The position numbers and the translations under genes were made by a program. The notes under the pieces are model-generated. The model did no database searches. It was not told the origin of the DNA and was given only the letters and a program-made list of their open reading frames with translations. From Pseudomonadota bacterium (GTDB lineage Bacteria > Pseudomonadota > Gammaproteobacteria > Xanthomonadales > Ahniellaceae): a stretch of 64,000 bases of DNA. Of the stretch, positions 1 to 64,000 are shown in pieces (position 1 is the stretch's first letter; every line of letters begins with the position of its first letter). Location of the stretch: the NCBI GenBank assembly GCA_022843465.1, contig JALHNO010000010.1:1-64000 (forward strand). The letters are read 5' to 3'.

Positions 1-112
1 GAGATGCGCTCCTGCTCCCCCATCGTGGACCCACCTGACTGGAGAGCCGTATGCGAGAAACTCGCCTGTACGGTTCGGAGGGCGGGGAGGCGGGAGCCTT
101 CCCGACCCCTAT
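1..112 (+). mobile_element. 3' end of a group II intron (domains V and VI)
   Basis: The window opens inside a group II intron. Bases 44-76 fold as domain V: GAGCCGT (44-50) pairs with ACGGTTC (70-76), GCGAG pairs with CTCGC around a short A-rich loop, and the catalytic AGC triad is present at 45-47. Bases 77-110 form a G/C-rich domain VI hairpin with an apparently unpaired A at 105. If the intron ends in CCTAT at 112 (the usual AY end), that A is eight nucleotides from the 3' end, the expected branch-point position. The reverse transcriptase/maturase gene would lie left of the window, so intact element versus fragment cannot be decided here. Confidence 0.8.
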
Positions 113-247
113 CATCAATACGATCTGCGTGAACGCTGACGGATTGCCCGAGAGCCGATGCGGTTCACTGCGTTCACCGCATCCTGCGTCCTTCGATGGT
201 GGTCAGACGAGGCGCGAATCGTGTTTCCTGCCGTGCTCGTCAAGTCG

Positions 248-275
248 TGATATCATGAAATCATGCTGCATGAGG
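248..275 (+). promoter_or_regulatory. possible toxin-antitoxin operator
   Basis: Just upstream of the antitoxin start is a perfect palindrome TGATATCA (248-255), overlapped by ATCATG at 252-257 and again at 260-265. Small symmetric or repeated sites next to the start codon are typical of toxin-antitoxin modules repressed by their own complex. The assignment rests on position and symmetry only. GAGG at 272-275 is the likely ribosome binding site for the start at 284. Confidence 0.3.
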
Positions 276-283
276 TATCCGTC

Positions 284-508
284 ATGTTGAAATCTGTGGG
301 AACGAGTGGCCAGCTGACCCTCGGAAAGAAATATTCGGGCCGCTATTTCGAGTTGGAGGAGCGCGCCAATGGCGAACTGGTGCTGCGCCCGGTCAAGCTG
401 GTTCGAGACAATGCGCGTGGCAAGGCGAGCAAGCTACCGGCCTTCGAAATTGTCGAGGTGAGGCAGGTGATTCTGCCCTCGCGTGAGGAGCGCAATGCCC
501 GTCGCTAG
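284..508 (+). CDS. antitoxin-like protein of a VapBC-type module
   Basis: This 74-residue protein directly precedes and overlaps a PIN-domain gene. The start at 284 is preferred to the ATG at 263 because GAGG lies eight bases upstream. The N-terminus (SVGTSGQLTLGKKY) has the flavour of a short beta-strand DNA-binding domain such as AbrB/SpoVT, and the C-terminal half is basic and probably binds the toxin. No family can be named with certainty, so the antitoxin role comes mainly from the pairing: its last 14 bases overlap the toxin gene, implying translational coupling. Confidence 0.6.
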   Translation: MLKSVGTSGQLTLGKKYSGRYFELEERANGELVLRPVKLVRDNARGKASKLPAFEIVEVRQVILPSREERNARR

Positions 509-914
509 AGTGTTTGTGGATACCAATATCTGGGTGTATGCGCACCTGCACACCAGGGACGACCCGCGCCATGCCAGGGCGCTGGGATTGGTGTCAGAGG
601 CCACCGGCCTGACCATCAGCCCCCAGGTCGTCGCCGAGTACTACAGCGTGATGCTCCGCAATGCTCAGCCGGATGCCCGCATCCAGGCGAATCTGCGCGC
701 CATCTTCGCGCGCACCTTGCTGCAGCCGGCGGATGCGCGGCTGCTCTCCTCGGCGCTGGCGATACGCAGTCGCTACGGTTTCTCGTTCTGGGATTGCCAG
801 ATCGTGGCGGCTGCACTTGAAGCCGGATGCGAGTCCCTGTGGACCGAGGACTTGCAGTCGGGGCAGGTCATCGAAGAGCGGCTACAGATCGTCAATCCCC
901 TGCTGGCGATTTGA
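495..914 (+). CDS. PIN-domain ribonuclease toxin, VapC-like
   Basis: A 139-residue single PIN domain. The acidic residues expected in the Mg2+-dependent ribonuclease centre are visible: Asp9 in FVDTNIWVYAH, Glu48 in VVAEYY, Asp100 in FWDCQIVAAA and Asp119 in WTEDLQSGQ. VapC-type toxins cleave RNA, often initiator tRNA or rRNA, until neutralised by the partner antitoxin. The ATG at 495 is chosen over the in-frame GTG at 483: GAGGAG sits four bases before it and the protein then begins directly with the first PIN strand. It overlaps the antitoxin gene by 14 bases. Confidence 0.85.
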   Translation: MPVARVFVDTNIWVYAHLHTRDDPRHARALGLVSEATGLTISPQVVAEYYSVMLRNAQPDARIQANLRAIFARTLLQPADARLLSSALAIRSRYGFSFWDCQIVAAALEAGCESLWTEDLQSGQVIEERLQIVNPLLAI

Positions 915-1006
915 CGCCCCGCAACCAGCCGGACTAATTGACGTTCGTTGCTGGGACTTTGTCCCGATAGTGGGCATCATTGCCACTGATCCTTGTCGCA
1001 CTCCTC

Positions 1007-2080
1007 ATGCCCACCACCTCCAACTCCACTCCATCGCGCTATCTGCTGTTCGGCACCGAACTCTATGCGATTCCGATCCTGCGTCCGCTGCAGGCGGCGA
1101 TTCGGGCCGAGGGTGGCGTGGCGTGCTGGTTTCTGCCGGGGCAGGATGCTGCTGTGCACCTGCAGGCAGGTGAGTCGTTGGTGACGAATGCATCGGCGGC
1201 GCGGCGGTTTGGCGCGGATGTGGTGCTCTGCGCGGCGAACTGGGTGCCGGAGTTTTTGCCGGGCCTCAAGGTCCAGGTCTTTCATGGTTTCAATGTCGAG
1301 AAGCGCGGGCAGGGGCGCGGGCACTTTCGCATGCGCGGCATGTTCGACCTGTACTGCACCCAGGGCCCGGATACCACGCGGCCGTTCCAGCAACTGGCCG
1401 ACGAGCTCGGCTACTTCCGTGTGGTCGAGACCGGCTGGCCGAAGCTCGATCCGCTGTTTGGTGGCGATGATCCGATCGCCGATGCGATTCGCAGTGCGGC
1501 GCAGGGCCGTCCGATCATCGGCTTCGGCTCGACCTTCACCGAGCGCCTGAGCTGCGCGCCGATGCTGGCCGACACGATTGCCGAACTGGTTGCAGGCGGC
1601 GACCATTACTGGGCGCTGACCCTGCATCCGCGCAGCGCGCCGGAGTTGTTTGCGCGCTATCGCGCCATGCAGGGGCCGAACGCCTGCTTTGTTGAACCGA
1701 CAGCGATGCTCAGTCTGCTGCGCGCGTCCGACGTGCTGGTCGCCGACACCTCGTCGATCCTGTCCGAGTTCGCAGTGTTGCGGCGTCCGGTGGTGACCTT
1801 TCGCAACCAGTCACCCAAGCCGCACATGCTCGACATCGGCGCCGCCGCCGCGCTGTTGCCGGCCGTGCAGCGTGCGCTTGATCCCGACGCCGAGTGGCAG
1901 GGCCGCATCGATCAGTACGCCGATGCCATCCATCCCTGGCGGGACGGCCAATCCAGTGCGCGCGTGCTGGCGGCGGCGCGGGACGCGATCCAGCGCGGCC
2001 GGACTGGCCTGCGGCGCAAGCCGTTCAATCTGCTGCGCAGCCTGCAGGCACGCGCCAGACTGCGGTATTTCTGGCCCTGA
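1007..2080 (+). CDS. CDP-glycerol glycerophosphotransferase family protein
   Basis: A 357-residue protein resembling TagB/TagF-type enzymes that transfer glycerol phosphate or related groups from CDP-activated donors to cell-surface polymers. Recognisable blocks are FHGFNVEKRGQGRG (receptor-loop region), TGWPKLDPLF, LHPRS and ADTSSILSEF, the last two matching the conserved donor-binding histidine and DTSS/SE segments of the family. No signal peptide or membrane segment is evident, so it probably works at the cytoplasmic face. The ATG at 1007 is used; an in-frame TTG at 980 would add nine residues, and neither has a good ribosome binding site. No polysaccharide cluster surrounds it, so its acceptor is unknown. 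Confidence 0.75.
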   Translation: MPTTSNSTPSRYLLFGTELYAIPILRPLQAAIRAEGGVACWFLPGQDAAVHLQAGESLVTNASAARRFGADVVLCAANWVPEFLPGLKVQVFHGFNVEKRGQGRGHFRMRGMFDLYCTQGPDTTRPFQQLADELGYFRVVETGWPKLDPLFGGDDPIADAIRSAAQGRPIIGFGSTFTERLSCAPMLADTIAELVAGGDHYWALTLHPRSAPELFARYRAMQGPNACFVEPTAMLSLLRASDVLVADTSSILSEFAVLRRPVVTFRNQSPKPHMLDIGAAAALLPAVQRALDPDAEWQGRIDQYADAIHPWRDGQSSARVLAAARDAIQRGRTGLRRKPFNLLRSLQARARLRYFWP

Positions 2081-2318
2081 CGGGCGGGCCGGCGAGGCTC
2101 CGGCAGGACCGATGGCAACGCGCCTCACAGCGAAAAACCGGAGCACCTGCGGACCCGGTGGCCGAGGTTTGTGTGCCGACCCGCTGCCCCAATCACAGAA
2201 CGGTTGGCCAGCCTACCGGTAAGTTTTTACAGGGTCGCCGGCAGTGGGGTCGGGTGTAGGCTCGTCAGGCGGCACATTGGAGTCGTGACACCGCACTTTC
2301 CGCCGTTGGAGGCACTCA

Positions 2319-4763
2319 ATGCCCGCGCTTGAGGCCAGCACAACCCGCAAGGACACGACGCCCGAAACTGCGCCGCGGCAGAGCTCGGTGGCTGTGCTGC
2401 GCTACGCCATCCTCGCCCTGGTTTCGGCCGCTGCGCTGGCCGCAATGCTGACGATCATCGTGCTGGAGATCCAGGCGGGCGCCAAGGCCTATGTGGTCGG
2501 CGAGGGCCACTGGTCCAAGGCCCAGCAGGACGCGGTCTATCATCTCTACCGCTATGCCGAACACGGCGCTGCCGACGACCTGATGCGTGCGCGTCAGGCA
2601 CTCGCAGTTCCACTCGCCGATCGCGATGCCCGGCTCGCGCTGGAGTCCGATCCGGTCGATGTGGCGCGCGCGCGCGCCGGGTTCATCGCCGGCGGCAATG
2701 CACCGGAGGACGTCGGCCGCATGGTCTGGCTGTTCCGCCTGTTGCCCAATGCGCCCTATATGCGGGAGTCGGTCGCGCTCTGGCGGCAGGCCGATGTCAG
2801 CATCCTGGAACTGCAGGCACTCGCCGATGAGCTGGAGGCGATCCATCGTCGCGGCCAGCCGTCGGCCGCGGAGCTCCGCGCATTGCAGGCCGAGATCAGC
2901 GCGATCGACGAAACCCTGCGGCCGATCGAGCTGGCGTACTCGAAGTCCCTGCTGCATGCCGCGCGCCTGTTGCACCGCTTTCTGCTGGTCGCCAGCGCCG
3001 TGATCTTCCTGTTGATCGCCGGCTTCGCCATCGTCGTGCTGCGCGGCGCGGTCCGGCGCATCACCGAGAGCGAAGGCAAGTTTCGCGCTGCCTTCGACCA
3101 GGCCGCCGTGGGCATGCTCAAGCTCGACTGCGCCGGCAGCATCATCGAGATCAACCAGGCGCTGGCGGAGGTGCTTGGTTACCAGCCGGAGCAACTGATC
3201 GGGCGGCCGCTGGCGACCCTGCTGCACGGCGATGAGCACGGCCAACTGCTGCCGCGGGGGACGGCCGAGGACTGGCATGGTCAAAACGTTCCGAGCGATC
3301 GTCAGTTTCTGCGCCGCGACGGCCAGGTGCGCTGGGGTCGCTGGACCGCTTCCCTGATCCGCGGTGCCGACCGCCAGCCCGATCGCGTCTTTGCGATCGT
3401 CGAGGATGTCTCCAGGGCCCGCCAGATGGCAGCCGACATGCTGCATCAGGCCAGTCACGACGCGCTCACCGGTCTGATCAACCGGCGCGAAATCGAGCGC
3501 AGGCTGGAGTCGGTGCTGGCCAGCGCCCATGTTCAGGGCCTGCGGCATACCCTCTGCATCATCGATCTCGACCAGTTCAAGCTGATCAACGATTCCTGCG
3601 GGCATGCGGTCGGCGATCTGATGCTGCGGCAGATTGCGATCGGCCTGAGCAGTCAGCTGGACGAGGGCGATTGGGTCGGCCGCCTGGGCGGTGACGAATT
3701 TGCCCTGCTTCTGCATGGGGCCAGGCTGGAACGTGCTGAGGTGATTGCCGGCCGCATTCGCACCCAGCTGGCCGCCAGCATCTTCCCTTGGCAGGGACGA
3801 AACTTCAGCACCACCTGCAGCATCGGCCTGGTCGAGATCAGTGCCGCGACCACCGATGTCAGCTGGCTGCTGCGCGCCGGCGACGCCGCCTGCTATCTCG
3901 CCAAGGACGAGGGTCGCAACCGGGTGCGCAGCTATCGCGAATCGGATGCGGCGATCGCGCGACGCCGCAGCGAGATGGAATGGGTCGGCGAAGTCAGCAC
4001 GGCGATGGCCGAGGGCCGGCTGCAGCTGTTTGCGCAGCGCATTCTGCCGATGCGCGGACAGGGCGGTCTGATGTACGAGGTGCTGCTGCGCCTGCTCGGC
4101 AGCGATGGTCGTCTGCACGCACCGGCAAACTTCCTGCCCGCCGCCGAGCGTTATGGTCAGGCCGCCGCGATCGATCGCGCGGTCTTGCGCATGCTGTTCG
4201 ATCAGCTTGCCAGCGACCCGGCCCATCTCGACCAGCTCGATCTTTGCCACGTCAATGTCTCGGCGCAATCGATCACCGATCCGGCGTTCCGCAGTTTCGT
4301 CATTGACCGGATTGAACGCGGTCGCGTGCCGGCGTCCAAGCTTTGTTTCGAGATTACCGAAACCGCGGTGATGGCCAACTTGAACGAAGCCCGCGCCTTC
4401 ATCGATGCGGTGCGCGCGCGCGGCTGTCGGGTGGCGCTGGATGACTTCGGCAGCGGGCTCTCGTCGTTCGGATATCTGAAACATCTGGATATCGACATCC
4501 TCAAGATCGACGGCATGTTCGTCCGCGATATCGACAGCGACAGTATTGATTTCGCCCTGGTGCGCTCGATCTGCGAACTCGGCCGCACGCTCGGCAAGAG
4601 CACCATCGCGGAGTGGGCCGAATCCGATGCCGTGGTCAGCCGCCTGGTCGATGTCGGTGTCGATTATGTGCAGGGCTTCGCCTTGCACATCCCGTGCCGG
4701 CTCGATGAGTTGATGCGCCAGGTGGTGCCCGATCCGGAGCGCGATTACGCGGCGATGGGGTGA
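2319..4763 (+). CDS. membrane PAS-GGDEF-EAL c-di-GMP signalling protein
   Basis: An 814-residue inner-membrane protein. Order: short cytoplasmic N-terminus, TM at about 28-50, periplasmic sensor region 51-218, TM 219-242, PAS about 252-365, GGDEF about 375-540, EAL about 560-805. The diguanylate cyclase signature is intact (RLGGDEF, 455-461), but there is no RxxD product-inhibition site at the usual spacing before it. The phosphodiesterase signature reads EVL at 587-589 with the other catalytic blocks kept: NVSAQ, EITET, DDFGSG, KIDGMFV and the AEWAE glutamate. Both activities are possible. GGAGG six bases before the ATG fixes the start. Confidence 0.93.
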   Translation: MPALEASTTRKDTTPETAPRQSSVAVLRYAILALVSAAALAAMLTIIVLEIQAGAKAYVVGEGHWSKAQQDAVYHLYRYAEHGAADDLMRARQALAVPLADRDARLALESDPVDVARARAGFIAGGNAPEDVGRMVWLFRLLPNAPYMRESVALWRQADVSILELQALADELEAIHRRGQPSAAELRALQAEISAIDETLRPIELAYSKSLLHAARLLHRFLLVASAVIFLLIAGFAIVVLRGAVRRITESEGKFRAAFDQAAVGMLKLDCAGSIIEINQALAEVLGYQPEQLIGRPLATLLHGDEHGQLLPRGTAEDWHGQNVPSDRQFLRRDGQVRWGRWTASLIRGADRQPDRVFAIVEDVSRARQMAADMLHQASHDALTGLINRREIERRLESVLASAHVQGLRHTLCIIDLDQFKLINDSCGHAVGDLMLRQIAIGLSSQLDEGDWVGRLGGDEFALLLHGARLERAEVIAGRIRTQLAASIFPWQGRNFSTTCSIGLVEISAATTDVSWLLRAGDAACYLAKDEGRNRVRSYRESDAAIARRRSEMEWVGEVSTAMAEGRLQLFAQRILPMRGQGGLMYEVLLRLLGSDGRLHAPANFLPAAERYGQAAAIDRAVLRMLFDQLASDPAHLDQLDLCHVNVSAQSITDPAFRSFVIDRIERGRVPASKLCFEITETAVMANLNEARAFIDAVRARGCRVALDDFGSGLSSFGYLKHLDIDILKIDGMFVRDIDSDSIDFALVRSICELGRTLGKSTIAEWAESDAVVSRLVDVGVDYVQGFALHIPCRLDELMRQVVPDPERDYAAMG

Positions 4764-4933
4764 GTCGCCGACGTGTTCGTGAACCAGGTTCTCGCTCCGA
4801 TGGCCTGCAGTCCTGCATCCCGCTGCACCGCGCCAGCGGAACGATATCTGCCTTGAGAGTCTGCGCATGCACAGACGCCCTCTACGGGCCGAGGATGGAA
4901 TTCGAAACCTGATTGAACGGGATCCTCAGCCGC

Positions 4934-4986
4934 TGTTGCGCGCCAACGGCGCAATTCAATCCAGCCCATGTCAACGCCCTCGCTAC
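4934..4986. repeat. degenerate copy of the GCAATTCAA / CAACGCCC intergenic repeat
   Basis: The 499-base gap 4764-5262 contains no supportable gene. Within it, 4936-4954 is a perfect hairpin (TTGCGC, 7-base loop, GCGCAA) followed by AATTCAATCCAGCCC and CAACGCCC. The same order (G/C hairpin, GCAATTCAA, AGCCCAGGG, CAACGCCC) occurs at 51353-51400, so this looks like a diverged member of a dispersed intergenic family. A second perfect hairpin (GGCGTCG / CGACGCC, 5118-5137) lies nearby with no T-tract. Confidence 0.55.
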
Positions 4987-5223
4987 TGCGGGCCGACGCT
5001 GGATGACGGAGTCTGATTGGATGCGATACGGTACCGCTGAGTGCGCAAAAAACCGGTTTGGTCTCCAGGGGTGCAGTTGAGCTGCGGATTCCGCGGCAGG
5101 GTGCTGCGGGAATGGAGGGCGTCGTTCCTGCGACGCCTGCAGGCTAGCGACAGGCCATCGGTGAGAATGCGCCGGGATTCGTATCAGAAGCGAGCGATCA
5201 GGGCGGCGTTGTGACAGAAGCCA

Positions 5224-5250
5224 GAGCGGCCGCACGGGAGCGCGGCCCTC
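5224..5250 (-). terminator. hairpin downstream of the tricorn-like gene
   Basis: GAG-C-GGCCGC (5224-5233) pairs with GCGGCC-CTC (5242-5250) around an eight-base loop with a single bulged C. It lies 13 bases beyond the stop of the minus-strand protease gene. There is no run of U after it, so it is a candidate transcript-end or stability hairpin and not a classical intrinsic terminator. Confidence 0.4.
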
Positions 5251-5262
5251 CGCCCATCCCAG

Positions 5263-8200
5263 TCAGCGTACGCGCACCGGAAATTCCGGGCGCTTGCGCG
5301 GCGCCGCGGGCTGCTTGTCGAGCGCCTCCAGTGCCAGTTCGATTGCGCGATCAAGCTGCGGATCGCGACCGGCTGCGACCTCGGCCGGCCATTGCTCGAC
5401 CTCGACATCGGGCGCCACGCCTTCGTTCTCCACGGTGAACCCGTCCTCGGTCCAGATCGCGAGATTCGGTGCGGTGACACTGCCGCCGTCCATCAAACTG
5501 GGAAAACCGAGAATGCCGACCAGGCCACCCCAGGTGCGCTTGCCGACGACCGGTCCGAGTTCAAAGCGCTTGAACATCCACGGCAGCAGATCACCGCCGG
5601 AACCGGCGGTCTCATCGGTGATCATCACCTTGGGTCCGAAGATCGCGCCGCGCGGGCTGACCAGATCCTGGCCGTAGCGCAGGGTCCAGTTGGCGACGAA
5701 GGGCCGGCGCAGGATGTCGATGTAATAGTCGGCGATCAGTCCGCCGCCATTGAAGCGCTCGTCGAGGATGATGCCGGCACGATCGGACTGCGGATAGAAA
5801 TAGCGCTTGAAGCTGGCATGGCCGGCCTCGGCGGTATTGGGCACATGCACATAGGCCAGGCGACCCTTGCTGCGCTCGCTGACGTAGCGCAGATTGCCTT
5901 CGACCCAATCGAGATAGCGCAGACTGGTTTCACTGTCGACCGGCACCACCACGACATCGCGGGCATTGCCGCCATCGGCGCGCGGGCCGACCCGCAAAAC
6001 GACCTGGCGGCCGGCACGGTTCTGCATCAGCGCGTGGATGCTGGTCGGCGCACGCAGCTCGACGCCATCGATCGCGAGGATGTACTCGCCGGCCTTGACC
6101 TCGACGCCGGGCGTGCGCAGCGGCGCGCGCAGTTCCGGATTCCAGTTCAAGCCGCCGAGCACCTTGCGCAGGCGATAGCGGCCATCGACGATTTCGTAGT
6201 CGGCGCCGAGCAGGCCGACACTGATCTTCTTCGGCTTGAACGGATAGTCGCCGGGACTGAGGTAACTGTGGCCGACCGCAAGTTCGCTGAGCATCATCTG
6301 GATGACCCGGTCGAGGTCGGCGCGGGTCGCCAGATGCGGCAGGAAGGCGCGGTATTTGCTGCGCATCGCCGGCCAGTCGGCGCCGTGGAAATTGTCGGCA
6401 TAGAAGTAGTCGCGATTGATCCGCCAGGCATCGTCGAGGATCTGCGCCCATTCGGCGCGCGGTTCGACCAGGACACTGAGCTTGTCGAGCGCGAGCTTGC
6501 CCTTGCCAGCTGCCAGCTCATCGCCGACATCGGTAACGAACCAGTCGGTTCCGATCCGGTAGGCGATGCGTTTGCCGTCATCGGACAGATGGAAATCCTC
6601 GACTTCGCGCGCCAGGGTCTTGGCTTCGCGCTTTTCCAGGGTAAAGCGCTTGAGTTCGCCCGGTGAGTCGAAGGCCTCGAACGACGTCTTGCCGATCGTC
6701 TCAAGGAAAAAGATCTCGCCACTGGCGCCGACCTTGAGTCCGCGGCGGGTGCCGATGCCCGCAGGCAGGGCGACGATGCGATCACCGAGGCCCTCGACGT
6801 CGATGCGCACGCTCTTTTCGGGCTCAGGCTTGGCGGGCTTTTTCTTCTTGTCGCCGGCGGCCTCGTCCGTCTTGTCTGCATCGTCTTCGTCGTCGCCGAT
6901 GCTGACTTCATCGCTCTGCGGCGGTAGCGGGTTGGGACCATCGGCGCGCAGGGTGATCGCGTACAGCGCATGCGTCATCGAACTGTCGGTGCTGTTCTGC
7001 GAGAACCAGTCCTTCAGCGGCCCGGCATCGGTCGATGCAAGTACATAGAGGAATTCCCCGTCCGGGTCGAAGACCGGCTCAACCATCTCCGACAATCCAT
7101 CTGTCATCTGGATCGATGCGCCGCGCTCGACCGACCAGGCATACACGGTGCGGATCAGCCCCGCCGCCTGCACGGTATAAGCCAGCCAGCGCGAGTCCGG
7201 GGACCAGGTTGCGGTCATCAGATCGAGCGGCGAATACACCGGCTCGGACGCCACTTTGATCTGCTTGCCCGAGCCCAGTTCGATGACCCACAGCGACTGG
7301 CTGTTGTCCTGGAAGGCGATCCTGCTGCCATCGGGAGAAAACAGCGGCGCGGAATAGGCACCGGCACCCTGCAGGGGATAGCGACGCGGTTGCCGGCCGT
7401 CGGCCTGGGCGGAAACGTGCAGGGCGTATTCGCCATCGGCATCGGAGAACCAGGCGATGCGTTTGCCATCGCGCGACCAGGTCGGCGAGTGCTCATTGCT
7501 GCCCGGAGCGCGGGTCAGTTGGCGCGGGTCGCCCTTGTCGGCGGGCACCGTGACGATCTCGCCGCGGTAGTTGAACGCGATGCGCTTGAGATCCGGTGCG
7601 GGGCCGGCCTCGCGCAGCCACTTCGGATCGCTGGCCAGGCGCGTGCGGGTTTCGCCCAGGTCGGAAATCACCGACAGCACGATGCGCTCGCTGGTTTTGG
7701 CCACGGTGTCGTACTGGTAGAGATAGCCGCCGTGCTCGAAGACGATCACACCCTCGGCATTGGCCGCTGGCGTGCGTACCGGAAAATCCTTGAGCGTGGT
7801 CAGCTGGCTCGGTTCAGCGGCGATGCCGTTGTAGCGGAACAGGTTGAACTCGCCATTGCGGTCCGAGTTGAAGTAGAGGGTATCGCCGACCCACATGGGA
7901 TCGGTGTCATTGCCACCCGCGGCCGGCTTGCTGATTTCGGTGACCGCCAGTGTGGCCAGATCGAGCAGCCAGATCCGGCTCTGGGTACCGCCGCGATAGT
8001 TTTTCCACTGGTGGAAGGGCTCGGCATTCGGCGTATAGGCCAGGGTCTTGCCGTCCGGCGACAGCGCCGCCTTGCTGCCGCTCGGAACTGGCAGGCGCTG
8101 CGGCAGGCCGCTGCCGTCAACTGCCACGGTGTAGAGATAGCGCAGCCGGCTGGTGTAATGAGCTTCGCTGGATTCGAACAATACGGCCGAACCATCCGGC

Positions 8201-8550
8201 GTGAAGCCGCGCACGATATCGGCGCCCGGTTGCCAGCTCAGCCGACGGACCTCGCCACCATGGGCGGGCATGACATAGACGTCGAGGTTGTCGACATAGT
8301 CGGCGCTGAACGCCAGCCACTTGCCATCGGGCGAGAACCGCGGCCATTGCTCGATGCCCGCGGCCTGGGTAAGCCGGCGCGCGCTGCCCCCGCTGCGCGC
8401 TGCCAGCCAGAGATCATTGTCGTACTGGAACGCGATGCGATCGCCGTGCACGGCGGGCATGAACAACATCCGGGTGTCGGCGATATCGACCGCCGCGGCG
8501 CTTGGCACTGACACCGCGCAAACCAGCAATGCAAACAGAATCCTCATCAT
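5263..8550 (-). CDS. tricorn-like S41 family peptidase (first paralogue)
   Basis: A 1095-residue exported protein. Signal peptide at 1-20 (MMRILFALLVCAVSVPSAAA); WD40/PD40-type propeller repeats over about residues 25-520 (RFSPDGKWLAFSA, TWSRDGKRIAW and similar); a charged low-complexity insert (DDEDDADKTDEAAGDKKKKP) near 545-570; a helical tricorn-core region with WRINRDYFYADNFHG and AVGHSYLSPGDY; a PDZ domain; and a C-terminal S41 peptidase. The nucleophile is probably Ser984 in ETAGSGGDLLPW, with the GHSY histidine and the VENEG glutamate completing the site. The size matches tricorn proteases, which degrade peptides, but the signal peptide implies periplasmic or surface work. A paralogue lies at 51691-54927. 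Confidence 0.9.
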   Translation of the reverse strand: MMRILFALLVCAVSVPSAAAVDIADTRMLFMPAVHGDRIAFQYDNDLWLAARSGGSARRLTQAAGIEQWPRFSPDGKWLAFSADYVDNLDVYVMPAHGGEVRRLSWQPGADIVRGFTPDGSAVLFESSEAHYTSRLRYLYTVAVDGSGLPQRLPVPSGSKAALSPDGKTLAYTPNAEPFHQWKNYRGGTQSRIWLLDLATLAVTEISKPAAGGNDTDPMWVGDTLYFNSDRNGEFNLFRYNGIAAEPSQLTTLKDFPVRTPAANAEGVIVFEHGGYLYQYDTVAKTSERIVLSVISDLGETRTRLASDPKWLREAGPAPDLKRIAFNYRGEIVTVPADKGDPRQLTRAPGSNEHSPTWSRDGKRIAWFSDADGEYALHVSAQADGRQPRRYPLQGAGAYSAPLFSPDGSRIAFQDNSQSLWVIELGSGKQIKVASEPVYSPLDLMTATWSPDSRWLAYTVQAAGLIRTVYAWSVERGASIQMTDGLSEMVEPVFDPDGEFLYVLASTDAGPLKDWFSQNSTDSSMTHALYAITLRADGPNPLPPQSDEVSIGDDEDDADKTDEAAGDKKKKPAKPEPEKSVRIDVEGLGDRIVALPAGIGTRRGLKVGASGEIFFLETIGKTSFEAFDSPGELKRFTLEKREAKTLAREVEDFHLSDDGKRIAYRIGTDWFVTDVGDELAAGKGKLALDKLSVLVEPRAEWAQILDDAWRINRDYFYADNFHGADWPAMRSKYRAFLPHLATRADLDRVIQMMLSELAVGHSYLSPGDYPFKPKKISVGLLGADYEIVDGRYRLRKVLGGLNWNPELRAPLRTPGVEVKAGEYILAIDGVELRAPTSIHALMQNRAGRQVVLRVGPRADGGNARDVVVVPVDSETSLRYLDWVEGNLRYVSERSKGRLAYVHVPNTAEAGHASFKRYFYPQSDRAGIILDERFNGGGLIADYYIDILRRPFVANWTLRYGQDLVSPRGAIFGPKVMITDETAGSGGDLLPWMFKRFELGPVVGKRTWGGLVGILGFPSLMDGGSVTAPNLAIWTEDGFTVENEGVAPDVEVEQWPAEVAAGRDPQLDRAIELALEALDKQPAAPRKRPEFPVRVR

Positions 8551-8821
8551 CGGGCTGCCCTGATGCGGCGTAGGCCGCGAAAGTCCCGAGCATAGCGGCG
8601 CGCCCGTGCCGCCGGCGCGTGACGAAAGTGCTGGTCGTGGTACGCACGTGGCGCGCCTGCCGGCGGGCCCTGCCGCATTCAGATATTCACTATCACTGTT
8701 TCATCACGGTCGACCAGACTGATATCGAAACAAACTCAGTCGCCATACAGCTATCAATCGCCCAGCTAAATGGTGTCTCGCCAGCCACACCCAAATACCG
8801 GCCCACAAGGCAATACTCGAT

Positions 8822-8847
8822 TGCCGTCAGCGTGACTGCTGACGGCA
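8822..8847. promoter_or_regulatory. perfect 10-bp inverted repeat before the outer-membrane protein gene
   Basis: TGCCGTCAGC (8822-8831), six-base spacer, GCTGACGGCA (8838-8847), ending 27 bases before the ATG at 8875. It could be an operator or a 5' UTR hairpin shielding or stabilising the message. The remainder of the 324-base gap 8551-8874 shows no gene. Confidence 0.5.
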
Positions 8848-8874
8848 TACCCCTGTGAATTCAAGGATCGAGCT

Positions 8875-9405
8875 ATGCGCATACTTCTGCTTGCAAGTCT
8901 GGTGGCCCTGGCCACCGCGGCACATTCCGGTACGGCAGCCGCCGCCGACGAGAAATTCTATCTGCGCGGCAATATCGGCAGCACCGATCTCGACGCGGGC
9001 CCGCTGTTCGACAACAGCGACACCGCTTACGGCATCGACTTCGGCTGGCGCTTCCTGCCCTGGCTGGCGGTCGAAGCCGGTTACAACCGGCTGGGCGAGT
9101 TTGAATATGATTGCGGCGGCCAGGTCTGTCCTGCCGTAGTGTTGCCTCCGATTGAACTGGACAGCACCGAATTGGGTCTCGCCGGACGGGTTCCCTTTGG
9201 TGACAGCGGCTTCTTCGGTCAGGCCCGCCTCGGCTTCCACCGCTGGGATGCCGGCTTCGGCGGTCATGAGACCGACCCCTACTATGGCGTCGGCGTCGGC
9301 TACCAGTTCAACGACCGCTTCAATCTGAGCCTGAACTTCGATCGCTACGAGACCGAAAACCTCGATGCCGATCGCCTGGGGCTGGGGTTGGAAGTCAGCT
9401 TCTGA
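8875..9405 (+). CDS. outer-membrane beta-barrel protein (first of a tandem pair)
   Basis: A 176-residue protein with a signal peptide ending near AAAADEKF and eight short amphipathic strands typical of the OmpA-type or opacity-type small barrel: FYLRGNIGST, YGIDFGWRF, LAVEAGYNRLG, STELGLAGRV, GFFGQARLGF, YYGVGVGYQF, FNLSLNFDRY. It ends in the aromatic LGLEVSF, the usual BAM-recognised outer-membrane terminus. Two cysteines (DCGGQVC) may form an extracellular-loop disulfide. AAGGA seven bases before the ATG supports the start. It is about 60-70% similar by eye to the next gene, indicating a tandem duplication. Confidence 0.85.
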   Translation: MRILLLASLVALATAAHSGTAAAADEKFYLRGNIGSTDLDAGPLFDNSDTAYGIDFGWRFLPWLAVEAGYNRLGEFEYDCGGQVCPAVVLPPIELDSTELGLAGRVPFGDSGFFGQARLGFHRWDAGFGGHETDPYYGVGVGYQFNDRFNLSLNFDRYETENLDADRLGLGLEVSF

Positions 9406-9553
9406 TCAGGGCCTGGCTGGTGTCGGCAGACGGCACTGGCGATGGCGACAGGCGTTCGCGCGGCATGTAGGCCCGACTGTCGGCTTTGGCGCCGAATAGT
9501 CGCCTTGTCCTGTGGCATGTCATGCCAAACAATGCAGTCAACAAGGACTACAA

Positions 9554-10090
9554 ATGCGCAAACTCCTGATCGCCAGCCTGCTGCCGCTGAGTGCCGCGAT
9601 ACTCTCCGATTCAGCCCGGGCCGCCGATTACCCATTCTACTTTCGCGCCAATGCCGGAACCACCGAACTCGATGTGAGTCCCATCTACGATGATCGGGAT
9701 ACTGCCCAGGGCTTCGATTTCGGCTGGCGCTTCCTGCCCTGGTTGGCTGTCGAGGCGGGCTACAACCGCCTCGGTCAGTTCAGTTTCGAGTGCATCGACG
9801 ACTTCTGCGGCCCGGTCTCGGTTCCCACGATCCAACTGGACAGCACCGAACTCGGACTGGCCGCACGCTTCCCATTCGGCGACAGCAAGTTTTATGGCCA
9901 GGTCCGTGCCGGTCTGCATCGCTGGGATGTCGGCGTCAGTGGCAGTGGTCACCAGACCGACCCCTACTACGGTGTCGGCATCGGCTACCAGTTCAATCCG
10001 CGTTTCAGCCTGAGTCTGAACTACGATCGCTATGAGGCGGAAGGGTTCGACGCCGATCGAATCGGGTTGGGGATGGAAATCAACTTCTGA
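9554..10090 (+). CDS. outer-membrane beta-barrel protein (second of a tandem pair)
   Basis: A 178-residue paralogue of the preceding gene: signal peptide to about ARAADYPF, then the same strand order (FYFRANAGTT, FDFGWRFLPWLAVEAGYNRLG, STELGLAARFPFGDS, YYGVGIGYQF, FSLSLNYDRYE) and a terminal phenylalanine (GLGMEINF). The loop cysteine pair is kept (ECIDDFC). The ATG at 9554 is chosen, not the in-frame codon 14 residues earlier, because AAGGA lies six bases upstream and a proper signal peptide follows. The 148-base gap after the first copy lacks the palindrome found before that copy, so the two genes may be regulated differently. Confidence 0.85.
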   Translation: MRKLLIASLLPLSAAILSDSARAADYPFYFRANAGTTELDVSPIYDDRDTAQGFDFGWRFLPWLAVEAGYNRLGQFSFECIDDFCGPVSVPTIQLDSTELGLAARFPFGDSKFYGQVRAGLHRWDVGVSGSGHQTDPYYGVGIGYQFNPRFSLSLNYDRYEAEGFDADRIGLGMEINF

Positions 10091-10096
10091 TTGAAC

Positions 10097-10121
10097 GCGG
10101 CGGCGCCGCGCGTGCCGCCGC
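10097..10121 (+). terminator. hairpin after the outer-membrane protein pair
   Basis: GCGGCGGC (10097-10104) and GCCGCCGC (10114-10121) form an 8-bp G/C stem seven bases after the stop codon, followed by TGTTCGCGTT. The T-tract is weak, so this is only a candidate terminator. Confidence 0.45.
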
Positions 10122-10254
10122 TGTTCGCGTTCCCGGCCCGGATGCACGTGCCGGGTCCCTGGCCTGGGAAATTTCGCAGACGAATTCCAGCGTCCTCCGA
10201 TACCGCACAGGCGCGCACCACGACATCCTGCTGCCTCGAAACCCGAGGGGCAAA

Positions 10255-10500
10255 ATGAGCGTCTTGCGCGAACGAATCAAGCGTGACTGGATCCAGCAGG
10301 CGGAGTCCGATATCCGCGAACTGCGCCGCGAGGGCAGCGCGGAGTCCCTGCAGATGGCGCAGTTGCTGCAGGATGCGCTGGACGAATGCATGCTGGAAGT
10401 GGCCAATCCCGATCTGTTTCTCTCCGGTAGTGCCAGCGCCCAGAGCGACCAGTCCCTGCTCGAGGGTGCCATGGCGTTCATGCGCGAACGTCGCCACTGA
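10255..10500 (+). CDS. small hypothetical protein
   Basis: An 81-residue, mostly helical, charged, cysteine-poor protein (RERIKRDWIQQAESDIRELR near the start, ending AFMRERRH). No family recognised; no signal peptide or membrane segment. It is supported by GAGGGG four bases before the ATG and by codon usage like its neighbours. A second small helical gene follows after 75 bases on the same strand, so the two may be co-transcribed. Confidence 0.6.
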   Translation: MSVLRERIKRDWIQQAESDIRELRREGSAESLQMAQLLQDALDECMLEVANPDLFLSGSASAQSDQSLLEGAMAFMRERRH

Positions 10501-10575
10501 TCGCGGCGCGCCCGCCCGCGTGGGCCCAGGATTGCTATATTGGTCCGGTCCCCGCTCAGTCCGGAAGCCTTGCCC

Positions 10576-10908
10576 ATGGAATTCGTCCAGCAAACGCAGC
10601 GCTTTGCCGCAGCACGGCGCGCCCTGATGCTGCCGCACCGCGATGGCGAGGCCGCTGCCATCGCCAGCGCCATGAGCGCCTGTGCGCTCGGCTTGCGCAA
10701 TCTGCGTCGCGGGCTGCTTGATGAGCCGGCCGAGCGCTGGCTGGTGGAACTGGAAAGCCTGCTTGGCGCTTCCGCCGATCTGGCCAGCAGCAATCCCGAT
10801 CGCACGCGCTGGCTGGCCCGTGCCGCCGAACTCGATCCGGATCAGCAGGCCGATCTGTCGCGCCTGATCGATGATCTGGCGCACTGGTTCGAGCGTAGAA
10901 GCCGCTGA
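10576..10908 (+). CDS. small hypothetical helical protein
   Basis: A 110-residue, almost entirely helical cytoplasmic protein rich in Ala, Leu and Arg. No domain is recognised. The ATG at 10576 is used because GGAAG lies eight bases upstream; an upstream in-frame TTG at 10540 would add 12 residues without support. The next gene (hemerythrin domain) starts 167 bases later. Confidence 0.6.
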   Translation: MEFVQQTQRFAAARRALMLPHRDGEAAAIASAMSACALGLRNLRRGLLDEPAERWLVELESLLGASADLASSNPDRTRWLARAAELDPDQQADLSRLIDDLAHWFERRSR

Positions 10909-11075
10909 TCCTGCGGCGATAGCCACGAAGTCGACCGATCAGCGTCCCGCGCGGCGCCGGCGAGCACAAACTGTGACGCAATCGACGCTGTCGTTTCTTA
11001 CAGGTTACCGTTGCAAACAGGCGGAGTAGGTTTTGTCCTCGAAGCCATCCTGGTGGATGGCATGAGGAGCGTGTC

Positions 11076-11588
11076 GTGCTGGATATGCTGAAACGCTGGA
11101 TCGGCCAGGAACCCGCGCAGATGCCGATGTCGCGCATGCCCGCCGGGGCACCAGCGCCGCGCGTGCCGCGCTACGACTCTTCCCTGATTGCCTCGCTCAA
11201 GCAGGATCATCACAGTCTGGTTGAACTCTTCGAGCAGGTCGGTCGGCTGGCCGAGCGCGGCCGGTTCCGCGAGTTGCCGGCCACCCTGGTGGCATTCAAG
11301 ACCGCGTTGGAAAGCCACGTGATTGCCGAAAACGTGCGCTTCTACAACTACGTCGAGAATAGCCTGGTCGGCGACGAGGAGAACCTCGCCCTGATCCGCA
11401 GTTTCCGCCGCGAGATGAATGTCATCGCGCGCAGCGTCGTCGACTTCGTCAAGAAGTACCAGCGTTATGACTTCGACGACAACACCAAGCAGGCCTTCCT
11501 GCGCGAATACGCTGCGGTGGGCGGGCTGCTGGCCCAGCGCATCCAGCGCGAGGAAGGCAATCTCTACCCGCTCTACCAGCAAGTGTAG
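11076..11588 (+). CDS. hemerythrin-domain protein
   Basis: A 170-residue protein. After a Met/Pro/Arg-rich leader of about 30 residues comes a four-helix hemerythrin-like domain with candidate iron ligands in KQDHHSLVELFEQ, ALESHVIAENVRFY and REEGNLYPLY. Such domains bind a di-iron or mono-iron centre and sense or carry O2, NO or redox state. The GTG start is supported by GAGGAG six bases upstream. The next gene, a DUF3050 protein of the haem-oxygenase-like fold, may also be metal dependent. Cytoplasmic. Confidence 0.75.
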   Translation: MLDMLKRWIGQEPAQMPMSRMPAGAPAPRVPRYDSSLIASLKQDHHSLVELFEQVGRLAERGRFRELPATLVAFKTALESHVIAENVRFYNYVENSLVGDEENLALIRSFRREMNVIARSVVDFVKKYQRYDFDDNTKQAFLREYAAVGGLLAQRIQREEGNLYPLYQQV

Positions 11589-11720
11589 GTGTAGGGCCGC
11601 CAGGCCCGGGCTGGTCCCAACGCGATTGAATACCGTGCACCCGCGTGCGCGCCGGCCAACTGTCGCTGTCGATTCATCGATTACCGCGTCACCAACCGAT
11701 CCGCACCCAGGAGCCCCACC

Positions 11721-12524
11721 ATGCACCAGCATCAGGATCAGATCCTCAATCAGGAAATCCTCCAGCTTCGCCAGTCGCTCAGCGCGCATGCCGTGTTCAA
11801 GGCGATCCGCGAGATCGCCGATCTGCGCCGCTTCATGCAGATCCACGTCTTTGCCGTCTGGGATTTCATGTCCCTGGTCAAGCGCCTGCAGCGCGACCTC
11901 ACCTGTGTACAGCTGCCGTGGCTGCCGCCCGAGGACCCGGCCGCGGCCAGACTGATCAATGACATCGTGCTCGCCGAAGAGAGCGATGTCGGCGCCGATG
12001 GCGCGGCCGCCAGTCATCTTGATCTCTATCTCGGGGCCATGCGCGAGGTCGGTGCTGACACCAGTGACTTCGAGACCTTCATTGCGCGGCTGACGCGCGG
12101 CGAAGATCCGGTGGTGGCGTTGTCGGCGGCGGAGATTCCGCCCTTCGTGCGCGCGTTCGTCGCCAGTACGCTGGAGACCGCACTCAAGGGCAGCACGCTG
12201 GATGTGATGGCGAGCTTCTTCTATGGCCGCGAGAACGTGATCCCCGACATGTTCCAGGGCCTGCTCGGTCACTGGGGTCTGTCGCGCAGTGCCGCGCCGC
12301 AGTTCGTGTATTACCTCGATCGCCATATCGAACTGGATGCCGACAGCCATGGACCGGCCGCGAGCGAGTTGATCACCCGGCAGCTGGCACGCCGGCCGTC
12401 GGCATTGAAGCGTACCCGTCAGGCCGCGATCGAGGCGCTGCGCGCACGCCAGCAGCTGTGGGACGGCAGTCTCGAGCATCTGCTGCGGCAGCGGCGCACG
12501 ACCGCGGCAGTCGCGACCGCCTGA
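11721..12524 (+). CDS. DUF3050 family protein (haem-oxygenase-like fold)
   Basis: A 267-residue soluble helical protein. The segments QIHVFAVWDFMSLVKRLQ near the N-terminus and YYLDRHIELDADSHGP near residue 210 match what I recall of the DUF3050 family. Its fold resembles haem-oxygenase-like di-iron proteins; His and Glu/Asp residues in those two segments are candidate ligands. Biochemical function unknown. AGGAG seven bases before the ATG gives a firm start. It follows a hemerythrin gene after 132 bases. Confidence 0.75.
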   Translation: MHQHQDQILNQEILQLRQSLSAHAVFKAIREIADLRRFMQIHVFAVWDFMSLVKRLQRDLTCVQLPWLPPEDPAAARLINDIVLAEESDVGADGAAASHLDLYLGAMREVGADTSDFETFIARLTRGEDPVVALSAAEIPPFVRAFVASTLETALKGSTLDVMASFFYGRENVIPDMFQGLLGHWGLSRSAAPQFVYYLDRHIELDADSHGPAASELITRQLARRPSALKRTRQAAIEALRARQQLWDGSLEHLLRQRRTTAAVATA

Positions 12525-12638
12525 GGCGCGCTCGGCGCACCCGGTCCTGTGCTCGCTGCAGGCCGGGCTGCCGGGCGATGCCCGTCCCTGCCGAATGGTG
12601 GGTAGTCTGCCTCGAACAGGCACTGTTAAGCTCGCGTC

Positions 12639-13217
12639 GTGCCAGCACCTGCGCCCTCCGAAATCACCCAGTGGCTCGACGCCGCCCGCGCCGGCGACGC
12701 CGATGCCTATGATCGCGTCGTCCAGGCGCTCTACCAGGATCTGCGCCGGATGGCCGGCGCCTTGGCGCGTGGCGGCACGCTCAATCCGACTGGGCTGGTG
12801 CACGAGGTCTATCTCAAACTTTCTGCCAATGGTTCGATTCCGCTGAACCGGCAACACTTCATGCTGTTGTCGGCGCGCGCGATGCGCCAGGTCCTGTCCA
12901 ATCACGCCCGCGACCACATCGCGCTCAAGCGCGGCGGTGGCGCGTTGCACGTCGATGCCGATGGCATCGAATCGCTTGCGGGGCAGATCGAGTCCGAGGC
13001 CGAGCAGCTGATCGGTCTGGACCAGTGCATGGACGCGCTCGGCCAGATCGACCCGACCATGGTGCAGCTCGTCGAATGCCGTGTGTTTGCCGGCTATACC
13101 GAGACCGAAGCAGCCGAGGCCACCGGCCTTTCGCTGCGCTCCGCGCAGCGACTGTACGCCGATGCACGCCAGCATCTGGCGCGGATCTGGGACTGCGGCG
13201 TCGGTGCCGCTTCCTGA
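12639..13217 (+). CDS. ECF sigma factor of the TIGR02999 (Sig-70_X6) type
   Basis: A 192-residue sigma-70-family factor: region 2 around DADAYDRVVQALYQDLRRMAG and LVHEVYLKL, and region 4 around DPTMVQLVECRVFAGYTETE with the helix-turn-helix TEAAEATGLSLRSAQRLY. This subfamily is usually encoded next to a Ser/Thr kinase, as here: the kinase reading frame begins before this gene ends. No anti-sigma gene is present, so phosphorylation or protein contact by the kinase may regulate it (inference). The start is GTG with only a weak upstream TTAAG. Confidence 0.88.
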   Translation: MPAPAPSEITQWLDAARAGDADAYDRVVQALYQDLRRMAGALARGGTLNPTGLVHEVYLKLSANGSIPLNRQHFMLLSARAMRQVLSNHARDHIALKRGGGALHVDADGIESLAGQIESEAEQLIGLDQCMDALGQIDPTMVQLVECRVFAGYTETEAAEATGLSLRSAQRLYADARQHLARIWDCGVGAAS

Positions 13218-15876
13218 CTGGTTGCTCGCCGAGGGTGGCGTCCTGCGCAGTGCGCTGGCCGCCAATCTGCTTGGTCATGGCGTGCCCGAGCTCGCCGCCG
13301 GCGATCGTTTCGGCGCCTTTGAGCTGCGCCGTGAAATCGGCCGCGGCGGTCAGGCGGCGGTGTTTCTGGCCGATCGCGTTGATGGTGCCTATCGGCAACA
13401 GGTCGCCATCAAGATCGCGCTCGGCCGTGGCGGAAGTCGCGACTTCGCGCGCGAACGCCAGTTGCTGGCCGAGCTCAAGCATCCCCATCTTGCCCGTCTG
13501 ATCGATGGCGGCGATCAGGGCGGTCGGCTCTGGTTCGCGATGGACCATGTCGACGGCCCGCCGATCGACCGCTACTGCAGTCTGCATCGACTTGAGCGCC
13601 GCGCCAGGATCGAGCTGTTTCTGCAGGTCTGCATCGCGGTCAGCTTTGCCCATCAGCGCCTGCTGGTGCACCGTGACATCAAGCCCAGCAACGTGCTGGT
13701 CGATAGCGACGGCTCACCCAAGCTGCTGGATTTCGGCATCGCGGCCCTGCTCACCGCTGATGCCAGCGCGCAGGCCGGTCGCGCCTACACGCCGGCCTAC
13801 GCCAGTCCCGAGCAGTTGGCTGGCGACGTCGTCGGTCCGGGCTCGGACCAATACCAGCTGGCCCTGCTATTGCAGCGCATGCTGCACGCGGCTGCAGCCG
13901 AACCTGGTCAACCGCCGACACGCACGCTGGCCACCCAGGTCGCGGCCGAGCCGACGGCGCTGGTGGCGGCACCGGTAGCCCAGGATCTGGGCACGGAACT
14001 GCAGGCGATTCTGGCGCGTGCGTCGGCAGCTGAGGTCGCTGATCGCTACGGGTCGGTGGTTGAATTTGCCGATGATCTGCAGCGTTATCTGCAGCATCGT
14101 CCGGTGCGCGCCCTGCGCGCGACACCGCGCTATGTCACCCGCAAACTGCTGCGCCGGCATCCCTGGCGGGTGCTGACGGCGGTCGCCGCCACGCTGGCGC
14201 TGATCGCCCTGGTGACCGGGTTCACGCTGCGTCTGGCCGAGCAGCGCGATATCAGCCTCGCCGAGGCGGCGCGTGCCGAGGCGATCAAGAATTTTCTGAT
14301 CGGCATGTTTCGCGATGGCGATCCCACGCGCGGCAGCGATCCTGATCTGTCGGCGCGTGCGCTGATCCAGTCTGGCGTGGTGCGCGTCGAATCCGATCAG
14401 ACCCTGCCCACCGATGCCCGTCGCGAACTGCTGCATCTGCTGGTGGATATCCAACTGCGCCTGGGCGACGGCGAACATGCCGGCGCCCTGCTGGAGCGAA
14501 TCGATCCCGCGCAGATCGATCCTGCAATCCTTGCCGAAATGCAGGGCAGGCTCGCTGACATTCGCGGACAGCCCGACGCCGCGGTACTTCACTACCAGCA
14601 GGCCATTGCGCATGCCGACTCACCCGAGCGCCAGCTGCGCCTCGTACGCGCCGAAAACGATGCCGGCAGGACGGCAGCATCCGCAGAACGGCTGGCACGC
14701 CTGCTGAAAAGGGAGGCCGAACTTCCCGATGCCCTGGCGGCGAGTGCCTGGATCGCCCGGGGCGTGCTGCATTGGCGCGATGGCAAGCCCGAGCAGGCGC
14801 TGCGCGACTATGATCGCGCGCTGGCCCGCGCCGATCGTTCCGAAGTCAGCATTTCGCCGGTTGCCGCCCTGATCAATCGCGGCCTTGCGTTGAATGATCT
14901 CGGTCGCTTCGACGAGGCGCTCGCCGACTACGAACGGGCCGAGGCCGGGCTGGCGCGCTACCCTAACTTCCGGCATCAGGGGTTGATCCTGCAGAACCGT
15001 GGCATGAGTCTGCTCCGCAATGGCCAGGTAGAGACTGCGCGCGATGTCTGGCTGAAGCTGCTCGATCTGGTCGATGGTGGCGTCAATCCGGGCATCGAGG
15101 CATCCACCGTACACAATCTTGCCTCCGCGGCCGACCGCCTCGGCGATCCGGTTGGCGCTATCGAGTATTCGCTGCGCGCCGAGCGCCTGCGTCGACAACT
15201 GGGCGACCTGCCCAGCGCGCTGTCGTCGATGATCAATGTCGCGGTGAAGCTGCACACGGTCGACCTCGCCGAAGAAGGCATCCGGATGGCGGAGGCAGCG
15301 GTGGTCGCTGCCACTGCCATTGATCGCCCCGATCTGGCCGCGCGTGCGCGTCTGGCCGCCGTCAACAATCGCTGCGCGCTTGCGCATCCGGATTGCATCG
15401 CCGAACTCGAAGCCTCTGCGGCCGAGTTTGCCGCCACCGGCAATCGCGTCAAGTTGCTCGACACGCTCGAGAGCATCGTCCAGCTTGGGCTTGAGCGAGG
15501 CGATCAGCTGGCGCAAACGCGGGCCGCCGAGGCGATGGCAGCTGAAATCGGCGAACTGCAGGATGCCGAGTTGCAGGATCGGCTGGCCGCTGTGCGGGCG
15601 TTTGCCAGTCGCGACCTCGATGCATTGCGGCAGCGTGCCGGGCGTTCGAGCGAGGCGCGTCGTGCGCTGGTCCTGCTCGCGCTCGAACGCTGGGACATCC
15701 GGGAAGCGCGTGCGCAACTCACCGAACTTGCCGAGCAGGATTCGGTCCGCTACTGGGCCCTGCGCGAGCAGGTTGCCGACGCAGCCCGGGATCACGCCGA
15801 TCTGGTGCATGCGCGAGCACAGCGCGCGGCCCTGCGCACCCGTGTCCAGTCCTTGCTGGCACAGACGCCCCATTGA
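13204..15876 (+). CDS. transmembrane Ser/Thr protein kinase with TPR tail (sigma-linked)
   Basis: About 890 residues. Kinase domain about 35-300: glycine loop IGRGGQAAVF, Lys70 in VAIK, catalytic Asp158 in HRDIKPSN, Asp176 in DFG, activation segment ending TPAYASPEQL. One membrane segment at about 322-343 (VLTAVAATLALIALVTGF) leads to a C-terminal half of tetratricopeptide-type helices (ALRDYDRALARADRSE, RGLALNDLGRFDEALADYERAE), probably periplasmic. The GTG at 13204, overlapping the sigma gene by 14 bases, fits translational coupling; an ATG at 13162 is the alternative. Likely target or partner: the adjacent ECF sigma factor. Confidence 0.9.
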   Translation: MPLPDWLLAEGGVLRSALAANLLGHGVPELAAGDRFGAFELRREIGRGGQAAVFLADRVDGAYRQQVAIKIALGRGGSRDFARERQLLAELKHPHLARLIDGGDQGGRLWFAMDHVDGPPIDRYCSLHRLERRARIELFLQVCIAVSFAHQRLLVHRDIKPSNVLVDSDGSPKLLDFGIAALLTADASAQAGRAYTPAYASPEQLAGDVVGPGSDQYQLALLLQRMLHAAAAEPGQPPTRTLATQVAAEPTALVAAPVAQDLGTELQAILARASAAEVADRYGSVVEFADDLQRYLQHRPVRALRATPRYVTRKLLRRHPWRVLTAVAATLALIALVTGFTLRLAEQRDISLAEAARAEAIKNFLIGMFRDGDPTRGSDPDLSARALIQSGVVRVESDQTLPTDARRELLHLLVDIQLRLGDGEHAGALLERIDPAQIDPAILAEMQGRLADIRGQPDAAVLHYQQAIAHADSPERQLRLVRAENDAGRTAASAERLARLLKREAELPDALAASAWIARGVLHWRDGKPEQALRDYDRALARADRSEVSISPVAALINRGLALNDLGRFDEALADYERAEAGLARYPNFRHQGLILQNRGMSLLRNGQVETARDVWLKLLDLVDGGVNPGIEASTVHNLASAADRLGDPVGAIEYSLRAERLRRQLGDLPSALSSMINVAVKLHTVDLAEEGIRMAEAAVVAATAIDRPDLAARARLAAVNNRCALAHPDCIAELEASAAEFAATGNRVKLLDTLESIVQLGLERGDQLAQTRAAEAMAAEIGELQDAELQDRLAAVRAFASRDLDALRQRAGRSSEARRALVLLALERWDIREARAQLTELAEQDSVRYWALREQVADAARDHADLVHARAQRAALRTRVQSLLAQTPH

Positions 15877-15922
15877 CGACCGCAGGCCGCGGTGCGCCGA
15901 TCAACGGCGAACGCGGCCCAGC

Positions 15923-17086
15923 TCAGGCCGCGCTGGCCACCAGCAGGGCACCCTGCTTGCGTCTGGCCTGCCAGAATGGCTGATCGTGCCAGCGCTGTTC
16001 GCTGGCATAGAGCGTCTGCCGCAGGCGCAGATAATCGCGGTGGCGATCTTCCAGTCCGGCGGCATAGTCGGAGAAGTCCGCGCCGCGATCCTGCAGTCGA
16101 TGCACGATCGCCTCGGCTGCCGCGATGCCCGTCGCCAACGCCTTGTGAATGCCCTGTGCAGCAATCGGGTCATAGCTGATCGCACTGTCGCCGACAGCCA
16201 GCCAGTCGACGCCGACACTGCGATCGAGATGAAAGCAGGGCGCCGCCCAGGGCTGCAGTCCCTCGCTGGTCAGCCTGCTGCCGTGCAGTCGCTCCCCCAT
16301 ATGGCGGGTGCGCGCCAGATGCGCAAACCACGAACCCAGCGACGACAGCGCATGCAGGCGCGCGGTGCTCGAGTCGCTGGTCACCGAGACGATGGCCTGG
16401 TCGGCATTGATCCGCGCGCAGTACCACCAGCCATAGGGCGCCGCCTCCAGCAGGGTGCGTTGATCGATTCTGGAATCCGCCTTCAGATCGAAGACACCGG
16501 CGATGCAGACCAGACGATCATCGTAGATGCGGCGCGCGCCGACGGCATGGGTAAAGACACCGGCCTGACCGGAGGCATCGACCACGATGCGCGCCGACAG
16601 CGTCTGCTCGCGTTGCTCGTCATCGCGCAGACTGATCTGGTAACCGCCGTCGACAAAGGCGACGGCATCGCGCACACGCCAACCCTCGTAGACTTCGACG
16701 TCGCGCTCGGCGGCCTGCGCGGCGAGCAGCGCATCGAAGCGATTGCGTTCGACATGCCAGCCATGACCGTGGATGTTCAGCGCAAAATCATTGAAACCGA
16801 GTTCGTCGTCGCCCCAACTCGCGCAACTGCCCCAGCAGGGTTGATGCTGCGCGGCGAGGAAGACCGGCAGCACGCCGAGTTGATGAAACAGTGCGCGGCT
16901 GTCCGGCGGCAGGCTTTCACCAATGCGAAAACTGTCGAAGTGGCTGGTCTCGACCATCACGATACGGGCCGACCGATGATCCGCTGCCAGCAGGTCCGCG
17001 AGGCGCAGCGCGGTTGCGCTGCCGGCCGGACCGGCGCCGACGATCAGTACATCGCAGCTGCTCGGTGGCATCGTCTCACTCAACAT
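15923..17086 (-). CDS. LodB-like FAD-dependent oxidoreductase (quinone cofactor maturation)
   Basis: A flavoprotein of about 387 residues: N-terminal Rossmann motif VLIVGAGPAGSATALRL, central FRIGESLPP, and the second FAD motif VGDSAISYDPIAAQGIHKAL, as in halogenase/monooxygenase-like FAD enzymes. It directly follows a LodA/GoxA-type oxidase gene. In known systems the LodB/GoxB partner is needed to build the cysteine tryptophylquinone in the oxidase, and that role is inferred from the pairing. The ATG at 17086 is chosen, 13 bases beyond the upstream stop; an in-frame GTG at 17095 and ATG at 17071 are alternatives. Confidence 0.8.
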   Translation of the reverse strand: MLSETMPPSSCDVLIVGAGPAGSATALRLADLLAADHRSARIVMVETSHFDSFRIGESLPPDSRALFHQLGVLPVFLAAQHQPCWGSCASWGDDELGFNDFALNIHGHGWHVERNRFDALLAAQAAERDVEVYEGWRVRDAVAFVDGGYQISLRDDEQREQTLSARIVVDASGQAGVFTHAVGARRIYDDRLVCIAGVFDLKADSRIDQRTLLEAAPYGWWYCARINADQAIVSVTSDSSTARLHALSSLGSWFAHLARTRHMGERLHGSRLTSEGLQPWAAPCFHLDRSVGVDWLAVGDSAISYDPIAAQGIHKALATGIAAAEAIVHRLQDRGADFSDYAAGLEDRHRDYLRLRQTLYASEQRWHDQPFWQARRKQGALLVASAA

Positions 17087-17099
17087 GATCTGCACCGAC

Positions 17100-19244
17100 C
17101 TAGCCCGTCGGTGTCAGCGTGTCGGTGACCTGGTTGGGCCAGGGCACCACGGTGTCGCTGATGTCAGACATCAGGCTCGCTACTTCCAGATACAGGCTCT
17201 GATCGAAACTGTAGCCGTCGATGGCGGCGCCCTGGATCACCACGCCGATGTTCTGCCACTGCTTGACCATATCCTCGCGAATCTGGAAGCGGCCGACATT
17301 CTGCGCCGGGTAGACCGCGCCGTCCGACGTGGCCGTCGCGCGCGTACCCTCGCCGCGCACCGAATAGCGCTGGGTCGGCAGCTTGCCATTGTTCGCCTTC
17401 AGGTCCGGCCAGCTGTACACCGAGACCGGACGTTGTGCCGGCCACGACCAGAACAGCGTGGTGTTGCGGCCATCCCCGGTCTGACTGGTGTTGCTGATGC
17501 TGCCACCCGGGTTCGGCGAGGGCAGGTGGGTGGCGCAGGAGTTGTAGTCGGTATGCCAGGGCAGGGCCATGAACTTGCAGAGATCGCCGGGTTCGACCCG
17601 CGAGCCACTGCGCTCGGGGATATAGCCGACACCGAGGAAGGGCTTGGCCTGCACCGCCTTGCTGTAGTCAAGCACGGCGGCATTGAGCCGGAAGGGGCCG
17701 ATGCTGGGATCCTTCCAGTTGCTGTCGTAGAACACCGGATCGCGCACGATGAAGGTCAGGTCGATGCCAGGACTGAAGCGGCCACCCAGACAGTTGGTCA
17801 GGGCATCGCGATCCAGCAGTTCGCCTGCGGTCAGCGGTTTGTCGGGCGTTGCGGTGTACCGATTGGCGAACCACTGGTTGAGAAAGAAATACTGGGTCTG
17901 GGTCAGGGTCAGAAACGCCGCGCCGGTGTCGCCCAGTGCCAAGGGCATCATCGGCGAACCGGTCTGGAATTGATTGTCGCTCGGGTACGGACTGCGGATG
18001 AACGACTTGACGTTGAGGAAGCTTGCCGGATTGCTGCTGGCATCGAGGTTGTCCAGGCGCGCATGCGAACCGATCGCGACCTGGTTCAGTCCGGTGGTGA
18101 ACATCTGCAGATGCGCGCTGCGGAATATCGGAAAGATGTCGTCGGAAAAGGAAGGTTTGAACGCGGTATTGAAACCGCTGGCATTGCCGGGATCGGGCGG
18201 ACCGCTGTACAGCGCCGGATCGAGTCCGAAATTGCGCACCCAGGTGTCGTAGACCTCATCCCACAGCGACACCACGTTGCGGATCTGCGGTGCATAGGCC
18301 GGGTCGGTCGACACCAGCCAGGCGCTACCGGGAATCGCGAGTTCGCTGCCATCGCTGAAAATCAGCACGGCATTGACTGGACCATCGGCGGTATCGTCGA
18401 ACCAGCCATCGTTGTTGACATCATCGGTCAGCGGGAACGGTCCGCCGTGCGAGCGTGAGTCGCGGTTTTCATCCTTGAACCAGGCGCTCGCGGTGCCCTC
18501 GCCACCGATCACGATCAGGCGCCCCTGGGCATCGGTCTCGATCGCGCCGAGCTGGCTGACCACCACGCCGGAAGGGTTGTACAGGCGGCTGAAATGGTCG
18601 CCCGGATACGAGGTCGGATAATTCGGCAGTGGCTGCACCTTGCCGCCGCTGAAAAAGCTCGGTGCGCTGGACTTGTCGAATTTGATGCGCTCTGCCGAGG
18701 CGCCCCGGATGACGCGCGGGCCGGCATCGATGACCAGATCGGTCAGGCGCTGCGGATCGGCGGGGTCGCTGGTGCCTGCGTAGTTCAGATTGCGCAGCGG
18801 TGGCAGTGCGCCATTGTCATAGGCTGACATGCTGCTGAAGCTGCCCGGTGCCACGCTCTCCTGGAGGATCCAGCAATTGGATTTCTTGTTGGCGAGGTGC
18901 ACGGTCCAGACGATGTCCTTGACTGTCTTGCCACCGACACTGCTGCCGATCAGGACTTCCTGCACGGTGCCGGTGTAGGGATATTGCCCGGCGAGGGTGG
19001 GATCGTTGTAGAGATACAGCCGAAAGCGCTGTGCCTGCCGCTTCAGGGCACCCGCGCCGTCGCGCAGATCGCCATCGGAAATCGGTGTGTTCTCGGTGCC
19101 CGGCCGGATCGGCAAGCCGCCAGTAACCGCGCTGCCCGGCTGATTCAGGCCGGCCGAGGATTCCGGCGCCAGATAGTAGTCGGTGCTGTTGCCGACGCGG
19201 GCCAGGCCGATGGCGGGATGGATGCGGATGACGGGATTGGACAT
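17100..19244 (-). CDS. LodA/GoxA-family CTQ-dependent amino acid oxidase
   Basis: A 714-residue protein whose N-terminus IRIHPAIGLARVGNS is the hallmark of the LodA/GoxA family, whose members oxidise free amino acids such as lysine or glycine to give aldehyde/oxoacid, ammonia and H2O2 using cysteine tryptophylquinone. Family-like blocks include CLGGRFSPGIDL (Cys485), MALPWHTDYNSC (Trp564, Cys570) and FWSWPAQRP (Trp599, Trp601); the cross-linked pair should come from these, most likely Cys485 and Trp564, but I cannot align to decide. No classical signal peptide. GGAGA precedes the ATG. Substrate unknown. H2O2-producing relatives can be antibacterial. Confidence 0.88.
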   Translation of the reverse strand: MSNPVIRIHPAIGLARVGNSTDYYLAPESSAGLNQPGSAVTGGLPIRPGTENTPISDGDLRDGAGALKRQAQRFRLYLYNDPTLAGQYPYTGTVQEVLIGSSVGGKTVKDIVWTVHLANKKSNCWILQESVAPGSFSSMSAYDNGALPPLRNLNYAGTSDPADPQRLTDLVIDAGPRVIRGASAERIKFDKSSAPSFFSGGKVQPLPNYPTSYPGDHFSRLYNPSGVVVSQLGAIETDAQGRLIVIGGEGTASAWFKDENRDSRSHGGPFPLTDDVNNDGWFDDTADGPVNAVLIFSDGSELAIPGSAWLVSTDPAYAPQIRNVVSLWDEVYDTWVRNFGLDPALYSGPPDPGNASGFNTAFKPSFSDDIFPIFRSAHLQMFTTGLNQVAIGSHARLDNLDASSNPASFLNVKSFIRSPYPSDNQFQTGSPMMPLALGDTGAAFLTLTQTQYFFLNQWFANRYTATPDKPLTAGELLDRDALTNCLGGRFSPGIDLTFIVRDPVFYDSNWKDPSIGPFRLNAAVLDYSKAVQAKPFLGVGYIPERSGSRVEPGDLCKFMALPWHTDYNSCATHLPSPNPGGSISNTSQTGDGRNTTLFWSWPAQRPVSVYSWPDLKANNGKLPTQRYSVRGEGTRATATSDGAVYPAQNVGRFQIREDMVKQWQNIGVVIQGAAIDGYSFDQSLYLEVASLMSDISDTVVPWPNQVTDTLTPTG

Positions 19245-19301
19245 GAAGTTCTCCGTGCAGGGGATGCGGACGCCGAACGAGTGGTTGCTCGCGGGTGTCG
19301 C

Positions 19302-20783
19302 CTACTTGCCCTGGTTGTCGAGGAAGGCGCGCAGGATGATGTGGCTCAGGCTGATATTGGTTCCCTGCATTGGCGGGATCTTCGGATCAGGCGGGTTGAA
19401 CATCATCGTGTTGTGGCAGGAGAAGCAGTTGTTCTGGCTCTGCACCTGCTGATTGAAGGTCTCGATCACGGCATTGCCGAGCAGGCGCGAGCCGACCAGG
19501 GTGTCCTGCAGGGTCGAGTTCGGAACGATCACGCCGGTCGTCCACTCGGCGCCGACCTCGAAGTAATTTTTCAGCAGACTGCCCGTTTCGAGCTGCTGCT
19601 GCACCGAGGCATTGAGTTCGGTGATCGCGGCGAGATTGGGCAGATCATTGCCCTTGTCGGTAGTGCCGGCAACCATGCCGAACGGGAACTGCCGGCAGAC
19701 CTGGGTCACCGGCGACAGTGTCTGTGTCGCCTCGTCAAGCTTGAGTACGGCCGAGTTCAGCTGATTGCAGTCGATCGCCTTGGTGTTGGCGGTGTAGAAC
19801 AGGAAACCCTCGCTGCTGACCGGCTTGTCAGTCGACTGCTCGGGCGCGTAGTCGGGCGCATTCCTGCGGTACTCGAAGGTGGCCCAGATCGCTTCCGGAT
19901 GACCCTTGACCCAGCCGACGATATGGAAACCCACAAAGGCGACCTTGACCTGCAGCGGCCGGGTCGGATCGGTGGTAATGCTGCCATCGCGGTTGACCAG
20001 AGTGTCGACCACGCCATCGCGGACGATCAGTTCGCTGACATCCTCGCCGGGGCTGACAATTTTCCAGGCCGCCTTCAGCTCGACATCGCCAGTCTTGAAC
20101 TCGACCGTGGCCGGCATGCTGTTGAGCACGCTGGGCAGGTTCCAGCCCTGGCTTTCGATATCGTTGAACATGGCCTGGTTGACATGCTGCGAGTAGTAGA
20201 TCGCGCGTCCCTGGTGATCGACCAGGATGCCGCCCTGGCCGGCCTGGTTGATCTCGTCGAGCGAGTCCGCTGCGCGATCGGTCTTGCTGGTGCGCGGACG
20301 CAGTTGCAAGGCCGCGCCTGGGGTATCGCTGCCCTGTCCGCTGATCACTTCAGCCGCAGTGGGGAACGATTCGAAGCGCATGCGACCGCTGTCATCGAGC
20401 TGGGTCAGCCACAGCATCGACTGCCAGGCCCACTGATGGAACGCGCAGAAACTGTTGAAGTCGACATTGGGATCGGGTTCCGGAGTCTGCGTGGACGGAA
20501 ACCATGTCGCCGGCGCGGTGCAGCTCGGCGGTGCTGCCGCAGCCAGGGCCAGACTCTTGGCCGCCGCGGTCGGCGCCGCCGCTGGCGGGGCGGTGGCGGA
20601 ATCGGCAGCCGGTTTTGGCTGCGACTCCGGCGCCGGTGCCGAGCAAGCCACCAGCGCCATCATCATCGTCGCCGTCAGCAGCGAACCGACCGGACTCCAG
20701 GCTGCCCTGAGGTTCAAGTCCTGGCCGCGCCTTGCCGCAGCGCGAGGCGCCGGATGCGTGCTGGGCGTTCTGATCATCCGCAT
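19302..20783 (-). CDS. lipoprotein with one C-type haem motif, LodA-linked
   Basis: A 493-residue protein with a long N-terminal region ending in a lipobox (ALVAC, Cys47), an Ala/Pro-rich linker, a large unrecognised domain (conserved-looking FCAFHQWAWQSMLWLTQ, FHIVGWVKGHPEAIWATFEY) and one CFSCH haem-attachment motif at 453-457 near the C-terminus. It should therefore sit as a haem lipoprotein in the periplasm. AGGAG six bases before the ATG. It lies 57 bases upstream of the LodA-like gene on the same strand, so it probably belongs to the same transcript and may accept electrons from, or be oxidised together with, that enzyme (inference). No named family recognised. Confidence 0.75.
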   Translation of the reverse strand: MRMIRTPSTHPAPRAAARRGQDLNLRAAWSPVGSLLTATMMMALVACSAPAPESQPKPAADSATAPPAAAPTAAAKSLALAAAAPPSCTAPATWFPSTQTPEPDPNVDFNSFCAFHQWAWQSMLWLTQLDDSGRMRFESFPTAAEVISGQGSDTPGAALQLRPRTSKTDRAADSLDEINQAGQGGILVDHQGRAIYYSQHVNQAMFNDIESQGWNLPSVLNSMPATVEFKTGDVELKAAWKIVSPGEDVSELIVRDGVVDTLVNRDGSITTDPTRPLQVKVAFVGFHIVGWVKGHPEAIWATFEYRRNAPDYAPEQSTDKPVSSEGFLFYTANTKAIDCNQLNSAVLKLDEATQTLSPVTQVCRQFPFGMVAGTTDKGNDLPNLAAITELNASVQQQLETGSLLKNYFEVGAEWTTGVIVPNSTLQDTLVGSRLLGNAVIETFNQQVQSQNNCFSCHNTMMFNPPDPKIPPMQGTNISLSHIILRAFLDNQGK

Positions 20784-20930
20784 GTGCGACTCCTGTACTG
20801 GTTCAGTTGCGCAAAGCCGACGCTGGTTCCGACCTGGCCCTCCGCGCGATGTGTCACGTGATGGTCAGCGGTTCACAGCATTCGAATTCACCGAGACTGT
20901 TTTGTAGTTGGCCCGGGCGCGCGCAACCAG

Positions 20931-20946
20931 CTGTCATATCTGACAG
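20931..20946. promoter_or_regulatory. palindrome upstream of the LodA-like operon
   Basis: CTGTCA-TATC-TGACAG, a perfect 6-bp inverted repeat with a four-base spacer, about 150 bases upstream of the cytochrome gene start. A related arrangement of TGTCAT and CTGACA half-sites occurs at 35583-35612. This could be an operator for a dimeric regulator; function not shown. Confidence 0.4.
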
Positions 20947-21019
20947 GTGATGACTGTTTGAACTTTGTTGTCGCGGCCTGATGAGCGCGCTGCGTCGCCA
21001 TGCTTCGGCGCTTCGCTCC

Positions 21020-21690
21020 CTTCTCCCGCCTGCGGGAGAAGGGCCGGGGATGAGGGCGAGGCTGCGATTCCGCTCGATCGACGCCGGAACCGTAGGATGT
21101 GCTGAGGCCGCAGGCCGAAGCGCATCAATTCAGGCAGATTCGACAATGTTCATCCTCGTCGAACTCGTCACGGACAAGGTAGGTCGGGTCCCCGCAGGGA
21201 ACCCGACGTCGCGGACTCGAACGCCTCAGCGGACTCGAACGCCTCAGAAATTTGCGGATTCTTCGAACTGGTGACGAAGATCCAGGGCCAGCTTGCTCCG
21301 CAAGCGCCGTCGCTGCGCGATGCCACTGAACTTTCACCGCTTGCGCTTTGCCCCCTTCGCCCGCTTGCGGGAGAAGGGCCGGGGATGAGGGCGTCGCTGT
21401 ATTCCGCTCGATCGACGCCGGAATCGTAGGATGTGCTGAGGCCGCAGGCCGAAGCGCATCAATTCAGGCAGATTCGACAATGTTCATCCTCGTCGAACTC
21501 GTCACGGACTTAGGTAGGTCGGGTCCCCGCAGGGAACCCGACGTCGCGGATTCGAACGCCTCAGAAACTTGCGGATTCTTCGAACTGGTGACGAAGATCC
21601 AGGGCCAGCTTGCTCCGCATGCGTCATCGCTGCGCGATGCCACTGAGCTTTCACCGCTTGCGCTTTGCCCCCTTCGCCCGCTTGCGGGAG
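21020..21690 (+). repeat. direct duplication of about 335 bp
   Basis: Two long direct copies, beginning near 21041 and 21376 at the sequence GGGCCGGGGATGAGGGCG, share the same module order: CGATCGACGCCGGAA, TAGGATGTGCTGAGGCCGCA, ATGTTCATCCTCGTCGAACT, GGTCGGGTCCCCGCAGGGAA, TTCGAACTGGTGACGAAGAT. They differ by small substitutions and by a short duplication of GCGGACTCGAACGCCTCA in the first copy. Confidence 0.8.
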
Positions 21691-21960
21691 AAGGGCCGGG
21701 GATGAGGGCGACGTTGCGACAACGCTCACTTGCCACGAAAATCCAGGGCCAGCTTGCTCCGCATGCGTCATCGCTGCGCGATGCCACTGAACTTTCACCG
21801 CTTGCGCTTTGCCCCCTTCGCCCGCTTGCGGGAGAAGGGCCGGGGATGAGGGCGACGTTGCGACAACGCTCACTTGCCACGAAAATCCAGAGCCAGCTTG
21901 CTCCGCAAGCGCCGTCGCTGCGCGCCGACACAGAGCTTTCACTCGCTTGCGCGAGCGAGT
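21593..21960 (+). repeat. 144-bp tandem repeat, two and a half copies
   Basis: Units begin at 21593, 21737 and 21881 (exact 144-base spacing) with GAA(G/A)ATCCAG(G/A)GCCAGC, pass through CGCTTGCGGGAGAAGGGCCG and end ACAACGCTCACTTGCCAC. The third unit is partial and merges into the left arm of the long inverted repeat. Confidence 0.85.
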
Positions 21961-22784
21961 CACTTTCTCTTGCGTGGCCAAGAGAAAGTAACCAACGGAG
22001 AAGGCCATCCCACGCTGGTTTCGTTCCGAATCACGCTTCGCAAACCATCCCTGGTGGACGGCGCCCGGCCCGGCATCCATGCCGGGCGTTCGACACCATT
22101 CGACATGCGATTCAACGCATGTCGAGAGCATGGTGTCTCACCCCTCCGGGTTCGTGCTCGGTGCTCGCTGGTCGGCGGGCGCACATCCGGCAACTGCTCC
22201 TGCGTTGCTCTACCTCGGGCATCCATGCCCTCGCCCTGTGCGATCGCCGACCGGCCGCATCCATGCGGCCGCACTGCGTGCTGATCGCGACCACCGATCA
22301 CCGGCGCTGAGGGGCCCCTTGGGAAAAGAAGCGCGCTCCCGGCGCGCAGAAGCTCAGGAGCAGAGCGAGGCAGCCGGGATCTCGGCTTAGACTTTGGCTT
22401 TGGCTTTGGCTTCTGCGTGCAGGAAGCGCGCGCTCTTCAACGGGGTCCCTCTGCGCCGGTGATCGGTGGACGGTGAGCCCGAAGGGTGAGCGACAGGATG
22501 TCGCTCAGGCGACGCTTGCACATGGACGTGCGATCGTCGACCGCGGCCGCCGAGCACGTACCTGGAGGGGTGAGACACCATGCTTTCGACATGCGTTGAA
22601 TCGCATGTCGAATGGTGTCGAACGCCCGGCATGGATGCCGGGCCGGGCGCCGTCCACCAGGGACGGTTTGCGAAGCGCGATGGGGAACGAAACCAGCGTG
22701 GGGTGGCCTTCTCCGTTGGTTACTTTCTCTTGGCCACGCAAGAAAAGGTGACTCGCTCGCGTAAGCGAGTGAAAGCTCTGTGGC
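21927..22784. repeat. long inverted repeat with arms of about 220 bp
   Basis: The left arm 21927-22148 and right arm 22564-22784 are near-perfect reverse complements: ACTTTCTCTTGCGTGGCCA against TGGCCACGCAAGAAAAGGT, and TTCGACACCATTCGACATGC against GCATGTCGAATGGTGTCGAA. A second inner pair (22291-22337 and 22424-22469, CCACCGATCACCGGCGC against GCGCCGGTGATCGGTGG) flanks a centre holding three TTTGGC units (22393-22412). The 415-base interior carries no recognisable gene, so there is no transposase within the arms. Confidence 0.85.
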
Positions 22785-22832
22785 ATCGCAGAGCGATGAC
22801 GCATGCGAAGCATGCTGGCCCTGGATCCTCGT

Positions 22833-22868
22833 GACGAGTTCGACGAGTTCGACGAGTTCGACGAGTTC
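22833..22868 (+). repeat. four perfect copies of a 9-bp tandem repeat
   Basis: GACGAGTTC repeated four times without error. The unit recalls the single CTCGTCGAACTCGTCACGGA stretch in the left part of the island, read in reverse, suggesting local slippage expansion. Confidence 0.9.
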
Positions 22869-22962
22869 GAACAGTACCAAGCTTCCGACAATTGATGCGC
22901 TTCGGCCTGCGGCCTCAGCACATCCTACGATTCCGCCGTCCATCGAGTGGAATCGCAGCCTC

Positions 22963-23158
22963 GCCCTCATCCCCGACCCTTCTCCCGCAAGCGGGCGAAG
23001 GGGGCAAAGCTGCCCTCATCCCCGGCCCTTCTCCCGCAAGCGGGCGAAGGGGGCAAAGCTGCCCTCATCCCCGGCCCTGCTCCCGCAGGCGGGCGAAGGG
23101 GGCAAGGCTGCCCTCATCCCCGGCGTTTCTCCCGCGCGCGGGAGAAGGGAGCAGGACG
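22963..23158. repeat. 49-bp tandem repeat, four copies
   Basis: Units start at 22963, 23012, 23061 and 23110 (exact 49-base spacing). Each is GCCCTCATCCCCGGCC followed by a CTTCTCCCGC / GCGGGCGAAG hairpin and a GGGGGCAAAGCT tail; the fourth is the most diverged. It is the reverse-complement version of the module in the left half of the island and ends a few bases before the stop codon of the histidine kinase gene, where a series of hairpins could act in transcript termination. Confidence 0.9.
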
Positions 23159-23166
23159 CGGAGAAA

Positions 23167-24834
23167 TCACATCCGGTCGCGTCTCGGCAATGCACACTCG
23201 ATCACCGTCCCGCGCGGCGATCGCGGCAAAATTCTCAGCACACCACCGAGGGCCTCCAGGCGCTCGCGCATGCTGGTCAGGCCGAGGCCCTTGCGGCGGG
23301 CGCTGGGGATGCCGATGCCGTCGTCGCAGATGCTGAGCAACAGCAGGCGCGGCGTGATCTGGGTGCTGACGTCGATGCGGCATGCCTGGGCATGGCGTAT
23401 GGCATTGGAGACGGCTTCCTGGCAGACGCGGTAGAGCGCCTCCTCGTGTTCCTGTTCCTGCTGCACGTAGTCGGTGAAGTGCATGTTCAAGCCGATCGAT
23501 TCGGGCAGCATGCGTTGCAGCAGCGGTTCCAGGGCGGCCGGTAAACCTTCGTCGCGCAGGCGCTCGAAGCCGATCAGCTGGCGACTGCCCTTGGAGATCA
23601 TCTCCTGTCCAGGATCGGGCGGCGTCAGTTCGCGCAGCAGCGCGCGCAACTCGGCGAATCCGGTCTGGGCCAGTTCGTGCACGCGCAGCGCGCGTCGCTC
23701 GCCCTCTTGCGGATCGCGCCGCCAGGCCTGCGGCAGGCTCTGCGAGAGCAGGCTCATCGAACTCAGGATCTGGGTCACGTTGTCGTGCAGATCGCGCGCC
23801 AGCCGCTGGCGCTCGGCGAGAATCGCGGCCTCGCGTGAGTCGGCAGCGAGGCGCACGTTCTGGACCGCGACGCCGAGGTGGTTGGCGACAATCTCAAGGC
23901 TGGTCACATCGAGCATGTCGAACGGCTGATCGGATTCGACGTTGAGCACGCCCAGTACCTGACCGCGCCACATCACCGGAATCGCCAACTCGGCGCAAGC
24001 CGGGATGACACCGGGCGGATTGACGTAGCGGGGATCGGCAGCGACGTCATTGACCACCTGGGTGCGCCGCTCGCGGGCCGCAGCGCCCATGATGCCCGTC
24101 GTGATCGGCAGGCGGTCGACCTGCTGGATCCGGCGCTTGTAGTCGCCGCCGCGGATGCGGATGACCAAATACTGCGGGTCGTCGGGATCGATCAGTGGAA
24201 TATCCACATTGGCGAAGCCCAGCGTCTGATGCACCGCATCGGCGATGCGCTGCAGCAGCACGTCCAGATCATCGGACAGGCTGATGGTTGCGGTGACCTT
24301 GGACAGCAGGGCGAAGCGTGCGGCGCGGCGCTTCTCCTCGCTGTAGCGGCGGGCATTGTCGATGGCGATCGCGGTGTGGCGGGCGAACAGCTCCAGCAGG
24401 CCCAGGTCTTCGGGACCGAAGTGCCGCGGCGGCGCGACGCCGACACCAAAGAACCCGACCAGTTGTCCGCGCCAGTGGATCGGCAGGCCGATGACCCGAT
24501 GCTCGGCCAGTTCGGGCAGGGTGATGTCGGCCAGATCGCCATAGCGGATCACTACCGCCGTGCCGGTGTGCAGCACATGGCCAGCGAGGCCGACACCGCG
24601 GCCCATCTCGGCGCCCAGTTCGCGTTCGGGCATGCGGTAGACCGCTTCGGTGCGGATCACATCGCGGCGGCGATCATAGAGACCAATGCTGCCATCGTCG
24701 GCGCCGATCAGCTGGCAGGCACTGCGGACGATGCGTTCAAGCAGCGGCGCGAGCTCAAGCTCGGCCGAGATGTCCTCCACCATCTGTCGCAGGGCCATCT
24801 GCCGTTCATGCTCGTCGGGGCGTGGTTGCGTCAT
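23167..24834 (-). CDS. soluble GAF-GAF sensor histidine kinase (NarL/HisKA_3 type)
   Basis: A 555-residue cytoplasmic kinase without membrane segments. GAF domains at about 28-165 and 183-330, each with a typical IPVMWRGQVLGVL or LPIHWRGQLVGFF strand; HisKA_3 dimerisation domain about 337-410 with the phospho-accepting His350 in RLARDLHDN; HATPase_c about 460-550 with CDDGIGIP and GLGLTSMRERLEALGG. Such kinases normally phosphorylate NarL-type response regulators, but none is encoded nearby, so this is an orphan kinase within the window. The GAF domains suggest a small-molecule, redox or cyclic-nucleotide input. It follows the TruC-like gene by only five bases on the same strand. Confidence 0.92.
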   Translation of the reverse strand: MTQPRPDEHERQMALRQMVEDISAELELAPLLERIVRSACQLIGADDGSIGLYDRRRDVIRTEAVYRMPERELGAEMGRGVGLAGHVLHTGTAVVIRYGDLADITLPELAEHRVIGLPIHWRGQLVGFFGVGVAPPRHFGPEDLGLLELFARHTAIAIDNARRYSEEKRRAARFALLSKVTATISLSDDLDVLLQRIADAVHQTLGFANVDIPLIDPDDPQYLVIRIRGGDYKRRIQQVDRLPITTGIMGAAARERRTQVVNDVAADPRYVNPPGVIPACAELAIPVMWRGQVLGVLNVESDQPFDMLDVTSLEIVANHLGVAVQNVRLAADSREAAILAERQRLARDLHDNVTQILSSMSLLSQSLPQAWRRDPQEGERRALRVHELAQTGFAELRALLRELTPPDPGQEMISKGSRQLIGFERLRDEGLPAALEPLLQRMLPESIGLNMHFTDYVQQEQEHEEALYRVCQEAVSNAIRHAQACRIDVSTQITPRLLLLSICDDGIGIPSARRKGLGLTSMRERLEALGGVLRILPRSPRGTVIECALPRRDRM

Positions 24835-24839
24835 CGAGA

Positions 24840-25595
24840 CTAGGCGACTCCGGGCGCGCGCAGTACCGACGAAAGACAGGGGGCGCAGTCGGCAAGATTC
24901 CAGTCGAAGCGCTGCAGCAGGCGCTGCCAGACCGCGTCCAGAGGTGCCGACAGGCGCAGCCGCTGCTGCAGCACCGGGTGCTCGAATTCGAGCGTGGCCG
25001 CGTGCAGCAGCAGCTGGTGGACGCCAAACTCGATCTTGAACAGACGATTGTGCTCGGTGCGGCCATGACTGGTATCGCCAATCAGATGATGCGACACGTG
25101 ATGGAAGTGTTTACGGATCTGGCGGTAGCGCCCGCTCTGCGGATTGGCTTCGACCAGGGCGTAGCGCTGCTCGGGATATTTTCCGAGCGCGACCGGCACG
25201 GTAATCGTTGCCAGGGTGCGAAAGCGTGTGACTGCGGGCTTGCGCGGCGAATGGTCGCGCACGTCGGGCAGCGCATAGTCGATCTCGCCCTCGGCCGCCG
25301 GCCAGCCGCGCACCACCGCGAGATAGCGCTTGTCGACGCTACGCTCCATGAACTGGCGGCCGAGCGCACCGGCGATCTCGGCATTGCGTGCCGCCAGCAC
25401 CAGTCCGCTGGTGGCGCGGTCCAGTCGATGCACCAGGTGAATGCTGCCGCCCAGTTGCTGACGCAGGGTGGCCAGCAGGTCGACATCGACATCGGTGGCC
25501 AGGCGGCTCGCGTGCGCCAACAGGCCAGCGGGTTTGTTGACGGCGATCAGGTGTTCGTCCTGGTGCAGGATTTCGATTTCGGGTGCTGTGCTCAT
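24840..25595 (-). CDS. truC: tRNA pseudouridine synthase, TruC type
   Basis: A 251-residue RluA-family pseudouridine synthase. The catalytic aspartate lies in HRLDRATSGLVL. The stretch RQIRKHFHHVSHHLIGDTSH followed by GRTEHNRLF matches the TruC signature, so the likely reaction is pseudouridylation of U65 in tRNA; RluA-like rRNA synthases are the alternative. The frame stays open far upstream across the antisense of the kinase gene, but the ATG at 25595 gives the normal family length. A GAGG lies very close (two bases) to it, so initiation strength is uncertain. Confidence 0.85.
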   Translation of the reverse strand: MSTAPEIEILHQDEHLIAVNKPAGLLAHASRLATDVDVDLLATLRQQLGGSIHLVHRLDRATSGLVLAARNAEIAGALGRQFMERSVDKRYLAVVRGWPAAEGEIDYALPDVRDHSPRKPAVTRFRTLATITVPVALGKYPEQRYALVEANPQSGRYRQIRKHFHHVSHHLIGDTSHGRTEHNRLFKIEFGVHQLLLHAATLEFEHPVLQQRLRLSAPLDAVWQRLLQRFDWNLADCAPCLSSVLRAPGVA

Positions 25596-25736
25596 CGCCT
25601 CATTGTAGGGCCTGCCCGACGATCGCAACCCTTGCCGGCGTGCGCCGCTACGGCGAGCTGACCGTGCGTGGCGCTCGACCGACCCAGGCGCGACCGGTTT
25701 GTGGCATGGTGTACTGAACACCGCAGGATGGAATGC

Positions 25737-28373
25737 ATGGCACAGGATGATCGCGCCGCCGCGCTGGCGGCCTTGTTGCGGGAACTGCCGGATCTGGGCG
25801 TGGCCCAGCGCCAGGCACGCATCGACGAATTGCGCGCGCGCGACCCGGCGCTGGCGGCCGAACTGGTCGCGGCGCTGGCGGCACAGGCTACCGTCCTGCA
25901 CCCGGAGGCGCCGGCCCTGGATGTGGCCGCGCTCAATCTCGATCGGGTGGGCGAATTCCGCGTGCTCTCGCTGATCGGCCAGGGCGGCATGGGCGCGGTA
26001 TTCCTCGCCGAACAGGACAATCCGCGACGGCGCGTGGCGCTCAAGCTGATGCGCCAGGGTGGCGCCGACCAGGAAGCCGCCCGCCGCTTCCGACGCGAAG
26101 GGGCGGCCCTCGCCCTGCTCGATCACCCCGGCATCGCCCGGGTCTATGCCGCTGGTGTCGAACCGCATCCCCTGGGTGGCTTGCCATATCTGGCGATGGA
26201 ATACGTCGACGGCGTCAGTCTGATCGAGCACGCTGCTGCCCAGGGCCTGGACGCATCGGCGCGGCTGCGACTGATGGTGGGCATCTGTCATGCGGTACAG
26301 CATGCCCATCAGCGCGGTGTCGTGCATCGTGATCTGAAGCCGGCAAACATAATGGTGGATGCCGCCGGCCAGTCGCGCATTCTCGATTTCGGCATTGCCC
26401 GACTGCTCGACGACCCCGAGCACGGCACCCGGTTGACCGAGATCGGCCAGATCGTCGGCACCTTGCCCTACATGAGTCCCGAGCAACTCAATGGCGACAG
26501 CGCAAGCATCGATACCCGCGCCGATGTCTACGCACTCGGCGTCATCCTGTACGAACTGCTCAGCGGCAAGCGCCCGCGCGAATTCGAGCCGGGCACCTCG
26601 CTGATGCAGGCGGTCGCGCGCGCGATGCGCCAGCCGCTGGTGCCGTTGGCCGCGGTCAACTCCGACTGCGCCGGCGACCTCGATACGCTGGCGATGAAGG
26701 CGCTGGCCGAAGATCCCGGGCAACGCTACGCCTCGGCCTCGGAACTGGCCGCCGATATCGAGCGCTTCCTCAATCATCAGCCGATCCTGGCGCGGCCACC
26801 GAGCGCCTGGTACGTACTGCAGAAATTCTCCCGCCGGCATCGTGCCCTGGTGACCGCATCGGTGCTTGGCCTGGCTGCGTTGATCCTCAGCACGGTGATT
26901 GCCTTCAATGCCGCCTGGCGCGAACGCGATGCGCGTGAAGCAGCGGAACGCAGCGCAGCCATCGCGACCTCGGTGCAGGGCTTCATGAACGAGATGTTCC
27001 AGGCGGCGATGCCAGAAGCCGCGCTCGGCCGCGAGATCACGGTGCGCGAGGTCGTCGATCAGGCCAGTCTGCGCCTGCAGAATGCGCCGCCGGATGACCC
27101 GGTGGTGGCGGCCGAATCGGGCGTCGCACTGAGTGCGGTGAATCTGGCCCTGGGGCGAATTGATCAGGCCGGCAGCCTGATCGATGGCGCCATCAGCGTC
27201 CTGATCGCGCAGGGCACCAGCGCGGAGAAGCTGCGCTTCGAGGCCGAGATCCTGCGCCTGCAGATCATCGCGGCGCGTGAAGCCGATGCCAAGGCCGAGC
27301 AGGGCGCCCGCGATCTTCTGCAGGAAATCCAGCAGAGCCAGGGTGCGCACAGCATCCTGGCGCTTGAGGCGGCAACCCTGCTGGCCGACATCCTGCTGCG
27401 CCAGAGCAAGTTCAAGGAGGCGATCGACAGCTACCACGCTGTACTGGGGACGCCACTTGATGCACTGCCCGATGAGCACCGGGTGCGCGAGGGCGCCCTG
27501 GCCAATCTGGCGGTGGCCCTGCGCGGCAGTGGTGATCTGCCGGCGGCGGTAGCGGTGCTGACGGCGCTTGAGCAGCAGGTCAGTCGTCGGCGCGGGCCCG
27601 AGCATCCGGCCACCCTCAGCGTGCTGAACAATCTGGCCATCGCGGTGCAGAACAGTGGCGACCGCGATACCGCGCTGGCGCTCTATGACCGTGCCCACGC
27701 CGGCCGCAGCAAGGTGCTGGGTGCCAGTCATCCGGACACTCTCAATGTGCTGCAGAACCGCGCCACACTGTTGATCGAGAGCGGCAAGCCGGCCGCGGCG
27801 GAGCCGGTGCTGCGGCAACTGCTGGCCACGCTGGTGGAGAGCCGGCAGAAGAATCATCCGGCGGTTCTGGTGGCGATGAACTCGCTGGCCTATGCCCTGG
27901 AAGATATGGGCAAGCTCGACGAGGCCGAGCAGCTTTATCGCGACACCCTGGCGATCCAGACCGAGTCGAAGTCGACCTATTCGGAATCCTTCAGCACCCG
28001 CAACAATCTGGCGATGCTGCTGATGCGCAAGGGCGAATTGCGTGATGCCGAGCGCGAGTTCGTCGCCGTGCTCGACGCCACCACCGAGCATCTCGGGGCC
28101 GAGCATCCCTACGTCAATATCTTCGGCAACAACTACGGCGAATGCCTGACCCGACTGGGCCGCTATGCCGAGGCCGAACGCATGCTGCTCAATACCCATG
28201 CGCGACTGGCCAAGGTATTGCCGCCCGCGCATGGCCGGCTGGTCAAGGCACGCGCGCGTCTGGCTGAGCTCTACGATGCCATGAAGTCACCCGAGCGCGC
28301 CGCTGACTGGCGGCGACCGCCGCCGAGTGCCGAGCCGGCGTCACCGGCAACCGCCGAGGCTGCGCCGGAATAA
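25737..28373 (+). CDS. transmembrane Ser/Thr protein kinase with TPR tail
   Basis: An 878-residue protein. A helical N-terminal segment (1-65) precedes the kinase domain (about 70-345): IGQGGMGAVFLAE, Lys103 in VALKLM, Asp199 in HRDLKPANIMV, Asp217 in DFG, GTLPYMSPEQL. One membrane segment at about 370-392 (LVTASVLGLAALILSTVIAF) is followed by kinesin-light-chain-like TPR units (HPATLSVLNNLAIAVQNSGD, HPDTLNVLQNRATLLIESGK). It resembles the sigma-linked kinase at 13204 in plan, but no sigma factor gene adjoins it. The ATG at 25737 has AGGA eight bases upstream; ATG 25728 is possible. Confidence 0.92.
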   Translation: MAQDDRAAALAALLRELPDLGVAQRQARIDELRARDPALAAELVAALAAQATVLHPEAPALDVAALNLDRVGEFRVLSLIGQGGMGAVFLAEQDNPRRRVALKLMRQGGADQEAARRFRREGAALALLDHPGIARVYAAGVEPHPLGGLPYLAMEYVDGVSLIEHAAAQGLDASARLRLMVGICHAVQHAHQRGVVHRDLKPANIMVDAAGQSRILDFGIARLLDDPEHGTRLTEIGQIVGTLPYMSPEQLNGDSASIDTRADVYALGVILYELLSGKRPREFEPGTSLMQAVARAMRQPLVPLAAVNSDCAGDLDTLAMKALAEDPGQRYASASELAADIERFLNHQPILARPPSAWYVLQKFSRRHRALVTASVLGLAALILSTVIAFNAAWRERDAREAAERSAAIATSVQGFMNEMFQAAMPEAALGREITVREVVDQASLRLQNAPPDDPVVAAESGVALSAVNLALGRIDQAGSLIDGAISVLIAQGTSAEKLRFEAEILRLQIIAAREADAKAEQGARDLLQEIQQSQGAHSILALEAATLLADILLRQSKFKEAIDSYHAVLGTPLDALPDEHRVREGALANLAVALRGSGDLPAAVAVLTALEQQVSRRRGPEHPATLSVLNNLAIAVQNSGDRDTALALYDRAHAGRSKVLGASHPDTLNVLQNRATLLIESGKPAAAEPVLRQLLATLVESRQKNHPAVLVAMNSLAYALEDMGKLDEAEQLYRDTLAIQTESKSTYSESFSTRNNLAMLLMRKGELRDAEREFVAVLDATTEHLGAEHPYVNIFGNNYGECLTRLGRYAEAERMLLNTHARLAKVLPPAHGRLVKARARLAELYDAMKSPERAADWRRPPPSAEPASPATAEAAPE

Positions 28374-28415
28374 GCGCTGGCCTCGGTATCGGCGCCGACG
28401 CGAGCGCCGTTCTGC

Positions 28416-29102
28416 TTACTCCGGGTTTGCCGTATGCCGCAGGCTGGCCGGCAGCATCTTGTTCGGCAGATTGCTGCTGGTGACCCAGTTCATGTCGCTG
28501 TCCATCGCATGCAGGATTTCCTTGCCCGCGGTGTCTCCGGCACCGATCTGATTGAAGATCAGCTGGACTGCGCAGCGGCCGTCGTCGAGCGTGCCGATAT
28601 TGATCGCGCTGAGTTCTGCGGTGGCGTAGTCGGCGGCCTGGCTGAAGCCGTCGTCGCCATTGACCGGGCAGCGCTCATTGCCCTGGTAGAAACTGGCGAC
28701 ACTGGACTTGAGTTCGCTGGCGATCTGGTTCGCCTGCATGATCTTGGCACGATGGACGTAATCCTGATAGGCCGGTATTGCGATGGCCGCCAGAATCGCG
28801 ACGACGACGAAGCCACCGATCCCGATCACGATGCCGGCAACCAGGCAGCCGCTATTGCCCGACTTCGGTGGCGCCACGAAGACCGGACGGCCGCCCTGCG
28901 GCATCGACGGTGGCAGGCCTGCCGTGCTGATGCCGAGCTCTGCTGCGACCTGGGACAGCGGCAGCCACTGCGCCATGCCTTCGCGCCAGACCAGGGTATT
29001 GAGGGTGACTTCGCCGCGTTGATAGGCGTTGAACAGGTAGGAATCCGCAACCGGGCCCTGCTGTTGGCGTTGCGCGTCGGAATAGAACCAGGCCAGGGTC
29101 AT
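28416..29102 (-). CDS. GYF_2 (DUF4339) domain fused to a type IV pilin-like domain
   Basis: A 228-residue protein. Residues 1-55 (WFYSDAQRQQQGPV, LVWREGMAQWLPLSQV) are a GYF_2/DUF4339 module; 60-82 is a Pro-rich linker; 84-110 is hydrophobic and reads into VAILAAIAIPAYQDY, the hallmark N-terminal helix of type IV pilins; the rest resembles a pilin headgroup with Cys145 and Cys177 as a possible disulfide pair. The prepilin leader and the Glu5 used in pilus assembly are absent, so it is probably an anchored protein and not a pilus subunit. GAGGAG six bases before the ATG. It converges with the kinase gene. Confidence 0.78.
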   Translation of the reverse strand: MTLAWFYSDAQRQQQGPVADSYLFNAYQRGEVTLNTLVWREGMAQWLPLSQVAAELGISTAGLPPSMPQGGRPVFVAPPKSGNSGCLVAGIVIGIGGFVVVAILAAIAIPAYQDYVHRAKIMQANQIASELKSSVASFYQGNERCPVNGDDGFSQAADYATAELSAINIGTLDDGRCAVQLIFNQIGAGDTAGKEILHAMDSDMNWVTSSNLPNKMLPASLRHTANPE

Positions 29103-29169
29103 GGGATGCTCCTCGGAAAGAACGCAAGTTTATCCTGCCCGGCAAGGTTGAGCGAGCCGCAGCGCGTGC

Positions 29170-30345
29170 TCAATGGCGCAGCCGGTCAATCGCCCGGCCG
29201 AGTCCGGCCAGCGTCATCGGAAACATGCGGTCGCCCATCAGTTCGCGCGTCATCGCGATCGAAGGTGTGTAAGCCCAGGCCTGCTCCGGGACCGGATTGA
29301 GCCAGACCGCGCGCGAATACACATCCAGCACGCGGCGCAGCCAGACCGCGCCGGCCTCTTCGTTCCAGTGCTCGATCGAGCCACCCGGCTGACTGATCTC
29401 GTAGGCGCTCATGCTGGCATCACCGACGAAGATGACCTTGTAGTCGGCAGGATACTTGTGCAGCAGGTCGAACGTACTGGTGTGTTCGCTGTAGCGCCGT
29501 GCGTTGTCGCGCCAGACCCGCTCGTACACGAAATTGTGGAAGTAGAAATGTTCGAGGTGCTTGAACTCGCCCTTGGCCGCCGAGAACAGCTCCTCGCAGA
29601 CCCGAACATGCTCATCCATCGAGCCGCCGACATCGAGAAACAACAGCACCTTGACCGCGTTGTGGCGCTCCTTCTGCCAGTGCAGATCGAGCCAGCCACC
29701 ATTGCGCGCGGTGCCATCGATGGTGCCGGGCAGATCGAACTGATCGGCCGCGCCGGTGCGCGCAAACCGGCGCAGCTGGCGCAGGGCGAGCTTGATGTTG
29801 CGGGTGCCGAGTTCGAGCTGGTCGTCGAGATTGCGAAACGCTCGCTGCTCCCAGACCTTGACGGCGCTGCGGCCCCTGGACACGCCACCAACGCGCATGC
29901 CCTCGGGATTGAAGCCGCCATTGCCAAACGGCGAGGTGCCGCCGGTGCCGATCCAGCGATTGCCACCCTGATGGCGGGCCTGCTGTTCCTTCATGCGCTC
30001 CTCGAACTGGCGCATCAGTTCTTCCAGACCGCCGAGCGACTTGATCCTGGCCTTGTCCTCGTCCGAGAGCAGCAGTTCCGCCTGCAGGCGCAGCCAGTCC
30101 TCGGGGATTGCCCCGGCCTGCTGGGCAAACACCGCCTCGACGCCCTTGAAGTAGGCCGCAAACACGCGATCAAAGCGGTCGTACTGCGACTCGTCCTTGA
30201 CCAGGCAGAGCCGCGCCAGTGCGTAGAACTCGTCCATCGAGGCTTGCGCCAGCCCAGCCTTCAACGCCTCCAGCAGACCGAGGAATTCGGTCAGGCTGGT
30301 CTTCATGCCGCCGGAGCGGAGTGCGAGCAGAAAGGAGATCAACAT
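29170..30345 (-). CDS. VWA domain protein, CoxE-like, partner of MoxR ATPase
   Basis: A 391-residue cytoplasmic protein starting MLISFLLALRSGGMKTSLTE as is usual for the CoxE-type VWA family. The MIDAS-type motif is DVGGSMDEH at about 240, with Gly in place of the first Ser of DxSxS; I recall this as common in the family. Gly/Phe-rich linker (SPFGNGGFNPEG) in the middle. VWA proteins of this kind work with MoxR AAA+ ATPases as chaperones that insert metals or mature enzyme complexes; the MoxR gene is upstream on the same strand, separated by 310 bases of palindromic repeats. The client is not evident. Confidence 0.85.
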   Translation of the reverse strand: MLISFLLALRSGGMKTSLTEFLGLLEALKAGLAQASMDEFYALARLCLVKDESQYDRFDRVFAAYFKGVEAVFAQQAGAIPEDWLRLQAELLLSDEDKARIKSLGGLEELMRQFEERMKEQQARHQGGNRWIGTGGTSPFGNGGFNPEGMRVGGVSRGRSAVKVWEQRAFRNLDDQLELGTRNIKLALRQLRRFARTGAADQFDLPGTIDGTARNGGWLDLHWQKERHNAVKVLLFLDVGGSMDEHVRVCEELFSAAKGEFKHLEHFYFHNFVYERVWRDNARRYSEHTSTFDLLHKYPADYKVIFVGDASMSAYEISQPGGSIEHWNEEAGAVWLRRVLDVYSRAVWLNPVPEQAWAYTPSIAMTRELMGDRMFPMTLAGLGRAIDRLRH

Positions 30346-30459
30346 GCAGTCGGCGGTTCCAGCGCTCTTTTGCTACAAGGGTCACGCGGCGAGGCAATTG
30401 TACGCCACGAGGCAGATGGGCTGGTCTGCACGGCATCCATGCGAGATGCTGTGTCTCTT

Positions 30460-30633
30460 CTGTAGGGCATCTCTGTGAGATGCCGCATTGAGGTTGCCGC
30501 GGTATTGAGATGGCATCTCACAGAGATGCCCTACAGGAAGCTGGCATCTCACAGAGATGCCCTACAGGAAGCTGGCATCTCACAGAGATGCCCTACAGGA
30601 AGCTGGCATTGCACAGGGATGCTCTACGGTAAG
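30460..30633. repeat. GGCATCTC palindrome doublet plus 31-bp tandem copies
   Basis: Starts with CTGTAGGGCATCTC (30460-30473)-TGT-GAGATGCC, a 30-base spacer, then GGCATCTC-ACA-GAGATGCCCTACAG in the opposite orientation. The second half then repeats with exact 31-base spacing at 30512, 30543, 30574 and (degenerate) 30605. It fills most of the 310-base gap between the moxR-like gene and its VWA partner. Same family as at 36526, 51592 and 55147. Confidence 0.9.
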
Positions 30634-30655
30634 CGCGCGTGGCATACCAGACATA

Positions 30656-31495
30656 TCAGCCGCGCCGCGACATGAACGCCAGCTTCTCGAACAGATGCAC
30701 ATCGGCCTCGTTCTTCAACAGGGCGCCGTAGAGCGGCGGAATCTGCTTGCGGGTATTGGTCTCGCGCAACACCTCGGGGGCGATGTCCTCGGCCAGCAGC
30801 AATTTGATCCAGTCGAGCAGTTCCGATGTGCTCGGCTTCTTCTTCAGTCCTGGCACCTCACGCAAACCGAAAAACGCCTGCAGCGCTTCGTTGACCAGAT
30901 CACGGCGCAATTTGGGGAAATGCACGTCGACGATGCGCCCGAGGGTTTCGGCATCGGGAAACCGGATGTAGTGGAAGAAGCAACGCCGCAGGAAGGCATC
31001 GGGCAGTTCCTTCTCGTTGTTGCTGGTGATTATGACGATCGGCCGGTGCAGGGCGCTGATCGTTTCGCGGGTCTCATGCACGAAGAAATCCATGCGGTCG
31101 AGCTCGCGCAGCAGGTCGTTGGGAAATTCGATGTCGGCCTTGTCGATCTCGTCGATCAGCAGCACCGCGCGCCGCTCGCTCCTGAAGGCTTCCCAGAGCT
31201 TGCCCGGCACAATGTAGTTGCGGATATCGCTGACCCGCTCGTCGCCGAGCTGCGAATCGCGCAGGCGCGATACCGCATCGTATTCGTACAGGCCATGCTG
31301 GGCCTTGGTGGTCGACTTCACATGCCACTCGATCAGCGGCGCCTGCAGTCCTGCGGCGACCTGTTCGGCGAGCAGGGTCTTGCCGGTGCCAGGCTCACCC
31401 TTGATCAGCAGCGGACGCTGCAGGGTGATCGCGGCATTGACCGCGAGCTTGAGTTCATCGGTGGCAACATAGGCGGCAGTGCCTTCAAAACGCAT
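30656..31495 (-). CDS. MoxR-family AAA+ ATPase
   Basis: A 279-residue ATPase: Walker A GEPGTGKT, Walker B AVLLIDEIDKAD, sensor region IVIITSNNEKELPDAFLRRC, and the typical start MRFEGTAAYVATDELKLA. MoxR proteins act as chaperones with VWA-domain partners in assembling or activating enzyme complexes; the partner here is the CoxE-like gene downstream at 29170-30345. In related genomes the two genes are normally close; here palindromic repeats separate them and could form hairpins in the shared transcript, lowering downstream expression. Confidence 0.93.
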   Translation of the reverse strand: MRFEGTAAYVATDELKLAVNAAITLQRPLLIKGEPGTGKTLLAEQVAAGLQAPLIEWHVKSTTKAQHGLYEYDAVSRLRDSQLGDERVSDIRNYIVPGKLWEAFRSERRAVLLIDEIDKADIEFPNDLLRELDRMDFFVHETRETISALHRPIVIITSNNEKELPDAFLRRCFFHYIRFPDAETLGRIVDVHFPKLRRDLVNEALQAFFGLREVPGLKKKPSTSELLDWIKLLLAEDIAPEVLRETNTRKQIPPLYGALLKNEADVHLFEKLAFMSRRG

Positions 31496-31561
31496 GAGCG
31501 GCTTCCCGTTTCAGAATGTCGCATCTTATCTGCCCGCGTTCGAGCTTGCCCTCGGACATCA

Positions 31562-31595
31562 GGCGGGCGCCGCCTGCACGCGGCTGGCGCCCGCC
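31562..31595 (-). terminator. hairpin after the MacAB-like operon
   Basis: GGCGGGCGCC (31562-31571) and GGCGCCCGCC (31586-31595) form a perfect 10-bp stem with a 14-base loop, just past the stop codon of the permease gene. No U-tract follows, so it may end or protect the operon transcript. Confidence 0.5.
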
Positions 31596-31607
31596 AGAAC
31601 GTGCAAG

Positions 31608-32828
31608 CTATTCGTATCGCAACGCCTCAATCGGATCCAGCGAGGCAGCCTTGGACGCCGGCATGATGCCGAACACCACACCGACCATAGCCGAGAATCC
31701 GGCTGCCGCCATCACCACCCACAGTGGCACGCTGGCCGGCGGAAAGTTGGGGATCAGGGTGGCAACTCCTGCTCCGGCCGCGAAACCGAGCACGATGCCG
31801 ATCAGTCCGCCGAGCAGGGCGAGCAGACCGGCTTCGAGCAGGAACTGCACCAGGATGTCGTTGCGGGTGGCACCCAGCGCCTTGAGGATGCCGATCTCGC
31901 GGGTGCGTTCGGTGACCGAGACCAGCATGATGTTCATGATGCCGATGCCACCGACCAGCAGGGAAATGCTGACGATGCCGCCGAGCACCGCGGTCGCCAT
32001 CGTGGTGATCTGCTCGAACTGCTTGACCACGGAATCGGCCGCCTCGACCTTGAAATCATCCTCGGCATCGGGCTTGAGATCGCGCGACACGCGGATGGCG
32101 CGCTTGACGCGTTCGCGCACCTCTTCGACCTCCGCGATATTGGTCACCGTGAATGACACCGACAGGAACGGATCGCGGTCATGGCCCATCAGGGCGCGGC
32201 CGACATCGAACGGGATGATCACGTAGTTGTCCTGGCTGAAGCCAAGGATCTCCCCGCGTTTTTCCATCATGCCGACGACCTTGAACCACTCATCGCCGAT
32301 GCGGAAGTATTCGCCGACCGGGTTCTCCGGCATCTTCAGGTCGTCGCGCAACTGGGTGCCGATCACCGCGACGCGGCGGTGACCACGATCATCGCTCTCG
32401 ACGATGAAGCGGCCGAACTCCGGATAACGCGCGCGTACCGCCTGGAATTCCGCCGAGGTCGCGAAGATGTCCGGCGTGGTATTGCGCCCCTTGTAGCTGG
32501 CACCACTGGCCTGTACCTGCATCATCGGCGCGATCGCTCCGATACCGGGCACGCGTCGGCGCAGCGCTTCGACATCCTTGAAATGGATATTGTTGATCTT
32601 GCCGGTGCGGAAATTCTCGTTGTTGTTTTCGGCGCGCAGGGTCAGGGTGCCGCCGCCGATATCGGCGAACTGGCTCTTGATCGATTCCGAGAAGCCCTGC
32701 ACCAGGGACACTACGGCGATCACCGACGCGGTGCCGATCAGGATGCCGAGCGTGGTCAGAAAGCTGCGCATGCGATGCGCCATCAGACTGATCAACGCGG
32801 CGCGGAATGCCTCGAGAAAAACGTTCAT
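31608..32828 (-). CDS. MacB-like ABC transporter permease (FtsX superfamily)
   Basis: A 406-residue permease with one N-terminal membrane segment ([19 protein letters not shown]), a periplasmic MacB_PCD domain of about 220 residues, and three C-terminal segments ([60 protein letters not shown]) ending in the typical [16 protein letters not shown]. These mechanotransmission-type permeases pair with a separate ATPase and an HlyD-like adaptor to expel compounds through an outer-membrane TolC channel, not encoded here. It overlaps the ATPase gene by four bases (ATGA). Confidence 0.93.
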
Positions 32829-33523
32829 GCCATCGCCTGACTGGTTTGTGGGTTGGCGGTATCGCTCAGAATCTTGCCGTCACTGACGCGAATTGTGCGC
32901 GCGCAGTGGGCGGCGATATCGGGTTCATGCGTCACCACGACCACGGTCTGACCCTGGCGATGCAGCTCATCGAACAGCGCCATGATTTCGGCCGAGGTCT
33001 TCGAATCGAGATTTCCGGTGGGTTCATCGGCGAGCAGGATCGAGGGCTCGCCGACCAGGGCGCGCGCCACGGCAACGCGCTGGCGCTGGCCGCCGGACAG
33101 CTGGTTCGGTCGATGGCCGAGTCGGTCGCCAAGGCCGACCTTCTGCAAGGCTGCACGCGCGCGCCGATCGCGCTCGACGGCCGGCAGGCCGCGATAGACC
33201 AGGGGTTGCATCACGTTCTGCAGCACGGTCATCCGTGGCAACAGATGAAAGCTCTGGAACACGAAGCCGATTTCCTGATTGCGTACGCGTGCCAGCTCGT
33301 TGTCGTTCATGGTCGAGGTGTCGCGCCCGTTGAGCACATAGCGGCCCTCCGAGGGCGAATCGAGACAGCCGATCAGATTCATCAAGGTCGATTTGCCCGA
33401 GCCCGATGCGCCGATCAGGGCGACGTATTCGTTGCGGCCGATGTGCAGGTCGACGCCATTGAGCGCAAGGATTTCCTCCTCGCCCATCTGGTAGCGCTTG
33501 ACGATGGCGGAGAGCTCGATCAT
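32825..33523 (-). CDS. MacB/LolD-type ABC transporter ATP-binding protein
   Basis: A 232-residue ATPase: Walker [11 protein letters not shown]-loop [12 protein letters not shown], signature [15 protein letters not shown], Walker [15 protein letters not shown]-loop [10 protein letters not shown]. Powers the adjacent FtsX-type permease. It overlaps the adaptor gene upstream and the permease gene downstream by four bases each, so the three products are translationally coupled. Confidence 0.95.
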
Positions 33524-34740
33524 TCCTCGTCTTCCTGCTCGGCCTTCGCCTTGTCGGCTGCCTTGGACTTGTCGTCTTTCTCTTTCGATTCGCTCAGGCG
33601 ATCGCCTTCCTTGATCTGGCGCAGCGCCTTGGCGGGTCCGGTGATGATGCGATCACCGGCCTTGAGGCCGCGGGTGACCTCATCCCAGCTGTCGTCGGAA
33701 ATGCCGGTCTCGATGCTGGCCTTGTGCGCCCGCGCGTCGCGCCAGATCCAGACATGGCGTTCGAGCTTGCCACTTTCGCCGGTCTCGCTGACCACGGCTT
33801 CTACAGGTACGGCCACGCGCTTGCCGCCGTCGTTGAGGAAGATATCGGTGCGCGCGCTCATGCCCGAGCGCAACTGCATGTCGGCCGGCGCCTGCAACAG
33901 CACGGTCACCTTGTAGGCGCGGCCCTGCAATTCCACGGTCGGAGCCAGCGCGATCTGTTCGACCACGCCGGGGATGGCGCGATCGGGGTAGGCGGCGGCG
34001 TAGACGTCGGCCTTCTGGCCGACGGCGATATTGGCGATATCGGCCTCATCGACCTTGAGCTCGGCCTGGATCGCGGAGGTGTCGGCGATCTTCATCAACT
34101 GGGCGCCGGCGAGCGCCATCGTCGACGGGATTGCGGTCTCGCCGACCTTGATTGGCAGGGCCACCACGGTGCCGCTGATCGGCGCCAGGATGTCGGTCTT
34201 GGCCATCTGTTCGCGCGCTTCCTTCAGCACCGCATCGGCGCGACGCAGTGCCTCCTCGCTGCTCTTCAGTTCGACCTTGGCCAGCTCCAGCTGGTTGCGG
34301 TCCTCGTCGAAGCGGCTCTGATCGATCATCCGTGCCTCGATCAGCTTGCTGCTGCGCTCGAACTGCTTCTGGCGCAAGGACAGCGCAACACGCTGGCGTT
34401 CGATGCTGATCACGCTCTGACGGCGGCTGGCCTCCTCGCGCTCGATCGCGTTGCGATAGGTCTCCGGATCAAGCGACAGCAGCACCTGACCGGCGACCAC
34501 GGCATCGCCCTCCTTGACCGCAATCGACTTGACCTTGGCGATCAGTTCCGAGGTGAGATTCACTTCGGTCCGGTACGCCAGGGTGCCCGAGGCCAGGATG
34601 GTCGGACGGATGTCCTGCTCGGCGACAGTGGCGAGTTTGACTTCGGTGCCTTTCTCGCCGCGCATCTTCTTGATGCCGATCGGCAGTGCGATCACCAGCA
34701 CGATGATGATCAGTACCAACCATTTTTTCTTGGAATTCAT
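33520..34740 (-). CDS. MacA-like periplasmic adaptor (HlyD family)
   Basis: A 406-residue membrane-anchored adaptor: N-terminal TM ([19 protein letters not shown]), beta-barrel/lipoyl strands ([20 protein letters not shown]), a long coiled-coil hairpin (about 95-185, [20 protein letters not shown]), the lipoyl return [18 protein letters not shown], and a C-terminal membrane-proximal domain. The tail is a highly charged Lys/Glu/Asp stretch ([20 protein letters not shown]). It should link the MacB-like permease to a TolC-like channel. The start has only a weak ribosome binding site. Confidence 0.92.
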
Positions 34741-34779
34741 GCGCGGATCTCAATGCGAAGGAGTGGGTCTTGCAGATGC

Positions 34780-35466
34780 TCAGTGTGTCGCCAGCGTGAA
34801 CACGGCCATGCCGCCAAAGATGATCAGGCTGGGGATGGTGGCCACCACGATGGCCTGCGTCCAGCTGGAACGGCTCCATACCCGCCAGCCCAGCGCCGTC
34901 AATGCAATCGTCCAGAAGGTCAGCAGATTGAAGCCCTTGGCCAGGCCACTCCAGGTGTGATCAAAGGGCAGCTGCACGATCAGCGGATCGAAATTGGTCA
35001 GCATCAGGCTCTCCAGCCCGGTTTGCGGTTCCATCATGAAGACGCCGACGATGGCAACGAGGATGCCGAGCTGTGCCGGTACACCAGCCCAGGCGGTGAG
35101 GCTCAGGCCATGGCGGAATGAAATCGCGCTGCCAGTGATCTTGCCGGCAAGCATGTAGTAGAGCGCAATCAGCAAGGTGAAGAAGGCAATGACGATGGGT
35201 GTGGCAACCGCGCCGAAGATGCCCATCACCGATGCGCTTGGCATCACGCTCTTGGCCTGGGCAATCTCGCTGGCGCTCATTTCCTTGCCCGACGCAGCAA
35301 GCTGATGCTCGGTCAACCAGTCCGAATCGACGGTATTGAAGTAGCTCAGGGTCATCACCACCGACAGCACCGTGAGCAAGATCAAGGGCAGCCAAAACGT
35401 CGGCTTTTCCTTGAGTTCGGCAAAGGTCTTGCCCGGTTCGACGAAAATATTGATCAGGTGCGACAT
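34780..35466 (-). CDS. Yip1-family membrane protein
   Basis: A 228-residue inner-membrane protein with about five hydrophobic segments (FWLPLILLTVLSVVMTLSYF, TPIVIAFFTLLIALYYMLAG, LGILVAIVGVFMM, LLTFWTIALTALGW, TIPSLIIFGGMAVFTLA) and the bacterial YIP1 opening NIFVEPGKTFAELKEKPTFW. First gene of the putative four-gene minus-strand operon with the MacAB-like exporter, 39 bases before the adaptor gene, so it may be an accessory membrane component (inference). AGGAG before the ATG. Confidence 0.85.
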   Translation of the reverse strand: MSHLINIFVEPGKTFAELKEKPTFWLPLILLTVLSVVMTLSYFNTVDSDWLTEHQLAASGKEMSASEIAQAKSVMPSASVMGIFGAVATPIVIAFFTLLIALYYMLAGKITGSAISFRHGLSLTAWAGVPAQLGILVAIVGVFMMEPQTGLESLMLTNFDPLIVQLPFDHTWSGLAKGFNLLTFWTIALTALGWRVWSRSSWTQAIVVATIPSLIIFGGMAVFTLATH

Positions 35467-35582
35467 GTCCTGCTCCTATCCCCAGGTTGCGGTAATGGCC
35501 ATGCTGCGATGGCAGGGCCGCCAATGACCGATAGAGTGCGGCAGGCCCCTCCATGCAACAAGTGACGGCCGGCGAAATCGCG

Positions 35583-35612
35583 CATGTCAGTTGTCATATG
35601 GCGACTGACATG
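35583..35612. promoter_or_regulatory. inverted repeat between divergent genes
   Basis: CATGTCAGTTG (35583-35593), eight-base spacer, CGACTGACATG (35602-35612): 10 of 11 positions symmetric. A further TGTCAG follows at 35614. It lies between the divergent Yip1/MacAB-like operon and the membrane protein gene at 35672, so it is well placed as a shared operator. Confidence 0.45.
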
Positions 35613-35671
35613 CTGTCAGCGGGCGCACAACGTGATTCAATCGCGGCAAGGCAGCGCGCAGGAGGTGCCCG

Positions 35672-36493
35672 ATGAGCGGATCCGGTTCCGGTAGTCAACG
35701 CGTTCGTATCGACGCGAGCATGCGGCAGGCGTTCGAGCGCAATGCGGCGGCGGCATTGCGTCGCCGCAGCAACCGCTATCTGTCGGGCATGGCGATGAGC
35801 ATGGCGCAGTATCCGGTCATCGGTGCCGGGGGTCTGCTCGGCATCCACTTCTGGGGCTGGACGCCCCTGCACCTGCTGGTGTTGCTGATCGCCGGTACCG
35901 CGCTTGCCATCATCGCCGATGTGGCGCGCTGGCTGGTTGCCCGTCGCAGTCTGCTGGCCGAGTATCAGACCATGCAGGCAGATCGCCTGGTCTGGCTGCT
36001 GGTAGCCGCCCGCCGTTCCGGCCAGGAAGAGGTATCCGGCGAGCACCTGCGATTGAAGTCGCCGGGTATCGGCCTTGCCGCCGATCTGGTGATCGGTGCC
36101 GTCGCAATCTACGCGCTCGACCAGCAGATCCGTTCGCTGGGTCTGGATGTCGCCGAGACCGTGCGCGCAGGGGGCTCCCTGCAGCTGGCGCTGATCGTTC
36201 TCTGCCTGGCGCCGTTGGCGGCTTTGGTCGCCACCCTGGGCACCGGCAGGGGCGCCGACCAGGGTGGTCATGACGAGCTGGAATTCCGTGCCGGCGGCCG
36301 CGGTCTGGGCCTGCTGTTGGTCGCCGGTGGCTTAGGGTTCTTTGGTCAGGACGGCGCGCGCGGCCTGATGTTGTTCATGTACAGCGGCACCCTGATTGTC
36401 GGTGTGCTGGCAATGCTCGGGGTCTGGCTCATGTATCGCGAGCGCGAATGGCTGCGTGCGCATCTGGCACCCGGCCGCTCCCCGCCTCCCTAA
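35672..36493 (+). CDS. multi-pass membrane protein of unknown function
   Basis: A 273-residue protein with five or six predicted membrane segments (PLHLLVLLIAGTALAIIADV, GIGLAADLVIGAVAIYAL, LQLALIVLCLAPLAALVATL, LGLLLVAGGLGFFG, GTLIVGVLAMLGVWLMY) and a basic Arg-rich N-terminus. No family recognised. AGGAGGTG five bases before the ATG is one of the strongest ribosome binding sites in the window. It is divergent from the MacAB-like operon. Confidence 0.75.
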   Translation: MSGSGSGSQRVRIDASMRQAFERNAAAALRRRSNRYLSGMAMSMAQYPVIGAGGLLGIHFWGWTPLHLLVLLIAGTALAIIADVARWLVARRSLLAEYQTMQADRLVWLLVAARRSGQEEVSGEHLRLKSPGIGLAADLVIGAVAIYALDQQIRSLGLDVAETVRAGGSLQLALIVLCLAPLAALVATLGTGRGADQGGHDELEFRAGGRGLGLLLVAGGLGFFGQDGARGLMLFMYSGTLIVGVLAMLGVWLMYREREWLRAHLAPGRSPPP

Positions 36494-36636
36494 GCGGGCC
36501 TTGCCCCGCTGCTCGCCCAGGAACCTATAGGGCATCTCTGTGAGATGCCATCCCAGCGCCACGGCGCATCGATGACGGCATCTCGCAGCCATGCCCTGCA
36601 GCAGGGCTGGCGTACCGGGGCGGGGCAAGGCCCGCT
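36493..36636. repeat. palindromic element bounded by 17-bp inverted repeats
   Basis: AGCGGGCCTTGCCCCGC (36493-36509) and its exact reverse complement (36620-36636) enclose a doublet of the GGCATCTC family (TAGGGCATCTCTGTGAGATG at 36528, then a degenerate reverse half near 36577-36600). The left end overlaps the stop codon of the membrane protein gene. The outer CTTGCC / CGCTGCTCGCC flank also occurs in the 126-bp array at 55 kb, so the mobile or amplified unit is larger than the palindrome alone. Confidence 0.85.
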
Positions 36637-36738
36637 CCATCAAATTTCCTCTGGAAAAGAAGCGGGAATCAGCGCTGTGCCCTTGCGTTTTGCTGGCGGC
36701 TCGGCCATCGTGGCCGCTGCATCCCGAATCGAATTCTC

Positions 36739-37551
36739 GTGCGCGTACGCAACAGGCCGAACTCCTCCGTTGAACCCGAAGCCGGCGGCACTGAGCCGCT
36801 TGATCTGCTGACTCCGCAGTCGGCCGCCGTCAGTGCCGGTGAACTCCGTTTCGCCCAGCTCGGTATCGCCCAGTTTGCGCTGCGCAGTGGCGATCCAGCC
36901 ACCGTACACGCCGAGATCGCCGCGCGGGTTGCCGCGGCGCCTGCCCTGCTGACACGCGCGCCGGTAGTGCTGGATGTCTCCGCGCTCGACCCGACGCCCG
37001 ATACCGCGCAGATGCAGGCGCTGATCGAAGCCGTGCGCAGCGCCGGCCTGCTGCCGGTAGGACTGACCCATGGCACGGTCAACGAGGAAGCGCTCGCGCG
37101 TGCGCTCGAGCTGCCCCTGTTTGCGCGGTTTCGCGCCAGCAGCGACCTGCCGGCCGCAGCGGCCGTCGAGCGCAAGCCCGCGGCCGCGCCGCGCGCCGCG
37201 CCCGTCGTCGGCACAGGTTCAAGCGTGGGCATGCACCATGCACTGCCGGTACGCTCGGGCCAGCAGGTTTATGCGCGGCAGCGCGATCTGATTCTGACGG
37301 CGATGGTCGGCAATGGCGCCGAGGTCATCGCCGATGGATCGATCCATGTCTACGGCACCTTGCGTGGTCGCGCGCTGGCCGGTGCCAGCGGCGATGCGAC
37401 GGCACGGATCTACTGCCAGAACTTCCAGGCCGAGCTGATTTCGATCGCCGGCCAGTACCGGGTATTCGAAGAACACAGCCCGGACCTGCACGGCAAGCCG
37501 GTGCAGGCCTGGCTGGACGACGACAAATTGCGTATTGCACCGCTGGCCTGA
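36739..37551 (+). CDS. minC: septum site-determining protein MinC
   Basis: A 270-residue FtsZ inhibitor. N-terminal MinC_N domain (about 35-130) and C-terminal beta-helix MinC_C domain (about 170-268) with VRSGQQVYARQRDLIL, GAEVIADGSIHVYGTLRG and CQNFQAELISIAGQYR. Ala/Pro-rich linker between. With MinD at the membrane it blocks Z-ring assembly away from mid-cell. The start is taken as GTG at 36739, without a strong ribosome binding site, so the first 25-30 residues are uncertain. First gene of minCDE. Confidence 0.95.
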   Translation: MRVRNRPNSSVEPEAGGTEPLDLLTPQSAAVSAGELRFAQLGIAQFALRSGDPATVHAEIAARVAAAPALLTRAPVVLDVSALDPTPDTAQMQALIEAVRSAGLLPVGLTHGTVNEEALARALELPLFARFRASSDLPAAAAVERKPAAAPRAAPVVGTGSSVGMHHALPVRSGQQVYARQRDLILTAMVGNGAEVIADGSIHVYGTLRGRALAGASGDATARIYCQNFQAELISIAGQYRVFEEHSPDLHGKPVQAWLDDDKLRIAPLA

Positions 37552-37589
37552 GGCTGCGGTGCACGTTTCAACCATTGGAGATTGCGGCT

Positions 37590-38402
37590 TTGACAGAGAT
37601 TATCGTTGTAACGTCCGGCAAGGGCGGCGTTGGCAAGACCACCACCAGTGCCAGCCTCGCGGTCGGCCTGGCCAAACGTGGCCGCAAGGTCGCAGTGATC
37701 GACTTCGACGTTGGTCTGCGCAATCTCGATCTGATCATGGGCTGCGAGCGTCGCGTGGTCTATGACTTCGTCAACGTCATCCAGAACGAATGCACGATCA
37801 AGCAGGCCCTGATCAAGGACAAGCGCTACGAGAACCTGTTTGTGCTGGCTGCCTCGCAGACCCGCGACAAGGATGCGCTGACCAGGGAGGGCGTCGAGCG
37901 CGTGCTGGACGAGCTGCGCGAGGCCGACTTCGACTACGTGGTCTGCGACTCGCCAGCCGGTATCGAGAAGGGCGCCTTCCTGGCGATGTACTTCGCTGAT
38001 CGCGCGATCGTGGTGGTCAATCCCGAAGTGTCCTCGGTGCGCGATTCCGATCGCATCCTCGGTCTGCTCGCCAGCAAGACCCGTCACGCCGAGGTCGGCA
38101 CGCGGCGCGTCGAACAGCATCTGCTGCTGACCCGCTACAACCCCGAGCGCGTCGCCCGCGGCGACATGATGAGCATCGCCGACGTCGAAGAGATTCTCGG
38201 TCTCGAGATCCTCGGCGTAGTGCCGGAATCCGAAAGCGTGCTGGCCGGTTCCAATGCCGGCACCCCGGTCATCCTCGACAACGAGTCTCCTGCCGGTCAG
38301 GCCTACGACGATGCCGTCGGACGTCTGCTCGGCGACAGCCTGCCGATGCGCTTCACCGAGGCGCAGAAGAAGGGCTTCCTGTCGCGACTGTTTGGAGCCT
38401 GA
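37590..38402 (+). CDS. minD: septum site-determining ATPase MinD
   Basis: A 270-residue ParA/MinD ATPase: deviant Walker [43 protein letters not shown], and a C-terminal amphipathic membrane-targeting helix ([11 protein letters not shown]). The TTG at 37590 is chosen because it gives the canonical start [15 protein letters not shown] and has GGAG nine bases upstream; another in-frame TTG at 37575 overlaps that GGAG. It lies 38 bases after minC and two bases before minE. Confidence 0.97.
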
Positions 38403-38404
38403 GC

Positions 38405-38665
38405 ATGGGTATCTTCGATTTCCTCAAGCCGCGCGCGCCCAATACCGCCTCAGTCGCCAAGGAGCGCCTGCGCATCATCGTCGCGCAGGAACGCGCCCAG
38501 CGTGGCGCACCGGATTATCTGCCGACGCTGCGCCGCGAAATCCTCGAAGTGCTGAAGAAGTACGTCAACGTCGATCCGGATGCGATCCAGGTCAAGGTCA
38601 GCCACGAGGGTGGCCATGAGCTGCTCGAACTGTCGGTGGCCCTGCCAGAAAAACCAGCAAGCTGA
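38405..38665 (+). CDS. minE: cell division topological specificity factor MinE
   Basis: An 86-residue protein with the N-terminal membrane/MinD-binding segment ([29 protein letters not shown]) and the C-terminal topological specificity domain ([20 protein letters not shown]). It stimulates MinD ATPase and drives pole-to-pole oscillation. Separated from minD by two bases. Confidence 0.97.
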
Positions 38666-38829
38666 GGCATCGCCACCCGCTGGGCTCGTGCTGCTGCAGC
38701 ACCGTGCCGACGCCAGGGCGATCGCCCACGCGCGATCCTTCCGTCATTCAATCCGTACGCCGGCTCGACCCGCCATCAAGTGAGCTGCGCGCCCGCCCGG
38801 CAGCGTGCCCAGTAACCCTTGGGACACCG

Positions 38830-40395
38830 CTACTGCTCGAAGCCATTGCCGAATATCGTGTCGCCCATGCCGAGGCTCCGGCTCGCCTCGGCGGTATTGC
38901 CGTAGGCGCCGAGATTGATGCGGCCGCCATTGGGTTGTGACTCCAGCGAATGATCCGAGGCCGGATCGCCGGCATCGATCGCCGGACTTGTGGCAGCGTC
39001 GTTTACCCAGCCGCCGGGCGTGTAGCGGCCATGCATCGAGCGCAGGTGGTAGTCGCTCGGCGCGGCGGCAAACAGCGGATTGGCGAACAGGTTGCCGGTG
39101 CCGCTCTCGCTGGTGATCGAATAGCTGATGGTGTAACTGCCGCCGGTCAGCGTGGCGAACGCGCTGCCGGTGTTGTTCCAGAAGATCGCGTTGCGGATCG
39201 CGATCACCGAGCTGTCCTCGATCAGCACCACGGCGCCGGGATCGGCGCCGGGGCAGAGATTGTCGGCGATGGTGAGGTTCTCGATCGTCACCAGCGAGGG
39301 CCCGCCGGGCCCGCCATCGACATACAGCACCGAGGCCAGGCGGTTGTCGATGGGACACTGGTTGCCGACGACCAGATTGTTCTTCATCGTGCCGACGGCG
39401 CCCTCGTCCCAGAACACCGCGGTACCCTCGCTGGGCGCGTAGTTGTCGCTGATCAGATTGCCCTCGAGATCAGCGCCAGCTGCGGCAACAAGGACCCCGC
39501 CGCCCCAGCCATAGCCGACAGTGGCGCCAATGGCATTGCCGCGGATCACATTGCCGCGCACACTGGTGGAACCGGTGGAAATATAGAGGCCGCCGCCATG
39601 GTCGCTGTGGCCGATGTTGTCGCTGATCAGATTGCGCAGCAGGCTGGCCTGGCGGCCGCTGACATTGATGCCGGCGCCCCTGCCGGCCAGATTGCCGAGC
39701 ACGCGGTTGTGCTCGATGCGCATCGTCCCGGTGGCGCCGCCGAAGTTCTGCGTGTGGGCATGGATGCCGCCGCCGCGGGTGTCGGCCTGGGTATGGTCGG
39801 CGGTACGGTTGTCATGCACATGATTGTGCGAGACGACCAGGGTGCCATTGCCATCCTGCACCGCGTAGATGCCACCGCCATAGCCGTAGCCATCCTTGAA
39901 CGAGGTGCCGAGCCCGACGCCGCCGGTGACCTCGAAGCCATCGAAGGTGGTCGTCTGCGCGGAATCCACATGCAGTTGCACGCCCGGATTGAGCTGTCCG
40001 CCATTGATGACCGCCACATGCAGACCGGCCGCGCGCAGCGTGAAGCCGGAATTGAAACCGCCGAGCAGGGTCAAGTGCTTGCTGCTCGGATTGTTGAAGG
40101 CGCCGAGCGCAACGTTCTCGGCATAGTTGCCGGCTGCGACCTGCACGATGTCGCCGGCCTTGGCGGCAGCAATCGCGGCATTGATCGAGGTCAGCGGTGC
40201 TGCCGCGCTGCCGTTGCCGCCACCAGCAGCACCGGCACGGACGCAGATCACCGCCGGCAGGCTCGGCTGGATGCCGGTGCACGCATGCATCTGGCCATTG
40301 TCATCGCCATCCGGGCCAGCGCCCACCACAGCCAGACAGGGCAGAGAAAGCATCAGGACGGCGAGCATGGCGGGCAAGCGTATCGTGCAGAGCAT
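38830..40395 (-). CDS. secreted right-handed beta-helix protein with GFE tail
   Basis: A 521-residue exported protein. Signal peptide about 1-25 (MLAVLMLSLPCLAVVGA); then a parallel beta-helix, with repeated short turns such as HNHVHDNRTA, EHNRVLGNLAGRGAGINVSG, RNLISDNIGHSDHGGGLYIS and RGNVIRGNAIG, as in choice-of-anchor or pectate-lyase-like surface proteins. The C-terminus is GDTIFGNGFEQ, sharing F-x-N-G-F-E with the protein at 60649 and, with Asp for Asn, the fragment ending at 60380. GGGAGT before the ATG. No catalytic residues recognised; probably polysaccharide binding or structural. Confidence 0.85.
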   Translation of the reverse strand: MLCTIRLPAMLAVLMLSLPCLAVVGAGPDGDDNGQMHACTGIQPSLPAVICVRAGAAGGGNGSAAAPLTSINAAIAAAKAGDIVQVAAGNYAENVALGAFNNPSSKHLTLLGGFNSGFTLRAAGLHVAVINGGQLNPGVQLHVDSAQTTTFDGFEVTGGVGLGTSFKDGYGYGGGIYAVQDGNGTLVVSHNHVHDNRTADHTQADTRGGGIHAHTQNFGGATGTMRIEHNRVLGNLAGRGAGINVSGRQASLLRNLISDNIGHSDHGGGLYISTGSTSVRGNVIRGNAIGATVGYGWGGGVLVAAAGADLEGNLISDNYAPSEGTAVFWDEGAVGTMKNNLVVGNQCPIDNRLASVLYVDGGPGGPSLVTIENLTIADNLCPGADPGAVVLIEDSSVIAIRNAIFWNNTGSAFATLTGGSYTISYSITSESGTGNLFANPLFAAAPSDYHLRSMHGRYTPGGWVNDAATSPAIDAGDPASDHSLESQPNGGRINLGAYGNTAEASRSLGMGDTIFGNGFEQ

Positions 40396-40703
40396 TTAAT
40401 GACTCCCAATTCAATCGTCCTGTCGATGCGACCACCGGGTCGTCTCCGGAATCCCGGAACAGCGCATTTCACTCCACAGGCAACGGTGTGGACTGCAATC
40501 AGGGGCCATGCGGTCCGCTGACGTCCTGGTGGCAAGGCGTCGCTGCAGGCCGCATCCTGCCCAATGACCGAAGTAACAGGAGTTGGTGCGGATTCCGGAC
40601 AGCTGAGTCGCCTGTCAGCAGCCGCGGTGGAGACTGGCACTCGGGCGGATCAGGCGGCACGGGTGGCAGTGCGCGCCAACTCAGCCGGGACGACGGCTAT
40701 CGC
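40396..40703. other. intergenic region without recognised gene
   Basis: A 308-base gap between two minus-strand genes, holding the upstream region of the beta-helix gene. No start-linked ribosome binding site, tRNA-like fold, strong hairpin or repeat of the families described elsewhere was seen. Confidence 0.5.
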
Positions 40704-41447
40704 TCAGGAATCGATCAGCAGATTTGCATTCAAACTACCGGCCTTCACACAGGCACGCAGGAAGGCCTTGAACTGACTGATGCCCTTGCTGGCAACGACA
40801 TCGGAATGGTCGGTCCTGAGATTGAGCAGATGCGTGTACAGGCGCGCCTGCTCGGCCCCGATATGGCCGCCGAACATCAGCATGTGCATGATCTGGCTGG
40901 AGTTGATCCGTTTGCTCGAAAACAGTCCTTTCCAGATACGTTCCGATGCTGTGCTCGACGCGAAGATCTCAGGGCGGTTGCGCAGGCTGTCAGTCGGCGC
41001 GCCATCGATCTTGAGGTCGTCGATCATGCGAAACAGCATCACCAGTCCGGGGTCTTTCGCATTCGCCGGCAGCCGCGCCAGCAACCAGTCCTCGGTCGCC
41101 TGCTCGATCGGATAATTCACCTTGCCGTAGCAGCCGAACGGCTGGCCGCCGACATTGGCGGGGCAGTGCTTGCAGTACTGCTCAAGATTCTTCAGCGGCG
41201 CCGTCGCCGACAGCAGCGCCGCAATCGGTACCGCTGCCTCCTGGCTGACGCCCTCCGGCGACCGCACCGCGATGGTGACCTGGCGCTCCCTGATCAGCGT
41301 CTCGACATCGACCGTGGGCTCGGCCTCGCGGAACACATTGATCGCAAACATCGCCGTATTGCGATGCTTGATCATCGACTGCAACTGCATTTCCGGCAGC
41401 TGCCTGCGGACTTCACAGGGCAGCTGGATGGTGTACTCGAGCGACAT
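40704..41447 (-). CDS. conserved-looking protein with a CxxC...C motif, function unknown
   Basis: A 247-residue soluble protein. The striking feature is a short cysteine cluster, YCKHCPANVGGQPFGCYG at about 92-109, suggesting a zinc or Fe-S site; the rest is mixed alpha/beta with a C-terminal helical part (KRINSSQIMHMLMFGGHIGA). Not assignable to a family from memory. GAGGAG five bases before the ATG gives a firm start. It stands alone on the minus strand, so context says little. Confidence 0.7.
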   Translation of the reverse strand: MSLEYTIQLPCEVRRQLPEMQLQSMIKHRNTAMFAINVFREAEPTVDVETLIRERQVTIAVRSPEGVSQEAAVPIAALLSATAPLKNLEQYCKHCPANVGGQPFGCYGKVNYPIEQATEDWLLARLPANAKDPGLVMLFRMIDDLKIDGAPTDSLRNRPEIFASSTASERIWKGLFSSKRINSSQIMHMLMFGGHIGAEQARLYTHLLNLRTDHSDVVASKGISQFKAFLRACVKAGSLNANLLIDS

Positions 41448-41691
41448 CGGGGCTCCTCTTGACGACTGCGAAGACGTGGCCGCCGCAGATTGGCGCGGCG
41501 GTCAAAACCGCCATTGTAGCGCCGGCGGCGGACTTGGGCGCCGCAGCGATCGGTCTGCCGGGGCGCTGCATCGGGCCAGGACACGCGCCAATCGCCGAAA
41601 TCGCTACTGACTGGCGATTTGGCGGATTTCGCCATAAGCTGTGCGAAACCGCCACTGCTGAAAGGCGGGGGAAGGGCGCAGTCTATGCACA

Positions 41692-41708
41692 CCGGACAAG
41701 GGTCCGGT
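41692..41708 (+). promoter_or_regulatory. short leader hairpin
   Basis: ACCGGAC-AAG-GTCCGGT, a perfect 7-bp stem with a three-base loop ending 22 bases before the ATG at 41731 and 11 bases before the AAAGGAG ribosome binding site. It could affect initiation or message stability. The rest of the gap 41448-41730 shows no gene. Confidence 0.35.
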
Positions 41709-41730
41709 CTAGACCTCAAAGGAGTTCGCC

Positions 41731-42159
41731 ATGAAAACCCAGGTTCGTTCGATACTGTTCGGCCTGATCGCCCTGGCCGGTGCGGCCACGGCGGAAACCG
41801 CCTTCATCGATGGCCGCAGCCCGGTGTATACCGCTGGCCAGTACGGCGCGATGCTCGATCAATCCACCCAGCAGTGGCGGGTCAAGCCCCTGGTCGGGGA
41901 GCATCTGACCATTACCAACCGTGATCCCAGTTGCCTGAGCTCGGCCGTGCTGTCGCCCGGACTGTGGCTGATCGGCCGCGATCCGCAGGGCCGGCTCGAG
42001 CTGGTGGCTGCTTCAGATACCGCCCTGGCGCAGGATGTTCCCGCGACTATTGCCTTGCGCAGTTGCGACGACCCGATCGAAGGCTTGACGGTGCGGGTGC
42101 CGCCAAGCGTGATGCAGGCGCTGACCCTGAACGTCGGCGCGGTGCTGATCGATGGCTAG
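41731..42159 (+). CDS. small exported hypothetical protein
   Basis: A 142-residue protein with a clear signal peptide (MKTQVRSILFGLIALAGAAT-AETA) and two cysteines (PSCLSS, RSCDDP) that may pair in the periplasm. Central strands (HLTITNRDPSC, SPGLWLIGRDPQGRLELVAA) suggest a small beta-rich domain. No family recognised. AAAGGAG eight bases before the ATG. Its last eight bases overlap the start of the regulator gene that follows, so the two are likely co-expressed. Confidence 0.75.
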   Translation: MKTQVRSILFGLIALAGAATAETAFIDGRSPVYTAGQYGAMLDQSTQQWRVKPLVGEHLTITNRDPSCLSSAVLSPGLWLIGRDPQGRLELVAASDTALAQDVPATIALRSCDDPIEGLTVRVPPSVMQALTLNVGAVLIDG

Positions 42160-43186
42160 TCTGCAGGCCGCCGCAGGGGCCTTGCCGGCGCGCAAGCCCC
42201 TGCGCATGGGCATGCTGGCGGTGGATGGCTGCATGCTGTCCAGCCTGGCAGGACCGATCGACGCGCTGCGGGTGGCGCAGATCCTGTCCAGCATTCGCTC
42301 GCCCGCGCTCGGCGTGCAGTTTGAGAGTGTCCTGATCGGCGCACGCGGCGAAGCCAGCGTGCGCACCTCCGAAGGCCTGGTGCTGTCGGGCGTGAGCTCG
42401 CCCGACCGTCCCCTGGATATTGTGCTGGTGCCGGGACTGGGATTCGGCTCCACGCAAAAGCTCGATGACACCCTGCGCGCGCTGGCGCCCGAGGTCGAGT
42501 TGCTGCGTTCCCTGCACCTGCGTGGCGTCCGCCTGGCGGGCTGCTGCACCGGTACCTTCCTGTTGGCCAAGACCGGGCTGCTGGATGGTCGCCGGGCGAC
42601 CACGGCCTGGTGGATGGCCCCGGCGTTCCGGCGCCACTTCCCACAGGTGCAACTGGAAGCAGATCAGATGGTGGTCGATGACGGCGATATCACCACCACC
42701 GGCGCTTCGACCGCGGTGTTCAGTCTGCTCAGTCGACTGATCGCCGAAACCGGGGGCGAGGATCTCGCCATGCAGACCAGCCGCATGCTGCTGGTTGATG
42801 CCGAGCGTCAGAGCCAGGCGCCGTACATCACCCAGGCATTGATCGAAAAGCCGCGCCATTCGCTGTCGGAGCGCGCGCAGCGCTTTCTCGATACGCAGCT
42901 GCATGCCGATATCAGCGTGTCGCAGCTGGCCGATCATTGCGGGGTCAGCGAGCGCAGTCTGCTGCGCCATTTCAAGGAACACTATGGCCAGAGCCCGCTC
43001 GCCTATATCCAGCATCTGCGCGTCGAGCGTGCCAAGGCCCTGCTGGAGGCGACCCATCTGAGTTTTGAAGAAGTGGTCGAGCGCTGCGGCTACTCGGATG
43101 TGCCGAGCTTCCGCAAACTGTTCAAGCGCGAGACCACATTGACGCCGGCCGATTACCGCGAACGCTTTCGCCTGCGCGCGCGTTGA
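42152..43186 (+). CDS. GlxA-type transcriptional regulator (DJ-1/PfpI plus AraC HTH)
   Basis: A 344-residue regulator. Residues about 15-210 form a DJ-1/PfpI-like (class I glutamine amidotransferase-like) domain with the nucleophile-elbow segment AGCCTGTFLLAKTGLLDG; about 235-340 is an AraC/XylS double helix-turn-helix (VSQLADHCGVSERSLLRHFK; FEEVVERCGYSDVPSFRKLF). Members sense small metabolites and activate neighbouring genes. It overlaps the upstream secreted-protein gene by eight bases; that gene is the best candidate for a functional partner. Confidence 0.9.
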   Translation: MASLQAAAGALPARKPLRMGMLAVDGCMLSSLAGPIDALRVAQILSSIRSPALGVQFESVLIGARGEASVRTSEGLVLSGVSSPDRPLDIVLVPGLGFGSTQKLDDTLRALAPEVELLRSLHLRGVRLAGCCTGTFLLAKTGLLDGRRATTAWWMAPAFRRHFPQVQLEADQMVVDDGDITTTGASTAVFSLLSRLIAETGGEDLAMQTSRMLLVDAERQSQAPYITQALIEKPRHSLSERAQRFLDTQLHADISVSQLADHCGVSERSLLRHFKEHYGQSPLAYIQHLRVERAKALLEATHLSFEEVVERCGYSDVPSFRKLFKRETTLTPADYRERFRLRAR

Positions 43187-43243
43187 CCGCGGCGCGGGCG
43201 CGTGATTCCATGCAGCGCATCTCCTTCGGCGAGGCTCAGGCGC

Positions 43244-43687
43244 ATGCAGCAGTTGAACCTGGTTCGAATCGGTACGCTGGCCTGGGCCAGCGTCCTGCTG
43301 ATCGCCTGTGGCCATCAATCGGTGCAGTCACCGGAGCTGGCCGAAACCCGGTGGCAGCTGATTGAAATCGACGGCGCGACGCCCGCGGTTGCCGAAGACA
43401 AGCGCCCCACCCTGATACTGAGTATCGGCGAGAGCCGGGCCAGCGGCAGTGGCGGCTGCAATCGCTATTCGGGCAGTTTCCGCCAGGGCAAGGGCAACGT
43501 TCAGTTCGGTCCGATGATGCAGACCAAGATCGGCTGTGGCGGCGCAATCAATCAGAGCGAACAACAGTTCCACGCCGGGCTGGCGCGCGTGGCCAGCCTG
43601 CGCCAGAACGCCGACCAGCTTGAGTTGCTGGACCAGGACGGCGCCCTCGTCATGCGCCTGCAGGCCACCGCCGCCGACGCGCCCTGA
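43244..43687 (+). CDS. META-domain lipoprotein
   Basis: A 147-residue protein with a lipoprotein signal (VLLIAC, lipidation Cys about 22) and a META/HslJ domain: TRWQLIEIDG, SGSGGCNRYSGSF, FGPMMQTKIGC and a final LELLDQDGALVMRLQA strand. META proteins are small periplasmic or outer-membrane-linked stress proteins of unclear mechanism. The ATG at 43244 is preferred over one at 43211, which would put an unlikely basic stretch before the signal peptide. Confidence 0.85.
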   Translation: MQQLNLVRIGTLAWASVLLIACGHQSVQSPELAETRWQLIEIDGATPAVAEDKRPTLILSIGESRASGSGGCNRYSGSFRQGKGNVQFGPMMQTKIGCGGAINQSEQQFHAGLARVASLRQNADQLELLDQDGALVMRLQATAADAP

Positions 43688-43710
43688 GCACAGCGGCGCG
43701 TCAGCTCAGC

Positions 43711-45999
43711 TCAGCTCTGACGTGCGGCGCGGATCTGCGCCTCGACCGCCGCCAGCGCCGTCATGTTGACGATACGCCGCACCGTCGAAACCGGCGTCAG
43801 GATATGCACCGGCTTGTCGACGCCCATCAGGATCGGACCGATCGCGACACCCTCGGTCATCTGCCGGGTGATGTTGTAGGCGATATTGGCGGCATCGATG
43901 TTCGGACAGATGAACAGATTGGCGCGCCCACTCAGCAGCGAGTTGGGGAACAGCTTGTTGCGGATCTCTTCGTTCAGTGCGGCATCGGCGTGCATCTCGC
44001 CTTCGATCTCGATCCTCGGCTGCGCCGCCAGCACCAGTTCGCGCACCCGCCGCAGCTTCAGCGCGCTCGGCGAATCGTGCGAGCCGAAATTGGAATGCGA
44101 GATCAGCGCGATCTTCGGCGTGATGCCGAACAGCTTGAGTCGATAGGCGGCCTGCAGGGTCGCCTCGGCGAGTTGCTCGGCGCTGGGATCGATCTGGACA
44201 TGGGTATCGAGGAAGAAGAATACGCCCTTGTCGTTGGCGACCGCGGTCATTGCCGACGGCGAGCCGACACCCGGGTCGAGCGAAATCACATCGAGGATAT
44301 GCCGCAACTTCTTGTGATAACGGCCGACGATGCCGCAGATCATCGCATCGGCTTCGCCGCGTTCGACCATCAGGGCCGCCACCACGGTGGAGCGTGAGCG
44401 CACCACCGCCTTGGCGCCGGCGGGCGTCACGCCGCGACGCTGCATGCACTGGTGGTAATGCTGCCAGTAGTCATTGAAACGGGGATCGTTGTCGATATTG
44501 GTCACATCGACATCGCGCTCCAGATTGAGCCGCAGGCCCATCCGTTCGATGCGGCGTTCGATGACTGCGGGGCGGCCGATCAGGACCGGACGCGCCAGCC
44601 CCTCATCGACGATGGTCTGCACCGCACGCAGCACGGTTTCCTCCTCGCCCTCGGCAAACACCACGCGCTTGACATCGGCGCGGGCACGATCGAACACCGG
44701 CTTCATCAGCAGGCCGGTGCGGAACACGAACTGCATCAGCTTCTCGCGATAGGCCGCGAGATCCGCGATAGGCCGGGTGGCAACCCCGGTCGCCATGGCT
44801 GCCTGTGCCACCGCCGGAGCGAGTTCTACGATCAGCCGCGGATCGAACGGCTGCGGAATCAGAAAATCCGGTCCGAACACCGAGGCTTGGCCGCCATAGG
44901 CCTGGGCCGCGACATCGGAAGCCTCACGCCGTGCCAGCGCCGCGATCGCGTGTACGCAGGCAAGCTTCATCGCCTCGTTGATCGAAGTCGCGCCGACATC
45001 GAGCGCGCCGCGGAAGATGTACGGGAAGCAGAGCGCGTTGTTGACCTGGTTCGGATAGTCCGAGCGGCCGGTCGCGATGATGCAGTCGGGCCGCGCCTCG
45101 CGCGCCAGTTCGGGCAGGATCTCCGGTGTCGGATTGGCCAGCGCCAGGATCACCGGACGCGAGCCCATGGTCTTGACCATTTCCGGCTTCAACACGCCGC
45201 CGGCGGAAAGCCCGAGAAAGACATCGGCACCGGCGACGATCTCGGCCAGCGTACGCTTGTCGGTGGCGCGGGCGTAGCGCGCCTTGTCGGCATCCATGTC
45301 CTCGACGCGGCCCTCATAGACGACACCGCAGCGATCGACCACGAGAATGTTCTCGCGGCGCATGCCGAGCGCCACCAGCATGTCCAGACAGGCGAGGCCC
45401 GCCGCGCCAGCGCCGGAGGCGGCCAGCTGAACCTCGTCGATTTTCTTGCCGACCACGTGCAGGGCATTGATCACGGCAGCGCCGACGATGATCGCTGTGC
45501 CGTGCTGGTCGTCGTGGAAGACCGGAATCTTCACGCGTTCGCGCAGCTTCTTCTCGACATAGAAGCACTCGGGTGCCTTGATGTCTTCCAGGTTCATGCC
45601 GCCGAAGGTCGGCTCCAGCGAGGCGATGATGTCGACCAGCTTGTCGGGGTCGCGTTCGTTGATCTCGATGTCAAAGACATCGATGCCGGCAAACTTCTGG
45701 AACAGCACACCCTTGCCTTCCATGACGGGCTTGGCCGCCAGCGGGCCGATGGCGCCGAGACCGAGCACGGCAGTGCCATTGCTGATCACGGCCACCAGAT
45801 TGCCGCGTGCGGTGTACTCGGACACCGTCGCGGGATCGCGCACGATTTCCTCGCAGGCCGCCGCCACGCCGGGTGAATAGGCCAGCGACAGGTCCTTGCT
45901 GGTGACCAGGGACTTGGTTGGCTGCACCTTGATCTTGCCCGGCGGATATTGCCGGTGGTACTCGAGTGCCTGGGCTTTGAGATCTTCGGAGTTCGACAT
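43711..45999 (-). CDS. maeB: NADP-dependent malic enzyme with phosphotransacetylase-like tail
   Basis: A 762-residue MaeB-type enzyme, oxidative decarboxylation of malate to pyruvate with NADP+. Malic-enzyme domain about 1-425: [60 protein letters not shown] (nucleotide-binding), [11 protein letters not shown]. Residues about 430-762 are a PTA_PTB-like domain ([31 protein letters not shown]), which in E. coli MaeB is regulatory. Length equals the family norm. Upstream at about 46044-46055 an A/T-rich TATATT on the minus strand could be its -10 box. Confidence 0.95.
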
Positions 46000-46212
46000 G
46001 AGGGGGTCGCGGCCTTGCGCGGCATGCTGCAGGAAAGAGCGCTGGAATATAACATGTGCCCCCTTCCAGACCGGTCGGAGGAGTCGACTGGCGCGTCCTG
46101 GCGGGTCACAGGGGCTGGGTTCCGGCGGATTGGCCGTGGCGGCGTGCCGCCCGCGTTGCGATCCGGGCCGGGCGCGTGGGCGAAGGCGAAGGGAACCCGG
46201 GATCGACGGAGC

Positions 46213-46986
46213 ATGTCAGTGCAGGTGAGTCCCCAGTGGATTGCGATGCCGCATCGCCCGCCCAGCGCGCGCCGGGATGGCCGCCGGCTGTGCATCATCG
46301 TGCCGTACCGTGATCGCGCCGAGCATCTGAAGGTGCTGCTGACGGCGTTCGAGTCCTGCTTCCTGCGCGCGGAGGCAGGCATCGACCAGCAGCTGCCGCG
46401 CATCTTCATTGTGGAACAGTCCGGCAGCGGACCATTCAACCGCGGCAAGCTGTGCAACGTCGGTTTTGATCTGAATCGGCGACTGTGCGATTACGTCTGC
46501 TTTCATGATGTCGATTTCGTACCAGCCGATGCCGATTACAGCTTCCCCTTGCTGCCCGCCCGAGTCTGCAGCGAGGGTTCCCGGCATCGCGAGGATCTGC
46601 GCTTCGCCTTTGGTGGCGTGGTGGCGTTCTCGGTAGCGGATTTCGAGCGCGTCAACGGCTACAGCAATCAGTATTCCGGCTGGGGTTACGAGGATTCCGA
46701 CCTGCTGCTGCGGGTGGTGCGCACCGGCATGCGGCTGGAGTCCCGGCCCGGTCGCTTCCTGTCGTTGCCGCATGCCCCTACCGAACGCGATCCGGATGGA
46801 CTCGTTCGGCCCGAAACCCGCCGGAATCAGCAGCGTTTCCTGCAGCGGCTGACCGGCTCCGAGCCGTTCTGGGACGATGACGGCCTGCGCAGCCTGGTGT
46901 ACACCGTCGAACGGCGCCAACGGCGCGCGCGCAACGGTAGCGTCAGTCTCGACGTGCAGCATGTCGTGGTCCGCATCGACGACTGA
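46213..46986 (+). CDS. beta-1,4-galactosyltransferase-like glycosyltransferase (GT7)
   Basis: A 257-residue cytoplasmic enzyme closely recalling the catalytic domain of animal B4GALT enzymes. Visible blocks: [27 protein letters not shown], the DxD-type [10 protein letters not shown] (99-101 DVD), [19 protein letters not shown] and WGYEDSDLL (equivalent to WGGEDDD). Likely a metal-dependent UDP-hexose (probably Gal or GalNAc) transferase building a surface glycan. No polysaccharide locus surrounds it. The start is uncertain: ATG 46213 has GGAG only one base away, ATG 46246 is the alternative. Divergent from maeB. Confidence 0.85.
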
Positions 46987-47051
46987 ATCAAGGCGCGGAA
47001 TCCGCTGGCGCGACCGTACAATGGGTGTTCCTCCACACCGGGCCCCGCGCA

Positions 47052-48092
47052 ATGATCGATTTCTCTTCGGATACCAAGACCCAGCCGACTGCCGCGATGC
47101 GACAGGCGATGGCAGCGGCCGAGGTCGGCGACGAGCAGGCCTTCGAGGACCCGACCGTCAACGCCCTGTGTGCGCGTGTGGCTGCGCTGCTGGGCAAGGA
47201 AGCCGCCCTGTTCGCACCGTCAGGTTGCATGTGCAACCAGATCGCGATCGCGGCGCTGTGCCGTCCTGGCGATGAGGTCATCTGTGACGCCTCGGCGCAT
47301 ATCGCCTGGTTCGAGAGTGGTGGGCCTTCGGCCAATGCCGGCGTCATGCTCAATACCGTTCAGGGTGAGCGCGGGCGCTTCAGCGTTGGCCAGGTCACTG
47401 CGGCGATGCGGCCGAAATGGCGGCACTGCCCGCAGCCGAGCCTGTTGGCGGTCGAGCAGACCAGCAACCTTGGCGGTGGCGCGATCTGGCCCCTGCAGCA
47501 GTTGCGCGAAGTCGCTGATTTCGCCCATCAGCACGGGATGCGCACGCATATGGATGGCGCCCGCCTGTTCAACGCCGTGGTCGCCTCCGGGGTCAGCGCA
47601 GCCGACTATGCGGCGCCATTCGATTCGGTCTGGGTCGATTTCAGCAAGGGTCTGGGCGCGCCGGTCGGCGCCGTGCTGGCCGGTTCGCGCGAATTCATTG
47701 AGCGCGCCTGGGTGATCAAGCAGCGCCTTGGCGGCGGCATGCGCCAGGCCGGCATACTTGCTGCCGGCGCGCTGTACGCGCTCGATCACCATGTCGACCG
47801 GCTCGCCGAAGACCATGCCAATGCACGTGTGCTCGCGCAGGGCCTCAGTACCCTGCGTGGCCTGCGGGCAAGGCCGGAGGAGGTCGAAACCAATCTGGTG
47901 TTTTTCGAGGTCGATGCCGGCGTGCTCGGCTTCGATGCTGGCGAATTCTGCACACGATTGGCGGCGTACGGCTTCCGGATGGGCGCATTCGATGCCCGCC
48001 GCGTGCGTGCAGTGACCCATCTCGACACCTCGGCGCAGGCAACAAGCGAATTGCTCGCGGCTGCGGCCCGGGTGGTAGCAGGAGTGGCTTGA
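47052..48092 (+). CDS. ltaE: low-specificity L-threonine aldolase
   Basis: A 346-residue PLP enzyme of the beta-eliminating lyase/threonine aldolase family, cleaving L-threonine or L-allo-threonine to glycine and acetaldehyde. Seen: [20 protein letters not shown] opening, [25 protein letters not shown] (Asp168 contacts the PLP ring) and the Schiff-base Lys199 in [13 protein letters not shown]. The ATG at 47052 gives the usual family start. Spacing to the next gene is 36 bases, so it may be co-transcribed with the c-di-GMP gene. Confidence 0.88.
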
Positions 48093-48128
48093 GCAACCCG
48101 CGCGCAATACCCTTGATACACTGGCGGC

Positions 48129-51098
48129 ATGAGCAATCCGCTGCCCCAGATTCGAGATGTAACCGATCCTGGGCTATGTCTTGATGACCGCGAGCACGCC
48201 GCATTCCTGCTGCTGATGTTCTCGGCCGACAGCCTTGCCGATCTCGCCCGGATCGCCGATCGCCATGTGACGCGCCGCTGGTCCGGCGCCCGCGTCGCGC
48301 TGTTCTGGAGCAATGGCGAGCTGGAGGGCGGCAGCACGCGCCGCGACGCCTCACCGGAAGAGGCGCGTGCGCACATCGATGATGAGGTCGTCCGTGCCTG
48401 CCTGCTCGGCACCGAGTGCGAGTGCGTCCAGGGCGAGACGATCGAACATTGGATTGCTCTGGGTGGACCCAGACCCAATATCAGCGCGGCCCTGAGACTC
48501 AGCATCGGCACCGGCTCGTCGATCAGCCTGGTCGAGCGCATGGTGCTGGTCGACGCCCTGCGCTGGCGTAGCCGTGAACTGCTGGAGCGTGAGTATCTGG
48601 CCAGTTCGGTCGAGCGGCTGGAGAAGGCGCAGAGGCTGCAGCACGCCCTGTATGCCATCGCCGATCTTGCCAGCAGCGAACTCGAGATGTCCGAGATGTT
48701 GCGCAACATCCACGAGATCGTCGGCGAACTGATGTATGCCGAGAACTTCTACATCACCCTGCTCGATGAGCAGGAGCGGCAGATGCGCTTCATCTATTTC
48801 GCCGACAGCGTCGACACCGTGCCGATTCCGGCTGATCAGACCTTCGCGCTCAGCGAAATGACCAATAGCCTGACCCTGGCCCTGATCCGCCACGGCAAGC
48901 CCCTGCGTGGTCCCTCGGAAAAGGTACGTGAATTTCTCGGCGTGCAACGTGATGGCCTGTATGGCCCCGAGGCCGAAGACTGGCTCGGCGTGCCCCTGGT
49001 CGTTGGTGGCCGCGTGCGCGGCGCCGTGGTCGTGCAGAGCTATCTGCACGATGTCGGCTACAGCGAAGAGGATTCCGCCCTGCTCGGCTATGTCGCCCAG
49101 CACATCCTCACCGCGCTGCAGCGCAAGCAGGCGCACGAGGATCTGGAGGACCGGGTCGAGGAGCGCACCCGCGAACTGACCCAGGAAATCGCCGAACGCC
49201 AGCGCAGCGAGCAACTGCAGGCTGCGTTTCTGCGCATTGCCGAGATTGCCAGTACGGCCGAGACCATGGATGCCTTCTATCGCGGCGCCCATCGTGTCGT
49301 CGGTGAGCTGTTGAACGCCAGGAATTTCTTCGTGGCACTGGTCGAAGACGGCGACATGCTGTCATTTCCGTACGCGGTGGATGAACGCGACCCGCTCGCC
49401 AAATTCGAGACCCGCAAGCGTGGCAATGGGCTGACCGAGTACGTGATCCGCACCGGCATGCCGTTGCGTGCCGATCGTCAGGGGCTCGATGCGCTCTATC
49501 GCAAGGGCGAAGCGCGCACCGTGGGTGCGCTGTCGGTGTGCTGGCTCGGCGTGCCGCTGCGCGGCGAGTCCGGCCTGCTCGGTGCGATGGCGGTGCAGAG
49601 CTATACCGAGGATCTGATGTACAGCGAGCGCGATCAGGAGGTGCTGACCTTTGTGTCGCACCATATCGCGCTCTCGCTGGAGCGCAAACGCGCGCAGGAA
49701 TCGCTGAAGCGTGCCTATGCCGATCTCGAGCAGCGCGTGCAGGCGCGTACCCGCGAACTGGCCGATGCCAACAGTGAACTGCGCGAGCAGATTCGTGAGC
49801 GCGAGCGCATGGAGTCCCAGCTCAAGCACGAGGCCCTGCACGATACGCTCACCGGGCTTCCCAATCGTGCCCTGCTGCTGAACCGGCTGGAACACGCACT
49901 GGCGCGCTTCCGCCGCGACCACGCCAACATGTTTGCGGTGCTGTTCCTCGATCTGGATCGCTTCAAGATCATCAACGACAGTGTCGGCCATCTGATCGGC
50001 GACGAGTTGTTGAAGGAAGCTGGAGCCCGGATCCGGCTCTGTCTGCGCGAGGAAGACCTGGTCGCCCGCCTCGGTGGCGACGAGTTCGCCATCCTGCTGG
50101 AAGACATCGAGAACGAGGAAGCGCCGCAACTGGTCGCCCGCCGCGTGATCGCTTCCCTGAACGAGCCGATCCGGGTTGAAGGCAAGGAGTTGTTCACCTC
50201 GGCCAGCCTCGGCATCGCCTATAGCCATCAGCGCTACAGTCGCGCCGAGGAATTGCTGCGCGATTCGGACGTCGCAATGTATCGCGCAAAGGCGATGGGC
50301 CGGCAACGCTTCGAGGTATTCGACGAGCGTCTGCATCGCGAGGCGCTGGCTCTTCTCGATCTCGAAGGCGATCTCAGGCGCGCCCTGGTGCGCGAGGAAT
50401 TCGAGCCCTACTTCCAGACCATCTGCGACCTGCGTACCGGCGCGATCCTGGGCTACGAGGCGCTGCTGCGCTGGCACCACCCCGAGCGCGGCCTGCTGCT
50501 GCCCGGAGATTTCCTGAAGGTCGCCGAAGAGAACGGCAGCGCCGAACTGATCGATTGGCAGGTCTTCCATCGGGTGATGAAAGTGGTGCCGGAGGTTTGC
50601 GCGGGTGGCCGCTACGTCACCATCAATGTCTCCGCGCGCCACTTCCGTGATGCCGACCTCAGCGACAATCTGATCAGCATGCTCAAGACCCATGATGTCG
50701 AGCCGAACCAGGTGCGCATCGAAGTCACCGAAGGCGCCCTGCTCGAAAACCCCGAACAGATCCGCCGCATCCTCAACGATCTGCAGGAACATGGCGTGCT
50801 CGCCGTGCTCGACGATTTCGGCACCGGTTACTCTTCGCTGAGCTATCTGCACCAGTTTCCGATGCATTCACTGAAGATCGACAAGAGCTTCGTCGCCGAC
50901 CTCAACCCCGGCCGCAGCGGCGGCAATGCCGTCGTCGTGCGCGCCATCATCGCGCTGGCGCATTCGCTCGGCGTCGAAGTGATCGGCGAAGGCATCGAGC
51001 AGATCGAGCAGCGCGAAGCCCTGATCGAACTCGGCTGCATGCGCGGACAGGGCTTCCTGCTGTCCGATCCGCGACCAGCGGCTGCGCTGGTCCTGTAA
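48129..51098 (+). CDS. soluble multi-GAF GGDEF-EAL c-di-GMP protein
   Basis: A 989-residue cytoplasmic protein without membrane segments. A GAF-like N-terminal region (about 20-145), GAF domain 165-330, coiled coil 332-362 (EDLEDRVEERTRELTQEI), GAF 365-520, second coiled coil 522-560, GGDEF 565-735, EAL 745-985. The cyclase motif GGDEF is at 649-653 with an intact RxxD inhibitory site (REED, 640-643) five residues before it. The EAL motif is exact (777-779) and the catalytic blocks NVSARHF, IEVTEGALLEN, DDFGTGYSSL, KIDKSFV and GEGIE are all present, so phosphodiesterase activity is likely. Confidence 0.95.
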   Translation: MSNPLPQIRDVTDPGLCLDDREHAAFLLLMFSADSLADLARIADRHVTRRWSGARVALFWSNGELEGGSTRRDASPEEARAHIDDEVVRACLLGTECECVQGETIEHWIALGGPRPNISAALRLSIGTGSSISLVERMVLVDALRWRSRELLEREYLASSVERLEKAQRLQHALYAIADLASSELEMSEMLRNIHEIVGELMYAENFYITLLDEQERQMRFIYFADSVDTVPIPADQTFALSEMTNSLTLALIRHGKPLRGPSEKVREFLGVQRDGLYGPEAEDWLGVPLVVGGRVRGAVVVQSYLHDVGYSEEDSALLGYVAQHILTALQRKQAHEDLEDRVEERTRELTQEIAERQRSEQLQAAFLRIAEIASTAETMDAFYRGAHRVVGELLNARNFFVALVEDGDMLSFPYAVDERDPLAKFETRKRGNGLTEYVIRTGMPLRADRQGLDALYRKGEARTVGALSVCWLGVPLRGESGLLGAMAVQSYTEDLMYSERDQEVLTFVSHHIALSLERKRAQESLKRAYADLEQRVQARTRELADANSELREQIRERERMESQLKHEALHDTLTGLPNRALLLNRLEHALARFRRDHANMFAVLFLDLDRFKIINDSVGHLIGDELLKEAGARIRLCLREEDLVARLGGDEFAILLEDIENEEAPQLVARRVIASLNEPIRVEGKELFTSASLGIAYSHQRYSRAEELLRDSDVAMYRAKAMGRQRFEVFDERLHREALALLDLEGDLRRALVREEFEPYFQTICDLRTGAILGYEALLRWHHPERGLLLPGDFLKVAEENGSAELIDWQVFHRVMKVVPEVCAGGRYVTINVSARHFRDADLSDNLISMLKTHDVEPNQVRIEVTEGALLENPEQIRRILNDLQEHGVLAVLDDFGTGYSSLSYLHQFPMHSLKIDKSFVADLNPGRSGGNAVVVRAIIALAHSLGVEVIGEGIEQIEQREALIELGCMRGQGFLLSDPRPAAALVL

Positions 51099-51184
51099 GG
51101 AATTCCAGAGCCATGCTCCGGGTCAGCGAGCCGAATGATTCCCAGGCCCGGCAATGGGCGACTCGATCCCGCGCAACGGATGTT

Positions 51185-51443
51185 GATTCGCCCTTTCAGG
51201 GCTGGTTTGTGCAGGCCGTTGATACCCAGGGCGTTGCCCTGGGCTGAATTGACGCGCCCCTTCGGGGCTGATGTTTCGGAGGTGGTGATGACAAGGCCAA
51301 CGTCCCGGGTACACGAGACGAATCATGCCAATGCCCTGAGCGTGCGATGCTTGCGCCCCGAAGGGGCAATTCAACCTAGCCCAGGGCAACGCCCTGGGTA
51401 AACGACACCCAGGACCTCGGAGCCCTGAAAGGGCGATTCAATG
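51185..51443. repeat. large imperfect inverted repeat of GGGGC / GCAATTCAA modules
   Basis: The left arm, 51185-51275 (TTGATTCGCCCTTTCAGGGC, CCCAGGGCGTTGCCCTGGG, CGCCCCTTCGGGGC), is matched in reverse by the right arm 51353-51443 (GCCCCGAAGGGGC, CCCAGGGCAACGCCCTGGG, GCCCTGAAAGGGCGATTCAA). Each arm contains three internal hairpins. The centre is near 51314. It lies just after the GGDEF-EAL gene and may also end its transcript. A diverged single copy is at 4934-4986. Confidence 0.85.
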
Positions 51444-51591
51444 GCCTTGCACGTGTATCGGACACATGCCCGATGGATGATCTCGGAGAAAAAGGCCACG
51501 GCAAAAAATCAAATGCAGCGGGGCAAGCCACGCTCGACAAAGGCGGGAACAAACGCAGCGGGGCAAGCCCCGAGTCTGTGGGCTGGCTTTG

Positions 51592-51668
51592 CTGTAGGGC
51601 ATCTCTGCGAGATGCCGTCATGAAGGCGCCGCGGTGTCGGCAGGGCATCTCACAGAGATGCCCGACAG
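51592..51668. repeat. single GGCATCTC palindrome doublet
   Basis: CTGTAGGGCATCTC-TGC-GAGATGCC, a 27-base spacer, then GGGCATCTC-ACA-GAGATGCCCGACAG: one complete 77-base doublet with one mismatch at its end, of the same family as at 30460, 36526 and 55147. It lies immediately past the stop of the minus-strand tricorn-like gene. The 592-base gap 51099-51690 otherwise holds the inverted repeat and no gene. Confidence 0.9.
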
Positions 51669-51690
51669 GACAACTGACGATCAGCGTGGC

Positions 51691-54600
51691 TCAGTTGAAC
51701 GTACTCGGCGCCGCTGGCGCGGAAATTCCGCGCGGTGGTGTGGCCTCCAGTTCCTTGAGCAGCATCTCGACGCCCTTCTCCAGCGAGGGATCGCGGCCGG
51801 CGTGGATGGCTTCGGGCAGATCGATCACCTCGACATCGGGTGCTACGCCCTCATTCTCGACGGCCCAGTTGCCGTCGGTGTCGAGAAAGCGGAAGGTTGC
51901 CGCCAGCAGGATGCCGCCATCGGCGAGTCCGGGATTGCCACTGATGCCAACCAGACCGCCCCAGGTACGCGTGCCGATCAGTGGCCCGAGCTTGAGCTTG
52001 CGAAAGTAGTAGGGCAGGGCATCACCACCCGAACTCGACAGGCCATTGATCAGCATCGCCTTGGGGCCGGTGTGCGAGAGCAGGGGCGTCGCATTCGGTT
52101 CAAGGCCGCGCCGCTTCCAGTAGTTGAGCGGCTGGCGGGACAGCATTTCGATCATCCGGTCGGGAATGAAACCGCCGCCGTTGTAGCGGTCGTCGATGAT
52201 CAGCGCATCCTTGTGGGCATAGGCGAGAAACCCGCGCATCAGCTCGCGATTGCCATCCACCGCGGTATTGGGCAGATGGATGTAGCCGATGCGGCCCGCG
52301 CTGAGCCGGTCGACCATCGCGCGCCGAGTCTGCACCCAGTCGAGATAACGCAGCGACAACTCGCTGCTCTGCAGGCGCACCCGCAGCAGGCGCGCCTGCG
52401 CGGCGTCGGGGCTGGCACTGACGCGGATTTCGGCGACGCGATCGGCCTTGCCTTCGAACAGGGCCCAGGCATTCTTCACCGTGCGCGCATCGACACCGTC
52501 GACACTGATCAGATACTCGCCTTCGCGCACGTCGATGCCCGCCTCGGTCAGCGGCGAGCGCGTATTGGGCGCCCAATTCTCGCCAGGAAAGATGCGGCCG
52601 ATCCGGAAATAACCCGAGGCATCGGCCAGCAACTCGGCACCCAGAAAGCCACCACCGCGGCGCTCGATGCCTGGGTGATCACCGCCATCGACATAGACAT
52701 GGCCGGCATTCGCTTCGCCGGCCATCTCGTGCAGCAGATAGTCGAGGTCGGCGCGACTGGCCACATGCTCGACCAGCGGCAGATAGCGATCGCGCACGGC
52801 CAACCAGCGCGCGTCGCCGCCGTGCATGTTCTCGTCGTAGAACCAGTCGCGCAGGATGCGCCAGGCATCGACAAACATCTGCCGCCACTCGACGCGCGGA
52901 TCGATCCGCAGATCCAGCTGGCCGAGATCGAGCTTGCCGGCTTTCAGATCGGCGCCGGCCTTGGGCTCGATCAGGCTCCAGTCCTCGCCATGGCGCACCA
53001 GCAGCCTTTCCTGGTCCTGGCTGAGTGCGTAGGCGCGCACGCCCTCGGCGATCTTGCGTGGCTTGTCCTCGCTGAGAAACTGCCGATGCAGCACCGCGCC
53101 CTGGCTGTCGTTGCCGCCACGTGCCAGATAGATCACTCCGTCATCCAGTGCCTGCAGACCGACATAGTTGCCGGACCTGGGCGGTAGCGGCACCACCCGC
53201 GCATCGAATCCATCGACATCGATCTGCACACGACGGCCACCGTCCTCGTCGGCCCTGGGCCTGCTGGTGTTGGCCTCGTCGCTGTCGATGCTGGCCAGGC
53301 TCGGCCCCTGCTTGCGAAGGCTGGCGGCATAGATCCGCGCGCCGCGGGTATACAGATAATTGAACTCGTAACTGCTGTTGGTCAGATTGAAATCCCGGTT
53401 CGAGACGAAATACAGATAGCGTCCCTTGGGATCGAAGCTCGGCGAGGTATTCGGTGCCGTATCGCTGAGCAGCTGCTCGGCCTTGCCCGAATCGAGCGCA
53501 TACATCCAGATCGTCGGGACCTGGGTGCGACCGGTTTTCTCATAGGCAATGAAGCGCGAGTCCGGTGACCAGACCGGATCGCCGAGCGGGCCGTACTGGC
53601 CGACATCGGCATCAGTGACCTTGCCACTGACGACATCGAGCACACGCAGCCGATGGCGCTGATCGGTGAACGCCAGAAACCGCGAATCCGGCGACCACAC
53701 TGGCGCATTGCGCCAGGTATCGCCATCCACGGTGACCCGTCGCGCCGGCGCATCGCGTGACTCGCCGCGCACATGGATCTCGTACTCGCCGCTGGCATCG
53801 GAGAGGTAGGCAATTGACAGGCCATCGGGCGACCAGCTGACCGAGATCTCGCGCGCCGCCGGGGTCTGACTGAGATTGCGGATCGCGCCCTTCTTTGCCG
53901 GCACGCTGAACAATTCTCCGCGTGCGCCGAAGAGAACACGCTTGCCATTGGGCGAAAGCCCGAACGATTCGATCTGGCCGGCGACGTTCTTGATGCTCGG
54001 CAGGCTGGCGGCAGAATCGCCCATGACATGGATCACCAGTCGGCGTGCCTCGCCGCTGGCGACATCAAGACGCCAGATCGCGCCGGCCTGTTCGAACACG
54101 ATGGCGCCCGGACCGGCGCTCGGCCACAGCACATCGAAGTCATTGAAGCGGGTAATCGCGGTCGGCGGCGTCACGCGGTCATCACCGTCGACGGGCATCC
54201 GGTACAGGTTCAAGGTGCCGGTGCGATCGGACACGAAATAGACCGCATCATCGACCCACATCGGCTGGTGGTCGGTGCCCTTGAAAAAGGTCAGGCGCTT
54301 TGATCGGTTGTTGACCAGATCATAGGTCCAGACATCCTGGGCACGACCGCCGCGATAACGCTTCCAGCTGCGGAAATCGCGATCGATCGGGGTGTAGACC
54401 ATGGTCTTGCCATCGGCCGAAAACATGCCGCCGCCGGATTCCGGAATCGCCAGCGGCGTTTCCATGCCGCCGTCCACCGGCACCAGATAGGGACGGCCAC
54501 CGCGCTCGTCGTAGGCCAGTCGATTGGCGCGCACCAGTACATGACGTCCATCCGGCGACCAGTCGAGCACACGGTAATCGGTGCCACCGCGCACCGGCAT

Positions 54601-54927
54601 CGGACCGATGTCGCTGTACCAGGTCAGTTGTCGCGGCGTACCGCCATTGGCGGGGATCACATAGACCTGACGGGTGCCGTTGTACTCGGCGCTGAAAGCG
54701 ATCTGGCTGCCATCGGGAGAGAACTTCGGATAGAGCTCCTGGCCGGCATCTGCCGTCAGCCGGATCGCATTGCCGCCATCGCGACCGGTGATGTAGATGT
54801 CGCCGGCATAGACGAACACGATCTGACTCGCCGAGATATCCGGAAAGCGCAGCAGCCGGGTCTCGGCCTGCGTGGCAGTCGATGCCAGCAGCGGAGCAAG
54901 AAGCAGGGCAAACGAAGTCAGGCGCAC
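51691..54927 (-). CDS. tricorn-like S41 family peptidase (second paralogue)
   Basis: A 1078-residue exported protein, signal peptide about 1-21 (LTSFALLLAPLLASTATQA). Same plan as the protein at 5263-8550: PD40-type propeller strands (YPKFSPDGSQIAFSAEYNG, DWSPDGRHVLVRA, VWSPDSRFLAFTD), a tricorn-core region (WRILRDWFYDENMHGGDA, GEANAGHVYVDGGD), PDZ, then S41 peptidase with probable nucleophile Ser966 in LSSSGGDALPYYF and the VENEG glutamate. The charged Lys-rich insert of the first paralogue is missing. Gene ends are bounded by palindromic repeats on both sides. Confidence 0.92.
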   Translation of the reverse strand: MRLTSFALLLAPLLASTATQAETRLLRFPDISASQIVFVYAGDIYITGRDGGNAIRLTADAGQELYPKFSPDGSQIAFSAEYNGTRQVYVIPANGGTPRQLTWYSDIGPMPVRGGTDYRVLDWSPDGRHVLVRANRLAYDERGGRPYLVPVDGGMETPLAIPESGGGMFSADGKTMVYTPIDRDFRSWKRYRGGRAQDVWTYDLVNNRSKRLTFFKGTDHQPMWVDDAVYFVSDRTGTLNLYRMPVDGDDRVTPPTAITRFNDFDVLWPSAGPGAIVFEQAGAIWRLDVASGEARRLVIHVMGDSAASLPSIKNVAGQIESFGLSPNGKRVLFGARGELFSVPAKKGAIRNLSQTPAAREISVSWSPDGLSIAYLSDASGEYEIHVRGESRDAPARRVTVDGDTWRNAPVWSPDSRFLAFTDQRHRLRVLDVVSGKVTDADVGQYGPLGDPVWSPDSRFIAYEKTGRTQVPTIWMYALDSGKAEQLLSDTAPNTSPSFDPKGRYLYFVSNRDFNLTNSSYEFNYLYTRGARIYAASLRKQGPSLASIDSDEANTSRPRADEDGGRRVQIDVDGFDARVVPLPPRSGNYVGLQALDDGVIYLARGGNDSQGAVLHRQFLSEDKPRKIAEGVRAYALSQDQERLLVRHGEDWSLIEPKAGADLKAGKLDLGQLDLRIDPRVEWRQMFVDAWRILRDWFYDENMHGGDARWLAVRDRYLPLVEHVASRADLDYLLHEMAGEANAGHVYVDGGDHPGIERRGGGFLGAELLADASGYFRIGRIFPGENWAPNTRSPLTEAGIDVREGEYLISVDGVDARTVKNAWALFEGKADRVAEIRVSASPDAAQARLLRVRLQSSELSLRYLDWVQTRRAMVDRLSAGRIGYIHLPNTAVDGNRELMRGFLAYAHKDALIIDDRYNGGGFIPDRMIEMLSRQPLNYWKRRGLEPNATPLLSHTGPKAMLINGLSSSGGDALPYYFRKLKLGPLIGTRTWGGLVGISGNPGLADGGILLAATFRFLDTDGNWAVENEGVAPDVEVIDLPEAIHAGRDPSLEKGVEMLLKELEATPPRGISAPAAPSTFN

Positions 54928-55119
54928 GGGCGTGTCCTACGATGGCTAGGGGTCCAGTGTAGCGACCACGTCGAAATGTGCGCTGTGCCGAAAGCCCTGC
55001 ACCACGGCGGGCGCGTGTTGATCTTTGTGACGAAGCGGTCGGGGCGCGATCCCGAGGACGCCGCCGTGGGCCGCTGTGATCGTCGCTGTCGTTGATGCTG
55101 CGTTGCCGTCGAAGAGTTG

Positions 55120-55985
55120 GGCTTGCCGCCCTGCTCGCCGCTTGTCCTGTAGGGCATCTCTGTGAGATGCCATCCCAACACCGCGGCGTCTTCATGACGG
55201 CATCTCGCAGAGATGCCCTACAGAAGCAGCAGAGCACACGAGCTGGGCTTGCCGCGCTGCTCGCGGCTTGTCCTGTAGGGCATCTCTGTGAGGTGCCATC
55301 CCAACACCGCGGCGCATTCAAGACGGCATCTCGCAGAGATGCCCTACAGAAGCGGCAGAGCGCACGAGCTGGGCTTGCCGCGCTGCTCGCCGCTTGTCCT
55401 GTAGGGCATCTCTGTGAGATGCCATCCCAACACCGCGGCGCACTCAAGACGGCATCTCGCAGAGATGCCCTACAGAAGCGGCAGAGCGCACGAGCTGGGC
55501 TTGCCGCCCTGCTCGCCGCTTGTCCTGTAGGGCATCTCTGTGAGATGCCATCCCAACACCGCGGCGCATTCAAGACGGCATCTCGCAGAGATGCCCTACA
55601 GAAGCGGCAGAGCACACGAGTTGGGCTTGCCGCGCTGCTCGCCGCTTGTCCTGTAGGGCATCTCTGTGAGATGCCATCCCAACACCGCGGCGCATTCAAG
55701 ACGGCATCTCGCAGAGATGCCCTACAGAAGCGGCAGAGCACACGACTTGGGCTCGCTGCGCTGCTCGCGGCTTGTCCTGTAGGGCATCTCTGTGAGATGC
55801 CATCCCAACACCGCGGCGCATTCAAGACGGCATCTCGCAGAGATGCCCTACAGAAGCGGCAGAGCACACGACTTGGGCTCGCTGCGCTGCTCGCGGCTTG
55901 TCCTGTAGGGCATCTCTGTGAGATGCCATCCCAACACCGCGGGGCATGGTAGGCGGCATCTCGCAGAGATGCCCTACAGAAAAAC
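55120..55985. repeat. 126-bp tandem array (seven copies) of the GGCATCTC palindrome doublet
   Basis: Seven units with exact 126-base spacing (CCTGTAGGG at 55146, 55272, 55398, 55524, 55650, 55776, 55902). Each holds a 77-base doublet with perfect 14-base terminal inverted repeats, CTGTAGGGCATCTC and GAGATGCCCTACAG, and two internal hairpins (GGCATCTC-N3-GAGATGCC), followed by a 49-base G/C-rich linker (GGGCTTGCCGCGCTGCTCGC). Because 126 is a multiple of three, both strands stay open for hundreds of codons, but the translations are repetitive and not credible proteins. The gap 54928-56023 has no other gene. Confidence 0.95.
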
Positions 55986-56023
55986 CAGCGTACAAGAGCG
56001 TGGCCTGCCGCGCTGGCGCTGGC

Positions 56024-56857
56024 TCAACCCGGCAGCCGGAAAAATCTGCGTGCCGTGCTGCTGCTGTTCGCAGCCGTTGTGGTCACCGGTTCACCGCGAT
56101 CACGGGCAATCTCGCTGACGATATGGCCGAGAAAAGCCGGCTCATTGCGGCGATGGCTGGGCTTGGGCTTGAGCGTGCGCGGCAGCAGATACGGTGAATC
56201 GGTTTCCACCATCAGCCGATCGGCCGGAATATGCCGGACCAGATCGCGCAGGTGCTGACCACGCCGCTCATCGCAGATCCAGCCGGTGATGCCGATGTGC
56301 CAGTCCTGATCGAGATAATCGAACAGCTCCTTCTTCTCGCCGGTAAAGCAATGCACGACGACGGCGCCGGTACGATCACGGACATTGCGCATGCAGGCGA
56401 TGAAATCCTCATGGGCATCGCGCTGATGCAGGAACAGCGGCTTGCCGCAATCGACCGCGATCTCCAGCTGGCGCTCGAACGCGAAGATCTGCACCTCGCG
56501 CGGTGACAGATCGCGAAAATAGTCGAGTCCGGTCTCGCCGACGGCCAGCACCTGCGGATCGGCCAGCAATTCGCGGAACAGCGCATCGGTATCGCCGGTG
56601 TAATCACTGGCATGATGCGGATGCAGGCCCGCGGTCGCGTGCAGAAGATCCGGATAGCGGCGGGCGAGTTCGAGTGCATCGCGGCTGCCCTGTTCGCTGG
56701 CACCGGTCACCACGATCCGGGCGACGCCGGCGGCGCGCGCCCGCGCCAGCACATCGTCGATATCGTGGCGGAACGACTCGTGACCGAGATTGGCGCCGAT
56801 GTCGATCAGTCCTTCGAGGGTTTCCTTGTCGGTTGCAGCAGGTGAATCATCAGGCAT
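56024..56857 (-). CDS. tatD: TatD-type metal-dependent DNase/deacylase family hydrolase
   Basis: A 277-residue TIM-barrel metallohydrolase. It follows E. coli TatD closely: LIDIGANLGHESF start, TAGLHPHHA, AVGETGLDYFRD, LFLHQRDAHEDF, VVHCFTGEKKE, GITGWICDERRG, METDSPYLLPRTLKPKPS, RRNEPAF. As in TatD itself, the first metal-binding DxHxH motif is replaced by DIGANL. Members have 3'-5' exonuclease activity on damaged or fragmented DNA. The ATG at 56857 is used because the homology begins soon after; the frame extends upstream to 57028 without support. Confidence 0.92.
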   Translation of the reverse strand: MPDDSPAATDKETLEGLIDIGANLGHESFRHDIDDVLARARAAGVARIVVTGASEQGSRDALELARRYPDLLHATAGLHPHHASDYTGDTDALFRELLADPQVLAVGETGLDYFRDLSPREVQIFAFERQLEIAVDCGKPLFLHQRDAHEDFIACMRNVRDRTGAVVVHCFTGEKKELFDYLDQDWHIGITGWICDERRGQHLRDLVRHIPADRLMVETDSPYLLPRTLKPKPSHRRNEPAFLGHIVSEIARDRGEPVTTTAANSSSTARRFFRLPG

Positions 56858-57075
56858 GGCCGTGCGTCGTCCGTGGTCGCGGCCGGCGATCATAGCCGCG
56901 CCGCGGGCGTCCCCCAAATCCTGCGTACGCCATCGCACTTTCACCACCCGGATTCGCTTGCATACTGAACCGCGCCCATCGAGTATCCGATTTGCCGATT
57001 CCTTAACGCCCGATTCAGCGCTGATCACGCATCGTGGGCGCCATGCCCGATCGCATCATCCACCGAGGACTTCCC

Positions 57076-58176
57076 ATGCCGAAGCTCAAGTATCTGTTGC
57101 ACGTAGCCCTGTTCTCGCTGGCGGTGCTGATCGCCGCGCCGGCGCGCGCCATCACGCCGGAATCCGGCTTCTGGTACAACATCGACGAGTCGGGCACCGG
57201 GATCAGTATCGAGATCACCGACAACTTCCTGTTCCTGGCTGCCTACGGTTTTGACAACGCCGGCTTCCCGACCTGGTACACCTCGGGCGGCTTCATGACC
57301 AGCGACCGCCAGTACACCGGTGGTCTTGCAGCATTCCGCAATGGCCAGGCCTTCGGCGGGCCGTGGATCGCACCCACCTACCTCGGCGATACCGGCGGCC
57401 AGGTTTCGATTTCCTTCGATCCCAATGACGAAACCCGCGCCACCATCAGCTGGTTCGGTCGCACCTACCAGATCCGCCGCTTCGACATCTTCCGCATCCT
57501 CTACGGCGCCGGCAACAATATCCACCAGACCCAGCGCATGTTGGGCGAGTGGACCCTGGTGTTCGACCTCTACAACCGCAGCGCGGATTACCGGGCATTC
57601 CCGTACTTCGGTGACGTGCTGATCTTCGATCTGATCGACACCAGCACCAATCCCGATTTCTACGATGGCTGCCGCCCGACCAACTCGCTGACCGGTTTCT
57701 GCACCACGGCAGCGCTCAGTGCACACGATGCCTCCGGCTATTACGACAGCGTCAACAATGAGCAGGTCGTGGTGGTCAAGGATGTACCGGCCTCGGGTTC
57801 CAGCCCACCGATCTACTTCGCCTATTTCCTGGCCACCGGTCTGACCCAGTTCGACGGCGTGGTATCGATCTACTCGCCGCCGGCGACCGGCAGCAGCGGC
57901 CCGTTCTATCCGGTTCGTGGCTTCCGCAGTGCGAGCCGCAAGTACGTGGTCGATGGCAGCGGCCCGAACTCGGTGGATCCCGATGCCAAGTCCGCCCCCG
58001 GCGGCGAAAGCCCCTCGCTGGCCAAGGCGATCATGCAGGCCAATGGCGGCGTGCTCCCCGAAGGCCTGACCGCCGCCGAAGTCAAAGCCCAGTTCGGCAT
58101 CGACGTAAGCCGCATGGCGAAGTCACTGAAGCCGCTCGAACAGCGCCTGCAGAACAAGGCACCGCGCAGTCCCTGA
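57076..58176 (+). CDS. exported protein with GFWYN / PTWY motif domain, function unknown
   Basis: A 366-residue secreted protein: signal peptide about 1-25 (MPKLKYLLHVALFSLAVLIA), then a domain with ESGFWYNIDESGTGISIEI and AAYGFDNAGFPTWYTSGG. This motif pair I recall from many secreted proteins of Lysobacterales; its role is unknown. A Cys pair (DGCRPTNSLTGFC) lies mid-protein. The C-terminal 60 residues are helical and charged. The ATG at 57076 has GAGGA six bases upstream. Followed by a good intrinsic terminator, so probably a single-gene transcript. Confidence 0.78.
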   Translation: MPKLKYLLHVALFSLAVLIAAPARAITPESGFWYNIDESGTGISIEITDNFLFLAAYGFDNAGFPTWYTSGGFMTSDRQYTGGLAAFRNGQAFGGPWIAPTYLGDTGGQVSISFDPNDETRATISWFGRTYQIRRFDIFRILYGAGNNIHQTQRMLGEWTLVFDLYNRSADYRAFPYFGDVLIFDLIDTSTNPDFYDGCRPTNSLTGFCTTAALSAHDASGYYDSVNNEQVVVVKDVPASGSSPPIYFAYFLATGLTQFDGVVSIYSPPATGSSGPFYPVRGFRSASRKYVVDGSGPNSVDPDAKSAPGGESPSLAKAIMQANGGVLPEGLTAAEVKAQFGIDVSRMAKSLKPLEQRLQNKAPRSP

Positions 58177-58217
58177 TCATTCCGCGCGGCCCGCCGCGCC
58201 GATCAGTCCAGGCAGAT

Positions 58218-58251
58218 ACAAGAGCCGGCCTCGTGCCGGCTCTTGTGTTTG
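58218..58251 (+). terminator. intrinsic terminator
   Basis: ACAAGAGCCGGC (58218-58229) and its exact complement GCCGGCTCTTGT (58235-58246) form a 12-bp stem with a five-base loop, followed by GTTTG. It lies 41 bases after the stop of the secreted protein gene; one of the best terminators in the window. Confidence 0.85.
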
Positions 58252-58274
58252 TGGCAAGGTCGATCCGAGAGGAG

Positions 58275-58438
58275 TAGAACCAGGACATCCACGATTCCGA
58301 GATCTCCTAGCCACCAGCGCGCATTGATCTGACTGCTATCGCTTCTGCGCGGGATGTAGAACCAGGACATCCACGATTCCGAGATCTCCTAGCCACCAGC
58401 GCGCATTGATCTGACTGCTATCGCTTCTGCGCGGTGAG
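58275..58438 (+). repeat. 82-bp tandem duplication upstream of the transposase
   Basis: Two almost identical units starting TAGAACCAGGACATCCACG at 58275 and 58357 and ending GCTATCGCTTCTGCGCG. They occupy the region just before the transposase gene and probably include its promoter or recognition ends. Not visibly related to the GGCATCTC palindromes. Confidence 0.88.
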
Positions 58439-58450
58439 AGTCTGTACGGC

Positions 58451-59413
58451 ATGACCTATCCGCGCTCCACCCTTGCTTCTCCCGGCGCGCCCGGCGTGTT
58501 CCACTGCGTATCGCGGTGTGTACGTCGAGCATTCCTGTGCGGTGAGGACAGCTATACCGGACGTTCGTTCGAACATCGCCGGCAGTGGGTGGAGGATCGG
58601 CTACGCGAGATAGGGGAGATCTTTGCGGTATCGATCTGGGGATACGCGGTGATGAGCAATCACCTGCATGTGGTCGTCCAGACGTTGCCAGAGTTGGCGT
58701 CTGCGTGGTCTGACCAGGAGGTGGCGGAGCGTTGGGTGCGGTTGTTTCCGCGGCCCGATCAAGCGCCGGACTTGCGTGCCACCATTTTGGCGGGCCACGC
58801 CGATCGCGTTGCGGTGCTGCGCGGCCGGCTCGCAGATCTGTCGTGGTTTATGCGCGCTTTGTCTGAGCCCATCGCGCGCCGGGCGAACAAGGAAGACATC
58901 TGCAAAGGCCGCTTTTGGGAAGGCCGTTTCAAGTGTCAAGCCCTGTTGGACGACACCGCAGTTATTGCAGCCATGACATACGTGGACCTTAATCCGGTTC
59001 GCGCCGGGATATGCCACACGCTGGAAGCATCGCACCACACGAGCGCCCGCCAGCGCCTCACCGAGATCAAGGCAGAGCCGGCATCAGCAGGTCACGCACT
59101 GGCGCCGGTGTTGGGCATTCGAGGTCTGTCGGTGCTGCGGATGAGTCAGGCCGAGTATCTGGGATTGGTCGACTTCAGCGGTCGCCAGATTCGCGCCGAT
59201 AAACGCGGTGCGATTGCTGGCCCTGCGCCGTCGGTCATCGCCAGGCTGGGAACGCGCAGTGAGTCCTGGACGCGGCAAGTGATGGCGGTCGGCTCAGGCT
59301 TTGGCCGTGCCATCGGAGCAGTCGACAGCCTGATCGAGAAAGCCCGAGCGATGGGGCAATGCTGGTTGCGCGGCATCGGCACCGCGCGTGAACTGGCCAA
59401 GGTCACTGGCTGA
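58451..59413 (+). CDS. Y1/REP-associated tyrosine transposase-like protein (RAYT type)
   Basis: A 320-residue IS200/RAYT-like HUH nuclease: HCVSRCVRRAFLCG near the start, HUH motif in YAVMSNHLHVVV (His71, His73), candidate catalytic Tyr177 in MTYVDLNPVRAG, and the KGRFWEGRFKCQAL block. RAYTs cut single-stranded DNA at REP-type palindromes and are thought to spread them. This copy is of normal length and seems intact. It lies about 2.5 kb from the 126-bp palindrome array and is immediately preceded by an 82-bp tandem duplication. Which of these, if any, it mobilises cannot be told from sequence. Confidence 0.85.
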   Translation: MTYPRSTLASPGAPGVFHCVSRCVRRAFLCGEDSYTGRSFEHRRQWVEDRLREIGEIFAVSIWGYAVMSNHLHVVVQTLPELASAWSDQEVAERWVRLFPRPDQAPDLRATILAGHADRVAVLRGRLADLSWFMRALSEPIARRANKEDICKGRFWEGRFKCQALLDDTAVIAAMTYVDLNPVRAGICHTLEASHHTSARQRLTEIKAEPASAGHALAPVLGIRGLSVLRMSQAEYLGLVDFSGRQIRADKRGAIAGPAPSVIARLGTRSESWTRQVMAVGSGFGRAIGAVDSLIEKARAMGQCWLRGIGTARELAKVTG

Positions 59414-59503
59414 GCACCTATCTCACCGCACCGCCGGCAGAAGAAGCCAGCGTCTACTGATTCGGTTGCCCGCACTGGCGGTTGAGCCGTGGTGACCTTT
59501 GTC

Positions 59504-59744
59504 GACTCCAACATCCAGAGCCGAACCCTACGCGCCTATGATCTCTGCGACAGTGCGGGCGTCGCCGACCTCTGGCACCGCTGTAGAGCAAAGTGTGGGT
59601 GTCCAAGTCTCAGCTGAAGTCTCAAATCCAAGTCTCAAAGCAGACTCCAACATCCAGAGCCGAACGCCAAGCGAATGTTCGACAGTGCGGGCGTCGCCGA
59701 CCTCTGGCACCGCTGTAGAGCAAAGTGTGGGTGTCCAAGTCTCA
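59504..59744 (+). repeat. tandem pair of about 105-bp repeats at a gene break
   Basis: Copy 1 is 59504-59612 and copy 2 is 59643-59744. Both run GACTCCAACATCCAGAGCCG to CTGTAGAGCAAAGTGTGGGT and TCCAAGTCTCA; copy 2 lacks seven bases in its middle. Immediately after copy 2, at 59745, recognisable cytochrome coding sequence begins abruptly, so the repeats mark an insertion or deletion end point. Confidence 0.85.
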
Positions 59745-60380
59745 TTTGCAGTGTTCACCGCACTCGACTGCCAGCGTTGCCACGCCGGACCCGATTTTAC
59801 CGACAGCGCACAGGGTCTGCGTCACAACGTCGGCACGCTTGGCGCCGGCAGCGGCCTGCGACTTGGCGCGCCGCTGGTTGCGCTCGACACACCGAGTCTG
59901 CGCGGCCTGTTCGCTTCGGCGCCGTATCTGCATGATGGATCGGCTGCCACCCTGGAAGATGTGCTGACCACACGCAATCCAGACGGCGCCCATGGTGATA
60001 TCGCGTCAATCAACGCTGCACAACGCAGTGACCTGCTGGCCTTCCTCCAGCAGATCGACGGCTCCGAGCCTGCAATCGCCGCCGCCGCCACCTTGCAATT
60101 GACTGCGCCCACTGACCAGCAAGTCTTCATGCCAGCGCAAGCGATGAGCCTGAGCATACAAACCGATCTCCCGCAGATTAGCGCCGTCGACTACCTCGTC
60201 AACGGCATCGTCGTCGCTACCGCGACATCAGCACCGTGGAATGCCCAGTGGACCATAAGCGGCGAAGGCCCAGCCCAGGTCAACGCGTTCCACGATCAGG
60301 GCCGATTCAACACCTTGTCGCCTGCGGTCGGCGTCATCCGACTCGGTGATGTCGTGTTTGTGGATGGGTTCGAGGGCTAG
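59745..60380 (+). pseudogene. C-terminal remnant of a secreted cytochrome-peroxidase-like protein, GFE tail
   Basis: About 211 codons remain. They begin just before a CQRCH haem motif, followed by TPSLRGLFASAPYLHDGSAA and LLAFLQQIDG, the usual end of MauG/cytochrome c peroxidase-type domains, then an Ig-like strand-rich module (LTAPTDQQVFMPAQAMSLSI) and the tail DVVFVDGFEG. There is no signal peptide and no first haem domain. The frame is open back to 59499 but through the repeat pair, giving a nonsense leader with the segment TVRASPTSGTAVEQSVGVQV twice. Most likely a 5'-truncated gene cut by repeat insertion next to the transposase. Confidence 0.75.
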
Positions 60381-60577
60381 CAGCCCACTGATCGCGAAGC
60401 CCGATCGACAGGTCTTTCGAGCTGGTGAAGTGAGGCGCGGGAAGAATCCGGTGGCCGGATCACCTACTTGTTTCGCTCATTCCGAGTGAATGCGCATCGC
60501 AGAGGACATCAGGGCCCAAATCGCAGCCTGCCCTGCGACCGCTCGTGCGCCACTTCCGTTCAGCATTCCGAAGCAGT

Positions 60578-60594
60578 GACTTCCTCCGGAAGTC
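60578..60594 (+). promoter_or_regulatory. hairpin in the leader of the BNR protein gene
   Basis: GACTTCC-TCC-GGAAGTC, a perfect 7-bp stem 54 bases before the ATG at 60649. The 268-base gap 60381-60648 contains no gene and I do not recognise a riboswitch class. Confidence 0.3.
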
Positions 60595-60648
60595 GGAGCT
60601 ATGCTTGGCGCTCAAACGCCTGCGGGGTGCAGGGTGAGGGATTTGTGC

Positions 60649-63648
60649 ATGAACAAGATATTGAACGCCTGGGGGCGCTCGTTGAAATCGATGGCATTCG
60701 CCGTCGTGCTGATTTCCGGCACGACGTTCGCTGCCGACCCGGTGTACACGCCGAACAATGCGCTCGGCGTTGACCCGCGTGTGGACTACACGGCGCTGCT
60801 CAAGCTCGGTCCGTGGGATGACCAGAACTACCAACTGCGCCTGGAAGATCTCCGCGAACTTCCTGAGAACGATGTGTACCGTCCCGGCGTTCCAGCGTTC
60901 TTCAAGATCATGAAGCGTCGCGAGATGGCGGCTGAGGGGTTCCCGCTCGGAGAGTTCTATCCGCGCGAGCTCAACAAGGAATTCCAGATCCGTTTCGGTG
61001 GCCTGACTCAGGGCGGCGTGTTGCATCGTCAAGGGCTGGGCAAGCACTATCATCCCGACTCGAAGAATCTGCCGCCTCCCGTGCTGTGGGCCACCGATCC
61101 ACTACCCAAAGCGGCGCCGGTGCTGTTCGAAGGACCGTTCGACGGGACCTTGAGTGATAACGAAACCACGATCGAGTTCCATCCTACCAATCCGAATATC
61201 GCGATCGCCGGATCCAATGGCAGTGGCGGCCAGCGCATGTCGTTTTCAAGCAACGGCGGCATGACCTGGGGAAATTCGGGCGCATTGCCGAGCACTTGCT
61301 GCGACCCATCAATCGATTTTTCGCCCGATGGTGCAATCGCATTTGCCGCTTCTCTTGGAACCGGCGGCGGATGCGCATTCAGTCTGTGTACCCAAGTGTT
61401 TTGGTCGTTCAATGACGGCCAGACCTGGCAGGGACCCGTCAATGTTTCTACCGCGTCTTCCGACAAGGAATTCATCCACGTCGACCGCTCGCCGATTTCG
61501 CCATTTTTCGGGCGTGCTTACCTTACTTGGCACCAGGGCAACGTGATGCAGTTTGCCCGCTCGACGGCGATGCCCGTCAATGGTGGCGCTCCGATGGCCT
61601 TCGCGCCCGCTATTTCTTTCGCTGCCGAGGAACGCGGAATTGGCAGCGACATCTCCACCGATCGCCAGGGCCGGATCTACTACGTGTTTCCGTCGTTGAC
61701 CACAGGTTCGACCGAAATTCGCCTGCTGCGTTCGGACGATGGCGGCGTAAGTTTTGTGGACCTCAACGGCGCGGCTGCCGGTCTGTCGGCGCAGGTCTAC
61801 GATCTGCACGGTCGCTTCGATTTTGCGCTGCCAGCGATGGAAACGCGCCGTGTGTTCATTTATGCGGCAATTGATGTCGATACCAGTGGTGGCCCGCGCG
61901 ACGGTCGCGTGTATGTCGCTTTCACCGACGAGAATGCGGCAGCGGGAAGTCCAGGCGGCGGCGGTGGATCTGCAGCGAACAGCCATGGCTGGATTCAGGT
62001 TGCCTACTCCGACGATCAGGGCGCGACCTGGACGACGGCCGCCACGCCGCATTCGACCGCTGATCAAACCACGGTCGACCGCTTCCAGCCCTGGATCGAT
62101 GTCGATCAGCTGGGCAACGTTCATCTCGGTTTTCAGGACACCCGAAATTCAGGCGCGGGACTGCGCAACAAGGCCGACTGGTACTACGTGGCTTCGCAGG
62201 ATGGCGGCGCAACCTGGGTGGAGGAAACCCGTGTCTCCAGCGTCGTTTCGCAGAACATTGCCGATGGCCAGGAATGGGGCGATTACAACGGCATTTCCGT
62301 CGCACCTGGCGCCGCAACGATTGGCATGACCTGGACCGACAATCGCATTGTCACGCCGCCGAGCACGGTGAGCCAGCGCTCCTTTGTCGGTATCGTGCAG
62401 AACGTTGTGGCTTGCGAAGCACCTGACGCCCCGACGATTGGCACGGCTACGGCGACCGCCCCGAATCAGGTGTCGGTCACCTGGTCCAACAGCGCTCCGC
62501 CTGCGAGCCAGTTCAACGTGTATCGGGCGGTAGGAACCTGTGCGGCACCGGGTACCTTCTCTGCAATTGCCACTGGTGTCGCGGGTAGTCCGTTTGTCGA
62601 TACGACAGTTTCTGGAGGTACCACATACGCGTACCGCGTAGCGGGTACAGAGGCCACGGGTGTGTGCGAATCGGCGCAGAGCGCCTGTGTCGAAGTAACC
62701 GCGACAGGCGCCTGCACGCTGTCACCGACCTTCGCAGGTCTGGCCACTGCGGCTAGCGCCGGTGATGCGACCTGCACCAATGACCTGGCCTGGGCTGCCG
62801 CTTCGGCGTCCTGTGGTGGACCGGTGACCTTCAACATTTACCGTTCGACGACGTCGGGCTTCACACCGGGCGGTGGCAATCTGCTTGCCTCGGCAATCTC
62901 GGGAACCACATACAGCGACAGCGAAGCGCTGGTCAGCGGCACGCCGTACCACTACGTTGTCCGGGCGGTGGACACGGCCAATGGCATCGAAGAGTCGAAC
63001 ACGGTGCAACGCAGTGCCACGCCGTTCGGCGCAGTCTCCTCGTCGAACTTGGTCGAGACCTTTGAGAACGGCTCCGGTTTCGACAATCCGGGTTGGACGC
63101 ATCAAGCCCTCGTTGGCGCCAATGATTGGGTCTGGTCCACTGCGCAAAGTCAGACGCCCACGCATTCGTGGAGCTCAACCAGCTTGCCGTCGGTATCCAG
63201 CCGCGTGCTGACAACACCGAGTTTCGGTGCCATTGCCAGCACGACCCTGTCGTTCTTCCATACCTTCCGCTTCGAGGGCTCGGTATCGAGCTGCTTCGAC
63301 GCGGGAACTCTGGAAGTCTCAACGGACGGTGGGGCCAACTGGAGCGTGATGCCGGATGCGAATTTCACGGCGGGCGGATTCAACGGTACGGTGAATGGCG
63401 GCTTCAGCAACCCGCTTGCCGGCAAGCGCGCCTGGTGTTCTGGCACGATTGGTGCCATGACCCAGGTCTCGATCAATCTTGCCTCGTTCGCGGGACAGAA
63501 CTTGATGGTGCGCTGGCACGAGGGCGACGACAGCTCGGCGATCGGCCAGGGCTGGTTCGTGGACAGTGTGACCATTACCGATGCCGGCACCGCGTCTGCG
63601 TGCTCGACTGGCAGTGGTGGCTTCATCTTCGCCAATGGCTTCGAGTAA
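60649..63648 (+). CDS. large secreted sialidase-fold/BNR and FnIII protein with GFE tail
   Basis: A 999-residue exported protein: signal peptide to about GTTFAADP; a region of about 100 residues; BNR/Asp-box propeller (FSSNGGMTWGNSG, WSFNDGQTWQG, YSDDQGATWTT, ASQDGGATWVE), about 130-600, as in exo-alpha-sialidase-like and surface glycan-binding proteins; two fibronectin-III-like modules (about 605-800); and a final lectin- or MAM-like domain (FENGSGFDNPGWTH, EVSTDGGANWSVM, ENLMVRWH-like strands). It ends SGGFIFANGFE. No clear sialidase arginine triad was identified, so enzyme activity is not claimed. The ATG at 60649 has GAGGGA eight bases upstream; an ATG at 60601 would add a leader before the signal peptide. 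Confidence 0.85.
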   Translation: MNKILNAWGRSLKSMAFAVVLISGTTFAADPVYTPNNALGVDPRVDYTALLKLGPWDDQNYQLRLEDLRELPENDVYRPGVPAFFKIMKRREMAAEGFPLGEFYPRELNKEFQIRFGGLTQGGVLHRQGLGKHYHPDSKNLPPPVLWATDPLPKAAPVLFEGPFDGTLSDNETTIEFHPTNPNIAIAGSNGSGGQRMSFSSNGGMTWGNSGALPSTCCDPSIDFSPDGAIAFAASLGTGGGCAFSLCTQVFWSFNDGQTWQGPVNVSTASSDKEFIHVDRSPISPFFGRAYLTWHQGNVMQFARSTAMPVNGGAPMAFAPAISFAAEERGIGSDISTDRQGRIYYVFPSLTTGSTEIRLLRSDDGGVSFVDLNGAAAGLSAQVYDLHGRFDFALPAMETRRVFIYAAIDVDTSGGPRDGRVYVAFTDENAAAGSPGGGGGSAANSHGWIQVAYSDDQGATWTTAATPHSTADQTTVDRFQPWIDVDQLGNVHLGFQDTRNSGAGLRNKADWYYVASQDGGATWVEETRVSSVVSQNIADGQEWGDYNGISVAPGAATIGMTWTDNRIVTPPSTVSQRSFVGIVQNVVACEAPDAPTIGTATATAPNQVSVTWSNSAPPASQFNVYRAVGTCAAPGTFSAIATGVAGSPFVDTTVSGGTTYAYRVAGTEATGVCESAQSACVEVTATGACTLSPTFAGLATAASAGDATCTNDLAWAAASASCGGPVTFNIYRSTTSGFTPGGGNLLASAISGTTYSDSEALVSGTPYHYVVRAVDTANGIEESNTVQRSATPFGAVSSSNLVETFENGSGFDNPGWTHQALVGANDWVWSTAQSQTPTHSWSSTSLPSVSSRVLTTPSFGAIASTTLSFFHTFRFEGSVSSCFDAGTLEVSTDGGANWSVMPDANFTAGGFNGTVNGGFSNPLAGKRAWCSGTIGAMTQVSINLASFAGQNLMVRWHEGDDSSAIGQGWFVDSVTITDAGTASACSTGSGGFIFANGFE

Positions 63649-63659
63649 CTGAGGATCGG

Positions 63660-63684
63660 CCGCGGCGTGCAAACAGCGCCGCGG
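63660..63684 (+). terminator. first of two hairpins after the BNR protein gene
   Basis: CCGCGGCG (63660-63667) pairs with CGCCGCGG (63677-63684), 12 bases past the stop codon; no T-tract. It probably acts with the stronger hairpin that follows. Confidence 0.45.
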
Positions 63685-63701
63685 ATTCGGAGTGGCAAAG
63701 C

Positions 63702-63737
63702 AGAACGGCCGGGCGACCCCCCGCCGTTCTCTTTCTT
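63702..63737 (+). terminator. intrinsic terminator
   Basis: AGAACGGC (63702-63709) and GCCGTTCT (63723-63730) form an 8-bp stem with a G/C-rich loop, followed by CTTTCTTG. It lies about 54 bases after the stop of the BNR protein gene. Confidence 0.7.
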
Positions 63738-64000
63738 GCATATGAACTTCTATCAGCCTCCGGCAACGCCGTGCGTGCGCCGCCTGCACTCAAACGAAAT
63801 TTGCCAACTCGCGCCATCGACCTCCGAAGTTTGGCACTGCTGCCTACGCTGCCATGGAGATTCAGGGTCCGCCTGATGTTGCGGCATTCGCCTTCCAGTG
63901 GCGTGCGGTCGCCCCGCGGTTTGTCGACGTGGGAACCGCGCGACCCGGCTTGCGACTGCTGAACCAAAACTGGTACGAGGTGGTACGTTCGTAGGCGCTT
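63738..64000. other. right edge without recognised gene
   Basis: The last 263 bases show no ribosome-binding-site-linked reading frame, no RNA fold and no member of the repeat families above. A gene could begin beyond the window. Confidence 0.4.

Follow-up and report, generated by a model that had tools for sequence, protein, structure and literature searches.

A haem lipoprotein gene beside lodA and lodB

The window, that is, the whole stretch of 64,000 nucleotides that was analysed, carries three consecutive genes on its minus strand, in the order haem lipoprotein (20783-19302), LodA-like oxidase (19244-17100) and LodB-like flavoprotein (17095-15923). The first gene of this trio encodes an exported monohaem protein of 493 residues, and 57 bases separate it from the gene of the 714-residue LodA-like protein. 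This is followed after only 4 bases by the gene of the LodB-like protein, which has 390 residues and a GTG start. Shine–Dalgarno-like sequences, AGGAG and GGAG, lie ahead of the starts of the haem lipoprotein and LodA-like genes, and a consensus scan revealed no convincing promoter or terminator at the trio. The earlier note had proposed that a dedicated lipoprotein with one CxxCH motif is linked to the oxidase genes on the same strand, and this description holds in its length, gap and coordinates.

Several other elements surround the trio. Directly upstream, positions 20980-23153 are densely filled with direct and inverted repeats of an element whose cores resemble 'TTCTCCCGC..GCGGGAGAAGGG'; they form 144-bp and 49-bp arrays and 297-nt inverted arms. 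An ECF sigma factor and a Ser/Thr kinase–TPR protein are encoded just past lodB (12639-15876), and a second kinase–TPR gene is located beyond the repeats (25668-28373). At 11076-12524, on the strand opposite to lodB and 3-5 kb away from it, there are genes for a hemerythrin and a DUF3050 protein, the latter being weakly similar to PF14518, an iron-containing redox domain which elsewhere forms part of some LodA fusion proteins.

The LodA-like protein contains both domains of its family, with scores of 168 bits (E=4e-49) for Pfam LodA_N and 125.6 bits (E=2e-36) for LodA_C, against cut-offs of 26.3 and 25. Among solved structures, LodA (2ymw, 3weu) is nearest, followed by GoxA. The NCBIfam equivalog models give 215.7 and 146.1 bits, well under the cut-offs of 600 for the lysine oxidase LodA and 750 for the glycine oxidase GoxA; therefore, the substrate cannot be assigned from the family. 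The residues of the CTQ cofactor were placed by aligning a profile of 20 homologues to 2ymw. In this alignment, Cys570 (17535-17537) corresponds to C516 of LodA and Trp601 (17442-17444) to W581, the two residues that form CTQ in LodA (PMC4417212), and both are invariant in the 20 sequences. The tryptophan of 'VKQWQNIG', also considered for this role, was ruled out by the same alignment, which gives W601. Beside the CTQ tryptophan, the clade of the window's LodA has WSWP where LodA has WWP, which represents an insertion of one residue. Judged by its domains and by this alignment, the protein belongs to the LodA family, as the earlier note had suspected, and has lost neither of the two CTQ residues. 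No signal peptide is evident in it, and it is the only LodA in the whole 5.18 Mb genome.

The flavoprotein was likewise correctly recognized. Its top NCBIfam match is the LodB maturase model (3e-73, below the curated cut-off of that model), it falls into the Pfam Trp_halogenase family, and its gene adjoins that of the LodA-like protein, so that it can be regarded as a putative FAD-dependent maturase. The lodA-lodB pair of Marinomonas mediterranea (group I) and the goxA-goxB pair (group II) share with the window both LodA domains, the CTQ cysteine and tryptophan, and an adjacent LodB-type flavoprotein. The window differs from these systems in the extra haem gene upstream, in WSWP instead of WWP, and in scores far below the equivalog cut-offs.

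Conservation of the trio

The haem gene-lodA-lodB trio is conserved. When the LodA protein was scanned against genome contigs, 80 loci were obtained. In Kordiimonas, Xanthomonas, Eilatimonas, Saccharospirillum, a Verrucomicrobia MAG and a Flavobacteriales MAG, lodA is immediately preceded by the haem gene; in Pseudophaeobacter and Roseibium, the haem gene also precedes lodA, at a short distance. Xanthomonas sacchari and Pseudoalteromonas xiamenensis carry trios on plasmids, and a further genome of the same class has one as well (locus L100). In the NCBI annotation of the plasmids, the LodA is named 'LodA/GoxA family CTQ-dependent oxidase', and the haem protein is a 'hypothetical protein'. The LodA proteins of the trios form one clade of 14 members (SH-aLRT 100), in which the haem gene is adjacent in 10, at most 0.4 kb upstream in 2 and absent in 2. 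The 12 members with an upstream haem gene come from three phyla, being Alpha- and Gammaproteobacteria, Verrucomicrobiota and Bacteroidota. The co-occurrence of the haem gene with lodA in other genomes, on which the earlier note had made its proposal depend, is thus observed.

Iterated profiles detected relatives of the haem protein in other LodA clades as well. In one clade from Bacteroidota, the haem gene of all 13 members comes right behind lodB, about 1.6 kb past lodA, and the operons also contain the tyrosinase gene and the gene for a 140-residue protein known from LodA group ID. The operons of group ID encode a tyrosinase, a multicopper oxidase and a 140-residue protein (PMC4417212), and relatives of the haem family are present there, too. 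In operons of this type, the haem gene is found on the downstream side of lodB or past the tyrosinase gene, whereas the window has neither the tyrosinase nor the small gene. Among 274 genomes of the class, the haem family was found in 5 and LodA in 8; both occur in 2, and in those 2 they are adjoining. Since both families are so rare in the class, a chance linkage is unlikely.

Some loci depart from the common pattern. One clade member devoid of a P460-type gene has, on the other strand (L014:9388-10632), a neighbour encoding a 415-residue protein in which CxxCH occurs twice and for which Pfam gives no match; this protein is a possible substitute partner. Roseibium carries a tandem pair of lodA-like genes followed by lodB (L019:5974-9943), and the trio of Pseudophaeobacter leonis (L017:4488-9472) has its three genes broken up into several frames, through decay or sequencing error. 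A mutual exclusion between the haem gene and a catalase domain fused to LodA was also considered but found no support, as nine long LodA proteins lacking the haem gene show no catalase domain in Pfam.

Fold and haem pocket of the lipoprotein

The haem protein begins with a signal peptide and a lipobox (together 20643-20783); the lipobox is LVAC (residues 44-47), with Cys47 as the predicted site of lipid attachment. The haem c attachment motif, CFSCH, is placed near the other end (residues 453-457; 19413-19427). The name lipoprotein, given in the earlier note, suits the window's protein; it does not suit the whole family, as inspection of the alignment shows a Sec-type signal of the ordinary kind in some homologues. 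The main domain had been called unfamiliar, and the sequence taken singly indeed has zero matches in Pfam, NCBIfam and the PDB, with NCBIfam containing no family for it. Structure prediction, on the other hand, suggests that the domain most likely has the fold of cytochromes P460 and c'-beta, extended by about 250 residues of insertions.

This assignment is supported by two predicted structures. The AlphaFold2 model of the window's protein, built with the family alignment, has a pTM of 0.86. When Foldseek candidates were realigned with VIA-align, P460/c'-beta structures took all of the top 10 places (Z 5.6-6.3), and the next unrelated structure reached Z 3.3. A second model, of a family member from Aquimarina (pTM 0.84), gave P460/c'-beta structures in all of the top 16 places (Z 5.3-6.5; next 3.3), with identities of 12-16%. 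The matches of the two models cover 124-143 residues of targets that are 135-161 residues long. Both models contain the five-stranded antiparallel sheet of P460, with the single CxxCH after the sheet, near the C-terminus, and this five-stranded fold has been described as exclusive to the two families (PMC11928373). The models are built without haem, they draw on one pool of sequences and are hence not fully independent, and their Z scores are all below 8. The idea of a P460 relationship had been set down ahead of the structure search, from weak hints in the sequence.

The resemblance might also be a chance likeness between folds based on beta-sheets, the haem domain being unrelated to P460. 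Such an explanation would agree with Z scores under 8, with the result that Foldseek alone found nothing at E<0.001 for the haem model, and with the Pfam P460 model PF16694, which matched only 4 of 27 family members, weakly (best E 0.016). It is nevertheless highly improbable, as the models of two distant members both place only P460/c'-beta structures on top, with a gap of 2 Z, and the comparison of profiles points the same way. With the untrimmed haem family, hhalign found a match to P460 that was confined to CxxCH. With insertions removed, the core matched a profile of 30 P460-family proteins with P=2.6e-5, better than all of 100 column-shuffled controls, the best of which gave 0.0038; the trimming was chosen from the model, which favours the score, and the controls were trimmed alike. 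In addition, the aligned lysine and CxxCH are among the invariant residues of the family.

The P460/c'-beta fold gives a predicted place to the conserved residues of the pocket. K148, W151, H198 and CxxCH are among the residues invariant in 27 homologues (numbering of the model; 89 is added for the full-length protein). The first of these, Lys237 in the full-length protein (20073-20075), lies in the motif TGDVELKAAWK, and the profile alignment puts it at the position of the lysine that is cross-linked to haem in P460, namely Lys70 of NeP460. His287 (19923-19925), in the motif VGFH, takes the position of the distal carboxylate, Glu96 of NeP460. The numbering of NeP460 was checked on 2je2 and with Table 2 of PMC11928373. 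Thus, the motif GxVxxK sets the invariant lysine on Lys70, and [IV]GxH sets the invariant histidine on Glu96. As the block around His287 gives no significant profile match by itself, the matching of histidine to glutamate rests on the alignment of the whole core and on the shared motif [IV]G-x-[EH]. Lysine is found at the first position in 27 of 27 homologues, and in the larger set of 54, which includes a few genes fetched twice, the lysine, the histidine and CxxCH are kept in every member, whatever the operon. His287 is a candidate for a distal acid/base or a sixth ligand of haem.

With the cytochromes P460 of Nitrosomonas and Methylococcus, the haem protein shares the predicted fold, the C-terminal CxxCH and the lysine at the cross-link position. 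It differs from them in its size (about 400 residues with insertions, compared to about 150), in an invariant histidine in place of the distal glutamate or aspartate, and in its linkage with oxidases. With cytochrome c'-beta it has the predicted fold and the haem motif in common, but its family has lysine in 54 of 54 members where c'-beta has phenylalanine or methionine (PMC11928373 Table 2). Accordingly, the haem protein was filed as a putative member of the P460/c'-beta superfamily which is neither P460 proper, because the distal carboxylate is absent, nor c'-beta, because the lysine is present.

Possible roles of the haem partner

What the haem protein does can be approached from the chemistry of its neighbours and of its predicted relatives. 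In our preferred explanation, LodB would build the CTQ cofactor in LodA, and LodA would then oxidize an amino acid or amine, passing the electrons to O2 with formation of H2O2. From its place in the envelope, to which it is anchored, the haem partner would bind this H2O2 and react with it. The first reaction may forge the partner's own lysine–haem cross-link, as in P460, and in later reactions peroxide might be consumed or used to oxidize another compound. GMC oxidoreductases encoded in other operons would be served likewise by the same haem family. Taken as a whole, this account is held tentatively, at a little under an even chance. The more specific proposal, that H2O2 from a CTQ oxidase, itself an enzyme with a protein-derived cofactor, forges the lysine–haem link in a new, His-distal class of P460-type proteins and that both proteins then act as a pair, should be considered unlikely.

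A partner that reacts with peroxide is preferred because of published precedents. The characterized LodA and GoxA produce H2O2, and many LodA-like proteins are fused to a haem domain of the catalase fold (PMC4417212 and its Table 3, respectively). The lysine–haem cross-linking of P460 is described as requiring peroxide, and a peroxidase-like activity was reported for a c'-beta (PMC11928373). On the opposite side, the lysine of NeP460 suppresses peroxidase activity (PMC11928373), and no oxidase gene adjoins those of several members of the haem family.

A further argument against the peroxide reading comes from paralogous operons. Three further members of the haem family are encoded in the window's own genome. 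One of them (C11) is followed by a gene for a 166-residue protein and then by one for a GMC oxidoreductase, which most resembles FAD glucose and fructose dehydrogenases. The same order of haem protein, small subunit and GMC enzyme occurs in three taxa, namely this genome (L091:9238-13078), another genome of the class (L097:6107-9806) and Azospirillum (L138:6554-10395), where the products are annotated as 'cytochrome C', 'sorbitol dehydrogenase' and 'GMC'. The small subunits of the latter two match the FAD-SLDH family PF12318, but the match leaves out the first 26-35 positions of the profile, the expected place of a signal. The 166-residue protein has no Pfam match and is 33-40% identical to these two copies. 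No signal peptides are evident in the GMC protein or in the small subunit. In the FAD-dependent fructose, sorbitol and glucose dehydrogenases, a cytochrome subunit with three haems acts as the electron acceptor, and the haem protein of the GMC operons stands in the slot of this cytochrome, which favours electron transfer.

Hence, the haem protein might be the direct electron acceptor of the CTQ enzymes and of the GMC enzymes. The LodA clade would then consist of dehydrogenases, from which the lipoprotein would relay electrons to the respiratory chain, perhaps as a bis-His cytochrome using His287, as the invariant distal histidine might supply a sixth ligand. It is also consistent with this possibility that the characterized LodA and GoxA are remote from the clade. 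In contrast to the FAD dehydrogenase complexes with their three haem motifs, the haem protein contains a single one, the small subunit is devoid of the signal region of PF12318, and the enzyme in the window depends on CTQ, not on FAD. Moreover, the haem protein is exported, while no signal peptide is evident in LodA, the GMC enzyme or the small subunit; this point is not decisive, because LodA occurs extracellularly although it has no classical signal. The haems of P460 and c'-beta bind ligands, and their potentials, from -205 to -424 mV, are low for such a task (PMC11928373). Direct electron acceptance is a close rival of the peroxide reading, although rather doubtful in itself, and peroxide handling seems to fit the P460 fold somewhat better than electron transfer does. 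Both a transfer of electrons to the respiratory chain and a role in peroxide handling had been suggested in the earlier note.

The haem protein could, alternatively, be an enzyme or sensor for something else, such as NO or compounds resembling hydroxylamine, being co-regulated with the oxidases and not chemically coupled to them. Oxidation of NH2OH is known from P460, NO has been proposed as a ligand of c'-beta (PMC11928373), and some family members stand alone, with no obvious partner, or near other genes. For example, in two genomes of different families (L090, G000:C2:37000-56990; L099, G152:C2:258000-277900), genes for a haem paralogue, a PRTase_3 protein and an M15 peptidase lie beside those for the hydrogenase large subunit, HypF and HypD of a NiFe-hydrogenase cluster. 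An independent role of this kind is improbable, given that close linkage with LodA recurs in two or more LodA clades and that the haem family is also linked to GMC enzymes. Furthermore, the distal glutamate or aspartate which the NH2OH-oxidizing P460s need for that reaction (PMC11928373) is replaced by histidine.

Members of the LodA family have been known, to our knowledge, as oxidases whose sole helper protein is a maturase, and some of them kill competitors with H2O2. In the open-access papers searched, no report linking P460 with LodA in a relevant way was found, and the main text of the main LodA survey (PMC4417212) makes no mention of a cytochrome or lipoprotein. It seems that part of the LodA family works with a dedicated haem partner which is not described in the literature searched. 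As this unannotated partner occurs in several LodA clades and beside GMC enzymes, a good part of the family may work in a paired manner. The small P460/c'-beta superfamily would gain a large new branch, with a pocket of lysine and distal histidine that is not among the characterized ones. Finally, the linkage makes it testable whether peroxide from a neighbouring enzyme may be the driver of the P460 cross-link in cells.
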